From Clostridium sp. AM30-24 (lineage in GTDB: Bacteria; Bacillota; Clostridia; Lachnospirales; Lachnospiraceae), in the NCBI RefSeq assembly GCF_003480435.1, contig NZ_QUJB01000001.1, positions 186,001-250,000 of the forward strand: 64,000 nt of DNA. The letters run 5' to 3'. Positions 1-64,000 of this stretch are shown here, piece after piece (within the stretch, counting starts at the first letter, position 1; each line of letters starts with the position of its first letter). A program made the position numbers and the translations under genes. The notes below the pieces were generated by a model. It saw only the letters and a list, made by a program, of their open reading frames with translations, made no database searches and had not been told where the DNA came from.

Positions 1-410
1 AGCGCCTTGGCATGGAATTCGAGGATAAAGGCTGTCTGGTTGCTATGCTTAACTGGTGGCTGATGGCTTGGGATATGAACCCAGCATGGAAAGGTGGCCA
101 CGGCGGTGGTGAGGAAACAGCTGCGATTCTTGGAATTGATCCATCTTTAGTTGATAAGAGTGAGATAGGTGGTGAACTCCAGTTTAAGCACCTGTCTGAT
201 AATCTGAAGACAACCGGTTTCCGTTCTGTTGAGTATAAGGGAGTTACCGTTGAGATTCTCCGCAAAACTCCGCATGTTACAGACAACGGATGGATTGGAC
301 CGGATCATCCGAGTACCGCTACAGAAGAGTGGGGCAAGGAAATGCTCGAGACCACAGCAAACTATATTGTTGATTTCATGGAAGAGTTCAAGAAAGTTAA
401 ACTTTCATAA
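1..410 (+). CDS. Creatininase-family amidohydrolase, C-terminal part (cut by window edge)
   Basis: The reading frame is open from base 3, so the start lies outside the window and only about 135 C-terminal residues are visible. The stretch GHGGGEET near residue 30 of the visible part matches the creatininase-family signature, where a His and a Glu help bind the metal pair. The family hydrolyses cyclic or linear amides such as creatinine or formamides in cofactor pathways; which substrate applies here cannot be told. The gene ends 87 bases before a convergent terminator shared with the reverse-strand glutamine synthetase. Family assignment is good, specific function unknown. Confidence 0.7.
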   Translation, partial: RLGMEFEDKGCLVAMLNWWLMAWDMNPAWKGGHGGGEETAAILGIDPSLVDKSEIGGELQFKHLSDNLKTTGFRSVEYKGVTVEILRKTPHVTDNGWIGPDHPSTATEEWGKEMLETTANYIVDFMEEFKKVKLS

Positions 411-496
411 AGCAATGCAAGAGTGGATAAGAACGTGACGCTGAAAATGATTGCAGCAATTTTAAATGCAAATGGCGCATAGTAAAATATGATACG

Positions 497-538
497 AAAA
501 GACCGCCGGTCCAGATTTCTCTGGTAACCGGCGGTCTT
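497..538 (-). terminator. Intrinsic terminator of glnN (possibly bidirectional)
   Basis: A 10-bp perfect inverted repeat (GACCGCCGGT at 501-510 with ACCGGCGGTC at 527-536) has an inner CAGA/TCTG stem. On the reverse strand it is followed by TTTTCG, just past the glutamine synthetase stop. On the forward strand the tail is only TTCCC, so termination of the creatininase gene there would be weaker. Confidence 0.75.
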
Positions 539-555
539 CCCTATGAGCAAAACAA

Positions 556-2655
556 TTAAATGTAGAAGAGCAATGCATCGTATGTCGGATACGGGAGATA
601 ATCCTCCGGGATCAGGACTTCCGCATCGTTGACAGCCAGACGGATCGTTTCCATCTCGGCAAGGAGCGTGTCATGGTAGTAAGTACCAGCCTTTAAGTAG
701 TCATCCATGCCTTCCGCGGTACCGATCATATCCTTTAAGGTATCAAGCTCATCAGAGATCGTATCTGCGAGTCCGGAGAGCTTTGTGATCAGCTTTTCTT
801 CCGCCTTTGTTGTAATGCCAGGAACAAGCTCTTTCTTGGTGCTGCCTGTGCATGCGAGATCATTTACATAGGAGAACAGAGACGGAAGGAAGTCTTTCTG
901 TACCATTTCCTCCATAGTCTTAGCCTCGATATGGATCGTTTTTGCGTAATCCTCAAGAAGGATCTCGTAACGGGAGAAGAGTTCTTCTTTTGTCAATACA
1001 TGATGCTTTGTGAAAAGCTCGATGTTCTTTTCAGCAATTAAATGCGGAAGAGCCTCCGGTGTTGATTTCAGGTTCGGGAGTCCGCGTTTCTTGGCTTCCG
1101 CTAACCACTCATCGGTATATCCGTTGCCGTTGAAAATGATCCTTGCATGGTCTGTGAAGGTATCCTTTAAAAGCTTGTGGATCGCCGAATCAAGCTCTGA
1201 GCCAGTAAGCCCTTCTAAGACCTTGCAGAAGCCTGCGAGAGACTCTGCAACTGCTGTATTTAAGATCACGTTCGGACCTGACAGGGAGAGAGAGGAGCCT
1301 GGCATACGGAACTCAAACTTATTTCCTGTGAAGGCGAACGGTGATGTACGGTTACGGTCTGTGTTATCTTTTGTGAAGTGCGGGAGTACCTTCGGGCCGA
1401 TGGACATCTGAACGGCACCCTTTCCTTCGAAATATGTTTCGGATTTAATGGAATCGACAACAGCTTCCAACTCTTCACCTAAGAACATGGAAACGACTGC
1501 AGGCGGTGCCTCGTTTGCTCCGAGACGGTGATCGTTTCCGGCTGTTGCAACGGAGATTCTTAAAAGATCCGCATAATCATCAACAGCTTCCACAACGGCT
1601 GCCAAAAACAGTAAGAACTGTGTGTTTTCTGCCGGTGTCTTTCCAGGATTCAGAAGATTTTCACCGGTATCCGTGGAGAGTGCCCAGTTGTTGTGTTTTC
1701 CACTTCCGTTGATTCCTTCGAACGGTTTCTCATGGAGCAGGCACGCAAGGCCATGGCGGTCAGCAACCTTCTTCATCATCTCCATAACGAGCTGGTTGTG
1801 GTCAACAGCAACATTGACGGTTTCAAAGACAGGAGCAAGCTCATGCTGTGCAGGAGCAACCTCGTTGTGTTCTGTCTTTGCCGGGATTCCAAGCTTCCAG
1901 AGTTCTTCATTTAATTCTTCCATGAAGGCTTCCACTCTCGGCTTGATGGAACCAAAGTAGTGGTCATCCATTTCCTGTCCCTTCGGAGCCGGAGCACCAA
2001 ATAAGGTACGTCTGCAGAAGATCAGGTCTTTTCTTAGACGGTAGCACTCCTTGTCTACCAGAAAATATTCCTGTTCAGCGCCTACCGTAGTGTTGACGCG
2101 TTTGACATCTGTTTTTCCTAAAATGTGGAGTAAGTGGGTAGCTTCTTTGCTGACAGCTTCCATGGAGCGGAGCAGCGGAGTCTTTTTATCGAGTGCCTCG
2201 CCGCTGTAAGAACAAAAGGCAGTTGGGATACAGAGTGTATGTCCCTTGATGAATGCGAAAGAGGTAGGATCCCATGCGGTATAGCCGCGGGCTTCGAAGG
2301 TAGCGCGTAAACCGCCTGACGGAAAGCTGGAAGCGTCCGGCTCACCTTTTACGAGTTCTTTTCCGGAAAATTCCATGATCGCTTCGCCAACACCGGTCGG
2401 AGAGAGAAAACTGTCATGCTTCTCAGCGGTGATACCTGTCATCGGTTGGAACCAGTGGGTGAAATGGGTAGCGCCATGTTCCAGAGCCCATTCTTTCATG
2501 GCAACAGCTACAGAGTTTGCGACATCCAGTTCCAGATGGGAACCGCTGTTGATGGTCTTTGCAAGTGCTTTGTAGATATCCTTCGGGAGACGTGCTTTCA
2601 TTTCGGAGTCGTTGAATACAAGACTTCCATACAGTTCAGGAATGCTTTTGCTCAT
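556..2655 (-). CDS. glnN: Type III glutamine synthetase
   Basis: ATP-dependent ligation of ammonia to glutamate in the cytoplasm. At 699 residues it is the size of the large GSIII class (about 700), far longer than GlnA. Visible signatures are THWFQPMTG near residues 64-74, the active-site strand GAEQEYFL near 202-209, and NGSGKHNNW near 326-334. The start chosen is the ATG at 2655, because AAAGGAG sits a proper distance upstream; an in-frame TTG at 2673 lies upstream of that site and would leave it inside the reading frame. It is a single-gene unit with its own promoter, a strongly folded leader and its own terminator. Confidence 0.95.
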
Positions 2656-2673
2656 AGATGTTTCTCCTTTCAA

Positions 2674-2868
2674 CTCCGCTGAGGAACTTCTTTGCTCCCC
2701 ATATGCGGGAAATCATACTGGGTTTGCCGTCTGTCCCGGGGGAGGAACAGACAGGCATTGTTTTACAGATCAAGGAAGTATGGGGTTTCAAGTATAGGGG
2801 TGGTCCGTAAAACGAGAGAAGGGCACCGGGGTGTATGTATCATGCACCCAAGCGCCCTTGCTCTTATG
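2674..2868 (-). promoter_or_regulatory. Highly structured 5' leader of glnN (four consecutive hairpins)
   Basis: Between the promoter and the ribosome binding site the reverse-strand RNA can form four successive stems. They are at 2819-2859 (AAGGGC and GGGTG arms around an 11-base loop), 2760-2813 (GTTTTACAGA with TCCGTAAAAC), 2725-2757 (a 9-bp stem extended by TGCC/GGCA) and 2698-2722 (CCCATATG with CATAcTGGG). None is followed by a convincing T-run, so control at translation or RNA stability is more likely than attenuation. It matches no riboswitch class I can name; an ANTAR-type dual hexaloop was looked for and not found. Confidence 0.6.
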
Positions 2869-2873
2869 GTGGT

Positions 2874-2903
2874 ATAATATACTCGCTTTTTGAAATTTGT
2901 CAA
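2874..2903 (-). promoter_or_regulatory. Sigma-A-type promoter of glnN
   Basis: On the reverse strand TTGACA (2898-2903) and TATTAT (2874-2879) are separated by 18 bases. Transcription would begin about 210 bases upstream of the glnN start codon. Confidence 0.7.
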
Positions 2904-3214
2904 CACATTTTTTTAAAAAAAATTTCGATCACAGACAGTGTACCTATTTATAAGGCATTTTCTGTTTTGCATGATTTTGCTGTTGCATAGTGAAACGAAA
3001 AGGTGCTTTGATCTGCTTTCGCTTTAACCATAAAAAACTTTAATAAACTGTAAAAAACACTTTACAAATCGAGAAAAATGGAATATAGTAATTCCATGTT
3101 TTTTTAGCGCAGTTAAAACCTATGAGCATTTGATCCTGCGTAAAAATAAGGTAACTGTGAAGGTACTGAACAGTTGCAAAAGAAAGTTTCATATGATGTG
3201 ATGAGTTAGACAAG
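2904..3214. other. AT-rich intergenic stretch without a recognisable gene
   Basis: This lies between the divergent glnN and pyrG promoter areas. No credible coding frame with a ribosome binding site was found. One 6-bp stem (AACTGT/ACAGTT, about 3150-3175) precedes the terminator-like hairpin at 3215. A pyrG promoter must lie here or just downstream, but I could not identify it with confidence. Confidence 0.4.
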
Positions 3215-3249
3215 GGTGTCAGAGTCTTAGTACTTCTGTCACCTTTTTT
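3215..3249 (+). terminator. Terminator-like hairpin in the pyrG leader (possible attenuator)
   Basis: GGTGtCAGA (3215-3223) pairs with TCTGtCACC (3235-3243) and is followed by TTTTTT (3244-3249), about 145 bases before pyrG and in the same direction. A small alternative hairpin at 3209-3220 (GAC, loop AAGGGT, GTC) overlaps the left arm and could compete with it. In Bacillus, pyrG is controlled by attenuation through poly-G addition at low CTP, but the pyrimidine motif of that mechanism is not visible here. Confidence 0.6.
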
Positions 3250-3392
3250 ACTTGAAAGTGTCGTCCGGCGGCAGGCATCCGGTGTACTTACACGCAGATG
3301 CAGAAGTGCCAAAGGCACGGAGCAGCCGGCTTCCCGCATATATGAAACAGGATTTCCCCACACTAACAGTAATATAGACTTGGAGGTAAGGT

Positions 3393-5141
3393 ATGGCAGT
3401 TAAATACGTATTCGTCACGGGAGGCGTTGTCTCCGGGCTCGGCAAAGGTATTACAGCCGCATCCCTTGGACGTCTCTTAAAAGCAAGAGGTTTTCAGGTA
3501 ACGATGCAGAAGTTTGATCCTTATATCAACATCGATCCGGGTACCATGAATCCGATCCAGCATGGAGAGGTGTTCGTCACAGATGATGGAACAGAGACCG
3601 ACCTGGACCTTGGACATTATGAACGATTTATTGATGAAAGCCTTGATAAGAATTCCAACGTAACCACCGGAAAGATCTACTGGACGGTTCTTCAGAAAGA
3701 ACGCCACGGTGATTTTGGCGGAGGTACCGTACAGGTAATTCCCCACATCACAAATGAGATCAAGGCAAGATTTTACCGCGCGAAATCTCCGGACGAAGAC
3801 CGCATCGCGATCATCGAGGTCGGTGGAACCGTCGGCGATATCGAGAGCCAGCCGTTCTTAGAGGCAATCCGTCAGTTTCGTCACGAGATTGGACTTCAGA
3901 ATTCTGTCCTGATCCATGTAACACTTGTTCCATATTTAAAGGCATCTGGTGAATTAAAGACGAAACCGACCCAGCAGAGCGTCAAAGCCCTTCAGGGAAT
4001 GGGAATCACCCCGGATGTGATCGTTTGCCGGACCGAGGTCCCGCTTGAGGACGGGATCGAGAGTAAGATCGCGTTATTCTGCAATGTTCCGGAGGATCAT
4101 GTTCTCCAGAATCTGGATGTTGAATATTTATACGAAGCTCCACTCGCAATGGAGAAAGAGCGTCTGGCCCATGTAGTCTGCGAGTGCTTAAATCTTCCGT
4201 GTCCGGAGCCACAGCTCGGCGACTGGAAGCAGATGGTAGATGCATTAAAGAATCCGACAAACGAAGTTACCATCGCTCTGGTAGGAAAGTATATCCAGCT
4301 GCATGACGCATACCTCAGCGTTATGGAGGCGTTAAAACATGGCGGGATCGCAAACCGCACCAAGGTATCCATCAAATGGGTGGATTCTGAATTCTTAAAA
4401 CCGGGATCTCTGGATGATACCTTCGCAGGCGTGGACGGCATCATCATTCCGGGCGGTTTTGGTTCCAGAGGAACCGAGGGCATGATCCTTGCTGCGAACT
4501 ATGCGAGAGAGAATAAGATCCCGTTCCTCGGAATCTGTCTCGGCATGCAGATGGCTATGGTGGCATTCGCGAGAAACGTGCTGGGCTACGCGGATGCAAA
4601 CAGCTCCGAATTAAATCCCGATACAACTCATCCGGTCGTTGACCTGATGCCGGATCAGAACGGTGTGGAGAATCTTGGCGGAACATTACGTCTCGGTTCC
4701 TACCCGTGTGTGCTTGACAAGAAATCCAAAGCATATTCACTCTATGGCACAGATATGATTCAGGAACGTCACAGACATCGTTTCGAGATCAACAATGATT
4801 ACCGCGATGACTTCACCTCTCACGGAATGATGATTTCCGGACAGTCTCCGGACGGTCATATCGTTGAGATGATAGAGCTTCCGGAGCATCCATTCTATGT
4901 AGGCATTCAGGCACATCCGGAATTTAAATCAAGACCGAACCATGCACATCCGCTTTTTGCAGGCTTTGTTGAGAGTGCGGAGGAGCAGGGAGTGCTCAGA
5001 CGTGCGAAAAAGCTTCTCATGAAGCGGAATCATCTGTCTGAATCGGAAGCTCACCGCTATCTCCAGAAGACAAGTATGGATACAGGACGGACCATGGCAG
5101 AGAGTGCCCATATGGTCACCATGCTGATCCAGGAAGATTAA
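3393..5141 (+). CDS. pyrG: CTP synthase with a C-terminal ANTAR-like domain
   Basis: Makes CTP from UTP, ATP and glutamine. The amidoligase domain starts with [12 protein letters not shown] near residues 8-19. The glutaminase domain has its nucleophile in GICLG (Cys382) and the His/Glu pair in AHPE near 508-510. The usual enzyme ends at about 535-540 residues; this one has 582. The extra tail, about residues 528-582 (bases 4974-5138), carries [20 protein letters not shown] and [10 protein letters not shown]. This is the pattern of the ANTAR RNA-binding domain found at the end of antitermination response regulators. The site GGAGG precedes the ATG. A terminator-like hairpin in the leader fits possible self-regulation (inference). 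dapL follows 38 bases downstream. Confidence 0.95.
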
Positions 5142-5179
5142 TGAGTGCGTGCATTTACAGAAAGAAAGGATTTGATAAC

Positions 5180-6394
5180 ATGTTTAAAGTCAATGAAAAT
5201 TTTGCCAAGCTGCCGGGCAGCTATTTGTTCGCGAATATTGCAAAGAGAGTGTCTGCATTTCAGGCAGAGCACCCGGAAAAGGAGATCATCCGTCTCGGGA
5301 TCGGTGATGTGACACAGCCGATCGCCCCGGCGATCATTGAAGCTATGCACAAAGCAGTTGACGAGATGGGTCATGCCGAGACCTTCCACGGATATGCTCC
5401 GGAGCAGGGCTATGAATTTTTGAGAAGTATTATCGCAAAAGAGGATTTTCAGGCAAACGGCTGCGACATTTCCGCCGACGAGATCTTTATTTCCGACGGC
5501 GCAAAGTGTGACTGCGGAAACATTCAGGAATTGTTCTCCTTAGACAGTGTTGTCGCTGTGTGTGACCCGGTATACCCGGTCTATGTGGATTCTAATGTTA
5601 TGGCAGGCCGCAGCGGTCTTTACAACAGCGAGACCAGCCGCTTCGACAAGATTGTTTACATGCCGTGTACAGCTGATAATGGATTTCTTCCGGAGTTCCC
5701 GAAGGAACATGTGGACGTGATCTATCTCTGCTTCCCAAATAACCCGACCGGTGAGGCGATCAAGAAGGTAGATCTTCAGGCATGGGTGGACTATGCAAAT
5801 AAGAATGGCGCTGTCATTATCTTCGATGCCGCTTACGAGGCATATATCACAGAAGAAGGAATCCCACACTCCATCTATGAGTGCGAGGGCGCAAAGACCT
5901 GTGCCATCGAGTTGCGCAGCTTTTCCAAGAAGGCCGGCTTTACCGGCATGCGTCTCGGATTTGCTGTAATTCCGAAGGATTTAAAGTGCGGTGATGTAAG
6001 CTTAAACGCCATGTGGATGCGCCGTCAGGGTTCCAAATACAACGGAACTCCATATATCATCCAGCGCGCAGGTGAGGCTGTATACTCTCCGGAGGGAAAG
6101 ACACAGGTCGCTGAGCAGATCGCGCGCTACATGAAAAACGCAAAGACGATCTATACAGGCTTAAAGGACGCAGGCTTTACCGTATATGGCGGTGTAAACT
6201 CCCCGTATATCTGGTTAAAGACCCCGAACGACATGAAGTCCTGGGATTTCTTTGATTATCTGTTAAACAATGCCGGTATCGTGGGCACTCCTGGTGCAGG
6301 ATTTGGTCCGTCCGGAGAGGGATATTTCCGGATCACTGCTTTCGGAACTTACGAAAATTCTTTAAAAGCACTTGACAGAATCAAAAATCTCTGA
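5180..6394 (+). CDS. dapL: LL-diaminopimelate aminotransferase
   Basis: A fold-type I PLP enzyme converting tetrahydrodipicolinate plus glutamate directly to LL-diaminopimelate, for lysine and peptidoglycan. At 404 residues it is the family's normal length. SFSKKAGF near 247-254 holds the PLP lysine (Lys250), and the N-terminal part (residues about 3-15, NENFAKLPGSYLF) is typical of DapL. The ATG at 5180 is chosen because GAAAGGA lies 9 bases upstream; an ATG at 5141 has no ribosome site and overlaps the pyrG stop. It is probably co-transcribed with pyrG. Confidence 0.93.
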   Translation: MFKVNENFAKLPGSYLFANIAKRVSAFQAEHPEKEIIRLGIGDVTQPIAPAIIEAMHKAVDEMGHAETFHGYAPEQGYEFLRSIIAKEDFQANGCDISADEIFISDGAKCDCGNIQELFSLDSVVAVCDPVYPVYVDSNVMAGRSGLYNSETSRFDKIVYMPCTADNGFLPEFPKEHVDVIYLCFPNNPTGEAIKKVDLQAWVDYANKNGAVIIFDAAYEAYITEEGIPHSIYECEGAKTCAIELRSFSKKAGFTGMRLGFAVIPKDLKCGDVSLNAMWMRRQGSKYNGTPYIIQRAGEAVYSPEGKTQVAEQIARYMKNAKTIYTGLKDAGFTVYGGVNSPYIWLKTPNDMKSWDFFDYLLNNAGIVGTPGAGFGPSGEGYFRITAFGTYENSLKALDRIKNL

Positions 6395-6400
6395 TAAAAC
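6372..6400 (+). promoter_or_regulatory. Promoter for the aspS-gatCAB T-box transcript, inside the dapL end
   Basis: TTGACA (6372-6377) and TAAAAC (6395-6400) are 17 bases apart. The -10 box begins one base after the dapL stop codon, and the transcript would start just ahead of the T-box stem I. Confidence 0.6.
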
Positions 6401-6427
6401 ATAAAACATCAAAAAGATATCAAACAA

Positions 6428-6722
6428 AGGCGTTGAAGGAAACTCCCTTTCGAAAGACTTTACAGAGAACCGTGTGACAGCTGAGAGCATGGAAGAAACG
6501 AGAAAGGCGGGAACGCTCCGGAGCCGGCTGCTCGAAGATCGGATACGATGGTAGGACAGCACGCAAGCCGCACGTTACGCGGCCGAGTCGTTAGGATGAT
6601 GGTCCGACAGCGAAAGCGGCGACTCATGAGTGGCATGGAAATGCAATGCGGGTGGTACCGCGGGTGATATAGATCCCGTCCCGGAGAATGATGAAAGCAA
6701 GATTCTCCGGGGCGGGATTTTT
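6428..6722 (+). promoter_or_regulatory. T-box leader with an AAC (Asn) specifier
   Basis: The T-box sequence TGGTACCGCGG is at 6653-6663, an AGAGAACC motif is in stem I, and a terminator (ATCCCG...GGAGAAT with ATTCTCC...GCGGGAT plus T-run) runs from 6673 to 6722. Aligning it with the thrS T-box in this window (specifier ACC, six bases, GAG) puts AAC at 6512-6514 in the specifier position, again six bases before GAG. That means it senses uncharged tRNA-Asn, although the first gene is an aspartyl-tRNA synthetase. The result fits an operon that makes Asn-tRNA indirectly. Confidence 0.9.
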
Positions 6723-6789
6723 GCTGTTACAGTAACTTTTTTGATTACTTTGAAAGCCTCAATTACCCCACAGATTTAGGAGGAACAAG

Positions 6790-8124
6790 ATGATGGAGTT
6801 TGTAACAGGATTAGAAGAAAGAAAAGTAAAGACTCTTGAAGAGCTGGAAAGAGAAGAGCCCGTCGGCAGTGAAGTTACCGTTGAAGGTATGGTACACAGT
6901 ATCCGCGATATGGGAGAGATTTCCTTCGTGATCTTAAGAAGCCGTGATGGCCTTTTACAGACGGTGATCCAGGCGGGAACCGGAAAGGAGGTCCTCTCCG
7001 AGATCCGTGAAGGTCAGGCAGTCCGCGTGACTGGAACTGTTTTCAAGGAAGAGCGCGCACCCCACGGAATTGAGATCCATCTTGCCGATGCAAGGATCCT
7101 TTCAAAACCGGAAGAGCCGATGCCAATTGCCATCGACAAGTGGAAACTTCCGACATCTCTGGAGGCAAACTTAAACCGCCGCGCCATCGCATTGAGAAAT
7201 GTCCGCGAGCGAGCGAAATTCCGCATCCAGGAAGGTATCTGCCGCGGCTTCCGCGAGTTTATGACAAGCCAGGGCTTCACCGAGATCCATACCCCGAAGA
7301 TCGGCGCAAAATCCGCAGAGGGCGGTGCGAACCTCTTTAAGCTCCAGTACTTCCACAGACCGGCAGTTCTGGCGCAGAGCCCGCAGTTCTACAAACAGAT
7401 GATGGTCGGCGTGTTCGACAGAGTCTTTGAGACCGGTCCGGTGTTCCGTGCAGAGAAGCACAACACAAAGAGACATTTAAACGAGTACACAAGCCTTGAT
7501 TTTGAGATGGGCTTCATCGACAGCTTCATGGATATCTGCAAGATGGAGACAGCGATGCTGCAGTACGTGGTAGAACTTCTGAAGAAAGACTACGCGAAGG
7601 AGGTCGCCCTGTTAAAGATCGAACTTCCGAACGTGGAAAAAATCCCATTCGTCCGCTTCGATGAAGCGAAACGGCTGATCGCTGAAAAGTATGACAGACA
7701 GATCAGAAGCCCACATGACTTAGAGCCGGAGGAAGAGGCGCTGATCAGCGAGTACTTCAAATCTGAGTACGGCGCAGATTTTGTTTTCGTTACCCACTAT
7801 CCGTCAAAGAAACGTCCGTTCTATGCGATGGACGATCCGGAGAACAAGGAATTCACCTTAAGCTTCGACCTTTTATTCCGCGGTCTTGAGATCACCACAG
7901 GCGGTCAGCGGATCCATGATTACGAGACGCTCTTAAAGAAGATCGAGGAGAAAGGCATGGACACGGAGGGGATGGAAGATTATCTCGACTGCTTCAAGTA
8001 CGGAATGCCGCCCCACGGTGGTCTTGGAATCGGTCTGGAGCGCCTGACCATGAAGATGATCGGTGAGGATAATGTCCGTGAGGCGTGCCTGTTCCCGAGA
8101 GATATGACAAGATTAAAACCGTGA
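6790..8124 (+). CDS. aspS: Archaeal-type (probably non-discriminating) aspartyl-tRNA synthetase
   Basis: A class II synthetase of 444 residues, about 150 shorter than bacterial AspRS and lacking its large inserted domain. It has an N-terminal OB-fold for the anticodon, motif 2 (FETGPVFRAEKHNT) and motif 3 (GLGIGLERLTM). Such enzymes charge both tRNA-Asp and tRNA-Asn; the downstream amidotransferase then converts Asp-tRNA-Asn to Asn-tRNA-Asn. The Asn-specific T-box upstream supports this. TTAGGAGG precedes two adjacent ATG codons (6790 and 6793). Non-discriminating specificity is inferred from context. Confidence 0.9.
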   Translation: MMEFVTGLEERKVKTLEELEREEPVGSEVTVEGMVHSIRDMGEISFVILRSRDGLLQTVIQAGTGKEVLSEIREGQAVRVTGTVFKEERAPHGIEIHLADARILSKPEEPMPIAIDKWKLPTSLEANLNRRAIALRNVRERAKFRIQEGICRGFREFMTSQGFTEIHTPKIGAKSAEGGANLFKLQYFHRPAVLAQSPQFYKQMMVGVFDRVFETGPVFRAEKHNTKRHLNEYTSLDFEMGFIDSFMDICKMETAMLQYVVELLKKDYAKEVALLKIELPNVEKIPFVRFDEAKRLIAEKYDRQIRSPHDLEPEEEALISEYFKSEYGADFVFVTHYPSKKRPFYAMDDPENKEFTLSFDLLFRGLEITTGGQRIHDYETLLKKIEEKGMDTEGMEDYLDCFKYGMPPHGGLGIGLERLTMKMIGEDNVREACLFPRDMTRLKP

Positions 8125-8144
8125 TAGAGAGGAAGAATTGAATT

Positions 8145-8438
8145 ATGGCAGAGATGATCACCGATAAGACGATGGATGAGATCGAGATCCTGGCAAAGCT
8201 CCATCTGACAGAAGAGGAAAAAGAGAAATCAAGACAGGATCTTCAGCAGATGCTCGATTACGTTGATATGTTAAATAGGCTGGACACTTCCGATGTGGAG
8301 CCGCTGACCCATATCTTCCCGATCAAAAATGTGTTCCGCGAGGACGTTGTTCTGGAGAGTACCCCGAGGGAAGAATTATTGAAGAATGCGCCGAAGGAAA
8401 AGGACGGTCAGTTCCTTGTTCCGAAGACCATCGGTTAG
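8145..8438 (+). CDS. gatC: Aspartyl/glutamyl-tRNA amidotransferase subunit C
   Basis: A 97-residue small subunit that stabilises GatA and couples it to GatB. LAKLHLTEEE near the N-terminus and DTSDVEPLTHI near residues 46-56 are typical. It is the second gene of the T-box operon, 20 bases after aspS; its stop codon overlaps the gatA ribosome binding site. Confidence 0.93.
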   Translation: MAEMITDKTMDEIEILAKLHLTEEEKEKSRQDLQQMLDYVDMLNRLDTSDVEPLTHIFPIKNVFREDVVLESTPREELLKNAPKEKDGQFLVPKTIG

Positions 8439-8450
8439 GAGGAGATGGAT

Positions 8451-9926
8451 ATGAAAATTCTGGAGCTTTCCGCCACAGAGCTGGCAAAGAAGATAAAGAG
8501 AGGCGAGCTTTCCGTTACAGAGGCCGCAAAGGCGTCTCTGGCACAGATCGCGAAGGAGGATCCGAAGATCCACGCGTATCTCACCGTCGATGAGGAAAAA
8601 GTCCTCGCGCGGGCAAGAGAAGTCGAAGAGGGGATCCGGGCCGGAAAATATACAGGACCGTTAGCCGGAGTTCCGATCGCCGTCAAGGATAATATCTGCA
8701 CAAAAGGCATGAAGACCACATGTGCGTCAAAGATCCTTGAAAATTTTGTTCCATTTTACGACGCGACGGCAATCACACGGATCACGGAGGCAGGAATGGT
8801 GATTCTCGGAAAGACAAACATGGATGAGTTCGCCATGGGAAGCACCACAGAGACTTCTGCATTCGCTGTAACGAAAAACCCGTGGGATACAGAACACGTT
8901 CCGGGCGGTTCTTCCGGCGGTTCCTGTGCGGCAGTTGCAGCCGGCGAGTGCTTCGCAGCTCTCGGTTCCGATACCGGCGGATCCATCCGCCAGCCAAGCT
9001 CCTATTGTGGTGTCACGGGAATCAAGCCAACCTATGGAACGGTTTCCCGTTTCGGACTTGTGGCTTACGCGTCCTCTCTGGATCAGATCGGACCGATCGG
9101 TAAGAACGCAGCCGACTGCGCGGCTCTCCTTGAGACGATCACAAGCCATGATGAGAAGGACAGCACTTCCATGGAGAGAAAAGACACGGATTTCACTTCC
9201 GCAATTGGAAAAGATATCCGCGGCATGAAGATCGGAATCCCGAAAGAGTATCTGTCAGACGGCCTTGACGATGATGTGAGAGCAGCCGTCGAGCAGTGTG
9301 CAGCCTATTTAAAGGAGTGCGGAGCGGAGGTTGAAGCTTTTGATCTCGGACTCATGGAGTACACGATCCCGGCATATTATGTGATCGCGGCTGCGGAAGC
9401 CAGCTCCAACTTAGAGCGTTTCGACGGTGTTAAGTACGGCTACCGCGCAAAGGAATACGAAGGGCTCCACGACATGTACAAACGTTCAAGATCCGAGGGC
9501 TTCGGACCGGAGGTCAAGAGAAGAATTATGCTCGGTTCCTTCGTTTTAAGCTCCGGATATTATGACGCATATTATCTGAAAGCGTTAAAGGTACGTGCCC
9601 TGATCAAGAAAGCTTTTGACGAGGCGTTTGCAAAGTACGACATTATCCTCGGACCGGCAGCTCCGACGGCAGCTCCAAAGATCGGAACTTCTTTAAGCGA
9701 TCCGATGAAGATGTATTTAAGCGATATTTATACGGTTGCCGTAAACCTTGCAGGTCTTCCGGGACTCACGGTCCCGTGCAGCATAAACGGGAAAGGACTT
9801 CCGGTCGGTGTCCAGCTTCTCGGTGACTGCTTTAGAGAAAAAACTCTGTTTGCCGCAGCATCTGCGATCGAGAATGTCCGCGGTGGATGGACACTTCCGT
9901 TTGCCAGAAAGGAGACCTTATCATGA
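8451..9926 (+). CDS. gatA: Aspartyl/glutamyl-tRNA amidotransferase subunit A
   Basis: An amidase-signature enzyme that releases ammonia from glutamine for the GatCAB complex. The catalytic Ser-cisSer-Lys triad is visible: the Lys in AVKDNI, and the serines in GGSSGGS and GSDTGGSIR. Length (491 residues) is normal. AGGAGG at 8437-8442 is only two bases from the ATG at 8445 but eight from that at 8451, so 8451 is taken as the start. Confidence 0.95.
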   Translation: MKILELSATELAKKIKRGELSVTEAAKASLAQIAKEDPKIHAYLTVDEEKVLARAREVEEGIRAGKYTGPLAGVPIAVKDNICTKGMKTTCASKILENFVPFYDATAITRITEAGMVILGKTNMDEFAMGSTTETSAFAVTKNPWDTEHVPGGSSGGSCAAVAAGECFAALGSDTGGSIRQPSSYCGVTGIKPTYGTVSRFGLVAYASSLDQIGPIGKNAADCAALLETITSHDEKDSTSMERKDTDFTSAIGKDIRGMKIGIPKEYLSDGLDDDVRAAVEQCAAYLKECGAEVEAFDLGLMEYTIPAYYVIAAAEASSNLERFDGVKYGYRAKEYEGLHDMYKRSRSEGFGPEVKRRIMLGSFVLSSGYYDAYYLKALKVRALIKKAFDEAFAKYDIILGPAAPTAAPKIGTSLSDPMKMYLSDIYTVAVNLAGLPGLTVPCSINGKGLPVGVQLLGDCFREKTLFAAASAIENVRGGWTLPFARKETLS

Positions 9927-11356
9927 AACAGTATGAAACCGTCATTGGTCTTGAGGTCCATGTGGAGTTGGCCACAAAAACAAAAATTTTCTGCGGATGC
10001 AAAACAGATTTCGGCGCCGCTCCGAACACCCATGTGTGCCCGATCTGTACAGGAATGCCGGGCTCTCTTCCTATTTTAAATAAGAAGGTTGTCGAGTTCG
10101 CCCTCCGTGCCGGACTTGCCTTAAACTGTGAGATCAACCAGTTCTGTAAATTTGACCGGAAGAACTACTTCTATCCGGATAACCCACAGAACTACCAGAT
10201 CTCCCAGCTATACCTGCCGATCTGCCACGACGGCTATGTGGAGCTTGAGACGGCAGCAGGGACAAAACGGATCGGGATCCATGAGATCCATATGGAAGAG
10301 GATGCAGGAAAGCTGATCCATGATGAATGGACGGACAGTTCTCTGGTCGATTACAACCGAAGCGGTGTGCCGTTAATTGAGATTGTGTCAGAACCGGATA
10401 TGAGAAGCGCCGACGAAGTCATCCAGTATCTGGAACATCTTCAGTCCACCATGCAGTACCTCGGCGTTTCTGATTGTCGTCTTCAGGAAGGCTCCATGCG
10501 TGCCGATGTCAATCTTTCCGTTCGTGAGGTTGGAAGCACGGGATTCGGAACGAGAACGGAGATGAAAAACTTAAACTCCTTTAAAGCCATCGCCCATGCG
10601 ATCGAAGGGGAACGGGAACGCCAGATCGAGCTTTTAGAGGATGGACGCGCTGTTATTCAGGAGACACGCCGCTGGGATGACAACAAGGAATCCTCCCACG
10701 CAATGCGTTCCAAGGAGGATGCGAAGGATTACCGTTATTTCCCGGATCCGGATCTTCCACCGATCGATATTTCCGATGCATGGATCGCATCGATCCGGGC
10801 AGCGCAGCCGGAGCTTAAGAAAGCAAAATCGAAGAGATATCAGGCTGAATACGGATTGAGCGCCTATGACGCAGATATCCTTACTGGTGACAAGGCGCTC
10901 GCAGAGCTCTTTGAGAATACGATCAAGGCGGGTGCTGCTCCGAAAAAGGCAGCAAACTGGCTGACCGGCGAGACGCTTCGTCTCTTAAAGGAGAAGGAGC
11001 TGGAGGCGTCAAAGATCACCTTCACCGCAAAACATCTGGCGGCACTCATTGAACTTTTGGAAAAGAGTGTCATCAACAACCAGACCGCAAAGGACGTGTT
11101 CGCTGTCATGTTCGAGTCCGATGCAGATCCGGAAGCTTATGTTGAGGAGCACGGACTCCGGATGGAAAGTGATTCCGGTCTTTTAGAGGAGACCGTGAAG
11201 AAGATCCTGGATGCAAACCCGAAGGCTGTCTGTGAATTAAAAGAAGGAAAAGATAAAGTCATCGGCTTTCTCATGGGGCAGGTCATGAAGGAGATGAAGG
11301 GAAAAGCGAATCCGGCACAGGTGAGTGAGATAATCCACAGGCTTGTGCAGGAGTAA
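9923..11356 (+). CDS. gatB: Aspartyl/glutamyl-tRNA amidotransferase subunit B
   Basis: The kinase-like subunit that activates misacylated Asp- or Glu-tRNA and transfers ammonia. It opens with YETVIGLEVHVEL, followed by the zinc-binding Cys set (CGC ... CPICTGMPG). At 477 residues it is full length, with the YqeY-like tail. The ATG at 9923 overlaps the gatA stop (ATGA), implying translational coupling; upstream in-frame starts would lie inside gatA. It is the last gene of the operon. Confidence 0.95.
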   Translation: MKQYETVIGLEVHVELATKTKIFCGCKTDFGAAPNTHVCPICTGMPGSLPILNKKVVEFALRAGLALNCEINQFCKFDRKNYFYPDNPQNYQISQLYLPICHDGYVELETAAGTKRIGIHEIHMEEDAGKLIHDEWTDSSLVDYNRSGVPLIEIVSEPDMRSADEVIQYLEHLQSTMQYLGVSDCRLQEGSMRADVNLSVREVGSTGFGTRTEMKNLNSFKAIAHAIEGERERQIELLEDGRAVIQETRRWDDNKESSHAMRSKEDAKDYRYFPDPDLPPIDISDAWIASIRAAQPELKKAKSKRYQAEYGLSAYDADILTGDKALAELFENTIKAGAAPKKAANWLTGETLRLLKEKELEASKITFTAKHLAALIELLEKSVINNQTAKDVFAVMFESDADPEAYVEEHGLRMESDSGLLEETVKKILDANPKAVCELKEGKDKVIGFLMGQVMKEMKGKANPAQVSEIIHRLVQE

Positions 11357-11391
11357 AAAGTACAAAGAGCAGTCTTCTCCAAGTGTATTGG

Positions 11392-11445
11392 AAAAAGCCA
11401 CGATAACCGGTCGTCAATTCCGGACCGGTCGTCATGGCTTTTTTC
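11392..11445 (+). terminator. Terminator of the aspS-gatCAB operon
   Basis: A two-part stem (AAAAAGCCA with TGGCTTTTTT, and ACCGGTC with GACCGGT) ends in a run of six T. The A-run on the other side makes it potentially bidirectional. Confidence 0.85.
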
Positions 11446-11532
11446 TGTTTCTTCTATATATAAAGTTTTTTCATCCAAAAATCTTTCATTCCCTGTTCAT
11501 GCAAGGTTCGTGAAAAGTGCATGAAAAAGGTA

Positions 11533-11561
11533 TTGATTTTATGAAAGGTATTTAGTATATT
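11533..11561 (+). promoter_or_regulatory. Promoter upstream of plsX
   Basis: TTGATT (11533-11538) and TATATT (11556-11561) are 17 bases apart, about 115 bases before plsX. The rest of 11446-11682 holds no clear gene; no rpmF or fapR, often next to plsX in other Firmicutes, is present. Confidence 0.6.
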
Positions 11562-11682
11562 AATTACTATAAAAGTCCCGGAGAATGACTGTGTATTTCC
11601 ACAGTGTTCGATGGGATGATCTGTGCTGAGGGAATGTCTTGCAGAAATTTCCGCAGCGCGGGCAGAAATTGGAGAGAAAAAC

Positions 11683-12693
11683 ATGATTAAAATTGCAGTA
11701 GACGCCATGGGCGGGGATAACGCCCCTGGAGAGATCGTAAAAGGTGCTGTCGATGCGGTCGCAGAGAGGAATGATATACGAGTCTGTTTAACAGGACAAA
11801 ATGATGTCATCGAAAAAGAACTCTCGAAATATACCTATAAAAAGGATCAGATCGAGATCGTTGATGCCCCGGAAGTGATCGAGACGGGAGAACCGCCGGT
11901 CAATGCGATCCGTAAGAAAAAGAACTCTTCCCTTGTGGTCGGACTGAATCTTGTAAAAAGCGGAGAGGCTGACGGCTTTGTATCAGCCGGAAGCTCAGGA
12001 GCCGTTCTCGTTGGCGGTCAGGTCATTGTGGGCCGGGTAAAAGGTGTGGAACGTCCGCCGCTTGCACCGCTGATCCCTACAGAAAAGGGAGTTTCCCTTC
12101 TGATCGACTGCGGCGCGAATGTTGACGCAAGACCGTCCCACCTGGTACAGTTTGCCCAGATGGGTTCCCTCTATATGAAATACGTGATGGGAATCGAAAA
12201 TCCGAGAGTCGCAATCGTCAATATCGGAGTGGAAGAGGAGAAGGGAAATGCCCTCGTAAAAGAGACTTTTCCGCTTTTAAAAGAGTGTAAAAATATCAAT
12301 TTCATCGGAAGTATTGAAGCCCGAGAGATCCCCCACGGCGGAGCAGATGTGATCGTCTGCGAAGCCTTTGTCGGGAACGTGATCTTAAAGCTCTACGAGG
12401 GCGTGGGCGCGACGATGATGACAATGGTAAAAAAAGGCCTGATGAGTGATCTCCGAAGCAAGATCGGCGCGCTTCTCATCAAACCTGCATTAAAATCTAC
12501 GTTGAAGAGCTTTGACGCAAGCCAGTACGGCGGCGCTCCGCTCTTAGGCTTAAAAGGGCTTGTAGTGAAGACTCACGGAAGCTCCAAGGCAAAAGAAGTC
12601 AAGAACTCGATCATCCAGTGCATCTCCTTTAAAGAGAATGAGATCTCGGATAAGATCAGGGAATGCCTTGCTCCGGAAGGGACAGAGGCATAA
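11683..12693 (+). CDS. plsX: Phosphate acyltransferase PlsX
   Basis: Transfers acyl groups from acyl-ACP to phosphate, feeding acyl-phosphate to PlsY in phospholipid synthesis. The N-terminal KIAVDAMGGDNAPGEIV is diagnostic; 336 residues is the usual size. The ATG at 11683 follows GGAGAG; the earlier in-frame start at 11623 has no such site. acpP follows 139 bases later, a common fatty acid/phospholipid pairing. The gap has two small hairpins (GATTGC/GCAATC and TATCAG/CTGATA) of unknown role. Confidence 0.95.
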   Translation: MIKIAVDAMGGDNAPGEIVKGAVDAVAERNDIRVCLTGQNDVIEKELSKYTYKKDQIEIVDAPEVIETGEPPVNAIRKKKNSSLVVGLNLVKSGEADGFVSAGSSGAVLVGGQVIVGRVKGVERPPLAPLIPTEKGVSLLIDCGANVDARPSHLVQFAQMGSLYMKYVMGIENPRVAIVNIGVEEEKGNALVKETFPLLKECKNINFIGSIEAREIPHGGADVIVCEAFVGNVILKLYEGVGATMMTMVKKGLMSDLRSKIGALLIKPALKSTLKSFDASQYGGAPLLGLKGLVVKTHGSSKAKEVKNSIIQCISFKENEISDKIRECLAPEGTEA

Positions 12694-12832
12694 CTGTCTG
12701 GCCGGACGCAGACTGCGCCGCGGAACAGGCTGTTGCATAATATAAGATTGCGGGAGCAATCCGGTATCAGAATTGGTCAAAAGACCTGATATAGTCTAAA
12801 ATTTATAAGCAAAATAAGAGAGGATGGACATT

Positions 12833-13063
12833 ATGGAGTTTGAAAAATTACAGCAGATCATCGCAGAGGTTCTCAACATCGATCCGGAGGAGATCACAAT
12901 GAACACAACATTCGTTGACGATCTCGGTGCTGATTCTCTGGATGTATTCCAGATCATCATGGGCATTGAGGAAGAGTTCGATATCGAGATCCCGACTGAG
13001 GAAGCTGAGAAGATCGCAAGTGTCGGCGATGCTGTTGAGGCAATCAAAAACGCATTAAATTAA
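12833..13063 (+). CDS. acpP: Acyl carrier protein
   Basis: A 76-residue acidic carrier. The phosphopantetheine serine is in [10 protein letters not shown] near residue 37. AGAGAGG is nine bases before the ATG at 12833 and directly touches an in-frame ATG at 12824, so the later start is preferred. A terminator lies only nine bases after the stop codon, before rnc. Confidence 0.96.
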
Positions 13064-13072
13064 TCGCAGGAA

Positions 13073-13103
13073 AAGGTGTCTCTTTACAGGGACACCTTCT
13101 TTT
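13073..13103 (+). terminator. Terminator between acpP and rnc
   Basis: AAGGTGTC (13073-13080) and GACACCTT (13091-13098) form a perfect 8-bp stem followed by CTTTT. The short T-tract suggests partial read-through into rnc-smc-ftsY. Confidence 0.75.
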
Positions 13104-13118
13104 AAAGAAAGGCTAATC

Positions 13119-13799
13119 ATGAAAGAAAAACTTGAAAAACTTCAGGAAGTGATCGGTTACCAGTTCAAGGATCCAGGACTTCTGACTCACGCCCTGACTC
13201 ACAGTTCCTACGCAAACGAAAAGCACTGGGATAAGACACGCTGCAATGAACGTCTGGAATTCCTTGGTGATGCCGTGCTCGAGGTGATTTCCAGCGATTT
13301 TCTTTTCCACACTTATGAGTCCATGCCGGAGGGCGAGATGACGAAACTTCGTGCAAGTCTTGTCTGCGAGCCGACATTGGCTTACTGTGCGGAGGTGATC
13401 CCCCTTGGTGACTATCTGCTCCTCGGAAAAGGTGAGGATCTGACAGGAGGAAGAAAGCGCCCGTCGGTTGTCTCTGACGCGATGGAAGCAGTCATCGGCG
13501 CGATCTATCTGGATGGTGGTCTTGCTAATGCAAAAGAGTTCATCCATCGTTTTATTTTGAATGATATTGAACACAAACAGCTCTTTTACGATAGCAAAAC
13601 TATCCTGCAGGAAATGGTTCAGGCAAAGTATAAAGAGACACTTGTCTATGAACTTGTAAAAGAAGAAGGACCGGACCACAACAAATCCTTTGAGGTCTGT
13701 GTAAAGATCGGTGATGAGGAGATCGGAAGAGGTCTCGGCCGGACGAAAAAAGCGGCGGAACAGGTTGCCGCCTACCATGGAATCTGCAAGATCCAGTAG
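13119..13799 (+). CDS. rnc: Ribonuclease III
   Basis: A double-strand-specific endoribonuclease for rRNA and mRNA processing. The catalytic signature ERLEFLGDAVLE is near residues 43-54; the Asp/Glu pair in the second acidic cluster (SDAMEAVIGA) follows. A double-stranded RNA-binding domain fills about residues 155-224. It has the standard length of 226 residues and the classic neighbourhood rnc-smc-ftsY. Confidence 0.95.
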   Translation: MKEKLEKLQEVIGYQFKDPGLLTHALTHSSYANEKHWDKTRCNERLEFLGDAVLEVISSDFLFHTYESMPEGEMTKLRASLVCEPTLAYCAEVIPLGDYLLLGKGEDLTGGRKRPSVVSDAMEAVIGAIYLDGGLANAKEFIHRFILNDIEHKQLFYDSKTILQEMVQAKYKETLVYELVKEEGPDHNKSFEVCVKIGDEEIGRGLGRTKKAAEQVAAYHGICKIQ

Positions 13800-13846
13800 A
13801 ATGTGGATCTGCTGCGATAAGTTAAAGAAATAGGAATCATGAACGC

Positions 13847-16800
13847 ATGTATTTAAAAAGTATCGAAGTACAGGGATTCAAATCCTTTGCGAATAAGATC
13901 GTTTTTGAATTCCACAACGGAATTACCGGCATTGTTGGCCCAAACGGAAGCGGAAAGAGCAATGTTGCCGATGCAGTCCGCTGGGTGCTCGGTGAACAGA
14001 AGGTAAAACAGCTCAGAAGTTCCTCCATGCAGGATGTGATCTTCTCAGGCACAGAGACGAGAAAGCCTCAGGGATTTGCCTATGTAGCCATCACTCTGGA
14101 TAACTCTGATCATAAACTTGCCATCGATTACGATGAAGTTACGGTTTCCAGACGCATATACCGGTCAGGCGAGAGCGAATATCTCTTAAACGGCAGTGCC
14201 TGCCGCTTAAAGGACATCAATGAGCTTTTCTATGATACCGGTATCGGTAAAGAAGGCTATTCCATCATCGGGCAGGGCCAGATCGACAAGATCTTGAGCG
14301 GACGCCCGGAGGACCGGCGCGAACTGTTCGATGAAGCGGCGGGAATCGTAAAATTTAAGAGAAGAAAAGCCATCGCTCAGAAAAAGCTTGAGGATGAAAA
14401 ACAGAATCTTGTCAGGGTTTCCGATATTTTGAGTGAACTGGAAAAGCAGGTGGGACCTCTCGCAAAGCAGGCTGAGACGGCGAAAGAGTATTTAAGACTC
14501 CGGGAAGAGTTGAAACGTTTCGATGTAAATCTCTTCCTCGCTGATTTAAAAGCCATCGAGGACCAGAAACTGGAACTCACAAGAAAAGAGCACACAGTAA
14601 CAGGCGATATGGAGGAATCCAAAGCCGCTGCTGAAGCCTTAAAAGAGGAATATGACCGGATCTCCGAGGCGGTCCGCGTGTTGGACGAAAAGATCTCCGA
14701 AAAGCAGAACGCCGCGAATGAAGCGAAGATGTCCGCGGGGAACTTGGAAGGCCAGATCAATGTCTTAAGGGAGCAGATCCATGCCGAGGAGTTGAACGCG
14801 GAGCACATTAAAAACAGAACTGCTGCCATCGACGAGGAATTATCCGCAAAAAATAAAGAGCAGGAAGCTCTCAAAGAGGAGCGGGAGGCTCTCGGAAATA
14901 AGATCCAGGAAGTCCTGGAACATCTCTCCGATGCGGAAGGTGCCTTAAAGATTTCCAGCACCCACGCCGACAGCCTTGAACAGTCCATCGAGCATTTAAA
15001 GGGTGCGCTGATCGCGGCCTTGAATGAAAAATCAGAGTTATCCGTAAAGAAACAGCGCTATGATACGATGCTGGAGCAGGTACAGGTCCGCAGATCCGAA
15101 GTCGCCCAAAAGCTCTTAAAGGTCAAGAGCGACGAGGAAAACTGGGATAACCAGATTGCGGAGCAGAACGAGCGCCTGTCAGCCATCGACGCCGAGATTG
15201 AAAAACTTCTTTCCCAGGCAGAATCTCTGGAAGAGGAAGTAAAAGCGGCAAACGAAGAGATCCGCCGCTTAAACAGAAACTTAAGCCACACGGAACAGGA
15301 TTATCACACGGCCCACACAAAGCTGGAATCCTTAAGGAACCTGGCGGAGCGCTATGATGGCTACGGAAACAGCATCAAGCGTGTCATGGAGGTCCGTGAC
15401 CGGGTAAAAGGCATCCACGGCGTTGTGGCGGACCTGATCGATGTTCCGAAGGAATATGAGATCGCTATCGAGACTGCTCTCGGCGGATCGATCCAGAACA
15501 TCGTCACGGACTCCGAACAGACCGCGAAGGTACTGATCGAACACCTGAAAAAGAACCGGTTCGGACGTGCCACATTTCTTCCATTATCCGCAATCTCGGC
15601 GGGAAATGGATTTAATACACCGGGTGCCCTAAAAGAACCTGGTGCCATCGGAATCGCCGCGGATCTCGTCCATGTGCGGCCGGAATACCAGACCCTGGCG
15701 AGATACCTTCTCGGCCGCGTCCTCGTGGTGGATCACATTGACAACGCCATCGCCATTGCGAGAAAATATCGCCACTCCATCCGGATCGTAACGCCGGAAG
15801 GAGATCTCTTAAATCCAGGCGGATCCATGAGCGGCGGTGCCTTTAAAAACTCCAGCAACCTTCTCGGAAGAAAGAGGGAGATGGAGGAATTAGAAGAAGC
15901 CTGTAAGAAAGCCCTGACCACCGTCGATAAGATCCAGGCGGAGACCATATTCCAGGAAGGGATCTTCCAGGAAAAGAGCGGCGAACTAGAAAATGTAAAG
16001 AGTGACCTTCAGAAGAAATATCTGGAAGAAAATACGGCAAAGATCGCGTTGAAGCAGCTGGAGGGAAAGAAAGAGGAACTCTACGAGTCCTCCGCGGATA
16101 TGAACCTGGAGAACCGTCAGCTGGAAGAGCAGATCCACGAGCTGCGGGACAGTCTCGCTGCCATCGCAGGAGAGATGAAGCGTCTGGAACAGGAAAATAC
16201 CGACCGGAATGAAAAGATCGAATCGGATTCCGCAGCTTTAGAGCAGGCGAAGGCGGACCGGGATAACGCATCCGCGGCGCTCTCCGAAGTCCAGTTGGAA
16301 GCCGCGAACTTAAAACAGCAGGATTCCTTCCTCGACCAGAATATCCATCGTCTCGAAGAGGAGAAGAACCGTCTTCTCACTGAAAAAATGTCCCTGCGGG
16401 ACGGACGCACGGATAGTAAAAACGAGGTGGAGAAGCGCCTCGCACAGATTGAAGAATTAAAGCAGAAGATTGAGAATGCCGGAAAAGACGCGGAAACCTA
16501 CTACCAGGAGATGACTGCCGCTCAGGATGAAAAAGCGGCAAAGAATGAAGCCCAGAAGGGATTCTTTGAGAAGCGGGAAGCGCTCTCCGCAAGGATCTCT
16601 GACCTGGACAAAGAGCTTCTCCGTCTCCAGAACCAGAGTGATAAGCTCGCGGAACGTCAGGATGCGCAGGTGGACTATATGTGGAATGAATATGGCCTGA
16701 CCTATTCGACAGCTGAGCTTTTGCGGGATGAGACTTTAAATAATGCGGCAGATATGAAACGCCAGATCACGGAGAAAAAGAACGCGATCCGCAGTCTCGG

Positions 16801-17404
16801 AAACGTCAATGTCAACGCGATCGAGGATTACAAGGAGATCTCCGGGCGCTACGAATTTATGAAAACCCAGCATGATGACCTCATTGCAGCTCAGGATGCT
16901 CTCTACAAGATCATCGAGGAACTGGATACCGGAATGCGCAGGCAGTTTACGGAAAAATTTGCCATGATCCAGGCGGAATTTGACAAGGTATTCCGGGAAC
17001 TCTTCGGTGGCGGACATGGCAGTCTGGAGCTGATCGAGGATGAAGATATTCTGGAGGCGGGAATTCAGATCATTTCCCAGCCGCCGGGAAAGAAGCTTCA
17101 GAACATGATGCAGATGTCCGGAGGAGAAAAGGCGCTGACGGCCATTGCTCTGCTCTTTGCGATACAGAACTTGAAGCCATCGCCCTTCTGTCTTCTCGAT
17201 GAGATCGAGGCGGCTCTGGACGATTCCAACGTGGACCGCTACGCGAAATATCTGCATAAGTTGACGAAGCATACCCAGTTCATCGTCATCACACACCGTC
17301 GAGGCACCATGGTCGCTGCTGACCGTCTCTACGGAATCACGATGCAGGAGAAGGGCGTATCGACGCTCGTCTCCGTAAACCTGATCGAAAACGATTTGAA
17401 ATAA
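13847..17404 (+). CDS. smc: Chromosome segregation protein SMC
   Basis: The condensin ATPase that organises the chromosome with ScpA/ScpB. At 1185 residues it has an N-terminal head with Walker A GPNGSGKSN near 32-40, two long coiled coils, and a hinge of roughly residues 500-680. The C-terminal head has the signature MSGGEKAL and Walker B CLLDEIEAALDD. No truncation is seen. The reading frame starts 47 bases after rnc and ends 12 bases before ftsY. Confidence 0.97.
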   Translation: MYLKSIEVQGFKSFANKIVFEFHNGITGIVGPNGSGKSNVADAVRWVLGEQKVKQLRSSSMQDVIFSGTETRKPQGFAYVAITLDNSDHKLAIDYDEVTVSRRIYRSGESEYLLNGSACRLKDINELFYDTGIGKEGYSIIGQGQIDKILSGRPEDRRELFDEAAGIVKFKRRKAIAQKKLEDEKQNLVRVSDILSELEKQVGPLAKQAETAKEYLRLREELKRFDVNLFLADLKAIEDQKLELTRKEHTVTGDMEESKAAAEALKEEYDRISEAVRVLDEKISEKQNAANEAKMSAGNLEGQINVLREQIHAEELNAEHIKNRTAAIDEELSAKNKEQEALKEEREALGNKIQEVLEHLSDAEGALKISSTHADSLEQSIEHLKGALIAALNEKSELSVKKQRYDTMLEQVQVRRSEVAQKLLKVKSDEENWDNQIAEQNERLSAIDAEIEKLLSQAESLEEEVKAANEEIRRLNRNLSHTEQDYHTAHTKLESLRNLAERYDGYGNSIKRVMEVRDRVKGIHGVVADLIDVPKEYEIAIETALGGSIQNIVTDSEQTAKVLIEHLKKNRFGRATFLPLSAISAGNGFNTPGALKEPGAIGIAADLVHVRPEYQTLARYLLGRVLVVDHIDNAIAIARKYRHSIRIVTPEGDLLNPGGSMSGGAFKNSSNLLGRKREMEELEEACKKALTTVDKIQAETIFQEGIFQEKSGELENVKSDLQKKYLEENTAKIALKQLEGKKEELYESSADMNLENRQLEEQIHELRDSLAAIAGEMKRLEQENTDRNEKIESDSAALEQAKADRDNASAALSEVQLEAANLKQQDSFLDQNIHRLEEEKNRLLTEKMSLRDGRTDSKNEVEKRLAQIEELKQKIENAGKDAETYYQEMTAAQDEKAAKNEAQKGFFEKREALSARISDLDKELLRLQNQSDKLAERQDAQVDYMWNEYGLTYSTAELLRDETLNNAADMKRQITEKKNAIRSLGNVNVNAIEDYKEISGRYEFMKTQHDDLIAAQDALYKIIEELDTGMRRQFTEKFAMIQAEFDKVFRELFGGGHGSLELIEDEDILEAGIQIISQPPGKKLQNMMQMSGGEKALTAIALLFAIQNLKPSPFCLLDEIEAALDDSNVDRYAKYLHKLTKHTQFIVITHRRGTMVAADRLYGITMQEKGVSTLVSVNLIENDLK

Positions 17405-17416
17405 AGGAGGTTTCCT

Positions 17417-18352
17417 ATGGAAGAGAAGAAAAAAGGCTTTTTCTCACGCCTTGTGGAAGGTCTCACAAAGACCAGAGAAAACATTGTGTCCGGAATGGAT
17501 TCCATCTTTTCCGGCTTCTCAGCAATCGATGACGATTTTTATGAGGAGCTTGAGGAGACCCTGATCATGGGAGATATGGGCATTCAGACTACCATGGCTG
17601 TCATTGAAGACTTAAAAAAGACTGTGAAAGAGCAGCATATCAAGGATCCGGAGCAGTGCCGTGAGGCCCTGATCGCCAGCATCCGCAGCAAGATGGATCT
17701 GGGTGAGAACGCGTATGAGTTCGAAAACAGGAAGTCTGTCGTTCTCGTCATCGGTGTCAATGGTGTCGGAAAGACTACATCCATCGGAAAACTTGCAGAC
17801 CAGCTGAAGGCCGTGGGAAAGAAGGTTGTCCTCGCCGCAGCGGATACCTTCCGCGCCGCAGCTATCGACCAGCTTGCCGAGTGGGCAAACCGCGCGGGTG
17901 TGGAGCTGATCGCCCAGAAAGAGGGATCCGATCCTGCTGCCGTGATCTATGATGCCATTTCCGCTGCGAAATCCAGAAACGCGGATGTGCTGATCTGCGA
18001 TACCGCCGGAAGACTTCACAATAAGAAAAACCTTATGGAAGAGTTGAAAAAGATCAACCGGATTATTGACAAGGAGTATCCGGAAGCATATCGTGAGACT
18101 CTTGTAGTTCTCGACGGAACCACCGGCCAGAATGCTCTGGTACAGGCCCGCCAGTTTATGGAAGCTGCCGATATCACCGGCATCATCCTCACAAAGCTTG
18201 ACGGAACCGCAAAGGGCGGCATCGCCGTTGCGATCCAGTCTGAACTTGGGATCCCTGTGAAATATGTGGGAGTCGGGGAGAAGATCGATGACCTTCAGAA
18301 GTTCAATTCCAAGGATTTTGTGAACGCCCTGTTCGCAAAACAGCCGGAGTAG
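17417..18352 (+). CDS. ftsY: Signal recognition particle receptor FtsY
   Basis: An SRP GTPase that docks ribosome-nascent chain complexes at the membrane. It has an N-domain helical bundle, then a G-domain with GVNGVGKTT (G1), DTFRAAA (G2), [10 protein letters not shown] (G3) and [10 protein letters not shown] (G4). There is only a short charged N-terminus (MEEKKKGFF), as in many Firmicutes. AAAGGAGG precedes the ATG. Confidence 0.96.
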
Positions 18353-18411
18353 TCAGGAAAATCCATATAGAAAATGACAGCGGAAAGCTGTAAAAATAAG
18401 GAGAATATACT

Positions 18412-19644
18412 ATGGAAATGCAGGAACTCAGTCTTGAGAAATTTGAAGAAGCGTCCGAGATCGTAAAAAAAGTAACGCAGGAGACGAAACTGATCTACAG
18501 TGAATATTTTTCCGAGCGTTACGGAAACAAGATCTACTTTAAACCGGAGAATATGCAGCGTACCGGTGCGTATAAAGTGCGCGGTGCATACTATAAGATC
18601 AGCCAGCTCACACCGGAAGAGCGTTCCCGCGGCCTGATCACTGCCTCCGCCGGAAACCATGCGCAGGGTGTTGCTTATGCCGCGAAGCTCGCAGGTGTCA
18701 AGGCAACGGTTGTTATGCCGGTAAACACACCGTTAATCAAGGTAAACCGCACAAAAGCTTATGGCGCTGACGTTGTCCTCTACGGAAGTGTCTTTGATGA
18801 GGCATGTGCCCACGCCTATGAGCTTGCCGACGAGCATGGATACACGTTCGTTCATCCGTTTAACGACTTGGAGGTGGCAACCGGACAGGGCAGCATTGCC
18901 ATGGAAATCATCAAAGAACTCCCGACGGTCGATTACATTCTCGTTCCGGTAGGCGGAGGCGGACTCTGTACAGGCGTTTCCACCCTTGCAAAGCTTTTAA
19001 ACCCGAAGATCAAAGTCATCGCTGTTGAGCCGGCAGGAGCTGCCTGCTTAAAGGCGTCTTTAGAGGCGGGAAAGGTTACCACCGTATCCAAGATCAACAC
19101 CATCGCCGACGGCACTGCAGTCCAGACACCGGGAGACAAGCTGTTCCCGTATCTTCAGGCAAATGTGGACCATGTGATCACCGTGGACGACTCTGAGCTG
19201 ACGCTTTCCTTCCTGGATATGGCAGAAAACCACAAGATGATCGTTGAAAACTCCGGTCTTCTGACGGTAGCAGCTTTAAAGCACCTAGACTTCAAGGACA
19301 AGAAAGTCGTATCGGTATTAAGTGGCGGAAATATGGACGTTCTCACGATGGCTACGGTTGTCCAGAACGGCCTTATGCAGAGAGACCGTATCTTCACCGT
19401 AAGCGTTATGCTTCCGGATAAGCCGGGCGAGCTTGCAGCGGTATCCTCGCTGATCGCAAAGGAACAGGGCAACGTCATCAAGCTTGAACACAATGTGTTC
19501 GCAAACGTAAACCGCACGGCAGGCGTAGAACTCACGATCACTCTGGAATCCTTCGGAACCGAGCATAAGGATCAGATCATCAGAGCATTGGAAAAAGCCG
19601 GCTACTGCCCGGTGATCACCAAGACGAACGGAATCTATATGTAA
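18412..19644 (+). CDS. ilvA: Threonine ammonia-lyase with C-terminal ACT domain
   Basis: A PLP enzyme deaminating threonine to 2-oxobutyrate. The PLP lysine is in RTGAYKVRGAYYK near residue 50; the phosphate-binding glycine loop VGGGGL is near 180. A single C-terminal ACT domain (about residues 325-405, VSVMLPDKPGELA) suggests small-molecule control. At 410 residues it resembles the short clostridial form used for isoleucine synthesis or threonine catabolism; which role cannot be settled. AAGGAG precedes the ATG. It starts 59 bases after ftsY. Confidence 0.9.
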   Translation: MEMQELSLEKFEEASEIVKKVTQETKLIYSEYFSERYGNKIYFKPENMQRTGAYKVRGAYYKISQLTPEERSRGLITASAGNHAQGVAYAAKLAGVKATVVMPVNTPLIKVNRTKAYGADVVLYGSVFDEACAHAYELADEHGYTFVHPFNDLEVATGQGSIAMEIIKELPTVDYILVPVGGGGLCTGVSTLAKLLNPKIKVIAVEPAGAACLKASLEAGKVTTVSKINTIADGTAVQTPGDKLFPYLQANVDHVITVDDSELTLSFLDMAENHKMIVENSGLLTVAALKHLDFKDKKVVSVLSGGNMDVLTMATVVQNGLMQRDRIFTVSVMLPDKPGELAAVSSLIAKEQGNVIKLEHNVFANVNRTAGVELTITLESFGTEHKDQIIRALEKAGYCPVITKTNGIYM

Positions 19645-19656
19645 CACTTGATTGCC

Positions 19657-19729
19657 AGATGTCCCGGCTGATCCATGCAGACTTGCAGGACAGCCGGGAC
19701 ATCTACTGATTCTGGCATCTATATGCCAG
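19657..19729 (+). repeat. Perfect 14-bp inverted repeat plus second hairpin between ilvA and the ClC gene
   Basis: AGATGTCCCGGCTG (19657-19670) is the exact complement of 19691-19704 across a 20-base loop. A second stem, CTGGCA/TGCCAG (19712-19729), follows, and its arms could also pair with neighbouring GCCAG/CTGGC. There is no T-run, so it is not a standard terminator. It may stabilise the ilvA mRNA end or act in the leader of the next gene. Confidence 0.6.
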
Positions 19730-19785
19730 CCGGTCTGGCGGAACACAACCACCGGAAACCGGCACATACGCAAAGGGGAAATTGT

Positions 19786-21036
19786 ATGTACAGAAGCGAA
19801 AATCAGACCGCTTTAAAAAAGAATATTCTGTATTTTCTCCGCTGGACCGCGATCTCCATTGTGATGGGAACGGTCTGCGGCCTCATCGGAACCGCATTCG
19901 GGTACGGGGTCATCTATGCTCAGCGGTTGTTTAAGACCCACAGCTTCATGCTGTACCTGATGCCTGTGGCAGGTGTCCTTATCGTCCTGCTTCATCAGAT
20001 GTTCCATGAAATCGGAAACAGGGGGACGAACCTGATTCTGGAATCCATCTCCTCAGACGAGCGGATCCCGATGGCGACTCTGCCCTGTATTTTTGTCTCA
20101 ACCATCTTAAGCCAGGCTGTGGGCGCATCCGCAGGAAAAGAGGGCGCTGCCTTACAGATCGGCGGATGTATCGGAAATTATTTCGGCGATGTGTTCCATA
20201 TGGATGAGCGAGATAAGAAGGTCATGATCATGAGCGGCATGAGCGCCTGCTTTGGGGCGATTTTCGGAACACCTCTGGCGGCTGCCATGTTTGGGATCGA
20301 GGTCATCAGCATCGGTGTTGCCTATTATGCGGCGCTTGTGCCCTGTGTCTTTGCATCCTTTATCGGTGCTCAGATCTCCGGAAATCTCGGACTTCACGGG
20401 GAATTCTTCCAGATCCTTCATATTCCGGAGTTTTCTCTCGTTCCGGCGCTCTACACCGTAGGGCTTGGACTTGTCTGCGCGCTTCTCAGCGTCTGCTTCT
20501 GCATTCTGCTTCACGAAACCCAGCATCTCTATAAAAATAAGATCGGAAACGTTTATGTAAGGATCCTTATCGCAGCAGGACTTTCCATCGCGCTGGCATT
20601 CCTTTTTGGGCGGGATTACTGCGGAGCCGGGTTTAACCTTGTAGAAAAGGCCGTGGACGGGGAATCCGCGTATCTCGGATTTTTACTGAAGATGATTTTT
20701 ACAGCCGTTGCTCTGGGCGGCGGATTTAAAGGCGGAGAGATCGTTCCCACACTGGCAGTGGGATCGTCCTTTGGATGTACCTTCGGTCTGCTCACAGGCT
20801 TTGAGCCGTCCCTGTGCGCGGCAGCCGGAATGCTCGCTACCTTCGTCGGCGTCACAAACTGCCCGATCGCTACCATGTTCCTCGGATTCGAACTTTTTGG
20901 ATTTGAAGCGATGCCTTATTTTGCGGTGGCGGTTGCCATCAGCTTTACATTGTCTGGATACTATGGCCTCTACAGTGGTCAGAAGTTTACATATTCGAAG
21001 ACGAAGGCAGAGTTTATTAACAGAAAGGCTCATTAG
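19786..21036 (+). CDS. ClC-family anion channel/antiporter, possibly of the fluoride (CLC-F) type
   Basis: A multi-pass membrane protein of 416 residues with the ClC core. GKEGAALQIGG (second selectivity motif) and GGGFKGGEIVPTLAVG (third motif) are clear. The usual first motif GSGIP is replaced by RGTNLIL, and the Pro after GREG is Ala. Such changes are known in the CLC-F fluoride/proton antiporter branch, so that function is possible. No fluoride riboswitch is visible upstream. AAAGGGGA supports the ATG at 19786. It is probably monocistronic. Confidence 0.85.
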   Translation: MYRSENQTALKKNILYFLRWTAISIVMGTVCGLIGTAFGYGVIYAQRLFKTHSFMLYLMPVAGVLIVLLHQMFHEIGNRGTNLILESISSDERIPMATLPCIFVSTILSQAVGASAGKEGAALQIGGCIGNYFGDVFHMDERDKKVMIMSGMSACFGAIFGTPLAAAMFGIEVISIGVAYYAALVPCVFASFIGAQISGNLGLHGEFFQILHIPEFSLVPALYTVGLGLVCALLSVCFCILLHETQHLYKNKIGNVYVRILIAAGLSIALAFLFGRDYCGAGFNLVEKAVDGESAYLGFLLKMIFTAVALGGGFKGGEIVPTLAVGSSFGCTFGLLTGFEPSLCAAAGMLATFVGVTNCPIATMFLGFELFGFEAMPYFAVAVAISFTLSGYYGLYSGQKFTYSKTKAEFINRKAH

Positions 21037-21061
21037 GGTCAGCATTTTCTTTGATATCGGA

Positions 21062-21090
21062 TTGATTTTTCACTGTGAAAATGCTATGAT
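21062..21090 (+). promoter_or_regulatory. Promoter of the cobalamin-riboswitch operon
   Basis: TTGATT (21062-21067) and TATGAT (21085-21090) are 17 bases apart, about 60 bases ahead of the riboswitch core. Confidence 0.65.
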
Positions 21091-21149
21091 GCTTATTACA
21101 GGTCTATTTACATGCGGTGCTGTTATGGATATTCAAGGCAGGCGCTGTT

Positions 21150-21330
21150 AACGCGCATGAAACGATGCCCATAAGAGTTAAAAGGGAAACAGGTCGAAAG
21201 CCTGTGCGAACCCGTCACTGTAGATCCGGAGTGTATGAAAAACGTCCGTTATAGGCGGACAGTCACTGGCAGCTTCTGCTGGGAAGGCATTTCATGTGCG
21301 ATGATGGATGAGCCAGGAAACCTGCCGGAT
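21150..21330 (+). promoter_or_regulatory. Cobalamin riboswitch
   Basis: The conserved core is present: AAAAGGGAA near 21180, GTGCGAACCCGTCACTGTA near 21204-21222, GGGAAGGC near 21281, and the B12 box with GAGCCAGGAAACCTGCC near 21310-21326. It is followed by an ACCGG/CCGGT stem and the first gene 70 bases later. No strong T-run terminator is visible, so translational control seems likelier. It should switch off the downstream uptake operon when B12 is plentiful. Confidence 0.95.
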
Positions 21331-21398
21331 GTCTACCGGGAAGAAAAAGAACCGGTCTGAGACCTGAAAATTCATTTTTCAAGCGAGGAGAAGAGTAA

Positions 21399-22427
21399 AT
21401 GAGAAAAGCAAACCTTTATGCCGTTATGACAGCGGCAGCCGTATCCATGGCGATCCTTTCCGGATGCTCCGGAAGCCAGACAACAGCCTCAACCGCAGCG
21501 GAGACCACTACAGCCGCAGAGACTACTGCTGAGGAAACTACCACAGCGGAGACGATCGCTGCTGAGGCAGATGACGAAGAGAATTACGATACAGGAGATG
21601 CTTCCATGGATAACACAAGAAATCAGGATGAGATCGGCGAGAATGAGCTCCTTGTTGTAAGCTTCGGTACAAGCTACAATGACAGCCGCAGACTGACTGT
21701 CGGCGCGATCGAGAATGCGATCGAGGCCGCATTTCCGGATTACTCCGTAAGAAGAGGCTTCACAAGCCAGATCATCATTGATCATATAAAGAAAAGAGAC
21801 GGTGTTGCCATCGATAATGTGGCAGAGGCTTTAAACCGTGCCATCGATAACGGTGTCAAGACTCTTGTCGTACAGCCGACCCACCTTATGAACGGTCTTG
21901 AGTACACAGATCTTGTAAATGAGTTAGCAGAGAACTCCGATGCCTTCGAACATGTTGCTGTCGGCGAACCGCTTTTAACTTCCGATGATGACTTTAAGGC
22001 CGTGATCTCCGCGATCACAGATGCAACCAAGGAGTACGATGACGGCGAGACAGCGATCTGCTTTATGGGACATGGCACGGAAGCTGATTCTAACGCTGTT
22101 TACCAGAAGATGCAGGATATGTTAAAAGAGGAGGGCTTCGACCACTACTATGTGGGTACTGTTGAGGCGACTCCGTCCTGTGAGGATGTTATTGCACAGG
22201 TAAAAGAGGGCTCTTATAAGAAAGTCGTTTTAGAGCCGCTTATGATCGTAGCCGGCGATCACGCAAACAACGATATGGCCGGTGACGAAGAGGACTCCTG
22301 GAAGAGCCAGTTTGAAGCTGCAGGCTACGATGTTACCTGCCTGGTAAGAGGACTTGGCGAGCTTGAGCCGATCCAGCAGCTTTTTGTACAGCATGCCCAG
22401 GCCGCGATTGACAGTCTCGCAAAATAA
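21399..22427 (+). CDS. cbiK: CbiK-type sirohydrochlorin cobaltochelatase homologue, predicted surface lipoprotein
   Basis: 342 residues. A lipoprotein signal (ILSGCSG, lipid Cys near residue 23) and a Thr/Glu/Ala-rich linker to about residue 60 precede a CbiK-family fold. The catalytic histidines are visible in QPTHLMNG and FMGHGTEAD. Cytoplasmic CbiK inserts cobalt into sirohydrochlorin for B12 synthesis, but this one should face outside the membrane. It is the first gene behind the cobalamin riboswitch and precedes two more lipoproteins and an ABC transporter. A role in capturing or remodelling extracellular cobalt or tetrapyrroles is an inference. GCGAGGAG precedes the ATG. Confidence 0.88.
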   Translation: MRKANLYAVMTAAAVSMAILSGCSGSQTTASTAAETTTAAETTAEETTTAETIAAEADDEENYDTGDASMDNTRNQDEIGENELLVVSFGTSYNDSRRLTVGAIENAIEAAFPDYSVRRGFTSQIIIDHIKKRDGVAIDNVAEALNRAIDNGVKTLVVQPTHLMNGLEYTDLVNELAENSDAFEHVAVGEPLLTSDDDFKAVISAITDATKEYDDGETAICFMGHGTEADSNAVYQKMQDMLKEEGFDHYYVGTVEATPSCEDVIAQVKEGSYKKVVLEPLMIVAGDHANNDMAGDEEDSWKSQFEAAGYDVTCLVRGLGELEPIQQLFVQHAQAAIDSLAK

Positions 22428-22441
22428 GATGTTCTTTATGG

Positions 22442-22467
22442 GCGGTCGAATCTTCGGCCGCTTTTTT
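22442..22467 (+). terminator. Terminator after the cbiK-like gene
   Basis: GCGGtCGAA (22442-22450) pairs with TTCGgCCGC (22453-22461), followed by six T. Its position inside an otherwise continuous operon suggests partial termination that lowers downstream expression. Confidence 0.75.
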
Positions 22468-22574
22468 ATGTAACAGAAAATACATAGAAATTCCCTGTTA
22501 CATAAAAAGGCACTGACGTGCCAAAGATGCGCACTTGCGCGAAGATGCAGATTGTCGCAAGCGACTGCGCGAGG
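22468..22574 (+). repeat. Structured interspersed repeat, copy A
   Basis: It begins directly at the terminator T-run with ATGTAACAG...CTGTTACAT (inverted repeat around an 18-base spacer). It continues AAAAAGGCA, a GGCAC/GTGCC stem, AAGATGCGCACT, GCGCGAAG and a GTCGC/GCGAC stem. A second copy with the same order of stems lies at 27221-27314. No coding potential. Function unknown. Confidence 0.65.
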
Positions 22575-22579
22575 CGCGA

Positions 22580-22605
22580 GAATGTGCCAAGGCACATTCT
22601 TTTTT
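22580..22605 (+). terminator. Terminator-like hairpin just before the next ribosome binding site
   Basis: GAATGTGCC (22580-22588) and GGCACATTC (22591-22599) form a perfect 9-bp stem with a 2-base gap, then TTTTTT. It lies only about six bases before the AGGAGG site of the lipoprotein gene, so it could also mask or expose translation initiation. Confidence 0.7.
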
Positions 22606-22623
22606 AACAGGAGGAATAAATTC

Positions 22624-23547
22624 ATGCGAAAGCTAAAACAATTATCATTTGTACTTGCTGCTGTCTGTGCGCTGTCCACAGCGTGCGGACAGTCCACTAC
22701 AACAAATACGACAGCTGCCATAGCTGAAACAACAGCTGAGACAAAAAACACAGAGGAGACAAACGCTGCAGTTGCTTCCGGCAGCGAAACTGCCGCAGAG
22801 CAGACTCTTGATACAACAGGACTTGTACCGGTATCTGCAAACGATCTCAAGGAGGGAACTTACGATATTACCGTGGAATCAAGCTCCTCGATGTTTAAGA
22901 TCACATCCTGTACCCTGACCGTTGAGAAGGGTACAATGACTGCCAGAATGACGATGGGCGGAACCGGATATCTGTATGTCTATATGGGAACCGGCGAGGA
23001 GGCAGCGAAAGCCCCGGAATCCGACCGGATCTCCTTTGAGGAGAACGCGGATGGAACTCACAGCTTTACGGTTCCGGTCGATGCGTTAAATGAGGTTCTT
23101 CCGTGCACAGCATTCAGCAAGAAGAAAGAAAAATGGTATGACCGGGAACTCGTCTTTGAGGCATCCGGGATCCCGGCAGACGCATTCTTAAACACTTCTT
23201 TAAAAACAGTGGCAGATCTCGCTCTGACAGACGGAACTTACACCGCAAAAGTCGTTCTGGCCGGTGGGTCAGGACGTGCGTCCGTGGAATCCCCGGCGGT
23301 GATCGAGGTGAAGGACGGAAAAGCTGAGGCAACGATCATCTGGAGCAGTTCGAACTATGACTATGTGCGGGTAAATGAGGAGAAGTTTCTTCCGGTAAAT
23401 ATGGAAGGAAATTCTACCTTTGTGATCCCGGTTGCAGGGTTTGACAGCCCGTTTACGATCTACGCCGATACGACGGCCATGAGCACGCCTCACGAGATCG
23501 AGTATACCCTGACCTTTGATTCCAGCACGCTGACAGAACAGAAGTAA
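22624..23547 (+). CDS. Lipoprotein with two tandem repeats of one beta-rich domain, B12-riboswitch operon
   Basis: 307 residues with a lipoprotein signal (lipid Cys in STACGQ near residue 21) and a Thr/Ala/Glu linker to about residue 65. The rest is a duplication. Repeat 1 (about 75-185) opens DLKEGTYDITVE and repeat 2 (about 195-300) opens LTDGTYTAKVVL; each then has an alternating beta pattern and ends in an EL/TLTF strand. I do not recognise a named family with confidence. Its place between the cobaltochelatase-like lipoprotein and the ABC transporter suggests it presents a corrinoid, cobalt or haem-like ligand. Sequence AGGAGG precedes the ATG at 22624. Confidence 0.75.
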   Translation: MRKLKQLSFVLAAVCALSTACGQSTTTNTTAAIAETTAETKNTEETNAAVASGSETAAEQTLDTTGLVPVSANDLKEGTYDITVESSSSMFKITSCTLTVEKGTMTARMTMGGTGYLYVYMGTGEEAAKAPESDRISFEENADGTHSFTVPVDALNEVLPCTAFSKKKEKWYDRELVFEASGIPADAFLNTSLKTVADLALTDGTYTAKVVLAGGSGRASVESPAVIEVKDGKAEATIIWSSSNYDYVRVNEEKFLPVNMEGNSTFVIPVAGFDSPFTIYADTTAMSTPHEIEYTLTFDSSTLTEQK

Positions 23548-23552
23548 TTACT

Positions 23553-24761
23553 ATGGATAAGATAAAAAATCATTTGTTCCGCCAAAAGCGGAAAAGTGCG
23601 ATACCGTGCAGACAACCTGTCAGATGGATAGCAGCCATCTTGCTGCTGCTCTCAATGATCTGCTCCGGGTGTTCCGCAAAGACAGAAGAGTCCCCATCAA
23701 ACATAACGTCCGCCCATAACTGGGACGACATGGCCCCGGTGGAATCCATGGATCTCCTCTATGCGGATCAGTTTTCAGTGGAGGATTATGGGGATGACAT
23801 TACCCTCATCACCATCGGGGAGTCGGACCGCTTTCTTCTGCTGCCTGAGAATATGTCCGCACCGGACGGACTCCCGGATTCCATCACGGTCCTGCAAAAG
23901 CCGGTAAAAAACATCTATCTTGTGGCAACCTCTGCCATGGACGCCTTTATCCGTCTGAATGCTCTGGATTCCATCGCTCTTTCAGGAACGAAGGAGAGCG
24001 GGTGGTATCTTCCGGAAGCGAAAAGTGCCATGGAAGAGGGAAAGATCGCTTACGCCGGGAAATACAGTGCCCCGGACTATGAAAAGATCTTAAACAGTTC
24101 CTGCGATCTCGCCGTGGAGTCCACCATGATCTATCACACTCCGGAAGTAAAGGAGCAGTTGGAACGCCTCGGTATTCCGGTTCTTGTGGAGCGCTCCAGC
24201 TATGAGAACCATCCGCTTGGGCGGATGGAGTGGATCCGTCTTTACGGAGTCCTGACGGGAAAAGAGGAAGAAGCAGAAGCAATTTTTAAGCAGAACGTGG
24301 ATTCGTTGTCCGATGTTCTGGACATGGTACCTTCCGGAAAGACTGCTGCATTTTTCTATGTGACGAATTCCGGAAGTGTCAATGTGAGAAAGAACGGGGA
24401 CTACATTGCAAAGATGATCGCCCTCGCAGGTGGAACCTATGTGCCGGAGAATGGCGGTTCTGATGAAAATGCGCTCTCCACGATGAATATGGATTTTGAA
24501 TCATTTTATGCTGCCGCGAAGGACGCCGACGTTCTGATCTACAACAGCACCATTGACGGGGAACTCGCGACGATTGGGGAACTGTGCGCCAAAAACCAGC
24601 TCTTTGCGGACTTTAAGGCAGTGAAAGAGGGAAACGTCTGGTGTACCGGAAAAAACATGTTTCAGGAGACTATGGGACTTGGGGACATGATCCGGGATAT
24701 GAACGCAGTGTTTACCGGCGATACAGAGGGAAACTTCACATACCTTCATCAGCTGAAATGA
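23553..24761 (+). CDS. ABC transporter substrate-binding lipoprotein (BtuF/FepB class)
   Basis: 402 residues. A long positively charged N-terminus precedes a hydrophobic segment and lipobox (ICSGCSA, lipid Cys near residue 40). It is a class III periplasmic-binding fold: two lobes joined by a long helix, with VYLVATSAMD-like and YNSTIDG-like strands. It follows the previous lipoprotein by only five bases and precedes a FecCD-type permease and ATPase. The riboswitch points to cobalamin or another corrinoid as ligand, though the fold also binds siderophores and haem. The start lacks a strong ribosome site, suggesting coupling. Confidence 0.85.
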   Translation: MDKIKNHLFRQKRKSAIPCRQPVRWIAAILLLLSMICSGCSAKTEESPSNITSAHNWDDMAPVESMDLLYADQFSVEDYGDDITLITIGESDRFLLLPENMSAPDGLPDSITVLQKPVKNIYLVATSAMDAFIRLNALDSIALSGTKESGWYLPEAKSAMEEGKIAYAGKYSAPDYEKILNSSCDLAVESTMIYHTPEVKEQLERLGIPVLVERSSYENHPLGRMEWIRLYGVLTGKEEEAEAIFKQNVDSLSDVLDMVPSGKTAAFFYVTNSGSVNVRKNGDYIAKMIALAGGTYVPENGGSDENALSTMNMDFESFYAAAKDADVLIYNSTIDGELATIGELCAKNQLFADFKAVKEGNVWCTGKNMFQETMGLGDMIRDMNAVFTGDTEGNFTYLHQLK

Positions 24762-24821
24762 TGACCGGATGAAGAATGAAAAGAAACCGATTGAATTTAT
24801 GAAGGAAGGGAGAGGGTGCCC

Positions 24822-25832
24822 ATGGTATCTCAGACAAAGCGTATCATCCGCGTTTACCTGATGTTACTCGTCCTGCTTGCGGTCATGAGCTTTCTTAGTC
24901 TGGCTGTCGGCAGTGTGCGCGTATCGGCAGCAGATATCCTGGCTGTTCTGGAAGGAAAAACGGAGAACGATATGATCCGTCATATCCTGTTTGATATCCG
25001 CCTCCCGAGAATGCTTGCTGCCCTGATCCTCGGCGGAGCGCTTTCTGTGTCAGGCTTTCTTTTGCAGACCTTTTTTTCAAACCCCATCGCCGGTCCCTTT
25101 GTTCTCGGAATCTCCTCCGGGGCAAAGCTCGTCGTTTCGGTCTTCATGATCCTGTTTCTCGGACAAGGACTTATCATGAACTCCTGGGGTATGGTCCTTG
25201 CGGCTTTTCTCGGCGCCATGGCTTCCATGGGCTTTGTGCTGGCAATCTCAAAAAAGCTTCCACAGATGTCCATGCTGGTAGTCAGCGGCATCATGATCGG
25301 CTATATCTGTTCGGCTGCCACGGACTTTATCGTGACATTTGCCGATGATTCCAATATCGTGAATCTCCACAACTGGTCCATGGGAAGTTTTTCAGGGATC
25401 TCCATGGACGGGGTAAAGATCTGCGCTCTTGTGGTTGCGGCAGCTTTCCTTTCTTCCATGCTGCTCTCGAAAGCCATGGGGGCCTATCAGCTGGGGGAAG
25501 TATACGCGAGAAATATGGGAGTCAATATCAGACAGTTCCGGATCGAACTGATCCTCCTGTCCAGTATTCTTTCCGCCACGGTGACAGCCTTTGCGGGCCC
25601 AGTTTCTTTCGTTGGTATCGCGGTGCCCCATGTGATCAAGCAGCTCTTTAAGACTGCAAAGCCCATTGTTGTGATCCCTGGGTGTTTTCTTGGCGGTGCT
25701 TCGTTCTGCCTGTTCAGTGATCTTCTGGCGAGGACTTTGTTTTCTCCGACAGAACTTTCCATCAGCTCCGTGACTGCGGTATTCGGTGCGCCGGTGGTGA
25801 TCGCCATGATGATAAAAAGAGCGGAACACTGA
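24822..25832 (+). CDS. FecCD/BtuC-family ABC transporter permease
   Basis: 336 residues with about ten hydrophobic membrane segments. Family marks include DIRLPRMLAALILGGALSVSG (here residues about 58-78) and the coupling-helix region FAGPVSFVGIAVPH. It should import the ligand delivered by the upstream lipoprotein. GAAGGAAGGG lies ahead of the ATG at 24822; an in-frame GTG six bases earlier is possible but less well spaced. Confidence 0.92.
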   Translation: MVSQTKRIIRVYLMLLVLLAVMSFLSLAVGSVRVSAADILAVLEGKTENDMIRHILFDIRLPRMLAALILGGALSVSGFLLQTFFSNPIAGPFVLGISSGAKLVVSVFMILFLGQGLIMNSWGMVLAAFLGAMASMGFVLAISKKLPQMSMLVVSGIMIGYICSAATDFIVTFADDSNIVNLHNWSMGSFSGISMDGVKICALVVAAAFLSSMLLSKAMGAYQLGEVYARNMGVNIRQFRIELILLSSILSATVTAFAGPVSFVGIAVPHVIKQLFKTAKPIVVIPGCFLGGASFCLFSDLLARTLFSPTELSISSVTAVFGAPVVIAMMIKRAEH

Positions 25833-25845
25833 GAAAGGAGAACAT

Positions 25846-26985
25846 ATGCAGACCTATCTGACAGCCGACGGTCTCACCGTCGGATACCGTAAAAAGCCGG
25901 TCCTTTCCAATATTTCCATGAAGATCAGCCGTGGCTCCATCGTCACGCTCATCGGACCGAACGGAGCCGGAAAATCCACGATCTTAAAGAGCGTGATCCG
26001 GGAACTTTCTCCTCTGGGGGGAAGTGTATTCCTTGACGGCACCTCCATTGAGAATTACTCGGACTCCGATTTTGCGAAAAAGACCGCTGTCGTTATGACC
26101 GGACGGCCGGACCCGGAGCTCATGACATGTTTTGACGTGGCAGCCGCCGGGAGATATCCGTATACCGGCCGATTTGGGATCCTTTCAAAGGAAGATAAAA
26201 AAAAGGTCCTGGAGGCCCTCGAACTGGTGCAGTGCGGCAGTCTCGCGGAGGTTCAGTTCCGAAATACCAGTGATGGCCAGAAACAGCGGATCCTTCTGGC
26301 CCGCGCCATCTGCCAGGAGCCGGAGCTCCTTGTTCTCGATGAACCAACATCCTTCCTGGATGTCAGACACAAGCTTGAACTTCTTGAGATCTTAAAAAAA
26401 CTGGTTCAGGAACGCAATGTGGCAGTTCTCATGTCACTCCATGAGCTGGATCTTGCGGAGCGGATCTCCGACTATGTGCTCTGCGCCGAAAATGGGACCA
26501 TAGGGAGAGCAGGAACTCCTTCCGAAGTGTTTGAAAGAGATTACATCGCAAAGCTCTACGGGATCGAACGGGGAAGCTACCTGACTTCTCTTGGATTTCC
26601 AGAACTTCCAAAGGTGGACGGTACACCGAAGGTATTTGTCATTGGCGGCATGGGAAGCGGAATCCCGGTGTATCACGCCCTGAACCGGGCAGGGATCCCC
26701 TTTGCAGCTGGCGTCATCCATGAAAATGATATGGAGTATCAGACGGTCGAGGCACTGGCAGCAGAAGTGATCCCGGAAATTCCCTTTGAACCGGTGGGAG
26801 AACGGGCGTTTCTTCGGGCAAAAGAACTTTTAGAGTCCTGCGAGGCGGTCCTCTGTCCGCTGAAGCTCTTTGGGACCATGAATGAGAGGAACCGGGAACT
26901 TCTGCGGATCGGAACAGGACTCGGAAAATTACGGCAAATAAATCTTGACAAATCTGATTCCGGTGATATACTGAATTACAAGTGA
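25846..26985 (+). CDS. BtuD/FepC-type ABC transporter ATPase with a C-terminal extension
   Basis: 379 residues. The ATPase part (about 1-255) has Walker A GPNGAGKST, a signature TSDGQKQR in place of LSGGQ, Walker B LLVLDEPTS and the H-loop MSLHEL. The usual family ends near residue 255. Here about 120 residues follow, opening KVFVIGGMGSGIPVYHALNRAG, a Rossmann-like glycine-rich strand-turn-helix; I cannot place this domain. The extension could sense a nucleotide or corrinoid intermediate (inference). The last codons contain the promoter of the thrS T-box. Confidence 0.9.
   Translation: MQTYLTADGLTVGYRKKPVLSNISMKISRGSIVTLIGPNGAGKSTILKSVIRELSPLGGSVFLDGTSIENYSDSDFAKKTAVVMTGRPDPELMTCFDVAAAGRYPYTGRFGILSKEDKKKVLEALELVQCGSLAEVQFRNTSDGQKQRILLARAICQEPELLVLDEPTSFLDVRHKLELLEILKKLVQERNVAVLMSLHELDLAERISDYVLCAENGTIGRAGTPSEVFERDYIAKLYGIERGSYLTSLGFPELPKVDGTPKVFVIGGMGSGIPVYHALNRAGIPFAAGVIHENDMEYQTVEALAAEVIPEIPFEPVGERAFLRAKELLESCEAVLCPLKLFGTMNERNRELLRIGTGLGKLRQINLDKSDSGDILNYK
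26945..26972 (+). promoter_or_regulatory. Promoter of the thrS T-box transcript
   Basis: TTGACA (26945-26950) and TATACT (26967-26972) are 16 bases apart, inside the last codons of the ATPase gene. Confidence 0.7.
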
Positions 26986-26989
26986 AAAA

Positions 26990-27220
26990 AATAACACGTT
27001 GACAGGAAGAGTACGTTCAGAAACTGCTCAGAGAGGGATACATTTGGTGAGAGTATCCTGCACGGAACGAACCGAAGACCACCCTGGAGTGTCCCTTAAT
27101 CGGGAACGGTGATTCCGTTATCATCAAATGAAGTGGTATAGAAATTCTATACAAGCAGGGTGGAACCACGGGTAATCTCGTCCCTTGATTATGCAGAGCG
27201 CATAGTCAAGGGACTTTTTT
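26990..27220 (+). promoter_or_regulatory. thrS leader: T-box leader with an ACC (Thr) specifier
   Basis: The T-box sequence TGGAACCACGG is at 27161-27171 (variant of TGGNACCGCG). ACC at 27078-27080 is six bases before GAG, in the specifier position. The terminator GTCCCTTGA...TCAAGGGAC plus six T spans 27180-27220. It senses uncharged tRNA-Thr and controls the threonyl-tRNA synthetase. Confidence 0.93.
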
Positions 27221-27314
27221 ATGTAACAGGGAATTTCCTGTTACATAAAAGGCATTAACGCGCCTAAGATGCATACTCGCGCGAAGGTATAGGTTGCCTG
27301 AGGCAACCGCGCGG
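27221..27314 (+). repeat. Structured interspersed repeat, copy B
   Basis: It begins directly at the T-box terminator T-run. ATGTAACAGG and CCTGTTACAT form a perfect 10-bp stem with a 6-base loop. Then come AAAAGGCA, AAGATGCATACT, GCGCGAAG, a GTTGCC/GGCAAC stem and GCGCGGGC. The order of elements matches copy A at 22468; the last stem is GTCGC/GCGAC there, so both arms changed together. It lies in the thrS 5' leader. Confidence 0.65.
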
Positions 27315-27389
27315 GCTTTTCACTGAGAAAAACGTAACTGTAGGTTTACAGTTACACAATAATTTTCCAAGAGAAAAAGGAGAATGAAC

Positions 27390-29330
27390 ATGAAAGTAAC
27401 ATTAAAAGATGGCTCATTTAAAGAGTACGCACAGCCGATGGCTGTTATCGACATCGCAAAAGACATCAGCGAAGGTCTTGCAAGAATGGCCTGTGTCGCA
27501 GAGATCGACGGAGAAGTAAAGGATCTGCGCACGGTCGTTGATAAGGACTGTACATTAAATATCTTCACAGCAAAGGATCCGGAGGGTCTTGCGGCACTCC
27601 GCCACACAGCAAGCCATGTGATGGCTCAGGCGATCAAGAGAATCTGGCCGGAGACAAAGCTTGCCATCGGTCCGTCCATCGCTGACGGTTTCTACTACGA
27701 TATCGACCGCGATGAGCCGGTAACATCCGACGACCTTACAAAGATCGAGGCCGAGATGAAGAAGATCATCAAAGAGGCTCTCCCGTTAGAGCGTTTCGAG
27801 CTTCCGAGAGCAGAAGCGATCGCCCTCATGAAAGAGAAGAACGAGCCGTACAAGGTAGAGCTCATCGAGGATCTTCCGGAAGATTCCATCATCAGCTTCT
27901 ACAAACAGGGTGAGTTCACAGACCTCTGCGCAGGTCCGCACCTCATGAACACAAAGGAAGTCGGCAAGGCATTCAAGCTCATGAGCATCGCAGGCGCTTA
28001 CTGGCGCGGAAGTGAGAAGAACAAGATGCTGACCCGTATCTACGCAACAGCCTTTGCGAAAAAAGAGGACTTAGACGCTTACGTTACCATGATGGAAGAG
28101 GCGAAAAAGCGCGACCACAGAAAGCTCGGCAAAGAGCTCGGTCTTTTCATGATGAACGATGCAGGCCCGGGATTCCCGTTCTTCCTTCCGAAGGGAATGA
28201 TTTTAAAGAACACACTGCTTGACTACTGGCGCGAGATCCACAAAAAAGCAGGTTATGTAGAGATCTCCACACCGATCATCTTAAACAGAAGCCTCTGGGA
28301 GACCTCCGGTCACTGGGATCACTATAAAAACAATATGTATACAACCGTTATCGATGGAGAGGATTATGCGATCAAACCGATGAACTGTCCGGGCGGTGTT
28401 CTTGTTTACGCTTCCGAGCCGCGTTCCTATCGTGATCTTCCGCTTCGTATGGGTGAGCTTGGTATCGTTCACCGTCATGAGAAGTCCGGACAGCTTCACG
28501 GACTGATGCGTGTACGCTGCTTCACACAGGATGATGCCCACATCTTCATGACTCCGGAGCAGATCCGTGACGAGATCAAGAACGTAGCAGGCCTGATCAA
28601 TCAGGTATATTCCCTGTTCGGATTCAAATATCATGTAGAGCTTTCCACAAGACCGGAAGACTCCATGGGAAGCGACGAGGACTGGGAGCTTGCAACAAAC
28701 TCCTTACAGGGCGCATTAGATGACCTTGGACTTGATTATGTGATCAATGAAGGCGACGGTGCTTTCTACGGCCCGAAGATCGACTTCCATCTGGTAGATG
28801 CGATCGGCAGAACATGGCAGTGCGGTACGATCCAGCTTGACTTCCAGCTTCCGCAGCGTTTTGAGCTCGAGTACATCGGCGCTGACGGTGAGAAGCACAG
28901 ACCGATCATGATCCACCGCGTATGCTTCGGTTCCATCGAGCGTTTCATCGGTATCCTGATCGAGCACTTCGCCGGCGCATTCCCAACATGGCTTGCACCG
29001 GTTCAGGTCAAGGTCCTTCCGATCTCCGAGAAGTACGAGGAGTACGCAAAGTCTGTCAAGGAAGCTCTTGACGCAGCAGACATCCGTGCTGAGATCGATC
29101 TCCGTTCCGAGAAGATCGGCTACAAGATCCGTGAGGCGCAGGGTCAGAAGATCCCGTATATGTTAGTTGTAGGTCAGAAAGAGCAGGCAGACGGAACAGT
29201 CGCTGTTAGAAGCCGTTTTAAAGGCGACGAGGGCGCTAAGGATCTGAATGCGTTTATCGCAGACATTCAGGCAGAGATCGCCAGCCGTATCAACCGCCCG
29301 GTTGAAGTGAAAAAAGAGGATGAGAACTAA
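27390..29330 (+). CDS. thrS: Threonyl-tRNA synthetase
   Basis: A class II synthetase of 646 residues. It has the TGS domain (1-62), the editing domain with HTASHVMAQ near residue 75, the catalytic core with PMNCPGG and RCFTQDDAH, and a C-terminal anticodon-binding domain. AAAAAGGAG is seven bases before the ATG at 27390 and abuts the ATG at 27384, so the later start is chosen. Controlled by the Thr T-box upstream. Confidence 0.97.
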   Translation: MKVTLKDGSFKEYAQPMAVIDIAKDISEGLARMACVAEIDGEVKDLRTVVDKDCTLNIFTAKDPEGLAALRHTASHVMAQAIKRIWPETKLAIGPSIADGFYYDIDRDEPVTSDDLTKIEAEMKKIIKEALPLERFELPRAEAIALMKEKNEPYKVELIEDLPEDSIISFYKQGEFTDLCAGPHLMNTKEVGKAFKLMSIAGAYWRGSEKNKMLTRIYATAFAKKEDLDAYVTMMEEAKKRDHRKLGKELGLFMMNDAGPGFPFFLPKGMILKNTLLDYWREIHKKAGYVEISTPIILNRSLWETSGHWDHYKNNMYTTVIDGEDYAIKPMNCPGGVLVYASEPRSYRDLPLRMGELGIVHRHEKSGQLHGLMRVRCFTQDDAHIFMTPEQIRDEIKNVAGLINQVYSLFGFKYHVELSTRPEDSMGSDEDWELATNSLQGALDDLGLDYVINEGDGAFYGPKIDFHLVDAIGRTWQCGTIQLDFQLPQRFELEYIGADGEKHRPIMIHRVCFGSIERFIGILIEHFAGAFPTWLAPVQVKVLPISEKYEEYAKSVKEALDAADIRAEIDLRSEKIGYKIREAQGQKIPYMLVVGQKEQADGTVAVRSRFKGDEGAKDLNAFIADIQAEIASRINRPVEVKKEDEN

Positions 29331-29371
29331 TTCTCTGATCGCATGACCAGACACCTGATCATTATAATTTC

Positions 29372-29407
29372 GCCGGTCTTCGGGAATTTTCCGGAGGCCG
29401 GCTTTTT
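29372..29407 (+). terminator. Terminator of thrS
   Basis: GCCGG (29372) with inner TTC GGGAA/TTTCC pairing and closing GCCGGC (29397-29402), then TTTTT. An open frame crossing it from 29343 is therefore not taken as a start. Confidence 0.8.
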
Positions 29408-29501
29408 CGGTTTTTTGTCTGCCCGCTTGAACTTTTTTCCGAATGATGGTATCATATTACGGAATCTAAGGTCAGGAAATGACCGTTGGGAGGTTTATCG
29501 A

Positions 29502-30926
29502 TTGGCGAAGAAAAAGAACAAAAAAGTCGTTCGTTATCGCCGGCCCCTGAATATCAATGTTGGCATGATCATTTTTGCCCTCATTTTCTTATATATGGCG
29601 TTTTATCTCTATACCTACCTTCGCAGGGACAAGGTGGAGTTTTATGAAGTCGTGGAAGGAAGTATCGTAAATGATACGAGGCACACCGGAATTATTTTCC
29701 GGACGGAGGAACCGAAATATACGGACCGTGCCGGAAATATCAACTTCTATTTGAGGGAAGGAAAGAGAGCCGCTGTCGGCACAAGAGTCTACTCGATCGA
29801 TGAGACGGGAACTCTTTCAGCCCTGCTTGCGGAAAAATCGGATGGATCTGTGGCTCTCTCCAAGGAAAATCTCGCTTCCTTAAAGAAACAGTTGTCCAGC
29901 TTCAGCCAGACGTTTACAAATGAAGACTTCGGTGAGGTCTATGACACGAAAAATACCCTTGATGCGGAAGTTCTGGAGTATGTGAGCGTCGATACCCTGA
30001 AAAATCTGGACAGCGCGGTTTCCGAACTTGGCGGTAATTTCACTCAGGTGCGGGCGGACCAGTCCGGAATCGTGTCCTATTCGGTGGATTCCATGGAAAC
30101 GTTGACACCTGGTCAGGTGACGGCGGATATGTTTGACAAGAGCTCCTATAAAAAGTCCGGTATCCGCTCAGGTCAGCTCGTGGAGACCGGGTCACCGGCT
30201 TACAAGATCATCACCTCTGAGGACTGGTCCATCGTGTTCCCCCTGTCGGAACAGGATCTTGCCACATATAATGGAAAGGCATCCCTTACCGTGAAATTCA
30301 ACGGGAGAGATCTTGAGACCTCCGGTGCTTACTCCACTGTAACTGGCGGAGATGGAAAGACTTACGGAAAACTTGATTTTTCCAAATATATGGAGCAGTT
30401 TGTATCCGACCGCTATGTAGATTTTGAGATTGTGACGGATGAGGTCCGGGGGCTTAAGATCCCGAGAAGCTCCGTCACCGATGTCACTTTCTATGTGATC
30501 CCGAAGGATTATTACGTGAGCGCAAAGAAGGATTCTTCCGATTCCTCCTCCGTCTCCCAGAGCGGCTTCCGCAAGGAGACCTACACGGACGGAAAGACGG
30601 TGGGTGTCATCACTCCGTGTACGATCTACTATGCGGATGATGAATATTATTATGTGGATGCCGGGGAGAACAGTGAGTTAAAGGCCGGGGATTTCCTCAC
30701 GAAGGATGATTCCGGCGAGCGCTACCAGATCGGAATGACCCAGTCGGTACAGGGCGTCTACAATATCAACCGCGGATATACAGTTTTCAGAAGGATCGAG
30801 ATCCTTTCTTCGAATGATGAATATTACACGATCAAAAAAGGCACCGATTATGGACTGTCAGTCTACGATCACATTGTACTCGACGCCAACGCTGTGAGCG
30901 GAAACGGAATGATCATCTATCAGTAG
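29502..30926 (+). CDS. Membrane-anchored HlyD-like adaptor protein upstream of the division cluster
   Basis: 474 residues beginning at TTG (29502), eight bases after GGGAGG. A basic N-terminus (KKKNKKVVRYRR) precedes one membrane helix (about residues 20-40). A large extracytoplasmic part follows with lipoyl/HlyD-like beta strands (VVEGSIVNDTRHTGIIFRTE; later GIVSYSVDSMETLTPG, KSGIRSGQLVETGSPAYKI). It sits directly before ylmE-sepF-ylmH, the Firmicutes division-linked cluster, and ends 12 bases before ylmE. A role in envelope or division is an inference from position. Confidence 0.75.
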   Translation: MAKKKNKKVVRYRRPLNINVGMIIFALIFLYMAFYLYTYLRRDKVEFYEVVEGSIVNDTRHTGIIFRTEEPKYTDRAGNINFYLREGKRAAVGTRVYSIDETGTLSALLAEKSDGSVALSKENLASLKKQLSSFSQTFTNEDFGEVYDTKNTLDAEVLEYVSVDTLKNLDSAVSELGGNFTQVRADQSGIVSYSVDSMETLTPGQVTADMFDKSSYKKSGIRSGQLVETGSPAYKIITSEDWSIVFPLSEQDLATYNGKASLTVKFNGRDLETSGAYSTVTGGDGKTYGKLDFSKYMEQFVSDRYVDFEIVTDEVRGLKIPRSSVTDVTFYVIPKDYYVSAKKDSSDSSSVSQSGFRKETYTDGKTVGVITPCTIYYADDEYYYVDAGENSELKAGDFLTKDDSGERYQIGMTQSVQGVYNINRGYTVFRRIEILSSNDEYYTIKKGTDYGLSVYDHIVLDANAVSGNGMIIYQ

Positions 30927-30938
30927 GAGGTTTTTATC

Positions 30939-31622
30939 ATGTCAGTCGCAGAGAATATAAAAAATGTAAGAGAACGCCTGAACGCCGCCTGCCTTCGTGC
31001 GGGAAGAGATCCAAAGGAGGTCACCCTGATCTCCGTCAGCAAGACGAAACCGGTCTCCATGTTGATGGAGGCATATGAGGCAGGAGAGCGTGATTTCGGT
31101 GAGAATAAGGTGCAGGAGATCACAGAAAAACGCCCGCAGATCCCGGAGAACGCGAAGTTTCATATGATCGGCCACCTTCAGACAAACAAGGTTGGACAGG
31201 TCATCGATAAAGTAGTCCTGATCCATTCCTGTGACAGCGTCCATCTCGCGGAAAAGATCGAGAAAGAGGCGGCAAAGCGGGGGATCATCGCAAACGTGCT
31301 TCTTGAGGTCAATGTCGCACGGGAGGAGAGCAAGTTCGGGATGTTCCTGGAGGATGTGATCCCGAACTTAAAAGAGATCCAGCAGTTTCCACATGTCTGC
31401 GTAAAGGGAATGATGACTATTGCGCCAAATGTCGAAAATGCAGAAGAAAATCGAAAATATTTTAAAGAATTATATCAATTATATGTTGACATCAAAAGTA
31501 AAAACATTGATAATGGTACTATGGGTGTGCTGTCCATGGGAATGACTGGAGACTTTGAGGTAGCTGTCGAGGAAGGCGCCACCATGATTAGAGTAGGAAC
31601 CGGAATCTTTGGTTCCAGATAG
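30939..31622 (+). CDS. ylmE: YggS/YlmE-family PLP homeostasis protein
   Basis: A fold-type III PLP-binding protein without known catalysis, acting in PLP and amino/keto-acid balance. The PLP lysine lies in ISVSKTKP near residue 35; FGENKVQE and a GTGIFGSR end are typical. Normal length of 227. First of the ylmE-sepF-ylmH trio, 12 bases after the adaptor gene. Confidence 0.93.
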   Translation: MSVAENIKNVRERLNAACLRAGRDPKEVTLISVSKTKPVSMLMEAYEAGERDFGENKVQEITEKRPQIPENAKFHMIGHLQTNKVGQVIDKVVLIHSCDSVHLAEKIEKEAAKRGIIANVLLEVNVAREESKFGMFLEDVIPNLKEIQQFPHVCVKGMMTIAPNVENAEENRKYFKELYQLYVDIKSKNIDNGTMGVLSMGMTGDFEVAVEEGATMIRVGTGIFGSR

Positions 31623-31639
31623 ATTGGAGAGAACTAGAT

Positions 31640-32152
31640 ATGAGCTTTTTAGGCAAGATTATGGATACGATGCGTCTGAACGACGATGAAGATGACGATT
31701 ACTTCTTAGATGACGATTACGAAGATGAAAAACCGGCGAAAAAGAGTCTTTTTAAGAAACAGACAGCTGATGATCTGGACGATTACGAGGAGGAGAAGCC
31801 GAGATTCTTACCTCGCACTACAAACAGCAGCAAGGTCGTTCCGATGCGCCGCGGTGGTGGAATGGAAGTCTCTTTGATCAAACCGACTTCTTTGGATGAC
31901 GCGAAGGAGATCTGCGATTATCTTCTTGCAGGAAAGGCCGTTGTTCTTAATATGGAAGGGATCCACACTGAGACCGCACAGCGGATCATCGATTTCACAT
32001 CCGGATCCACATACTCCATGAACGGAAATCTTCAGAAGATTTCCAACTACATTTTTATCGCAACTCCGCAGTCCGTTGAACTGTCCGGTGACTTTCAGGA
32101 CCTTCTTTCCGGCGGTAACTTGGACGTATCCGGACTCAACATTCATCTTTAA
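31640..32152 (+). CDS. sepF: Cell division protein SepF
   Basis: 170 residues. The N-terminal amphipathic membrane-binding helix (MSFLGKIMDTMRL) precedes an acidic linker rich in Asp and Glu (about 14-60) and the SepF core (about 75-165) that forms rings and bundles FtsZ. Family marks are KPTSLDDAKEICDYL and FTSGSTYSMNG. Seventeen bases after ylmE. Confidence 0.94.
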   Translation: MSFLGKIMDTMRLNDDEDDDYFLDDDYEDEKPAKKSLFKKQTADDLDDYEEEKPRFLPRTTNSSKVVPMRRGGGMEVSLIKPTSLDDAKEICDYLLAGKAVVLNMEGIHTETAQRIIDFTSGSTYSMNGNLQKISNYIFIATPQSVELSGDFQDLLSGGNLDVSGLNIHL

Positions 32153-32166
32153 TTTTAAGGATCTAT

Positions 32167-32922
32167 ATGGAAAAGGAAGAACAGCTTTTCAGGAAGCGGA
32201 TCCAGGAACTGGCAGAAAACGCCTACTCCCGCGATATCCCGCTTCATACAGATTTTCTGACACTTGCAGAACAGACTGTCTTCCAGAATATGTCGGCTAC
32301 GCTGCCGCCGGTGAAGTTCGTACTTTCCGGCGGCTTTCCGATGTCTGAAAGAAAAGTCCTGTGTTTTCTGGCATCCTATGAGGAGGAGCTTTACGCGCCG
32401 CCATTTGTCTGTTTAAAGATTGCTCCCGCGAATAAGCGTTTTGCAGAGGAACTGACGCATAGAGATTATCTTGGGGCGGTCATGAATCTTGGGATCGAGC
32501 GTTCCATGGTCGGGGACATCGTTTTACAGGACGGAATTGCCTGGGCGTTTGTCATGGAAAAGATGAGCCGTTACCTTACGGAAAATCTCACTATGATCCG
32601 CCATACGACGGTGGTGACAGAGATCACTGCAGATTTCTCTGAGCTTCCCGATCCGGAGACGGAGGAGATTTCAGGAACGGTAAGCTCTGTCCGTCTGGAC
32701 TCTATCACAGCCTTGTGCGGCAGGCTTTCGAGAACAAAGGCCGCGTCCCTCATCGAGGGAGAAAAGGTGTCGGTAAACGGAGCGGTCTGTACGAATGTCT
32801 CACTGAATTTACACGGTGGGGAGATCTTATCGATCCGCGGCACTGGCAAATTCCGGTTCGGAAAGCCGGGAAATTTTACGAAAAAAGGGCGTATATCCGT
32901 CGTGGTGTATCGCTACAAATAG
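32167..32922 (+). CDS. ylmH: YlmH-family RNA-binding protein with S4 domain
   Basis: 251 residues. A YlmH N-terminal region (about 1-165) precedes an S4 domain (about 175-240, RLDSITALCGRLSRTKAASLIEG) that binds structured RNA. In Firmicutes it is linked to division and to ribosome rescue. Fourteen bases after sepF, thirteen before aroB. Confidence 0.9.
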   Translation: MEKEEQLFRKRIQELAENAYSRDIPLHTDFLTLAEQTVFQNMSATLPPVKFVLSGGFPMSERKVLCFLASYEEELYAPPFVCLKIAPANKRFAEELTHRDYLGAVMNLGIERSMVGDIVLQDGIAWAFVMEKMSRYLTENLTMIRHTTVVTEITADFSELPDPETEEISGTVSSVRLDSITALCGRLSRTKAASLIEGEKVSVNGAVCTNVSLNLHGGEILSIRGTGKFRFGKPGNFTKKGRISVVVYRYK

Positions 32923-32934
32923 GAGGTTATCCTT

Positions 32935-34035
32935 ATGATCACAGAACATGTAAACAGGATCCCCGTTCATCTCGACGGGAAGACTATTTATGATATCGTA
33001 CTGGAAGATTCTTTTGATGCCCTTGAAAAGGAGATCTCTGCGCTGGGCACTGAGAAGAAAAAGATCTGCATCATTGCGGATTCCAACGTGGCTGCGTTAT
33101 ACCTTGATGAGGTTACGGAAATTCTTTCCGGCTGTTGCCGCGGGGTCACTTCCTACGTGTTCCCGGCAGGAGAGGAGAATAAGAACTTAAAGACCGTACA
33201 GGGAGCATATGAGCATCTGATCTTAAACCACTATGACCGAAAGGACCTTCTCGTCGCATTGGGCGGAGGCGTTACCGGTGATCTCTGCGGATTCGTCGCA
33301 GCGACTTACCTTCGCGGTGTGGATTTTGTACAGATCCCGACCACACTTCTTTCTCAGGTGGATTCCGGTATCGGCGGAAAGACCGGTGTCGATTTTGATT
33401 CCTATAAAAACATGGTGGGTGCCTTCCATATGCCAAAGCTTGTATACACGAATGTTTCCGTGCTTCGTACACTTCCGGATGATCAGTTCTCCGGAGGCAT
33501 GGGAGAGGTCATCAAGCACGGCCTGATCCTCGATAAAGAGTACTTTGACTGGATCCAGACGAACAGGGTGAATATCCTCGCAAAAGACGCGGACACCTTA
33601 AAGCTTCTGATCCAGGGCAGTGATTTCATCAAGCGTGAGGTTGTTGAGATCGACCCGACGGAACAGAATGAGCGCGCGACCTTAAACTTTGGCCACACAT
33701 TAGGCCATGCCATTGAGAAATTAAAGAACTTTACGATGCTTCACGGCCACTGTGTCGCTGTCGGTGCCCTGGCTGCCATGAATATCTGCAAAGAGCGCGG
33801 ACTTGTAAAACAGGATGAGATCGACGCATACAAGGCACTGATGGAGTATTTCTCTATCCCGACATGCGTTTCCGGCCTTAATACGGAAGAAGTCATCGCT
33901 GCGACAAAAAATGATAAGAAGATGGAAGCCGGCGTTATCAAGTTTATTCTTTTAGACCGTGTGGGTCATGCCTATATCGACCGCACCGTCACGAAGGATG
34001 AGATGGAACGCGCCCTGGCAACTATTTTCAGATAG
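32935..34035 (+). CDS. aroB: 3-dehydroquinate synthase
   Basis: An NAD- and zinc-dependent enzyme, second step of the shikimate pathway. Visible are the NAD loop GGGVTGDLCGFVAATYLRG (about residues 102-120), PTTLLSQVDSGIGGKTG, and zinc ligands in the Glu of GMGEVIKHG and the His of NFGHTLGHAIE and HGHCVAVG. Length of 366 is normal. AGGAGG precedes the ATG. An unusual guest in a division cluster. Confidence 0.94.
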   Translation: MITEHVNRIPVHLDGKTIYDIVLEDSFDALEKEISALGTEKKKICIIADSNVAALYLDEVTEILSGCCRGVTSYVFPAGEENKNLKTVQGAYEHLILNHYDRKDLLVALGGGVTGDLCGFVAATYLRGVDFVQIPTTLLSQVDSGIGGKTGVDFDSYKNMVGAFHMPKLVYTNVSVLRTLPDDQFSGGMGEVIKHGLILDKEYFDWIQTNRVNILAKDADTLKLLIQGSDFIKREVVEIDPTEQNERATLNFGHTLGHAIEKLKNFTMLHGHCVAVGALAAMNICKERGLVKQDEIDAYKALMEYFSIPTCVSGLNTEEVIAATKNDKKMEAGVIKFILLDRVGHAYIDRTVTKDEMERALATIFR

Positions 34036-34043
34036 GAGTTTTT

Positions 34044-34553
34044 ATGAATACCATCGGAAAACGCTACGGTGTTCTTGCCGTATGTGCCACCCTGCTCATC
34101 GCTCTGGACCAGTGGGCGAAGAGTATGGCTTATAACACGCTGCGGGTCAATGGGCCGCTTGTGCTGATTAAGGGAGTCTTTGAGCTTCTGTACTCGGAAA
34201 ACAGGGGCGCTGCCTTTGGAATTCTTCAGGGAAAACAGTGGTTTTTCTTCCTGGTTGCTGCGGCTGTTGTGATCGCGGTCCTTGTTTTTGTGGCAAAGCT
34301 TCCTTCCGGGAACCGGTATCTGCCGCTCTATATTTCCATGGTCCTTCTTCTTTCCGGCGCGGTCGGAAACCTGATCGACCGTGCGGTGAGAGGATTTGTG
34401 GTGGATTTCTTCTACTTCAGCCTCATCGATTTCCCGATCTTTAATGTGGCAGACTGTTATGTAGTCTGCGCGGCCGGACTTCTGATCCTTCTCATCGGCT
34501 TTTTCTATAAGGAAGATGAGCTTTCCTTCCTTTCATCGAAAAAAGGAGAATAA
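34044..34553 (+). CDS. lspA: Lipoprotein signal peptidase
   Basis: An aspartyl protease with four membrane helices, 169 residues, that cleaves prolipoproteins; this matters here because the window encodes at least five lipoproteins. The catalytic aspartates are in NLIDRA and NVADCYV. TAGGAG overlaps the aroB stop. The gene ends four bases before the pseudouridine synthase start, the usual lspA-rluD pairing. Confidence 0.95.
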   Translation: MNTIGKRYGVLAVCATLLIALDQWAKSMAYNTLRVNGPLVLIKGVFELLYSENRGAAFGILQGKQWFFFLVAAAVVIAVLVFVAKLPSGNRYLPLYISMVLLLSGAVGNLIDRAVRGFVVDFFYFSLIDFPIFNVADCYVVCAAGLLILLIGFFYKEDELSFLSSKKGE

Positions 34554-34556
34554 CCC

Positions 34557-35468
34557 GTGAGAGAAGAATATTTTGTGACGGAGGAGACGGCGGGAGACCG
34601 GATCGATAAGTTCCTTGCGGAACAGTATGAGAATCTTTCACGCTCCTTCCTCCAGAAGCTTTTAAAATCAGGGGAAGTTATGGTAAGCGGACGCCCGGTG
34701 AAGGCAAGCTATAAGGTGGCTGAGGGGGATCTGATCTCCTTCGAGGTGCCGGAGGCTGTGGAGCCGGAGATCGTGCCGGAGGATATTCCACTGGATATTT
34801 TATATGAGGACCATGATGTGATCCTTGTAAATAAGCCGAAGGGGATGGTGGTTCATCCGGCTGCTGGACATTATACGGGGACATTGGTGAATGCGCTGAT
34901 GTTTCACTGTAAGGAAGACCTCTCCGGGATCAACGGAGTTCTGCGCCCGGGAATCGTCCACAGGATCGATATGGACACCACTGGCGTCATCATTGCATGC
35001 AAGAATGATCTCGCCCACAATTCCATAGCGGCACAGTTAAAAGAACATTCCATCACCCGCCGCTATCAGGCGATCGTCCACGGTGTCTTAAAAGATGAGG
35101 AGAGCGTCATCGATGCGCCAATCGGAAGAAGCCCGAAAGACAGAAAGAAGATGGCGATCAATTACAATAACGGAAAATCCGCAGTGACCCATTACAAGGT
35201 GCTCACACGGTTCAAGGATTTCACCCATATCGAGTGCCGCCTGGAGACGGGTAGAACGCACCAGATCCGCGTCCACATGGCAAGCATTGGACATCCGCTC
35301 TTGGGTGATGCCGTTTATGGTCCAGCGAAATGCCCGTATAAGCTTCAGGGGCAGACGCTGCATGCAGGAATTCTGGGATTCGTTCATCCGCGGACTGGAG
35401 ACTATATGGAGTTCTCCGCACCATTGCCGGAGTATTTTGAGGAATTATTAAAAAAACTTCCGAAATAA
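34557..35468 (+). CDS. rluD: RluA/RluD-family pseudouridine synthase
   Basis: 303 residues. An N-terminal S4 domain (about 10-70) precedes the synthase core with the catalytic Asp in GIVHRIDMDTTG near residue 143, and later RTHQIRVHMASIGHPLLGD. The start is GTG at 34557, well spaced from AAAAGGAG at 34541-34547. It likely modifies 23S rRNA; the exact position is unknown. Last gene of the cluster. Confidence 0.93.
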   Translation: MREEYFVTEETAGDRIDKFLAEQYENLSRSFLQKLLKSGEVMVSGRPVKASYKVAEGDLISFEVPEAVEPEIVPEDIPLDILYEDHDVILVNKPKGMVVHPAAGHYTGTLVNALMFHCKEDLSGINGVLRPGIVHRIDMDTTGVIIACKNDLAHNSIAAQLKEHSITRRYQAIVHGVLKDEESVIDAPIGRSPKDRKKMAINYNNGKSAVTHYKVLTRFKDFTHIECRLETGRTHQIRVHMASIGHPLLGDAVYGPAKCPYKLQGQTLHAGILGFVHPRTGDYMEFSAPLPEYFEELLKKLPK

Positions 35469-35493
35469 CAGAAACAGAATACATTGTTTATGA

Positions 35494-35527
35494 CCGACAG
35501 GTGAATTTCTCCTGTCGGATTTTTTTG
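35494..35527 (+). terminator. Terminator after rluD
   Basis: CCGACAGG and CCTGTCGG form a perfect 8-bp stem with a 9-base loop, followed by ATTTTTTTG. Confidence 0.88.
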
Positions 35528-35646
35528 TTTTATGCATATACTGATACAAAAATTCTGAATATTTATGGAATAACTCTTGCAAATTGCATCAAATTTTTAT
35601 ATAATAAAGCTATCGAAAGCTTGATGGCAGAAAGGAGCTGTGGCAT

Positions 35647-36279
35647 ATGAGTGATAACCTTATTATTACGATCGGAAGAGAATGCGGAAGCGGAGGAAGA
35701 CATATCGGGCAGGCGTTAGCAGAAAAGCTTGGTGTAAAATGTTATGACAAAGAGCTCCTGAATCTGGCCGCAAAAGAAAGCGGTCTCTGCAAAGAGCTGT
35801 TTGAGACTCATGACGAGAAACCGACGAGCAGTTTCTTATATTCCCTGGTAATGGATACGTATTCCCTTGGATATACGAACTCTGCGTATATGGATATGCC
35901 GATCAACCATAAGATCTTCCTTGCGCAGTTTGATACGATCAAGAGCCTTGCAGACAAGGAATCCTGCGTAATTATCGGACGCTGTGCCGACTATGCGCTG
36001 GCGGATTATCCGAATGTGGTATCCGTATTTATCACAGCCGATGAGGATGTGAAGATCAGGACTTTGATGGAGCGCCATAAGATCACGGAATCTCAGGCGA
36101 AGGATCTCATGATCAAGACCGATAAAAAGCGTTCCAGTTACTATAACTATTATTCCAGTAAGCGCTGGGGCGATTCCAAGAGCTACGATCTCTGCATGAA
36201 CAGCAGCAAGATCGGTTATGACGGAGTTGTGAAGATGATCCAGGATTTTGTGGAGATCAAGAAAGGTTATAAGAAGTAA
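35647..36279 (+). CDS. Cytidylate-kinase-like family protein
   Basis: 210 residues. The N-terminal IGRECGSGGRHIG near 8-20 is the phosphate-binding loop of the cytidylate kinase-like family, which replaces the classic GxxGxGK. CVIIGRCADYAL and the Arg-rich lid RSSYYNYYSSKRW follow. True Cmk activity is not assured. AAAGGAG precedes the ATG. A terminator follows directly, so it is monocistronic. Confidence 0.82.
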   Translation: MSDNLIITIGRECGSGGRHIGQALAEKLGVKCYDKELLNLAAKESGLCKELFETHDEKPTSSFLYSLVMDTYSLGYTNSAYMDMPINHKIFLAQFDTIKSLADKESCVIIGRCADYALADYPNVVSVFITADEDVKIRTLMERHKITESQAKDLMIKTDKKRSSYYNYYSSKRWGDSKSYDLCMNSSKIGYDGVVKMIQDFVEIKKGYKK

Positions 36280-36293
36280 GTGATATTAAGATT

Positions 36294-36335
36294 GGGCAGG
36301 GAGCAGAGTTAAATCTGTTGCCTGCCCGTTTCTTT
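36294..36335 (+). terminator. Terminator of the cytidylate-kinase-like gene
   Basis: GGGCAGG (36294-36300) pairs with CCTGCCC (36321-36327), with an inner GCAGA/TCTGT stem, then GTTTCTTT. It runs into the open frame of the following remnant, arguing that the remnant has no start of its own. Confidence 0.75.
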
Positions 36336-36929
36336 GTGGAAAAAAGGAAAGATCCCGACTATATCTCGAATGATCCAATGGAAATTGAGCATGTAGACAA
36401 ATTTTTGAAGCTGATGGCAGTTTTAACGGGCGATAATCGATATGTTGATATCGTGAAGCTCGATGGAAAGGAGATTGTAAACATGTGTGATGTTGCAACG
36501 AGATTAGAGAATCTTGGTATACAGAAAGGTCTTGCGGCCTACCATCAGACGACGCATCTCTACTTCTCGCTGGCTTCGGTGGATAATTTCGCGAAGAACG
36601 GCCGTGTGAGTCACGTGATCGCGAAGGGCATCGGCCTCATAGGCATCCGGATCGTAGGCACCGCGGGCCCGGAGGGAACGCTCGACTTCAAGGGCAAGTG
36701 CCGTGGCGATAAGAAGGTGCTGGTACTGATTCTCGAGAAGATGAAGGAACTCGGATACAACGGCGGCAGGGTCATCATCGCGCACAACCAGAACGAGGCG
36801 GCGGCGCTTCAGCTCAAGATGCGGATCGAGGAGCTGTTCGGTACCTTCAATGGCGTGATCCACCTGGAGCGGGCGCTGTGCTGCTACTATGCAGAGCCGG
36901 GCTCGGTGATGGTCGGGTTTGAAGCATAA
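36318..36929 (+). pseudogene. Fused remnant: tail of an Rpn/PD-(D/E)XK nuclease-family protein joined to a DegV C-terminus
   Basis: One open frame joins two unrelated gene ends. Residues about 1-72 (FLKLMAVLTGDNRYVDI, MCDVATRLENLGIQKG) look like the C-terminal tail of Rpn-type transposase-associated nucleases. From about residue 75 on (THLYFSLASVDNFAKNGRVS, GKCRGDKK, ALCCYYAEPGSVMVGFEA) the sequence is the C-terminal half of a DegV-family fatty-acid-binding protein. Codon use becomes G/C-rich at the junction near base 36530. There is no ribosome site, and the first codons overlap a terminator. A deletion fusion is the simplest reading. Confidence 0.7.
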
Positions 36930-37017
36930 ACGTGTCGAAGTGGCTGAAGAATGCGGCTTTGAGATGACTGGCTTTAAGGCGTAAAAGCCGGCCTAGATCT
37001 CATCTTGATGCTTTGAA

Positions 37018-37083
37018 ATGTAAAATATTCTTGACATAATGACGCACCCAATATATACTATAGATGTAAGATATATTTTACAT
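37018..37083 (+). promoter_or_regulatory. Promoter flanked by ATGTAARATAT operator-like repeats
   Basis: TTGACA (37031-37036) and TATACT (37054-37059) are 17 bases apart. ATGTAAAATATTC (37018-37030) lies just upstream, and ATGTAAGATATATTTTACAT (37064-37083), an imperfect palindrome, covers the transcription start. The shared ATGTAARATAT suggests binding sites for the XRE regulator encoded downstream. Confidence 0.65.
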
Positions 37084-37107
37084 TATGTCGGAAGGAGGAC
37101 GACGGAT

Positions 37108-37629
37108 ATGTCAGAGATTTTATCATTTACAGCTGCATTTATCGCGGTTCAGATATTCAAGATCATCATGTTTAAGAAGGATAAGGATTACAGTGGTTAT
37201 GATGAGCGGCAGGAACTGATTCGAGGGAGAGCATTTCGTTACGGCTTTTTGACATTGGCCTTCTCGCTTGCGGCAGTGATGCTGTGGGAGGAGTGCGTGG
37301 GTGCACTGCCGATCGAGTTTTCACTCCTCATGATGGCCTGCCTCATGGTGGGATGTCTGGTGGTCATCCTCTATGATATCTGGAAGGATGCGTACTGGGG
37401 CATCCGGCAGGCGTCGGGCTCGAACGCAGCCATCGTGCTCATGGTGGCGGTGATGGTGATGCAGTACCTGAGTTTCCGGGGGCATGCCAGTGCTGGCGAC
37501 GTGATCGTCGATGGCATCCTCACCTGGGATGGCGGCATCTATCTCCTGATCTTTGCGTTCTTCGCGCTGATCATTGTGAACCTGCTGCTGAAAGCGTGGG
37601 TGGACAAACGGGGAGGGTCGGCGGAATGA
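37108..37629 (+). CDS. Integral membrane protein paired with an XRE regulator, function unknown
   Basis: 173 residues starting at the ATG that follows GGAAGGAGG. About four hydrophobic segments are visible (near residues 5-22, 50-70, 72-92 and 105-122, and a last one near 145-165). A conserved-looking cytoplasmic motif YSGYDERQELIRGRAFRYGF sits near 30-50; such motifs occur in small membrane proteins encoded next to XRE-type repressors in Firmicutes. I cannot name the function. Codon use is richer in G/C than the housekeeping genes, suggesting transfer. Confidence 0.72.
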   Translation: MSEILSFTAAFIAVQIFKIIMFKKDKDYSGYDERQELIRGRAFRYGFLTLAFSLAAVMLWEECVGALPIEFSLLMMACLMVGCLVVILYDIWKDAYWGIRQASGSNAAIVLMVAVMVMQYLSFRGHASAGDVIVDGILTWDGGIYLLIFAFFALIIVNLLLKAWVDKRGGSAE

Positions 37630-37710
37630 AAAACCGGACGATGAAATTCGTGAAAAACGGTGTCGATCGGTGGGAGGTCTGCTGAAATGAAAAACCTGAA
37701 GATGAAATCG
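37611..37710 (+). repeat. Imperfect tandem duplication of the XRE gene start region
   Basis: 37611-37650 and 37671-37710 share a GGGAGG-like site and ATGAAAAACC-GAnGATGAAAT. The first copy encodes only a 19-residue frame (37626-37685, start MKNRTMKFVKN) overlapping the membrane gene stop (ATGA). The second is the real start of the XRE gene (MKNLKMKSAR). The short frame may couple translation, or be a duplication by-product. Confidence 0.55.
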
Positions 37711-37884
37711 GCGCGGGCGGCGCTGGATCTGTCGCAACAGCAGCTGGCGGATCTCGTCGGCGTGTCGCGGCAGACCATCAACGCCATCGAAAAGGGCGAT
37801 TATAACCCGACGATCCGACTCTGCATCGCGATCTGCAGGGCGCTGAACCGGACACTGGACGAACTGTTCTGGGAGGAGCCGTGA
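37687..37884 (+). CDS. XRE-family helix-turn-helix regulator
   Basis: 65 residues, all helix-turn-helix: SARAALDLSQQQLADLVGVS with recognition helix VSRQTINAIEKGDYNPT. It belongs to the short YgzD-like group that controls an adjacent membrane protein. It probably binds the ATGTAARATAT sites at 37018 and 37064 (inference). GGAGG is nine bases before the ATG. Confidence 0.88.
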   Translation: MKNLKMKSARAALDLSQQQLADLVGVSRQTINAIEKGDYNPTIRLCIAICRALNRTLDELFWEEP

Positions 37885-37972
37885 ACCTGGCTTCAAAAAC
37901 GTTTGAAATGAAGAAAAAGACTCCTTAGGATGAAAGAGAAGAAGCGGATTTGATTGATTAGAGCGCGGATTG

Positions 37973-38668
37973 ATGTATGGTGACAAAATGGAAAAGATCA
38001 GATTTCAGATATGTGAAAAGGAGCTTACGCTGTATCCGGCGCAGGGAGAAAACCGGCCACTGATCGTTTTCAATACGGTGATGGGAGACGGGGAAGAGCT
38101 TGCGCAGGCGCTGCGGGCGATGGATGCGCCGGACTGCAATCTGCTGGTGGTCGGAAAGCTTCAGTGGTATCACGATATGACGCCGTGGAGTTGTCCGCCG
38201 CTGTCGAAGCGGGGGCCGGCTGCTACGGGAGGAGCGGATGCCTATCTGGAGACATTGGCGTCGGAAATCGTGCCGGCAGCCAGGAAAAAAATCCGGGGAA
38301 GCGCGCCATACGTCGGCATCGCCGGGTACTCGCTGGCTGGGCTTTTTGCGCTCTATGCGATGTACCGCTGCGACTGCTTCGCGTGGGTGGCCAGCATGTC
38401 CGGCTCCCTGTGGTTTCCGAAGTTCCGGGAATACGTGCTTCGGCATGAACTGATGCGGCAACCGGAGATGCTCTACATGTCGCTAGGGGATGCCGAGGCG
38501 AAGACGAAGCATGCGGTACTGAAAACCGTGCAGGAAAATACGGAGGCGATCGTCAGGCACTATCAGGAGGTCGGCGTGGATGTGCGCTGGGAGCTGAACC
38601 CCGGAAATCACTTCCGGGACGTGGCGATGCGAAGCGCAAAAGGTATCAAGGCGATACTGGAAGCGTGA
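37973..38668 (+). CDS. Alpha/beta-hydrolase (esterase-like)
   Basis: About 231 residues with the nucleophile elbow GYSLAG near residue 115, a preceding IAGYSLAGLFALYAMY helix, and a late HF in NPGNHFRD as likely catalytic His. It resembles small putative esterases of the IroE/esterase D type. The start is uncertain: ATG at 37973, TTG at 37970 and ATG at 37988 all lack a good ribosome site. The G/C-rich codon use matches the preceding acquired block. Confidence 0.75.
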   Translation: MYGDKMEKIRFQICEKELTLYPAQGENRPLIVFNTVMGDGEELAQALRAMDAPDCNLLVVGKLQWYHDMTPWSCPPLSKRGPAATGGADAYLETLASEIVPAARKKIRGSAPYVGIAGYSLAGLFALYAMYRCDCFAWVASMSGSLWFPKFREYVLRHELMRQPEMLYMSLGDAEAKTKHAVLKTVQENTEAIVRHYQEVGVDVRWELNPGNHFRDVAMRSAKGIKAILEA

Positions 38669-38690
38669 AGAATGAACTGCGTTTATAAAG

Positions 38691-38726
38691 AATGGCATCG
38701 AAAACGTAACCGATTTCGATGCCATT
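38691..38726. terminator. Bidirectional terminator-like stem between esterase and glmS
   Basis: AATGGCATCGAAA (38691-38703) and TTTCGATGCCATT (38714-38726) form a perfect 13-bp stem. T-runs are weak on both sides (TTGGG forward, CTTTA reverse). Confidence 0.6.
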
Positions 38727-38770
38727 TGGGCATAAAGCAGAGTTGCCGCCCAGCAAAAAATATTTGCTAA

Positions 38771-38783
38771 TGCGACAGCCCCT
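38771..38783 (-). repeat. 13-mer AGGGGCTGTCGCA (copy 1, reverse)
   Basis: It is identical to 43561-43573 (forward) and nearly identical to 43611-43623. It looks like the end of an insertion sequence, but no transposase is next to it. Confidence 0.4.
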
Positions 38784-38809
38784 AATAATATTGAATATAA
38801 ATTTGGTAA

Positions 38810-40627
38810 TTATTCCACCGTCACAGATTTCGCCAGATTTCTCGGCTGATCCACATCGAGGCCTTTCTGGATGGAAGCGTAGTAGGCGATGAGCTGAAGA
38901 ACGACCGCGATCGGGAATACGGTGAATTTATCGTCTTCCTTCGGGATCCGGATGATCACATCGGCGATTCCCTCGTCGACAGCGGTATCTTCCGTTACAA
39001 GAAGCACCACATAAGCACCTCTCGCCTTCACCTCACGGATATTGGAGATGGTCTTTGCGAAGATGTGTTTCTGAGTCGCAATAGCGATCACCGGAACGTG
39101 GTCTGTGATCAGGGCGATAGTTCCGTGCTTTAATTCACCTGCTGCGTAAGCCTCCGCGTGGATGTAGGAGATCTCCTTTAACTTTAACGCGCCTTCCAAG
39201 GAGAACGCGTAGTCCATGCCGCGGCCGATAAAGAACACATCCGGGTAATTCACGATGTGGGTGACGATCTCATTGATCGTATTCTCATCGCGGATCATGG
39301 TCTCCATGGCGGAAGCGCAGTTTAAGAGATCACTCATGAACTGCTCTGCATGTTCCTCCGTGTATACGCCGCGTACAAGTGCCATGCGGCAGAAGAGAAG
39401 ATAGAGGGCAGCGATCTGTACCGTGTAGGCTTTTGTGCTCGCCACGGCGATCTCAGGGCCTCCATGGGTATAGATCACGTAGTCGCTCTCGCGGGCGATC
39501 GTGGATCCCTTTACGTTTACAACTGAAATTACAGTGGAACCGCATTCCCTTGCGAGTCGGAGTGCCGCCAGGGTATCGATGGTCTCGCCGGACTGGGAGA
39601 TCACGATGGTGAGGGTCGAGTCATCGATCAGCGGCTCCTCGTAGCGGAACTCAGAGGCGATGGACACGGTCACCGGAATTCTGAGGCGCGGCTCAATGAG
39701 GGCTCTCGCCACCATTCCCGCATGCATGGCAGTTCCGCAGGCGATGACACGGATATTTGTGATCCGCTTTAAGAGCTCATCCGGGATCTTCTCATCGGAG
39801 AGGTCCGGGAGACCTTTTGTGAGACGCGGAAGAATCGTCTTTTTTAATACTTCCGGCTGCTCGTGGATCTCCTTCATCATGAAATGCGGGAAGCCGTTCT
39901 TCATGGCTGCGTCCGTGTTCCAGGATGCCTCCAGGATCTCCGGCTCCACCTTTGTACCGTCAAGCTCGTAGAGGCTCGCGTGGTAGGCAGTGAGCTGTAC
40001 GATCTTTCCTTCCGGGACAACAAAGTATTTTTTTGAGTACGGAAGAAGAGCCGTCAGGTCAGAGGCGATCATGGCTCCGGAAGCTGTGTAAGCGGCTACA
40101 AGCGGGCTTACGTTTCTCACTGCATAAACTTCACCCGGACGGTCCTCAAACATGATACAGAAGGCGTAGGAACCTTCCAGCTGTCTTAAGAACTCATGGA
40201 TGGAGGAGAACGGGTCACCGTTGTAAATCTCGTTTAAGGTCGCAGCGGCAACTTCCGTGTCTGTCTGGGAATGGAGCTTTCCCTCCAGGTGGTATTTTGC
40301 TGTCAGGGCATGGTAGTTCTCGATGATGCCGTTATGGATCATCGTCACTTTTCCTGCCACATGCGGATGGGCATTCTCACTTGTCACGCCGCCGTGGGTC
40401 GCCCAGCGGGTGTGGCCGATTCCACAATGGGAAACGATGGGATCTTCCTCGCATACTTTGCGCAGGGCAGCAACTTTTCCGACTTTTTTGATAAAGTGGA
40501 TTTTTGAGTTCTCGTCAAATAAAGCGATTCCCGCGCTGTCGTAGCCGCGGTACTCAAGCTGGGTGAGACCATTGAGCAGTACTGTCTGCGCGTCTAAAGG
40601 ACCGCAGTATCCGATAATTCCACACAT
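38810..40627 (-). CDS. glmS: Glutamine-fructose-6-phosphate aminotransferase
   Basis: Makes glucosamine-6-phosphate for cell-wall precursors. 605 residues: an N-terminal Ntn glutaminase with Cys1 exposed after Met removal (MCGIIGYCG), and two SIS sugar-phosphate domains (SQSGETIDT near 347 and TKAYTVQ), ending in the conserved PRNLAKSVTVE. CTGGAGA lies 11 bases before the ATG. It has its own strong promoter and an unusually structured leader. Confidence 0.96.
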   Translation of the reverse strand: MCGIIGYCGPLDAQTVLLNGLTQLEYRGYDSAGIALFDENSKIHFIKKVGKVAALRKVCEEDPIVSHCGIGHTRWATHGGVTSENAHPHVAGKVTMIHNGIIENYHALTAKYHLEGKLHSQTDTEVAAATLNEIYNGDPFSSIHEFLRQLEGSYAFCIMFEDRPGEVYAVRNVSPLVAAYTASGAMIASDLTALLPYSKKYFVVPEGKIVQLTAYHASLYELDGTKVEPEILEASWNTDAAMKNGFPHFMMKEIHEQPEVLKKTILPRLTKGLPDLSDEKIPDELLKRITNIRVIACGTAMHAGMVARALIEPRLRIPVTVSIASEFRYEEPLIDDSTLTIVISQSGETIDTLAALRLARECGSTVISVVNVKGSTIARESDYVIYTHGGPEIAVASTKAYTVQIAALYLLFCRMALVRGVYTEEHAEQFMSDLLNCASAMETMIRDENTINEIVTHIVNYPDVFFIGRGMDYAFSLEGALKLKEISYIHAEAYAAGELKHGTIALITDHVPVIAIATQKHIFAKTISNIREVKARGAYVVLLVTEDTAVDEGIADVIIRIPKEDDKFTVFPIAVVLQLIAYYASIQKGLDVDQPRNLAKSVTVE

Positions 40628-40805
40628 ATATTTTCATCTCCAGTTTTTCGTTATGTAATATTAGACTATGTTTCACGCGGTATCATGCTATCTTGAGGTC
40701 CCCTGCGGGACCTTCCTAATGTTCAGAAGGGACGCAGAAACCTTCCTGTAAGCAAGCTTACGGGACATTCCTGTATCCCCCCCTGGCGACTGCACGAGCC
40801 AACTT
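40628..40805 (-). promoter_or_regulatory. Structured 5' leader of glmS without a recognisable glmS ribozyme
   Basis: On the reverse strand the leader can form stems at 40762-40779 (GGGATA/TGTCCC), 40748-40761 (GTAAG/CTTAC closed by CTTG) and 40697-40712 (GGTCCC/GGGACC). The motif AGGAA-(G/T)-GT recurs three times (complement near 40767-40773, 40740-40746 and 40711-40717). The core glmS ribozyme elements (AGCGCC cleavage site, pseudoknot strands) are absent as far as I can see. Confidence 0.5.
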
Positions 40806-40811
40806 GTTACG

Positions 40812-40840
40812 ATTATAGTATTAAATGGCTGGAAAGTCAA
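40812..40840 (-). promoter_or_regulatory. Strong promoter of glmS
   Basis: On the reverse strand TTGACT (40835-40840) and the consensus TATAAT (40812-40817) are exactly 17 bases apart. Transcription would start about 175 bases before glmS. Confidence 0.8.
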
Positions 40841-40952
40841 TCCGCGCCTGTTTCCAATGGCAAAATTAAGAAAGTTTTAAATAACTTTCCTTCCTCTATA
40901 TGTTATACTAACTCCGTTATATTTACATAATGCAGGAGATGTACGCTCGAAA

Positions 40953-43187
40953 ATGAAGTTGAACGACCATTTAGATTTTCATAAATTACCTTTTGATAAA
41001 GAAAAGATCCGCGAGCAGGTGGAGAAGATCGCCGCGGACTGCATGCACTGGGTGACAGGCAGGCAGAATGCGAGACCGCTTTTAGCGATGGTTTTATGTA
41101 CCTGTATCGCGTTTTCCGCCATGCTTCCCTATATTCCGGTGATCGCCCCGGCGGAGACCAGCACGGAGCGGATCTATGAGCCGGAGACCGTCGATATTCT
41201 CGAGGATCCTACAGAAAATACGACGGATGAGACCACAGCGGAGATCGATCCGGATGCACCGGCTCCATATAAATTAAACTTTTCGAACATGTACGAGGAG
41301 GGATCGGAAACCAGCTATGCGGAGATCCTGATGAAAGAATTGATCCAGAAGGACTCCAAGTGGTTTGCCGCGATCTATGACATGGCAAACAAAGCTCCGG
41401 CAAAGCTTGCCCCGTCCTTTGGCCGCAAAGCGTCCTCTGTTCTCGGACAGTATAACCCGACCTCGAAGACTCAGGATAAGAACAATCCGGCTTCCTGGTA
41501 TGTGGAGCATTTTAAGAATGTCAAGGTTACGTTTTACAACGGCGACGGTGAGGTCACGTCCGCAGTGTCAAATGCCCAGGATATTCTTTCCATGGCAAGT
41601 GTTTATGCGTTTTATAACGGGATCACGGATCTTGACACGATCCGCACCTATGTGAATGACCTCTGGACGAAGTCCCATTCCTACCAGGCATCCCTTGGAA
41701 ATGTCTATTACTGCGACGGCTGCGTGGATCCGAACGCGTCTGCGGAAGAGGGAGATTCCGAGCTGGAAGGCGAGGATACCTTTGTATCCGGACGAAATAT
41801 CGACACGGAGATCCGAACAGACGCAGGCGATGAGGTCATCGACCAGGCCGGAGATACGGTTTCTGTAAACGGCGAGAGCCACAGTGATGGTTCCACCGCA
41901 TCAGGTTCCGCCCAGGATTCCTCCGCACATACGTCCATGGTGGCTGAAACAACGACAGTTCCTCCGTCGGCTGCAAACCATACAGAAGGTGCCGAGACGA
42001 AAGAATCCACTACAAGCGCCCTGGATTCTCTGGCTGAGACGGCTGAGAGCGTGATCCAGGAGACCACAAAGAAAGCGACGATCATCCGCGTGGAGGATAA
42101 GACCGAGGCAGCCACGAAAGCTCCGGAGGCGGAAGCTTCAACGACTGCAGCACCGACAACGAAAGAGGAGACGGTTCGCGAAACCACTGCTCCTTCCACG
42201 GAAGGAACGGAAGAGACTTCAGTGAAGGTCATCCGAGTCGGCAGCAATGAAGAAGCGGACCATGAATATTCCGGTTATGCTGTCCGGGCGGCAGCGGAAG
42301 AGCAGAATGCGGAGACATTCCTTTTAGAGCCGGAAACGGCGGCAGGAAGTGAAGCAGGCAGTGAAACCGGTGGTCTGGAACAGGCAGCCGAAGTGGAGGA
42401 GAGCGCTGCCAACGGATATAGCGTCCATACGACGGCTACATCCCATGCACTGATCTGTCCCGGACATATCGATCTGAAGATCTCAGCGACCATCCGCACA
42501 CTCAACGAAAATTCAAATCTTTACAGTGTCGATGACACAGGAAACACTGTGGGAGAGACGGAGTCCGTATCCGCGGACGGAACCGGCTGGGAAGGCTGGA
42601 ACAGGAGAATGACTGCTTTTGTGAGCCATATCAACCGTCAGGACTGGACAGAGACATATGGGCTCAACGTAGTCGTGGAGGGCACGAGAGCGCCGCTCTC
42701 AACGACGGAGATTGACTCCTACATGAGCAGGCTTCCAAAAGATACTTCAGAAACGAGAAAGAATATTATCCGGTACGCCCTTCAATCTGTCGGAAAAGTT
42801 CCGTATTACTGGGGTGGAAAGGCCAGCGCCCAGAATTATACTGGCAACAATTTCGGTTCCGTCACGATCCCGGACCACAAGGGACGTATCTTAAAGGGAC
42901 TCGACTGCTCCGGATGGGTCAACTGGGTATACTGGTCCGTCACAGGAACGCATCTGCCGTATGAGGGCACAGAGGGCTTAAGGACTCTTGGACGGCAGGT
43001 AAGACGTCAGGATTTGAAGCCGGGCGATATTGTGGTAATCACGGGATCCACGCCGCATGTTATCATGTTCCTCGGATTTACCTCAAACGGACAGATCCAG
43101 TGTGTCCATGAGACGGGTTCCGCGAACAATGTCACAATTGGCGTGATGAACGCGAACTGGCCGTATTATAGAAATCTGCTGGATTAA
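40953..43187 (+). CDS. Membrane-anchored NlpC/P60 cell-wall hydrolase with a long Thr/Glu-rich linker
   Basis: 744 residues: a cytoplasmic N-terminus of about 45, one membrane helix (about 46-70), and an extracytoplasmic region. Residues about 280-480 are rich in Thr, Glu, Ser and Ala. The C-terminal 130 residues are an NlpC/P60 peptidase with the nucleophile in GLDCSGW (Cys652) and His in STPHVIMFLG (His702). The family cleaves peptide cross-bridges in peptidoglycan. AGGAG lies 14 bases from the ATG, longer than usual, with a five-codon frame (40939-40956) overlapping the start. Confidence 0.88.
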   Translation: MKLNDHLDFHKLPFDKEKIREQVEKIAADCMHWVTGRQNARPLLAMVLCTCIAFSAMLPYIPVIAPAETSTERIYEPETVDILEDPTENTTDETTAEIDPDAPAPYKLNFSNMYEEGSETSYAEILMKELIQKDSKWFAAIYDMANKAPAKLAPSFGRKASSVLGQYNPTSKTQDKNNPASWYVEHFKNVKVTFYNGDGEVTSAVSNAQDILSMASVYAFYNGITDLDTIRTYVNDLWTKSHSYQASLGNVYYCDGCVDPNASAEEGDSELEGEDTFVSGRNIDTEIRTDAGDEVIDQAGDTVSVNGESHSDGSTASGSAQDSSAHTSMVAETTTVPPSAANHTEGAETKESTTSALDSLAETAESVIQETTKKATIIRVEDKTEAATKAPEAEASTTAAPTTKEETVRETTAPSTEGTEETSVKVIRVGSNEEADHEYSGYAVRAAAEEQNAETFLLEPETAAGSEAGSETGGLEQAAEVEESAANGYSVHTTATSHALICPGHIDLKISATIRTLNENSNLYSVDDTGNTVGETESVSADGTGWEGWNRRMTAFVSHINRQDWTETYGLNVVVEGTRAPLSTTEIDSYMSRLPKDTSETRKNIIRYALQSVGKVPYYWGGKASAQNYTGNNFGSVTIPDHKGRILKGLDCSGWVNWVYWSVTGTHLPYEGTEGLRTLGRQVRRQDLKPGDIVVITGSTPHVIMFLGFTSNGQIQCVHETGSANNVTIGVMNANWPYYRNLLD

Positions 43188-43313
43188 TGGAATGTAGTTC
43201 TGGGAATTAACCGATTTGTCTGGTTCTGGGGACTAAAAAGTAATTTTAAATAATTTGATCTGTATGAAATTGATTTGATGATTGTGATGAACATTTTTGT
43301 ACGGATCATGTGC

Positions 43314-43390
43314 AGCACCTTCTTTACAGCACATCAGGGGTCTAGAAAGACTGGAATGCGGCTGGAGAGAAGGTGCTTGCTTTATTTAGA
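43314..43390 (+). terminator. Terminator after the NlpC/P60 gene
   Basis: AGCACCTTCT (43314-43323) and AGAAGGTGCT (43368-43377) form a perfect 10-bp stem around a 44-base loop, followed by TGCTTTATTT. The rest of 43188-43456 shows no gene. Confidence 0.6.
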
Positions 43391-43456
43391 TTTAGTGTGC
43401 TGAATAAATGAATGATAGATATATTATGGCATTTTTTGTTTTGAAAGCCGGAATAT

Positions 43457-43484
43457 TGTCAGTTTAGGTAAAAATGGTACAAAG
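43457..43484 (-). repeat. Left terminal inverted repeat of the island
   Basis: TGTCA followed by one copy, in reverse orientation, of the TTTGTACCATTTTTACCTAAA box (complement of 43463-43484). It is the only copy at this end. Confidence 0.75.
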
Positions 43485-43496
43485 ACGATCACTCTT

Positions 43497-43530
43497 GAAA
43501 AGAAGCTGAAAAAGCTTCTTTTCTTATTTT
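43497..43530 (+). terminator. Terminator just inside the left end
   Basis: GAAAAGAAGC (43497-43506) and GCTTCTTTTC (43514-43523) form a perfect 10-bp stem, followed by TTATTTT. It may block transcription entering the island. Confidence 0.75.
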
Positions 43531-43560
43531 AACATAAATACTACTTTATTTCCATTTAAA

Positions 43561-43624
43561 AGGGGCTGTCGCACTAACGTGCGGCAGCTCATTTCATATT
43601 CCCAACACAAAGGGTCTGTCGCAT
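43561..43624 (+). repeat. Two copies of the AGGGGCTGTCGCA 13-mer with a strong hairpin
   Basis: Copies are at 43561-43573 (exact match to 38771-38783) and 43611-43623 (one mismatch). The first copy forms a GGCTGtCGCAC/GTGCGgCAGCT stem. These may be insertion-sequence ends left after loss of the element. Confidence 0.5.
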
Positions 43625-43647
43625 ACCTCGGGATAACTGCTGTAGTG

Positions 43648-43833
43648 TACGACTGGTTCCGGCGCCAGATACGGACACCACAAGAACCAATCGTATACAA
43701 CACGATCAGCGACACGATCACATCCACAGCGCGTGACCTGCGCGATCCGGGTACCTGGGCCGGCATGGCGGTGCTGGTGGGAATCGTATTCGGACTTGCC
43801 TGGCTGTGTGGTATCTTCCAAAAAAGAGAATAA
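43648..43833 (+). CDS. Small membrane protein, probably the 3' part of a truncated mobile-element gene
   Basis: The frame has a C-terminal membrane helix (TWAGMAVLVGIVFGLAWLCGIF) ending in QKRE after a polar region (RRQIRTPQEPIVYNTISDTI). The frame is open upstream to the 13-mer repeat, but no ribosome site precedes any start; 43648 is the first GTG of the sensible part. It is followed by a terminator at 43851. Family not recognised. Confidence 0.4.
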   Translation, partial: YDWFRRQIRTPQEPIVYNTISDTITSTARDLRDPGTWAGMAVLVGIVFGLAWLCGIFQKRE

Positions 43834-43850
43834 GATGTCTTGCGAATTGC

Positions 43851-43879
43851 GCCCCGGTCATCGTACCGGGGCATTTTTA
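43851..43879 (+). terminator. Terminator after the small membrane gene
   Basis: GCCCCGGT (43851-43858) and ACCGGGGC (43865-43872) form a perfect 8-bp stem, then ATTTTTAT. Confidence 0.85.
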
Positions 43880-43974
43880 TGTCAAAAATATGACCAAAAA
43901 GTGTTATCCGCAAAAAAGGCAGAAAAGGAAACGTGCGACATCCTGAAGGCAGTTCATAAGAAAGGAGGGGCTAC

Positions 43975-44604
43975 ATGTTAAGGGCAACACACCTGTCGGT
44001 CGGAGTAGCGGCGGCGTTAGCGGTCCTGCAGCCGGATAACCTTTTTGAATGCCTGGCAGTCACGGGGATCGCAGCAGTCGGTTCCGTGATCAGCGATATT
44101 GACGCGGATCAGTCAAAAGTAAGACGGGAAGCAGACCTTATGTTAGGCATCGGGGCTGCCGTTCTGGCCGCTGTGATGATCGCACAGACCAGGTTCCACG
44201 TCGACCTGACCAAATACTTAAGCGGGAACCAGACCCTATCGGAACGCAGTGTGACAGCGGGTGTATTCATTATCTTATGCGTGATCGGAAAGATGACGCC
44301 GCACCGGTCATTTATGCATTCCCTGGTTGCCGGAGTGATTTTCACCATGGTCACATACACCATGTTCTCCAAATAGGCGGCACTGGCATTCATGATCGCA
44401 TTTATGACACATATCCTGCTGGACCTGCCAAACTGTAAGGGGATCCAGCTTTTCTGGCCGATCCCGGGGCATCATTGTTTCAAACTTTGCGCCTCCAATG
44501 GATGGGTCAACCGGATTTTATGCCTGGCTGGAACGGTCATGGCTATTAACCTGTTTACCGGCTTTGCCGGGATCAGTATTTTCAACTGGATTATTAAAAA
44601 ATAA
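43975..44604 (+). pseudogene. YdjM/DUF457-type membrane-bound metal-dependent hydrolase interrupted by an in-frame TAG
   Basis: The frame is perfect except for one amber codon at 44374-44376. Before it (133 residues) come several membrane segments and conserved MTPHRSFMHSLVAG; after it the same frame continues AALAFMIAFMTHILLDLPNCKGIQLFWP and two more membrane segments. The HRSxxHS and HILLD motifs belong to one family and both halves are needed. AAAGGAGGGG precedes the ATG. Either a nonsense pseudogene or a read-through codon; the surrounding decay favours the former. Confidence 0.75.
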
Positions 44605-44617
44605 TAAGGAGAAAACG

Positions 44618-45238
44618 ATGGGCCACAAAGAATGTATGTATCACGACAACGATGCGCTCTTATACGCAGTCGCAAAGTTAGGAGAACATGATGTCATCCT
44701 GTCTGCAAGAGAAACAGAAATGTATGACGAATACTTAGGATACGCAAAAAACGGGGATAAGGAACTTTCCATCGACGTGGATTCTGCGGAAAACGAGCCG
44801 TACTCTATCGTATACGGCGGTCTGATGTTCGCGGATGGAACGTTTGATGATATCAAGGATACTGTTGAGAGCTTAAAGGGAAATGCACTGCTTGATCTTG
44901 ACAGAGATAAGGACGAGCTCGCGGCATCCTGTTATGACAATATCGCATTCTTCCCGGAACACAAGAGGGCTGACAATTGCATCCCATTTGCAGCTCTGAT
45001 GCACACGACGCACCCATTCGACAATGAGGACGTTTCTGTAACAATGTTTCCTTGCTACGGGAACCTCTATGTCTGGGAGTGCATGGTGAATCGGAAGTTC
45101 CTGCTTGCCTGCAGAAAGAAAGTCGCGGTGGGAGAGAACGTCACGCCTAAGAATTGGAAAGATCAGATCAACAAGAATGAGCTTATCGTAGCATACAATA
45201 TTTCAGGCATTTATACAGGCCAGGTAGAGGACAATTAA
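44618..45238 (+). CDS. Unrecognised cytoplasmic protein of the conjugative-element remnant
   Basis: 206 residues, acidic, without membrane segments or signal. The N-terminal part (EMYDEYLGYAKNGDKELSID) and a Cys-containing middle (ASCYDNIAFFPEHKR) give no family I can name. AATAAGGAG precedes the ATG at 44618 with correct spacing, and the frame is intact, so it may still be expressed. Flanked by the broken YdjM-like and VirD4-like genes, which suggests it came with an integrative conjugative element. Confidence 0.6.
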   Translation: MGHKECMYHDNDALLYAVAKLGEHDVILSARETEMYDEYLGYAKNGDKELSIDVDSAENEPYSIVYGGLMFADGTFDDIKDTVESLKGNALLDLDRDKDELAASCYDNIAFFPEHKRADNCIPFAALMHTTHPFDNEDVSVTMFPCYGNLYVWECMVNRKFLLACRKKVAVGENVTPKNWKDQINKNELIVAYNISGIYTGQVEDN

Positions 45239-45382
45239 CCCAGACCCAGTCATGATGTTAAGCCAGAAAGCTCCAGGGGCAAAGCCCAGAGATAGGCTGA
45301 TATCCATTGCCCGCCGGCAAAAAGCAGGCAGGATTACAACAACATGCACACAAACATACATACCGAAAAAGGAGAAACGGTT

Positions 45383-46725
45383 ATGTTTATCAAAAATTCA
45401 TTGCCACATAATCACAGAAAAAATACACGCGCCCGTTCGGTTCGAATCGTACAGACGATGCCAGTAATTTCCTCGTGTCTGAACATCTCTGTGTCGGGCA
45501 TGGAGCATTAAGGAATGACAACGCTTTCGTGATCGGAGGACCGGGGACCGGATTCGGAACAGCGATCGTGAGACCAAACCTTTTGCAGGCATACGGATCC
45601 TATATCGTGAGAGATTCCGATGTGACACTGGCGCTGACCGGAACGTTTTTAAAAAACAAGGGATACCGTGTCCGTATTTTTGACCCGGAGCATCCGGCGG
45701 ATTCCCATCATTATAATCCGTTCCACTACATCAAAACAACCGCAGATGCAACATCCGTAACGAGGTTCTTAACCGGTCACAGGCAAAAAGACCACGCAGA
45801 CCCATTTTTCGAGCTTATGAAGCGACGGATCTTAGAATCCATCATCCTGTATCTTGTCTACCATAAGCCGGAAACAGACCGGAATTTCCGCACAGTTTCT
45901 CGCCTGTTGGACAGCCTTACAGAAGAAAACGGGGAACTGGCAGGGGCGATAACCGCACTGAAAGAAACGGATCCGGACGACCCATGTGTGGGCTGGTACG
46001 TTGATTTCACCAGATTTGACCAGCATATCCGGATGGAAGTGATCGAGGATGCAAGAGCCGACCTGATGCCATTCTGTTCCGAACACATGCAGGCCCTGAC
46101 CGCAGATGATGATCTGGACTTGGAGCTCATGGGAGATACCAGATGCGCACTGTTCCTGCCGGGCGACCGGTCCACAGAAACGCACCCAATCCTGTCCCTT
46201 CTGATCATGCAGGCATGCGATACCCTGTTCCGCCACTCCGAGGCGCAGCATCGAATCCCCTTAGCTATCCCGGTGCAGATGTTCCTTGCCGATTTTGGGA
46301 AGATGGCACCACTTCCCAACTGGTACCGGAGACTGACCGTTATGAAAAAATATGGTATTTCCTGCGTCATGTGCGTAGATTCCATGGAGGAAATGAGGCG
46401 TGCTTACCCGCTCGACTGGGAGTCTACCATAGGAAGCTGCGCCATGGAGATCTACCTGGGTTTCCACGACGTTACAACCAGCCAATATATTTCACAGAAA
46501 CTGGGAAGCAAACACGGTCTGCTTCGCAAAAAGCCAGCGATGACAGCAGATGAGGTACGGGCGATGCAGAACGGATGGGTCCTCTGCGTGATCCAGGATC
46601 ATTGGTTTTCTTATGACAAACGCTACGACCCGGAACATCACCCGAATGCAATATATTCCGGCAGCTTCCGTGATGATGGCAGGCAAAAATACCTGCATAA
46701 CTTCCATACGAAAAATATCCAATGA
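45383..46725 (+). pseudogene. VirD4/TraG-like coupling protein, frameshifted and with degenerate Walker motifs
   Basis: The best start (ATG 45383, AAAGGAG seven bases upstream) gives only MFIKNSLPHNHRKN before it leaves the VirD4 frame. A shift at the six-A run 45418-45423 joins it to GSNRTDDASNFLVSEHLCVGHG and the rest of the gene. Order of blocks (RNDNAFVIGG, RPNLLQAYGSYIVRD, HYNPFHYIK, LVYH) matches VirD4 coupling ATPases of Firmicutes elements. Walker A reads GGPGTGFGT instead of GGSGSGKT, and the Walker B region is FLADFGKM instead of LLDEFANI. Without the shift, a GTG at 45475 would encode 416 residues. Conjugative ATPase activity is unlikely. Confidence 0.7.
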
Positions 46726-46756
46726 AGCAAAATAAGAATAACCAGTTTTTTTGCCC

Positions 46757-46936
46757 TTATGCTCGGATTTCCTGTCCGTTCTTGAAGGTGAACCGCACAT
46801 CGTCCATGCTGTGAACAGTCACAAAATCCACCAGTCCACACCAGAGAGCGGTATCGAAGTTGTCCACCAATTCAGCCTTTGCCAGGGCTTCGAGGAAAGC
46901 CTCTACCCGCCGTATCCTGCCAAATGATAATTCCAT
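46757..46936 (-). pseudogene. C-terminal remnant of a large serine recombinase
   Basis: A 59-codon reverse-strand frame, RRVEAFLEALAKAELVDNFD then LWCGLVDFVTVHS and DVRFTFKNGQEIRA before the stop. This resembles the last residues of TnpX-like large serine recombinases (LVDxVTVxxxxxxxFxFKNGxEI). A stop codon directly precedes it, so the rest of the gene is gone. It marks the likely edge of the inserted conjugative element. Confidence 0.6.
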
Positions 46937-47333
46937 CTACACAAGTATTTTCAATAACATACATAGTATGAGGAACTCTGGGATTTAGGTTCCATTCTTG
47001 CTTTGTCGCAGAGACAACATTACAATAGGAGTATTAAACCGGGAATCCGAACTGATGAGCCGGATGGTGGAGCGGATTGACGGTGCACAGAACAACTTGC
47101 CCAGTTATTGCGCCGCGGGTCACTTTGAGGTGGCACCCTGTGTGATTCTGGATGAGCACATCCGGATTCCCGAAATGCTGATTATGAGCACTGTGGCGAT
47201 GGATAGGATTACGGAAATTGACGAGGACTATGCGGAAATCATTCGACAGTGTGCCGAAGTGGACCAAGGCGTTAACAGTGATAGTGGGAGTGCCCTTACT
47301 GAATCAGGCCATAAGGCGATTTTTGCGTTTTTC

Positions 47334-47362
47334 TTTACAGAAACGGATTTTCCCGGTATAAT
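47334..47362 (+). promoter_or_regulatory. Promoter of the FadR-type regulator gene
   Basis: TTTACA (47334-47339) and TATAAT (47357-47362) are 17 bases apart, 33 bases before the start codon. The remaining bases 46937-47333 contain no gene I can support. Confidence 0.75.
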
Positions 47363-47395
47363 ACAGGCAGAGTATCTTAAGAAGGGAACACCTGC

Positions 47396-48169
47396 ATGAA
47401 TAACACTGACTATGATCAGACCCGGCCTTTGGCAGAACAGGTTGCCGAGCGGCTGAAGGAATACATCCTGAAAAGGAAACTGAAAAGCGGCGATAAGCTG
47501 CCTACGGAAGCAAAGCTGTCCGTTGAAATGAACGTTGCACGCAGCACGGTTCGGGAGGCAATCAAACGGCTGGAATCCCAGAATATCCTGACAGTTCGGC
47601 ACGGCGTGGGATCCTTTGTCGCTGACAACACCGGCCTGACGGAGGATCCTCTTGGGCTTGCCTTTTTCGAGGACAAATGGAAGCTGACGGAGGATCTTCT
47701 GGAAATCCGCACCATTATCGAGCCTGTCATAGCAGAGCTGGCGGCACGGAACGCAACTGCGGAGGATATTGCGGAACTGGACCGGCTTTACACAATCATG
47801 GAAAAACACATCCTAAACGGTGAGGACTATCTGAAGGAAGATATCCAGTTTCACAAGGCAATCTCCAAGGCCAGCGGTAATCTGGTGGTTCCGAACCTGA
47901 CACCGATTATTACCACGGCGGTTCAGCTTTTTACAGAGGAAACCCACCGGAAGCTGCTGCAGGAGACTTTGGAGACCCACAGGGCTGTCCTGGAAGCAAT
48001 CCGAAACCGTGACAGCGTTTCCGCAAAGGATGCCATGGTTTTGCACCTGAGCTACAACCGAAACTACTTTCGGCAAATGATGCGGGAACGGGCCGGTCTT
48101 CCGGTTCTGGCTCCCACGGTGCCATCCTGGGTGCTGGAACTGGATGAACTGAAAAAACCGGAAGAATAA
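47396..48169 (+). CDS. GntR/FadR-family transcriptional regulator
   Basis: 257 residues. An N-terminal winged helix (LKSGDKLPTEAKLSVEMNVARSTV near residues 26-46) precedes a C-terminal FCD effector-binding domain with helix motifs (LLEIRTIIEPVIAELAARNAT, IQFHKAISKASGN) that hold metal-binding histidines. It is convergent with a galactonate operon. The FadR-type palindrome TTGTCGGACAA occurs twice in the operon's promoter region, so it is very likely the galactonate-responsive regulator (DgoR-like). AAGAAGGGA precedes the ATG. Confidence 0.9.
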   Translation: MNNTDYDQTRPLAEQVAERLKEYILKRKLKSGDKLPTEAKLSVEMNVARSTVREAIKRLESQNILTVRHGVGSFVADNTGLTEDPLGLAFFEDKWKLTEDLLEIRTIIEPVIAELAARNATAEDIAELDRLYTIMEKHILNGEDYLKEDIQFHKAISKASGNLVVPNLTPIITTAVQLFTEETHRKLLQETLETHRAVLEAIRNRDSVSAKDAMVLHLSYNRNYFRQMMRERAGLPVLAPTVPSWVLELDELKKPEE

Positions 48170-48173
48170 CTCT

Positions 48174-48212
48174 GCCGCCGGGGACTGACAGAAGCTGTCA
48201 GTCCCCGGCGGC
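48174..48212. terminator. Bidirectional terminator between fadR-type gene and galactonate operon
   Basis: A perfect 18-bp inverted repeat (GCCGCCGGGGACTGACAG with its complement) around a 3-base loop, between two convergent genes. The T-tract is short (TTATCATTATTT forward). Confidence 0.8.
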
Positions 48213-48235
48213 TTATCATTATTTGTATTAGGGAA

Positions 48236-49384
48236 TTACCACTCTGCGACGCTGCCATCTTTGTGGCGCCAGACCGGGTTCTTCCACTCGTGGGGAGTCT
48301 TGTTCTCCTCAAGAACCAGTGCCTTATTGACTTCCACACCAAGGCCGGGCTTGACGGGCAGGGCGACGCGGCCGTCCACGAAGGCAAAGTCTTCCTGATT
48401 GGTCACATAGTCCAGCACACTCTTGCCAACGTTGTAATGGATACCGATGCTCTGCTCCTGGATGACGGCGTTATAGCTGGTGGCGTCCACATTCAGGCAG
48501 CTGGACAGGGCGATGGGGCCGAGGGGGCAATGGGGCGCCAGAGCCACATCGTAAGCCTCGGCCATGGAGGCAATCTTCTTCACCTCGGTCAAGCCGCCTG
48601 CATGGCTCAGATCCGGCTGGATAATATCCACGCCGCCAGCCTGAAGCAGACGCTTGAAGTCATACTTGGTAAACAGACGCTCGCCGGTAGCGATGGGAAT
48701 GTTGCATGCGGCGGCGATCTCCTTAAAGACCTCCATGTTCTCGCACAGAACGGGCTCCTCGATAAACATGGGATCGAACTCCTCCAACTTCTTGGCGAGA
48801 ACCTTAGCCATAGGCTTGTGGACACGGCCGTGGAAATCGATGGCAATGCCAAAGTATTTGCCGCAGCTTTCCCGAATCGCGGCTACACGCTCTAGCACAG
48901 CGTCGAGCTTATCATAAGTATCGAGCATCTGCAGTTCTTCCGTAGCGTTCATTTTAACTGCGGTAAAGCCGGCGTTTTTCCTTTCGAGAGCCGCGGCACC
49001 CACGTCGCTGGGACGGTCACCGCCGACCCAACTGTACACTCTCATATTATCCCGGCAGGCGCCGCCCATCAGCTGATACACGGGGGTACCAAAGAATTTG
49101 CCCTTGATGTCCCACAGTGCCTGGTCGATGCCGGAAATGGCGCTCATCAGAACGCCGCCGCCCCGGTAGAAGCCGGCACGGTACAGAACGGCGGAGAAAT
49201 CCTCGATGCGCATGGGATCCTTGCCGATAAGATAGGGCTTCATCTCCTGGACGCAGGCCAGGACGGTTGCGCAGTGGCCTTCCAGAACAGGCTCGCCCCA
49301 GCCGGTGATTCCTTCGTCGGTGACGATCTCAACAAAGCCCCAGCGCGGACGGACGGTATAAGTGTTGACCTCGATGATCTTCAT
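48236..49384 (-). CDS. dgoD: D-galactonate dehydratase
   Basis: An enolase-superfamily (MR subgroup) enzyme making 2-keto-3-deoxy-galactonate. 382 residues. Visible are the N-terminal capping domain, the metal and base region DFHGRVHKPM with Asp near residue 183, Glu in MFIEEPV, Glu in TGERLFTKYD, and the catalytic His in APHCPLGP. SYNAVIQEQSIGIHYN is typical of galactonate dehydratase. AGGAGG precedes the ATG. Third gene of a reverse-strand operon with the kinase and aldolase. Confidence 0.92.
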   Translation of the reverse strand: MKIIEVNTYTVRPRWGFVEIVTDEGITGWGEPVLEGHCATVLACVQEMKPYLIGKDPMRIEDFSAVLYRAGFYRGGGVLMSAISGIDQALWDIKGKFFGTPVYQLMGGACRDNMRVYSWVGGDRPSDVGAAALERKNAGFTAVKMNATEELQMLDTYDKLDAVLERVAAIRESCGKYFGIAIDFHGRVHKPMAKVLAKKLEEFDPMFIEEPVLCENMEVFKEIAAACNIPIATGERLFTKYDFKRLLQAGGVDIIQPDLSHAGGLTEVKKIASMAEAYDVALAPHCPLGPIALSSCLNVDATSYNAVIQEQSIGIHYNVGKSVLDYVTNQEDFAFVDGRVALPVKPGLGVEVNKALVLEENKTPHEWKNPVWRHKDGSVAEW

Positions 49385-49413
49385 ATTTGCTTCCTCCTGT
49401 ATTTTTGCGTGAA

Positions 49414-50040
49414 TTATGCATAAATGCGCGCGACCATATCACTGACATAGGCAACGCAGGCTTCCCAGTCATTCGCAGCCACCGCTTCTTTGGGCATCAG
49501 GCTGCTGGCAAGGCCGACACTGATGCACCCGGCATCGAAAAAGTCCCGGATATTCGCGGGAGAGACACCGCCAATGGCCATGTAGTTGGTGTTATCAAAA
49601 GGTCCCTTCAGATCCTTGACATAGTGCCGGGGCATACTGCCGGCAGGGAAAAGCTTCATGGTGCTGAAGCCGAATTCCAGACAGGTGGCTACGTCCACAG
49701 GGGTCAGGACACCGGGCAGCAGCATAATGTCGTTGCTGGCGCAGTATTCCAGGACGCTCAGGGGCGTGCCGGGGGTCAGAAGAAACTGGGCACCGGCATC
49801 CAGTGCTGCCCGACACCGATCCACTGTAATGGCGGTACCGGCGCCGACGGTGCACCGGTCCCCGAAATGGTTACGCAGCATGGTGATCTGTTCCAGCGCA
49901 TGGGGGCTGTTCAGCGCCACCTCAAAGAAAGGGGCGCCGCCTCGAACGGCAGCTTCGGCGTAATCGATGGTCTTCTCCAGCGGAACGTTTCGAAGAATGG
50001 CAAGAAGCGGGTGTTTGGAAACAAGAGAATAGGCATCCAT
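49414..50040 (-). CDS. dgoA: 2-dehydro-3-deoxy-6-phosphogalactonate aldolase
   Basis: A class I aldolase of the KDPG/KDPGal family, splitting the phosphorylated sugar acid to pyruvate and glyceraldehyde-3-phosphate. 208 residues, with GAPFFEVALNSP (Glu of the active site), GAGTAITVDRC and the Schiff-base lysine in STMKLFPAG. AAAGGAG precedes the ATG. Sits between kinase and dehydratase genes, completing the DeLey-Doudoroff galactonate route. Confidence 0.9.
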   Translation of the reverse strand: MDAYSLVSKHPLLAILRNVPLEKTIDYAEAAVRGGAPFFEVALNSPHALEQITMLRNHFGDRCTVGAGTAITVDRCRAALDAGAQFLLTPGTPLSVLEYCASNDIMLLPGVLTPVDVATCLEFGFSTMKLFPAGSMPRHYVKDLKGPFDNTNYMAIGGVSPANIRDFFDAGCISVGLASSLMPKEAVAANDWEACVAYVSDMVARIYA

Positions 50041-50062
50041 AATACATATCTCCTTTATTCTA

Positions 50063-51010
50063 TTATCTATATGTTACGCTGCCGCCAGTCAAGGCAGCCT
50101 CCATTTGTACGGCATCGGGATACCCCTCAACATCCCCGGGGGTTTGGGTGGCAAGTGCACCGCAAACAGCGCCCATGCGTCCGGCGGTCACAACATCTTT
50201 GCCCTGCAGGATTCCCGCCAAGAACCCGGCGTTGAAACCGTCCCCTGCGCCAATGGGCTCCACAGGCTTGCAGGGGAAGGGCGGCAGCTTTTCCCGCAGG
50301 TCAGCATCCGCAACCAAGGCGCCGTTGCCGCCGTCCTTGATCGCGGCATATTTCGCCTTGCCCTGCGTGAACAGGGTGTCAAAGATGGCATCGGGCTCCC
50401 GGATCCCAAACAGCGCCTCCGCTTCGTCCAGACCCAGAAGCACGATTTCACAGTCCAGGGTTATAGAGCGGATCAACGGTGCATAATCAACGTCCTTCCA
50501 GAGCTTTCTGCGAATATTGGGATCGAAGCTCACCATTGCGCCGTTTTGTCTGGCAAGTTGAATGGCTGCCAGCGCCGTTTCCTTGCAGCTCTGGCTCAGC
50601 ACCGGCGTGATACCGGACAGATGCAGAACACGGATCCCGGAAAAAAACTGAGGATCCAGATCCTCTGGGGTCATATGGCTGGCGGCGCTGTTTTCCCGGT
50701 AATAGAATACTTTGGTTTCCCCCACGCCGGTTTCCTTGAACATTATCCCCGTCCTGTGCTGGGAATCGAAGATTACATGGGAGCAATCCACGCCCTCGGC
50801 ACGAAGCTGGTTGCGGATGAAGACACCGAATTCGTCCTGACCCAAACGGCTGAGCCACGCGGCTTCGATGCCCAGCTTGGTAAGGCCCACGGCAACGTTG
50901 CTCTCTGCCCCGGCGGTGCGGATCCCATAGCCGTTGACATAGCGAAGGGGACCCTGTGCATTGGGGGTAAAGGCTGCCATTGTCTCTCCGATGGTGAGTA
51001 GCTGCGGCAT
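50063..51010 (-). CDS. kdgK: 2-keto-3-deoxy-sugar-acid kinase (PfkB family)
   Basis: 315 residues, PfkB/ribokinase fold. The start motif GETMAAFTPN and sugar site GAESNVAVGLTKLG are near residues 7-45. The C-terminal ATP/anion-hole signature is EPIGAGDGFNAGFLAG with its catalytic Asp. AAAGGAGG is correctly spaced before the ATG at 51010; longer starts are unsupported. First gene of the galactonate operon; its leader holds a FadR-type operator. Confidence 0.9.
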   Translation of the reverse strand: MPQLLTIGETMAAFTPNAQGPLRYVNGYGIRTAGAESNVAVGLTKLGIEAAWLSRLGQDEFGVFIRNQLRAEGVDCSHVIFDSQHRTGIMFKETGVGETKVFYYRENSAASHMTPEDLDPQFFSGIRVLHLSGITPVLSQSCKETALAAIQLARQNGAMVSFDPNIRRKLWKDVDYAPLIRSITLDCEIVLLGLDEAEALFGIREPDAIFDTLFTQGKAKYAAIKDGGNGALVADADLREKLPPFPCKPVEPIGAGDGFNAGFLAGILQGKDVVTAGRMGAVCGALATQTPGDVEGYPDAVQMEAALTGGSVTYR

Positions 51011-51106
51011 TGATGTTCCTCCTTTGAATCCAGATGAGTGCTTCCGGCCTGTATGACGGCGCGCAGCGATCTGAAACAGCGCCGAAAATAGGCGGAAGCT
51101 GAAATG

Positions 51107-51117
51107 TTGTCGGACAA
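51107..51117. promoter_or_regulatory. FadR-type operator 1 in the kdgK leader
   Basis: Palindrome TTGTCGGACAA, about 85 bases downstream of the predicted kdgK transcription start, where bound repressor could act as a roadblock. Confidence 0.65.
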
Positions 51118-51207
51118 TTTTGCAAAAGAGAAGCCACAAAATCCAACAAAACGTGAAAAAAGCTGAAACACACGGAATTCTGCTGCTTCTCGGAAGATTT
51201 CAGAGTG

Positions 51208-51236
51208 ATTATAAACGATAGAGTAAACGAATGCAA
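51208..51236 (-). promoter_or_regulatory. Promoter of the kdgK-dgoA-dgoD operon
   Basis: On the reverse strand TTGCAT (51231-51236) and the consensus TATAAT (51208-51213) are 17 bases apart. Confidence 0.75.
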
Positions 51237-51339
51237 TATATCTGCAAAATATTTGTTGAAATGCACAAAAATTTGGAACTAAATTGTGACATTGTACCAA
51301 AATTTTGCTATTGGAGATAAATTTGCTCAAATTAATTAG

Positions 51340-51393
51340 TTGACAGATTCGTTAATATTTGGTAAATTTTTAGATGAGCATGTTGTCGGACAA
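51340..51393 (+). promoter_or_regulatory. Divergent promoter with FadR-type operator 2
   Basis: TTGACA (51340-51345) and TAAATT (51363-51368) are 17 bases apart. The palindrome gTTGTCGGACAAc (51383-51393) lies at about +10, where binding would block initiation. It drives the truncated symporter gene, presumably once the galactonate importer. Confidence 0.7.
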
Positions 51394-51473
51394 CTTTTAG
51401 TCCACACAGCATGAAAATGTAAGAGTTTGGAGCAAAGAAGCAAACCAACCAACATTATGAAGGAGGAACACAA

Positions 51474-51891
51474 ATGTTAGATCCCAAGTATATCCCGCTG
51501 TTTATTGGTGGATTCATTGCCTGGATCGTGATTATGATCCTGGTCGGCTACTTCACCAGCCGCGGCAAGAACAAGGGCAGCGACTTCCTGACCGGCGGTT
51601 CGAATCTCGGCTTTTTCCTGATTTTCTGCACGGTCGGCGCTACCATGATCGGTACCGGCAAAGGCATTGGGAAAAGAAAATGTGATTGAAGTTAAGATTG
51701 CGATCCCGGGAGGCGAGGATTTCAGCGAATTTACGAAGAGGGTACCCTGTGTATATTATTACCATGGCGGTAATTTCGGAGATGAGCGTGATTTCCCGCA
51801 GCATAGTTCCCGGTTTGATCTGAATGAAAAGACATTATGGTCCGGAGTAGCAGTTATGACCCAATTTGCTTTTGACTGGCAGGATGCATGA
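51474..51891 (+). pseudogene. Deletion fusion: start of a sodium:solute symporter joined to the end of an M20 amidohydrolase
   Basis: 51474-about 51660 encodes the start of an SSS-family symporter (first membrane helix, then GSDFLTGGSNLGFFLIFCTV, the second helix), with AAGGAGG ahead of the ATG. The frame then breaks. From about 51667 another frame encodes the last 70 residues of an M20D-type amidohydrolase/peptidase (GGEDFSEFTKRVP, SSRFDLNEKTLWSG). The abrupt join points to a deletion that removed most of both genes. Confidence 0.75.
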
Positions 51892-51910
51892 GTCATCAAA
51901 ACTGTAAAAA

Positions 51911-51938
51911 CCCCGTTAAGACAGCCTGGTCTGACGGG
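51911..51938 (+). terminator. Terminator-like stem before the dipeptidase gene
   Basis: CCCGT with ACGGG enclosing AGAC/GTCT, followed by ATTTAT. Moderate strength. Confidence 0.5.
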
Positions 51939-51975
51939 ATTTATGATATACTGAGAGAAAGAGAGGAAAGTAGAC

Positions 51976-53373
51976 ATGACGGAACAGGAATTGCTGAAAA
52001 AGGCGGACAGTTTTATCGAAGAAAACATCGAAGGCATTATAAAGGATATTAAGGCGATTGTGGATATTCCCAGCGTAAAAGGTCCGGCAGAGGAAGGTGC
52101 ACCTTTTGGTAAAGAGGTCAGAAGAGCCCTGGACGAGGCCCTGAAGATTGGAAAGCGTATGGGTTTTGAGACAGTCAATTGTGAGGATTATCTGGGATAT
52201 GCCCAGTTGAACGGAAAGAGTGAAAAATATATCGGTACCATTGCTCATCTGGATGTGGTTCCGGCAGGTAACGGCTGGAATACCGATCCTTATGATATGG
52301 TGGTAAAAGACGGGTACCTGATGGGAAGAGGTGTGATTGATAACAAGGGGCCTCTGATCCTTACCTTCTATCTGGGGAAATTTTTTCAGGAGCTGGGAGA
52401 GAAATTGCCCTATACGCTGCGAATGATCGCAGGCTGTAATGAAGAATGCGGTATGGAAGACGTAGAGTATTACATTCATCATTATGAAGAACCGGTATTC
52501 CTCTTCACACCGGATTCAGAGTTTCCGCTCTGCAACGGAGAAAAAGGGCGTCTTTGCGCCAACTTTACAAGCAAGCACTTTGAACAGGGGGCAATTCTGG
52601 AATTTCAAGGAGGTGTGGCCCAGAATGCCGTTCCTGATGAGGCTTTTGCGGTTGTACGCGGAGATATTGAGAAATTTCCTCCTGCAGACCGCATTCGGAT
52701 TTCACAGGATGAGAGCGGAGTAAAGCTTACAGCAGAAGGAATCGGAGGACACGCTTCCCATGCGGAGGGAACCATCAACGCCATTGGTCTGATTGCAGAT
52801 TACCTGATCCGTTATGATCTGGTCAGTGAAGATGAAAAAAGATATCTGAGCATGGTTTCTCTTCTGTGCGGGGATCATCTGGGACGCGGTCTTGGAATCC
52901 AGTGTGATGACGGGATTTTTCCGCCCCTGAGTATTATTGGCGGTATGATGCGTATGGAAAACGGTGTGATGAAGCAGAATTTTGATTCCCGTTATCCAAC
53001 AAATACCAGTGGAGAGGAGCTTGTTGAAAAACTGGCGGAATTGGGGAAAGAATACGGAGTGGAAATCACGGATGTGGAAAACAGTGTACCGTTCTATATC
53101 GGTACGGACAAACCGGAGATCCAGGCTTGTCTGAGTGCTTATAATGATATACGTGGGATGAACGGAACACCATTTACTATGGGGGGAGGTACTTATGCTC
53201 GTCATTTTAAGAATGCGATCAGTTTTGGAACGGAGATTCCGGCAGAGCCGCTTCCTGATTTTGTAGGGAAAATTCATACTTCCGATGAGGGAATCGGTGT
53301 GGAACGTTTAAAGATGTCTTTGAAAATCTATATCCTTGCTCTTTATCGTCTGATGAAAATTGAATTCCAGTAG
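51976..53373 (+). CDS. pepV: M20-family (PepV/Sapep-type) dipeptidase
   Basis: A zinc dipeptidase of 465 residues in the cytoplasm, for nutrient peptides. Metal and catalytic motifs: HLDVVPAG, GRGVIDNKGP (bridging Asp), NEECGMED (catalytic and metal Glu), TPDSEFP, and a late His in GGGTYARHFKN. A lid domain occupies about residues 190-310. GAGAGGAAAG precedes the ATG. The frame is intact although both neighbours are broken. Confidence 0.92.
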   Translation: MTEQELLKKADSFIEENIEGIIKDIKAIVDIPSVKGPAEEGAPFGKEVRRALDEALKIGKRMGFETVNCEDYLGYAQLNGKSEKYIGTIAHLDVVPAGNGWNTDPYDMVVKDGYLMGRGVIDNKGPLILTFYLGKFFQELGEKLPYTLRMIAGCNEECGMEDVEYYIHHYEEPVFLFTPDSEFPLCNGEKGRLCANFTSKHFEQGAILEFQGGVAQNAVPDEAFAVVRGDIEKFPPADRIRISQDESGVKLTAEGIGGHASHAEGTINAIGLIADYLIRYDLVSEDEKRYLSMVSLLCGDHLGRGLGIQCDDGIFPPLSIIGGMMRMENGVMKQNFDSRYPTNTSGEELVEKLAELGKEYGVEITDVENSVPFYIGTDKPEIQACLSAYNDIRGMNGTPFTMGGGTYARHFKNAISFGTEIPAEPLPDFVGKIHTSDEGIGVERLKMSLKIYILALYRLMKIEFQ

Positions 53374-53381
53374 GTGCACTT

Positions 53382-53572
53382 ATGAAACTGAAACGGCTGG
53401 AAAGAGTACTTGGAAAGATGGATACTATGGGGTTGGAGCAGATGGTGGTTACGGATGCGATCTCTATATTGTATCTGACCGACATATGGGTGGATTCCGA
53501 AAAGCGGTGCTGCTTGTAAATCGTCAGAAAGTGAATCAGCTGCTTCAGGAAACAGAAAGGATCCTTCCTTAG
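53382..53572 (+). pseudogene. Remnant of an Xaa-Pro aminopeptidase (M24) start, frameshifted
   Basis: It begins MKLKRLERVLGKMDTMGLEQ, then MVVTDAISILYLTD, the creatinase-like N-terminal domain of Xaa-Pro peptidases. It leaves the frame after about 45 codons, and a second frame continues KAVLLVNRQKVNQLLQETERIL to a stop. The catalytic domain is missing. It starts eight bases after pepV and would have been its operon partner. Confidence 0.65.
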
Positions 53573-53614
53573 AGATCATACTGTCTGGTATAATCAGGCT
53601 TAGTCTGCCTAAGG

Positions 53615-53663
53615 AAAAAATCCGGAAAGAATCAGCAAATCAGGAGATTCTTTCCGGATTTTT
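53615..53663. terminator. Bidirectional terminator
   Basis: AAAAAATCCGGAAAGAATC and GATTCTTTCCGGATTTTT form a long perfect stem with a 12-base loop, with A- and T-runs on both flanks. It ends the pepV unit and, in reverse, the 4Fe-4S protein unit. Confidence 0.9.
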
Positions 53664-53675
53664 GCACATATAGCG

Positions 53676-54419
53676 TCAGATATCTTTCTTTTCGCACAGC
53701 CTGCAGTCAATACAGCGATCTTTGTCAAGGGTCAGTCGATACAGACTGAATCGGTTGAAGCGAGCGTAAAAAGCTCCAAGGGGGCACAGATATTTGCAGA
53801 AGGGACGATAGGTCAGGACAGAAAGAACCATAACGATCACCAATACGGTAAATTTCCATTGAAACAGGAGACCGACTGCCTGCCGCAGACCTTCGTTGGT
53901 CAGCAGGAGCGGGATTCCTGCGCCCAGTGTACCGGCAGGGCATATGTATTTGCAGAACCAGGTGGTTCCCATCCCGTACTGATTCCGAAGCAGGGCCGGC
54001 AACAGGAACACAAACAGAGCAAGTACCACATATTTTATATAACGGAGCCAGCGGTCCAGTTTTGCAGAAATCGTGATCTTTCGGCAGGGGATCCGGTACA
54101 GAAGATCCTGAAGCCACCCGAAGGGACATAAAAAACCGCATACGGCTCTGCCGAGAAAGAGTCCGAACAGCATCAGCATTCCAAGCACATAAAAGGAGAG
54201 ACGGAATTTCCGGCCTCCTGCCAGGGACTGCAGGGAGCCGATGGGACATGCTCCAAGAGCTCCCTGGCAAGAGTAGCAGTTTAAGATGGGTACACAAAAC
54301 ATCTTTGATTTTCCTGTAAAAATATGTCCCCACTGATAACCCAGCGCATAACCGTTAAAGAATACGGCAGAAGCAAGCTGAATCCAGTTCCTTTTTGCAG
54401 ATCGTTTTACTTTCTTCAT
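53676..54419 (-). CDS. Membrane 4Fe-4S ferredoxin-type protein (NapH/YccM-like), C-terminus shortened
   Basis: 247 residues with about five membrane segments and Cys clusters CYSCQGALGACPIGS, CGFLCPFGW, CKYICPAG and CKYLCPLGA that bind iron-sulfur centres or are conserved in the NapH/NosR-like family. The terminal ferredoxin motif begins CIDCRLC and stops after EKKDI, so its fourth Cys and the second cluster are missing compared with relatives. The stop lies 13 bases from the terminator. It may be shortened by an old deletion. Probable role: electron transfer to the neighbouring thiol protein. Confidence 0.78.
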   Translation of the reverse strand: MKKVKRSAKRNWIQLASAVFFNGYALGYQWGHIFTGKSKMFCVPILNCYSCQGALGACPIGSLQSLAGGRKFRLSFYVLGMLMLFGLFLGRAVCGFLCPFGWLQDLLYRIPCRKITISAKLDRWLRYIKYVVLALFVFLLPALLRNQYGMGTTWFCKYICPAGTLGAGIPLLLTNEGLRQAVGLLFQWKFTVLVIVMVLSVLTYRPFCKYLCPLGAFYARFNRFSLYRLTLDKDRCIDCRLCEKKDI

Positions 54420-54424
54420 AATAT

Positions 54425-54595
54425 TTATCCTATGCCGATGCACTGAAGGCAGACAGCAACTGCTTTTTTCAGCACCTCCGCCTGTTCTCCCCTCATGATT
54501 CCATACCCGATACCGGCTGCAGACAGAATCAGGATGATGCCTCTGACTGCCCATAACCGTCTTTCCGATTCGGAACGCTCGGTTGGTTTTATCAT
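54425..54595 (-). CDS. CD1871A-family CXXC-motif small membrane protein
   Basis: 56 residues: polar start, one membrane helix (about 18-36) and a tail ending VAVCLQCIGIG with a CxxC pair. This short family typically sits next to TlpA-like thioredoxins and 4Fe-4S membrane proteins in Clostridia. AAAGGTGG precedes the ATG. It ends five bases before the 4Fe-4S gene start and follows the thioredoxin gene by 28 bases. Confidence 0.75.
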   Translation of the reverse strand: MIKPTERSESERRLWAVRGIILILSAAGIGYGIMRGEQAEVLKKAVAVCLQCIGIG

Positions 54596-54623
54596 CGAAT
54601 AACCACCTTTCCCAATGAAATCT

Positions 54624-55217
54624 TTACTTCTTTTCCTTTACAGCAGCAAGCGCGGCTGTGATACAATCGATATATGTTTTTGCAGTATCCCTGGAAGGGG
54701 CACCTACAAGCGGATCATCTATCGGTTGACCGTTTTTGTCAATAAAGAAGGTGGTAGGGAACCCGCTCAGGTTTTTGTCCATGATCTTGTGAAGGTCTTC
54801 ATTGCCTGTCAGCACCTGGAAGGTGATGCCGGTCTCCTTCACCAGTCTTTTCGCCTCTTCTTCCTCCTCTTCGGCATCCATGCAGACAGTGATAAGATTG
54901 GAGTTCTCAGGGAGATTCCGATAAATCTTTTCCAGCTCCGGCATCTCCTCAACACAGTATTGGCACCAGGTCGTCCATACATTGACCATCGTGATATCAT
55001 AGTCCTTGAAAACGTCCTGTGTCACTGTCGTTCCTTCCAGATCTGCGGTCTGGAAAGAAGAAAGGCTGAAACCGGAAGACGGCTGGCTGATGTCAGAAGA
55101 AGGCTGGGTGACGTCGGAAGAAGCAGGGGTTTCATTCTTTGATGTGCTGCATCCGTTCAGGGAACCAATCAGCAATCCCGCAATCAGACAAAGAGCTAAG
55201 GATTTTTTGTTTTTCAT
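54624..55217 (-). CDS. TlpA/ResA-like thioredoxin-fold lipoprotein
   Basis: About 197 residues. A lipoprotein signal (lipid Cys in SLNGCSTS) and a repetitive Ser/Pro/Gln linker (SSDVTQP, SSDISQP) precede a thioredoxin fold with the active site WTTWCQYC and the cis-Pro loop GFPTTFFID. An extracytoplasmic thiol-disulfide role is expected. Upstream in-frame ATGs at 55232 and 55223 are possible; none has a strong ribosome site. First gene of the three-gene redox set. Confidence 0.85.
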   Translation of the reverse strand: MKNKKSLALCLIAGLLIGSLNGCSTSKNETPASSDVTQPSSDISQPSSGFSLSSFQTADLEGTTVTQDVFKDYDITMVNVWTTWCQYCVEEMPELEKIYRNLPENSNLITVCMDAEEEEEEAKRLVKETGITFQVLTGNEDLHKIMDKNLSGFPTTFFIDKNGQPIDDPLVGAPSRDTAKTYIDCITAALAAVKEKK

Positions 55218-55354
55218 TATCATATATCTCATTTTGAGGAATTGGGGATTTTTTGTACAGGAGTTGGTCCTGATAGATTAAGTGATATGACGACAAATCT
55301 CTTGAAAAATAGCTAAAGAGAGGGTGATATCTATATATATTATTCACAACGTGA

Positions 55355-55571
55355 CTTTGTACCATAATTGGCTAAATATTACGGCTTTGTACCATGTTAC
55401 AAATAAAATTCATTCGACTTTGTACAATAAATTCCTAAAAATAGCATGTTTGTACCATATATAACCTAAAAACATTTTAACACAAATGAAAAAACTGTGG
55501 CACAAAATGACAGAATAGATCTTTGTACCGTAATTACCTAAATTTTTGTACCATAATTACCTATATTGACA
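55355..55571 (+). repeat. Six tandem TTTGTACCATAATTACCTAAA-type boxes at the right end of the island
   Basis: Copies start at about 55355, 55385, 55418, 55448, 55521 and 55544, all in one orientation. Spacing is 30, 33, 30, 73 and 23 bases, so the first four lie about three helical turns apart. Conserved core is TTTGTACCATAAnTnnCTAAA; copies 2 and 3 are the most diverged. The last copy ends in TTGACA, the terminus of the island. Consistent with multiple transposase-binding sites. Confidence 0.75.
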
Positions 55572-55577
55572 GGAATA

Positions 55578-55606
55578 TTGACATTGGGGATGGAATAGAG
55601 TATGAT
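55578..55606 (+). promoter_or_regulatory. Promoter of the TtcA-like gene, adjoining the insertion site
   Basis: TTGACA (55578-55583) and TATGAT (55601-55606) are 17 bases apart. The -35 box shares its first base with the last base of the 7-bp duplicate GGAATAT. A 9-bp inverted repeat (AACTATTCG/CGAATAGTT, 55621-55654) follows in the leader. Confidence 0.7.
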
Positions 55607-55705
55607 ATGGATAGATTTCAAACTATTCGTGAAAGAACAGTTTATCGAATAGTTATGGTGAAATTCCGGTGATTTACCATGTTTTCCATGAAATGAGGTT
55701 TTCTA

Positions 55706-56491
55706 ATGAAATTACAAAGACTTTTAAGCCTGGTTCGTCAGGCTGTTGATGATTATACTCTCATCGATGATCAGGACCATATTGCTGTCGGTGTTTCCGG
55801 CGGTAAGGACAGTCTGGCTCTTCTCTATGCGCTCCATGAACTGCAGCGCTTTTACCCGAAACATTTTACGCTTCATGCATTCACAGTCGATCTCGGATTC
55901 GGAATTCAGGATTTTAGCGGCATAAAGACCTTTTGCGACGGCTTTCAGGTTCCTCTCACGATAATCCCCACCGAGATCGGAAAAATCGTTTTTGAGACCC
56001 GCAAAGAGTCCAATCCATGCTCTCTGTGTGCGAAAATGCGCAAAGGAGCCCTAAATCTTGAGGCAAAGGCCGCCGGATGCAATAAGATCGCTTACGCGCA
56101 TCATAAGGATGATATTATTGAGACGATGCTGTTGTCTTTAATGTTCGAAGGACGTTTTTATACGTTCCCGCCAAAGACATTTTTGGACCGCACAGAGCTC
56201 ACGGTGATCCGGCCGCTCATGTATGTCTCTGAAGCGGATGTAATCGGATTTAAGAATAAATATAACCTTCCGGTGTGCAAAAATCCATGCCCTGCGGATG
56301 GACATACAAAACGCGAATATGTTAAAAATTTAACCAAGCAGTTAAATAAAGATAATCCGGGAATTAAGGAACGGCTGTTTCATGCGGTAATTTCCGGAAA
56401 TATTGAAGGGTGGAATTCTGGGAATATCGGAATGGATGAAATTTGCCATGAAAATGACCGTGAAAGCAAGAATAAAAAGGAGGAATTCTGA
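55706..56491 (+). CDS. TtcA-family tRNA 2-thiolation protein
   Basis: 261 residues of the PP-loop ATPase superfamily: SGGKDS near residues 31-36 binds ATP; CSLCAKMRKG supplies the CxxC, and CPADGHTKRE a third Cys for an iron-sulfur cluster. TtcA thiolates C32 of tRNA. Clostridial members may have other tRNA targets. The start follows TGAGG; the stop overlaps the next gene by one base. Confidence 0.85.
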   Translation: MKLQRLLSLVRQAVDDYTLIDDQDHIAVGVSGGKDSLALLYALHELQRFYPKHFTLHAFTVDLGFGIQDFSGIKTFCDGFQVPLTIIPTEIGKIVFETRKESNPCSLCAKMRKGALNLEAKAAGCNKIAYAHHKDDIIETMLLSLMFEGRFYTFPPKTFLDRTELTVIRPLMYVSEADVIGFKNKYNLPVCKNPCPADGHTKREYVKNLTKQLNKDNPGIKERLFHAVISGNIEGWNSGNIGMDEICHENDRESKNKKEEF

Positions 56492-57543
56492 TGGCCACAC
56501 TCTCCTACCATGAACAGAAAGATATTGAAAATATCAAGAAACTTCGGGAGCTGCAGAAGGAACTCCCTTCGTTCTGCTCCGATTTTTTCCGCGGAATCGA
56601 GACAAGCACGTCCACAAGAACCCGGATTGCCTACGCATATGATCTGAAAATATTTTTTCAGTTCTTAAAGGCCGCCAATCCCGGCACCTTTGACAATCCA
56701 TCCCATACTCTCACACCGTCTGATCTTGAAAAGCTGACGGTGACAGATCTGGAGGAATATATTGATTATCTGAAATGTCATCCGAGTGATACGAATGAAG
56801 ATGTTATAAATACAGAACGTGGACTCATGCGAAAGGTCTCTTCTCTCCGCAGCTTTTACAGTTATTTCTTCCGAAATGAGCTGATCGAGAAGAACCCCGC
56901 CGCCCTCGTGCGCATGCCGAAGCTCCACGAAAAGGAAATAATCCGTCTGGAGATCGATGAGGTGGCAAAGCTCCTCGATGAGGTTGAGGAAGGTGACAAA
57001 CTGACCGAAAAACAGAAGCTTTACCATGAGCGAACAAAAGTTCGTGATCTTGCCATGATGTCACTCCTTCTGGGAACCGGCATCCGCGTCTCCGAATGCG
57101 TCGGATTAAATATCAACGACATCGACCTCGATACCTGCGGTGCCAGAGTCTACCGGAAAGGCGGCAAGGAATCCGTGATCTATTTCAGCGACGAAGTCCG
57201 CGATGTACTGGAAGACTATCTGGACGAGCGCGAAATGATCGATGCCGTCCCTGGAAATGAGGACGCCCTTTTTCTCTCCATGCAACGAAAGCGGATCAAT
57301 GTGCGCAGCGTGGAAAATCTCGTAAAAAAATACGCGAAACTTGTCACACCGCTGAAAAAGATCACCCCGCATAAGCTCCGCAGCACCTACGGTACCAGCC
57401 TTTATCGTGAAACAGGCGATATCTACCTCGTTGCCTCCGTCTTAGGCCATAATGATGTCAATACGACAAGAAAACATTATGCGGCTCAGGAAGAAGAACG
57501 CAGACGGTCGGCGCGGAATGTTGTAAGGCTGCGCGAAGATTGA
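56491..57543 (+). CDS. Tyrosine recombinase (XerC/XerD/XerS-like)
   Basis: 350 residues with a SAM-like N-terminal DNA-binding domain (about 20-145) and a catalytic domain holding Arg in GTGIRVSE, Lys in RKGGKES, His/Arg in PHKLRSTYGT, His in LGHNDVNTT and the Tyr in KHYAAQEE. Overlaps the TtcA-like stop by one base, so co-transcribed. It could resolve chromosome dimers; a role for the neighbouring island is not implied by sequence, since that island uses a different end type. Confidence 0.88.
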   Translation: MATLSYHEQKDIENIKKLRELQKELPSFCSDFFRGIETSTSTRTRIAYAYDLKIFFQFLKAANPGTFDNPSHTLTPSDLEKLTVTDLEEYIDYLKCHPSDTNEDVINTERGLMRKVSSLRSFYSYFFRNELIEKNPAALVRMPKLHEKEIIRLEIDEVAKLLDEVEEGDKLTEKQKLYHERTKVRDLAMMSLLLGTGIRVSECVGLNINDIDLDTCGARVYRKGGKESVIYFSDEVRDVLEDYLDEREMIDAVPGNEDALFLSMQRKRINVRSVENLVKKYAKLVTPLKKITPHKLRSTYGTSLYRETGDIYLVASVLGHNDVNTTRKHYAAQEEERRRSARNVVRLRED

Positions 57544-57641
57544 CATATAAATGAAAAAGTAAAAAAATTTTTTTGATGAAAAAGGCTAATTTCGTACTTT
57601 ATTTCCGTGTAAAGTGAAAACTACCGTTAATCCGCTTTGAC

Positions 57642-57789
57642 ATGACATTTGCAACTTACTATGCCAAGAAACGCGGAGAAGGCAAACCACATCGAGTAGC
57701 CATTACTCATGTGGCCAAAAGGCTTATTTAGAGTCATCTATGCATTGGAGAGGCAAGATATCGACTTTAATGCACAGAAACTTCGTTAA
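57642..57789 (+). pseudogene. IS110-family transposase, C-terminal remnant
   Basis: YAKKRGEGKPHRVAITHVAKRLI followed, after a one-base shift near 57725, by RVIYALERQDIDFNAQKLR and a stop. This is the end of an IS110-type transposase (Tnp20 domain). No more of the element is visible. The rest of 57544-57953 shows no gene; a CCATCTG/CAGATGG inverted repeat lies near 57818-57844. Confidence 0.7.
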
Positions 57790-57953
57790 TCTCTATTGGA
57801 TTAATACTAATTTCTCCCATCTGAAATACGATGTATCCAGATGGCTTATTAAAGTTACCCATTTTTACAATTCAAAAAAGGTTCAAAATTCTCTTGACTG
57901 TTTATAGTTTGTCACCTCCTGGTCTATTTTCTTTCACACTATCACCTCCAGAA

Positions 57954-58325
57954 TCACACGCGCTCAAATGACAGATATCTCGTTCCCTGAAACGTAAGTT
58001 TCCCAATGTCGCCTTCCGCCAGCATTCCATATTCTCTGCCAGAAACCGGCAGTTCCATCCGGTCACCGCTCTCTACCTGAAACGTGACATAGTAGCTGGT
58101 ACTTGAAGTCGAATGGTAGCCATGCGTTCCAGACAGGTCACCCGCATTTGCATGGCTATGATGTGTGATATTTTCACGCTTTGCGACGACGGTTGCACTC
58201 CCCGACAAACGCGGTGACTGATTGTTTTTATGCCATGTTCCGATTCCTGTCACAAACTGGAAGATGATCATGCCAAAAACCATTACGAAGATAATCGGAA
58301 ACATAAACTCAAACAGCATAAACAT
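57954..58325 (-). CDS. DUF2500-type small membrane protein
   Basis: 123 residues. One N-terminal membrane helix (about 5-28) precedes a polar domain with SATVVAKRENITHHSH, a Ser/Thr-rich loop, and YYVTFQVESGDRMELPVSGREYGML typical of DUF2500. AGAGGTGA precedes the ATG at 58325; the longer frame to 58418 has no ribosome site. Function unknown. Confidence 0.75.
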   Translation of the reverse strand: MFMLFEFMFPIIFVMVFGMIIFQFVTGIGTWHKNNQSPRLSGSATVVAKRENITHHSHANAGDLSGTHGYHSTSSTSYYVTFQVESGDRMELPVSGREYGMLAEGDIGKLTFQGTRYLSFERV

Positions 58326-58532
58326 ATAGCTCACCTCTTCTTCATCTTTCGTCCAATGATTACTCTGAGCACAAAACAAACCTAGAAAGGAGTTATTCTG
58401 ATACCTATGATACCACATAAACAGCTTTCTTTGGCAGATATTTTTTCAGATTGCCAGAAAAATTTGAAAATGACAAAACTGCGTTTCTTTCTCTATTAGA
58501 AACCTATATCGATATTGTATTCCATTTCTGGG

Positions 58533-59081
58533 TTATACTCGCTTATAGATAATTGGTTCATCATATCCAAAAGTTTTCTTTCCATTAACTTCCATGCTTT
58601 CAGATACCTCCAGACAACTATCAGAAAACTTTTCCCAAAGCTTAAATGTCATTACCGGTGAAAACTGGCTTGTACTGCCTCCTTCCCAGATTCCATCTTT
58701 CTCATGATAGAGCGCCGGAGTGAATTTTTCAGATTTTTTCAATTCAGTGTAGTCAGCATTTTTCATAGAATCATATGAAAACGTACTTTTATCTTCTCCT
58801 TCTGGTATTTCATAAGAATACAACACAATTCCGTCTTCTTTCTCTGTAATAAGGAAAAGATGTGGGGAAGCATGGCGTTTACCATTTGTCTCATAGTAGC
58901 TTTCTTCAACAACAAATTTACCATTAAAATCTTTAGGAAGGTTCAAAATTTTCTCATTACAGATTGTATTAATGTGTTCTGCATAAGGATATGTTTTCCC
59001 TTCTCTCTGCATATTATCAAACTGCTCTTTGTTATTAAAGTGTCCCGTCATCATATTAATAAAATTATCGAGCTTCATCAT
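58533..59081 (-). CDS. CpcT/CpeT-like protein
   Basis: 182 residues without signal or membrane helix. MMTGHFNNKEQFDNMQ at the start resembles the opening of the CpcT/CpeT family, bilin lyases in cyanobacteria but of unknown role in Firmicutes; FVVEESYYETNGKR and later GGSTSQFSPVMTFKLWEKF fit its beta-barrel. AGGTGAAAGG precedes two adjacent ATG codons. Family call is tentative. Confidence 0.5.
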   Translation of the reverse strand: MMKLDNFINMMTGHFNNKEQFDNMQREGKTYPYAEHINTICNEKILNLPKDFNGKFVVEESYYETNGKRHASPHLFLITEKEDGIVLYSYEIPEGEDKSTFSYDSMKNADYTELKKSEKFTPALYHEKDGIWEGGSTSQFSPVMTFKLWEKFSDSCLEVSESMEVNGKKTFGYDEPIIYKRV

Positions 59082-59154
59082 GCCTTTCACCTCAAAATCC
59101 CAATTTGTTACTCACATGATATCATATTTTTTATTCAATGTCATCCACCTAATT

Positions 59155-59762
59155 TTAGTACACTGCCATTCGGCTTGCTTCTGTAACCGGCATCCGTTTA
59201 ATCTTCTCCTGCATTGTTTCCGTTGCATCTTCATTGAAATGATAACGGACAACATAGCTTCTTGCAATGTCCCATTCCTTAATGGTTTGCCGCAGCGTCT
59301 CGACGGTCTGTTTTTTCTGCTCATTAATGTTCCGGTTTAAAGCCTGTTCAACCTTTTCCGATCTGATAATCGGATATTCGGGAGCCATGGATTGCATGAT
59401 ATCTGCAAATTTACTAATCACAAATGGCGATGCAATCAGATAAATGGCCTTATTCGCACCGGGTGTCAGTACCTGATAGTGATGAATGATATCTGGAAAT
59501 ACAAATCCAACAACAGCTGTTCCCATACCGCCACCAATCTTTACGCCAAGAGATGTACAAGAGTACATAGTTCCGTCAATTCTCTTTCCCTGTGTAAGAT
59601 AAGTGTATTCAGAGCAGGAAGCAATGACTGCATTCATATCTCCCTGCCATGGTCCCTGTCCTAATGCTGCAAGAGCTGTAAACGCCATCATAAGCGGAAT
59701 ATTGCCCATATATCCAGCAACAACAACGAGTGCTCTACCAATGACTGCTAAAACATAACCTC
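59155..59762 (-). pseudogene. GPH-family sugar:cation symporter, C-terminal remnant
   Basis: From about 59762 to the stop the reverse strand encodes GRALVVVAGYMGNIPLMM, ALAALGQGPWQGDMNA, DGTMYSCTSLGVKIGGGMGT and a long polar tail: the second half of a glycoside-pentoside-hexuronide symporter with four or five membrane helices. Upstream sequence in the same frame is antisense to another gene fragment, so the N-terminal half is lost. The frame lacks a real start. Confidence 0.7.
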
Positions 59763-60197
59763 TCAATTCCGGTCGGTTACGAAACAGACATTGATATGTA
59801 TCCACTGGATTTTGAGGAATTTTTGTGGGCCAATGGCGTTGCTTCCCCTGCAATCGATATGCTGAGGCAATGCCTGCTGAAAGAAGTACCGGTTCCGGAA
59901 GCCCTCCATAACCGTATGAAGCAGCTGCTTTTGCAATATACGGTTGTTGGCGGTATGCCTGATGCTGTTCAGACTTTTGTGAATACAAAACAAATGGATG
60001 CAGTACTGCAAATTCAGCGAGATATTGTCCGTTCTTACGAAGATGATATGGTAATTTACGCAGAAAAGAAAGATAAATCAAAGATCAAGGAATGCTTTCA
60101 GTCCATTCCAAAACAGCTCAGTAAGGAAAACAAGAAATTTCAATATTCCGTTGTAAAAAAAGGATCCACTTCATCAAAATTACTTTTATTAACATAA
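59763..60197 (+). pseudogene. AAA-family ATPase (DUF4143-containing) fragment
   Basis: The frame opens SIPVGYETDIDMYPLDFEEFLWA, the middle of the large AAA/DUF4143 family, and continues to VVGGMPDAVQTFV, QIQRDIVRSYEDDM, KIKECFQSIPKQLSKENKKFQYS and KKGSTSSK before a stop. The N-terminal Walker motifs are missing and the C-terminal DUF4143 half is cut. It meets the GPH fragment tail-to-head at about 59762, a rearrangement joint. Confidence 0.7.
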
Positions 60198-60251
60198 TTA
60201 TATTATGTAAACCATCCAAGCAAAAACTTAATTTATACTAAAATACTAAAA

Positions 60252-60283
60252 GCCGCTCGTTCCTTTTCATGGATCCGGGCGGC
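60252..60283 (-). terminator. Terminator of the lipoprotein gene
   Basis: On the reverse strand GCCGCCCG pairs with CGaGCGGC, followed by TTTTAG, nine bases after the lipoprotein stop. Confidence 0.65.
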
Positions 60284-60292
60284 ATATAAATT

Positions 60293-60841
60293 CTATTTGA
60301 TGGTTTGATATTCCAAAAATGAAATCAATTCATTTAAATTTAATTCTACATTCTTAGGAATCGTTAATTCCAGCATATTCGTCTGATCCTGGAGCCATAA
60401 ATAGTCTCTCTGCTCCTCTTCTTCCGAATAATAATATTCAAAACCATCCTGTACTTCTTTTGAACCTGCGTCTGGATTGTTTCTGATCATTGTCTCCAAA
60501 CCACTCTTTCCATCAGAAAGTCTGTGTGTAAATAGGACAAATCCATTGTCATAGTGGCAGGAAAAATATCCCTCCCGGACCTGAATGTCCTTCAAGGATG
60601 TCTTCCATGGATTGTTATCATTGATCCAGTAAATCCGCTCGGTTGGAAGTTCTGATCGTATATTAGGCGAGTCTGAAGTCTGATATGCATAGATAAAGCT
60701 CTCTAAATTTTTGTATGTATCCGGTGTGCTAAGCACGCATTCCTCTGTCTCTGTTGAGGTGTCTGCACTTTCATTCGTTTGGTTCAGGCAGCCAGAAATG
60801 AGCAGTGCGGCAGTCAAACATAATGCCATATATTTTCTCAT
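60293..60841 (-). CDS. Predicted lipoprotein of unknown function
   Basis: 182 residues. Signal helix MRKYMALCLTAALLISGC with lipid Cys near 18, short acidic linker, then a mixed alpha/beta domain with aromatic-rich strands (ERIYWINDNNPWKT, YFSCHYDNGFVLFTHR). GAGGTGTAAGGG precedes the ATG at 60841. No family recognised. Confidence 0.7.
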   Translation of the reverse strand: MRKYMALCLTAALLISGCLNQTNESADTSTETEECVLSTPDTYKNLESFIYAYQTSDSPNIRSELPTERIYWINDNNPWKTSLKDIQVREGYFSCHYDNGFVLFTHRLSDGKSGLETMIRNNPDAGSKEVQDGFEYYYSEEEEQRDYLWLQDQTNMLELTIPKNVELNLNELISFLEYQTIK

Positions 60842-60883
60842 ACCCTTACACCTCACTCATGAAATCCATTGCGGCTGCTCCAT

Positions 60884-62110
60884 TTACTTCTCTTCCATCA
60901 ACAGCCGATACAACGTAGGCTCCGCATGAATCTCCCGAAGGATCGCCTCGATCACCTCCCGGTTCTCCTTCCGTTTCCCCTGCTTTACCGCCCTGATCAA
61001 AAGATTCTTCGGCGTATGCTCCATATCGATAAACTCCAGGATCTGCACCCGGTATCCCATGGCCTCCAGCACTTCCGCACGAAGGGCATCTGTATAAAGC
61101 GCTGCCATCCGCTCCTTGATAATTCCATAATGGAACACCGGTGCAAACAACTCGCTCTTCATCTGCTTATTCACCTCATGCTGACAGCAGGGAACTGACA
61201 GGATCACCTTCGCATTCCAGCGGACCGCCTTCTCCAGTGCGTAATCCGTCGCCGTATCACACGCATGGAGCGTCACGACCATATCGACCTCATCCGTTCC
61301 CTCGTAGGAAGCAATATCCCCATGAAGAAACTCCAGAGATTCATATCCAAATTTCTTCGCAAGACGGGAACAGTGCTCGATCACGTCCGTCTTCAGGTCC
61401 AGACCTGTGATCCGTACCGGGTAGCCCTTTAAGACCTTGAGATAATAGTACATCGCAAAGATCAGATAAGACTTTCCACAGCCAAAATCAATGATCCTGG
61501 TCTCCTGATTCTTATCAAGCTTCGGAAGCACGTCCTCAATAAACTCCAGGAACCGGTTGATCTGGCGGAACTTATCGTACTTTGCGTGGACGATCGCCCC
61601 GTCCTTCGCCTGGACACCAAGTTCCACAAGGAACGGAACCGGAATTCCCTCTTCCAGGATATACCGTTTCTTCCGGTTATGGGAAAGTCCGCCAGCCCAC
61701 GCAGCCTTAAGAGCCGCGTCAGAACCACCGGTGGACCCGCTATCCTGGCCGGAAGCGGAAGCTGCCACATTTGCCACAACCGCCTTTTTCTTCACCTTTA
61801 CGGTAACTTTCCCCTTCTTACTCACAAGAACCGTTCCGCTCTTATCCTGCGCCTCCAGCTGAAGCTGCCGGAAGCTTGTCTCCATAAGACCTTGCAGATA
61901 ATCCACCGCTTCCTCCGCGGTGAGATTCTTGTGGAATGCCTGCTTTCCGATAAACTCCTCTGCCTGGAAATGCAGGACGCCTTTCGCCAGTACCGGACGG
62001 ATCTTTGCTTTCAGAAAATCGTTCTTCTCCGCCTGCCCGCTGGCCGTGGCCTGGATCAGACGCTCATTAAAAAAATCAGTGAGTACACTGTGAAGCTCTC
62101 TCTTTTCCAT
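60884..62110 (-). CDS. SAM-dependent methyltransferase (Methyltransf_32 type)
   Basis: 408 residues. A helical N-terminal region (about 1-95) and a Lys/Ala/Ser-rich linker (about 100-130) precede a Rossmann methyltransferase with RIIDFGCGKSYL (SAM loop, near 205), ITGLDLK, and LHACDTATDYALEKA, then SVPCCQHEVN. The CC-H motif and this layout fit the GSTCD-like class thought to act on RNA. ATG overlaps the phosphatase stop (TGATG), so the two are coupled. Confidence 0.82.
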   Translation of the reverse strand: MEKRELHSVLTDFFNERLIQATASGQAEKNDFLKAKIRPVLAKGVLHFQAEEFIGKQAFHKNLTAEEAVDYLQGLMETSFRQLQLEAQDKSGTVLVSKKGKVTVKVKKKAVVANVAASASGQDSGSTGGSDAALKAAWAGGLSHNRKKRYILEEGIPVPFLVELGVQAKDGAIVHAKYDKFRQINRFLEFIEDVLPKLDKNQETRIIDFGCGKSYLIFAMYYYLKVLKGYPVRITGLDLKTDVIEHCSRLAKKFGYESLEFLHGDIASYEGTDEVDMVVTLHACDTATDYALEKAVRWNAKVILSVPCCQHEVNKQMKSELFAPVFHYGIIKERMAALYTDALRAEVLEAMGYRVQILEFIDMEHTPKNLLIRAVKQGKRKENREVIEAILREIHAEPTLYRLLMEEK

Positions 62111-62748
62111 CACTTCTTCTCTCCCCAGCCGCCGCGCAAAAGCTCCGGCTCATCCATCAGATGGGCGAAATCGTTAAAACGGTTTAACAGCATCTCCCCG
62201 TCGGACTCCCGGTAATAGAATTCCGTGATCCCGCAGTTCTCCAGATGTCTCGCAAGAAGTGGAACATACGCGCCGCCCATATGGAGATAATGAGTCACAA
62301 GACTCCGGATCACGCCGCCGTGGGTGACGACAGCCACGGTCTCTGCACCAGACTTTGCGATCTCATCCATGACCGGAACGGCCCGGCGGATCACATCTGC
62401 AGCGTTCTCACCACCCGGATACGGAAGATCCTCCTTCATGGAAGCTCTGGCGGCAAAAAAGTCTGCGTAGCGCTCCATAATCACATCGTCGGAAAGTCCC
62501 TCCAGATCACCGAATGAGATTTCCCGCAAACCTTCACGTATCAATCTCGGTGCATGGAGCTTTTCATTGATAATATCGGCTGTCTCGCATGCGCGGATCA
62601 GGTCACTGGACCAGACAGCGTCGATGGATTCTTTTTTTAGCCTCTCCCCGAGAAGCTCAGCCTGCCGCCTTCCAGCATCGGAAAGCGGCACATTTACATT
62701 GCAAAGCGGGCTGTTCTGCCTGCCGTGACGGATCAGATAGATTCTCAT
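62110..62748 (-). CDS. Histidine phosphatase (phosphoglycerate-mutase-like) family protein
   Basis: 212 residues. Catalytic LIRHGRQ near residues 5-11, second His in VVTHGGVIRS, and proton donor Glu in GLREISFGDLEG. It may dephosphorylate small metabolites or act like CobC; no B12 genes adjoin, so the substrate is open. It precedes and overlaps the methyltransferase gene. Confidence 0.87.
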   Translation of the reverse strand: MRIYLIRHGRQNSPLCNVNVPLSDAGRRQAELLGERLKKESIDAVWSSDLIRACETADIINEKLHAPRLIREGLREISFGDLEGLSDDVIMERYADFFAARASMKEDLPYPGGENAADVIRRAVPVMDEIAKSGAETVAVVTHGGVIRSLVTHYLHMGGAYVPLLARHLENCGITEFYYRESDGEMLLNRFNDFAHLMDEPELLRGGWGEKK

Positions 62749-62760
62749 AGTTTCTCCTGT

Positions 62761-64000
62761 TTAGTTCTTAAAGCTGTGGATCGGAGCCGGAATCCGTCCG
62801 GTTCTGCTTACAAATTTTTCACAGCTGAATGCGTTCACTGGCATGATCGGCGCATGTCCTAAAAGACCGCCGAACTCTACCGTCTCGCCCACACCTTTTC
62901 CGATTACCGGGATCAGGCGGACTGCTGTTGTCTTCTGGTTTACCATGCCGATCGCCGCCTCATCCGCGATGATTCCGGCGATGGTTGCGGCACTTGTGTC
63001 TCCCGGAACCGCGATCATGTCAAGACCCACGGAGCATACGCAGGTCATTGCCTCCAGTTTCTCGATGGTAAGAGCGCCCTCGTTGACCGCATCGATCATT
63101 CCCTGGTCCTCGCTGACCGGAATAAATGCACCGGAAAGTCCGCCGACGTAGGAAGATGCCATAACGCCGCCCTTCTTTACCTGGTCATTTAACATAGCGA
63201 GGGCAGCCGTTGTCCCCGGTGCGCCTGCTCGCTCTAAACCGATCTCCTCCAGGATCTCAGCAACGGAATCGCCCACAGCCGGAGTCGGCGCTAAAGACAG
63301 GTCGATAATACCGAACGGGATACCGAGGCGTGCGGATGCCTCTTTCGCAACAAGCTGGCCTACACGGGTGATCTTGAATGCAGTCTTCTTAATCGTCTCA
63401 CATAACGTCTCGAAATCAGCACCGCGGACAGACTGCAGCGCTGTTTTTACAACACCAGGTCCGGAAACACCTACGTTAATGATTGCGTCGGCCTCTGTGA
63501 CACCATGGAATGCGCCTGCCATGAACGGGTTGTCATCCGGTGCATTGCAGAAAATAACAAGCTTCGCGCAGCCCAGACAGTCGTTGTCCTTTGTGTACTC
63601 CGCTGTTCTTACGACCATCTCGCCCATCAGACGGACAGCGTCCATATTTAAGCCGGTCTTTGTGGAACCGACGTTGATGGAGCTGCAGACGAAATCTGTC
63701 TCTTTTAACGCCTGCGGGATGGAACGCATCAGATTCTCATCGGCTGTTGTCATGCCCTTTGAAACAAGTGCGGAATATCCGCCGATAAAATTGACGCCTA
63801 CGGTTTTTGCCGCGCGGTCGAGAGTCTTTGCGATGGTCACAAAATCTTCCGGACTCTTGCATGCAGCACCGCCCACCAGGGCGATCGGAGTCACGGAAAT
63901 ACGCTTATTGACAATCGGAATTCCAAAATCGCGCTCAATCTGTTTTCCTGTCGGAACAAGATCCTTTGCGAGAGTCGTGATCTTGTTGTAGATCTTTTCG
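62761..64000 (-). CDS. UPF0210 (PFL-like, DUF711) protein, start outside the window
   Basis: 412 C-terminal residues are visible of an expected 450. The frame runs off the right edge ([19 protein letters not shown], then [16 protein letters not shown]). Conserved Gly-rich blocks include [19 protein letters not shown] and [17 protein letters not shown]. It is related to pyruvate-formate-lyase-like folds but of unproven function; usually paired with an upstream ACT-domain gene, which would lie beyond the window. Twelve bases before the phosphatase gene. Confidence 0.9.

Follow-up and report, generated by a model that had tools for sequence, protein, structure and literature searches.

In Bacillus, the pyrimidine-pathway protein PyrR has enzyme activity and also binds leader RNA, where it controls attenuation and promotes termination. 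CTP synthase is likewise controlled by a leader terminator in B. subtilis, in which extra G at the transcript start prevents attenuation (Meng 2004, cited in PMC4448216). The sensors of known ANTAR regulators are of the receiver, NIT, PAS and GAF kinds, and in the sections of the literature cited here no ANTAR domain is described on a central metabolic enzyme. Their RNA target is a hexaloop closed by a C:G pair, with A at loop position 1 (A1) and G at position 4 (G4), and the P2 hairpin of the target overlaps the terminator (Ramesh 2012, PMC3369931; Goodson 2020, PMC7496416). For EutV the minimal binding motif is one hexaloop, but a dimer and the pair of loops are required for antitermination (Walshe 2022, PMC8934654). 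NasR and AmiR are one-component regulators in which a ligand-binding part controls the RNA-binding part, and SELEX with NasR returned the same C:G-closed A1/G4 hexaloop (Goodson 2020, PMC7496416). The predicted targets of ANTAR nitrogen regulons include P-II, ammonium transporter and glutamine/glutamate synthase genes; in the cited sections, pyrG is not named among them and the regulator is a separate protein (Ramesh 2012, PMC3369931).

Here we describe a CTP synthase with an ANTAR domain fused to its C-terminus, encoded in a 64,000-nucleotide stretch of the Clostridium sp. AM30-24 genome (the window). It is unrelated to PyrR in fold and RNA, and would prevent rather than promote termination. 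With EutV-type regulators it shares the three-helix domain and, in its putative targets, the A1/G4 hexaloop, the closing C:G pair and the overlap of the hairpin with the terminator 5′ arm; it differs from them, as far as the cited sections describe them, in its carrier (a biosynthetic enzyme instead of a receiver domain), in the number of hexaloops (one in the pyrG and glnN leaders, two in EutV targets) and at the positions of the EutV contact residues R142, Y164, R168, N173, R175 and R177 (Ramesh 2012, PMC3369931; Walshe 2022, PMC8934654). The one-component logic of NasR and AmiR would be shared, although the would-be sensor is here an enzyme with intact catalytic domains and, unlike the separate regulator of the nitrogen regulons, the domain is fused to the enzyme that would be its target. 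Our main reading, to which we give a probability of roughly two in three, is that PyrG-ANTAR is an antiterminator that binds the predicted hexaloops of its own leader and of the glnN leader, most likely with the ligand state of the enzyme as signal. The genes concerned are:

3393..5141, + strand: pyrG, 582 aa, CTP synthase carrying ANTAR at its C-terminus (open reading frame; Pfam CTP_synth_N, GATase and ANTAR).
4977..5117, + strand: ANTAR domain, PyrG residues 529-575 (PF03861, E 3.2e-14).
5180..6394, + strand: aminotransferase, which we take to be dapL, the direct 3′ neighbour of pyrG (Pfam class I/II aminotransferase; synteny).
556..2655, - strand: glnN, type III glutamine synthetase, the divergent neighbour of pyrG (Pfam GSIII_N and glutamine synthetase C-terminal domains).

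The enzyme part scores above the NCBIfam equivalog cut-offs for CTP synthase (NF003792, 834 bits; TIGR00337, 807 bits), its synthetase and glutamine amidotransferase domains are both complete, and C382, H508 and E510 are invariant across 44 aligned rows; judged by its sequence, PyrG of the window is a complete CTP synthase. The tail is certainly an ANTAR domain. PF03861 matches it with 52.9 bits over model positions 7-53 of 54 (curated cut-off 27.3), and scores 55.8-59.7 bits in the PyrG proteins of seven fused relatives. In the predicted model the tail adopts the three-helix ANTAR fold, and the last helix of PyrG continues straight into it without a linker. Fold searches with Foldseek and VIA-align matched it to EutV, NasR, Rv1626 and AmiR, with ANTAR proteins as the top eight Foldseek chains and the top seven VIA-align entries; the Foldseek E-values are weak and the VIA-align Z scores middling, as expected with a short helical domain, and the Foldseek rmsd to EutV-type ANTAR domains is 0.7-1.0 Å. 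An earlier note, made from the sequence alone, had proposed an ANTAR domain at the C-terminus of this CTP synthase and suggested a Pfam search, a structure prediction and a survey of PyrG in relatives; all three have now been run, and the first two bear the proposal out.

The survey covered species genomes, in which 80 of 115 confirmed loci were kept, with the tail in seven and absent from 73. Wider samples found it in six of 397 genomes of the family (five of the seven already known and G139, whose fused locus is truncated by a contig end) and in one of 398 genomes of the phylum (G006 only), so that in the genomes sampled the fusion is confined to one gut-bacterial lineage. In a tree of 76 PyrG rows, built with the tail excluded and L055 omitted as too short, the fused proteins form one clade (support 100/100), nested in a weakly supported fork (89/75) of 33 rows; 29 of these 33, eight fused and 21 unfused (L060 included), have the leader element described below. 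Tail and core are constrained alike, with a median pN/pS of 0.10 and 0.13, respectively, over 28 pairs among eight fused genes (rough ratios, with synonymous sites near saturation), and on this ground we reject a decaying tail. A literature search in titles and abstract openings of freely available journal papers found no description of the fusion; a hit that appeared to link ANTAR to pyrG (PMC4448216) was rejected, its matching passage concerning antarctic phosphatase.

Each of the seven fused relatives, a set that does not include the window genome, has a single CTP synthase and exactly one PF03861 match, always the PyrG tail. By contrast, 67 of the 73 unfused genomes encode ANTAR as a separate protein (one copy in 66, two in one), always in a frame of 172-269 aa; many of the assemblies behind these counts are drafts. 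By eye, the stand-alone proteins have a receiver-like N-terminal part with no obvious phospho-acceptor, and in the one tested Pfam found no receiver domain.

Gene order suggests how the fusion arose. The unfused genomes G268, G193 and G433 share the order pyrG-gltB-gltD-glnA-ANTAR-dapL-aspS-gatA (glnA and gltB of G268 are confirmed by Pfam; gltD in all three, and glnA and gltB of G193 and G433, were named by eye or by weak BLAST matches), and in G268 and G433 glnN lies divergently upstream of pyrG as in the window. Thus, dapL follows the separate ANTAR gene in the unfused kin and pyrG::ANTAR in the window, where aspS comes next; dapL is the neighbour in every fused locus laid out (L003, L005, L006 and L007), with aspS behind it in L003 and L007 only. 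Because gltB, gltD, glnA and the ANTAR gene stand between pyrG and dapL in the unfused order, and the first three are missing there in the window and its fused kin, the simplest history is probably that a stretch reaching from where pyrG ends into the ANTAR gene was deleted, and we infer a single event. This would have removed gltB, gltD and glnA and stripped the N-terminal part from a stand-alone ANTAR protein by which pyrG was already regulated, so that the output domain stayed behind on PyrG.

Several other observations touch on this neighbourhood. A GltB domain was detected in two of seven fused genomes versus five of five unfused ones; GltB was not found in five of the seven (G001-G007) and is interrupted by a stop in G001, so glnN may carry nitrogen assimilation in fused genomes without intact GltB. 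ANTAR and pyrG are linked in more than one gene order: an ANTAR gene lies immediately upstream of pyrG in L067 (2249-4411), L079, L050 and L074, and in L067, L074 and L079 a glnA-like gene (by eye or weak BLAST) precedes the pair. Between dapL and aspS the window has a T-box leader (6424-6686, + strand; 80 bits, E 7e-17, below the Rfam gathering score of 93), and elsewhere a T-box leader (26990-27188, + strand) and a cobalamin riboswitch (21123-21343, + strand), both above their gathering scores.

The leaders of pyrG and glnN in the window contain the following elements, R1 being a covariance model built from 27 of 36 elements collected from the window and its relatives (L027, L044, L047, L051, L054, L063, L068, L069 and L071 were left out for unlike length); both window sequences were in its training set:

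3061..3089, + strand: likely pyrG promoter, TTTACA-17-TATAGT (consensus scan; conserved before pyrG of the fused and of many of the unfused relatives).
3209..3220, + strand: predicted antiterminator hairpin, GAC-AAGGGT-GTC, in which C:G closes an A1/G4 hexaloop (sequence; relatives; covariation).
3212..3249, + strand: intrinsic terminator of the pyrG leader (fold; R1 hit 3204-3249, E 1.5e-8).
2850..2863, - strand: predicted antiterminator hairpin of the glnN leader, GAGC-AAGGGC-GCTT (sequence; R1 hit 2815-2867, E 6.4e-6).
2809..2859, - strand: terminator-like hairpin that overlaps the glnN hexaloop (read from sequence; relatives).

With their closing pair, the hexaloops of both leaders follow the pattern C-AAnGGY-G. 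In the pyrG leader the 5′ arm of the terminator includes the hexaloop, and the two folds are mutually exclusive. Hexaloop and terminator precede pyrG in all seven fused relatives, in the window and in the held-out G139, with G instead of A opening the loop in G006. In the pyrG leaders of most fused species the promoter follows the pattern TTTACA-17-TATA(G/T)T, and the 5′ arm of the terminator overlaps GAC-AAnGGT-GTC. A scan for the ANTAR design found it in 28 of 78 pyrG leaders, with 8 hits in 780 shuffles and 3 in 78 reverse complements as controls. Relaxing the distance (and loop position 1 for L006) gave 31 leaders, in which the loop counts follow from the choice of A1 (save in L006), G4, C:G and a 3-bp stem; with L072 dropped as a chance match and L060 counted for a genuine element further upstream, 30 of 78 pyrG leaders have the element. 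A second scan, which demanded only A2, G4, G5 and a terminator and neither A1, C:G nor a stem, returned 79 candidates in 43 leaders. C:G surrounded the loop in 32, and a stem of at least three bases followed in 30 of these 32 versus 3 of the 47 others; the 30 belong to 30 different leaders, and A1 is found in 29. Since the terminator uses the same letters as the loop, conservation of the loop alone is no proof of protein binding.

The hairpin is single. No P1 hexaloop was found within 60 nt upstream in any of 29 pyrG leaders; the strict search gave 0 of 29 versus 5 of 580 shuffles, an absence at chance level, and with any closing pair allowed 10 of 29 versus 110 of 580. In 19 of the 29 the -10 box of the best promoter ends 17-33 nt before the loop, leaving no room for P1; in the window it ends 122 nt before the loop, with room to spare. 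The hairpin and terminator pairs thus have the signature of ANTAR targets as judged from the leaders, but with one hexaloop, and we do not file them as a canonical dual-hexaloop system, only as one that would act in a similar way.

Apart from the hairpin, CATR followed by at least five T occurs just after the pyrG -10 box in six of eight fused leaders (window 3095-3110, + strand) and could permit U slippage at initiation. As a search key, the pattern GACAANGGYGTC was no commoner than its backward control and carries no weight alone; it gave 40 matches, and among the 30 fetched a T run occurred only at six pyrG leaders and at a single match that fell by chance in coding sequence.

At glnN, the terminator-like hairpin of the window has a weaker and more distant T run than those of the relatives. 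The element precedes the pyrG-linked glnN in the window and in G001, G003, G004 and G007, and the glnN leader of G005 (L182 1335-1467) has two hexaloop/terminator attenuators in tandem. It is absent from five second glnN copies and from the single distant glnN of G006, and none was seen for G002, which has no glnN match; L185 and L186 contain other AnnGnn loops of the chance kind. The window glnN leader (- strand) also has a second C:G-closed hexaloop, AAAGAA, on an 8-bp stem about 38 nt before the ATG, near the ribosome-binding site and without a terminator.

R1 scored 150 candidates per genome. In the window, only the pyrG and glnN leaders fall below E 0.05, and the pyrG leader is the best match in all seven fused genomes, where it is a training sequence. 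In the held-out fused G139, R1 finds both the pyrG and the glnN element (E 1.1e-6 and 5.3e-5). Among the seven it recovered the glnN elements in G004 and G005, whereas those of G001, G003 and G007 escaped it despite having been used in training; it is therefore not sensitive there, and further targets may exist. One candidate is a circularly permuted ATP-grasp gene (CP-ATP-grasp, PF14403), a possible third target with hexaloop and terminator, preceded by weak matches in G003 (L203, E 0.0067) and G001 (L208, E 0.48). Other matches in fused genomes lack the hexaloop (L202, L204, L205 and L207) or fall inside coding sequence (L209).

R1 also gave matches in 18 of 19 unfused genomes, among them 18 with E at or below 0.0025 that are neither pyrG leaders nor training sequences. 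Sixteen could be read, two in G073 having no locus; a C:G-closed G4 loop with a stem is present in 15 of them, 14 of these with A1. By Pfam, the genes behind them encode three ammonium transporters (a fourth was recognised by eye), P-II, a type III glutamine synthetase, two class III aminotransferases, two solute-binding proteins, an ABC ATPase, SSF and MatE transporters and a C39-like peptidase; the gene behind L224 had no Pfam match. This list matches the nitrogen regulons predicted earlier, as far as the cited sections describe them (Ramesh 2012, PMC3369931). The element also precedes pyrG in the unfused sisters G268, G135 and G433; in G193 the only R1 match lacks the hexaloop element. Six genomes lack ANTAR; R1 was run on five of them, and four gave one match each (E 0.13-0.56), with no hexaloop.

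A terminator also precedes pyrG in B. subtilis and S. agalactiae (PMC4448216, in the section cited), and the pyrG terminator could in principle belong to CTP-sensitive reiterative transcription of the B. subtilis kind, unrelated to the tail. We regard this as very improbable: in the window no run of G follows closely on the TATAGT box, the start site being placed by the predicted promoter, and there is a hexaloop instead; moreover, CTP-sensitive slippage leaves unexplained why this element also occurs upstream of glnN and, in unfused relatives, upstream of ammonium-transporter, P-II and amino-acid transport genes.

Covariation points to the hairpin as a paired structure. For the 36 scan-chosen elements (29 pyrG and seven glnN; 27 distinct), a five-pair stem scored 0.360 versus 0.191 ± 0.029 when shuffled, three of the pairs having been demanded by the scan. 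The 28 R1 hits outside the training set were placed by model position only, with no stem demanded and with R1 pairing the terminator and not P2; they scored 0.336 versus 0.194 ± 0.028, with 0 of 500 shuffles as high and slid alignments reaching at most 0.147, although kinship of the sequences can lift covariation above shuffles. The stem has at least three pairs in 25 of the 28, and paired changes occur, e.g. GAC/GTC to AGC/GCT.

The domain itself is less canonical than the loop. The fused ANTAR retains K539, E550 and M562 (EutV K149, E160 and M172), and has Q532, H554 and Q558 at EutV R142, Y164 and R168, and D563, G565 and T567 at N173, R175 and R177. In EutV, Y164A costs 55-fold in binding and the triple mutant N173A/R175A/R177A abolishes it (Walshe 2022, PMC8934654, in the section cited); in NasR, alanine at R340, R366, W362 or N373 abolishes binding (Goodson 2020, PMC7496416, likewise), and the fused domain has Q, Q, H and G there, respectively. 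In the fused clade the terminator is weaker and has a U-U mismatch. The replaced residues, together with the shortness of the fused-clade P2 stems (3-4 bp, -0.7 to -2.3 kcal/mol by folding), would fit a tail that has lost RNA binding and serves PyrG oligomerisation or stability, with the hairpins as relics or in use by something else. We consider this improbable, because most of these changes are just as usual in stand-alone ANTAR proteins and because the pyrG hexaloop and terminator are kept throughout the fused clade (with G1 in one relative) though no other ANTAR was found in the seven relatives. Q532, H554, Q558, D563 and G565 are also the commonest letters among 65 stand-alone proteins, a count that left out the T567 position: at R366, Q occurs in 55 of 65, at N373 G in 54, and at W362 H or Y in 63, while at R340 Q is merely the commonest letter (26 of 65). 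NasR, too, has D at the position of EutV N173. As the same changes are common in stand-alone proteins, the Lachnospiraceae ANTAR family may read RNA slightly differently from EutV and NasR.

We consider PyrG-ANTAR likely to be a working antiterminator of pyrG and glnN, a reading drawn from comparison of genes and leaders. The earlier note had guessed that the fused enzyme might control its own leader or that of glnN. The guess is strengthened by a hexaloop overlapping a terminator or terminator-like hairpin in both leaders, by its retention in fused relatives and recovery in held-out G139, and by the fact that no other ANTAR was found in the seven relatives; against it stands the divergence of several contact residues of EutV and NasR.

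One alternative bears on the signal. The tail might bind the same leaders with PyrG as a mere carrier and no switching by ligand, such that the amount of enzyme sets readthrough in plain positive autoregulation; the loss of the N-terminal part of the stand-alone protein and the linker-free junction in the predicted model would suit this. It seems unlikely, since one would expect an essential enzyme under positive feedback to be unstably controlled if no switch were present, and the presence of glnN among the likely targets suggests that the signal is one of nitrogen. We return to an antiterminator that would be governed by the ligand state of CTP synthase, the most attractive and most likely candidate for the signal. 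PyrG is oligomeric in known structures, and the oligomer could meet the need of antitermination for a dimer. A shortage of glutamine or CTP would free the ANTAR domains of the oligomer, and plenty of either would mask them; a free domain would hold the hexaloop, block the terminator and let pyrG and glnN be transcribed. The enzyme would thereby raise its own level and that of its nitrogen-donor supplier.

Somewhat short of even odds, and so only tentatively, we propose the whole chain: that one deletion put the output domain of a nitrogen regulator on its target enzyme, and that CTP synthase, now the sole ANTAR antiterminator, reads its own glutamine and CTP occupancy and sets itself and glutamine synthetase through one-hexaloop attenuators. 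If true, this would be a direct feedback from enzyme to RNA that ties pyrimidine to nitrogen supply, and a traceable case of a regulator and its target merging into one gene. It would also test whether one hexaloop and an oligomeric carrier suffice for antitermination, a point raised by the EutV-RNA structure, and the lineage, with its unfused sisters and two short leaders, renders the system testable.
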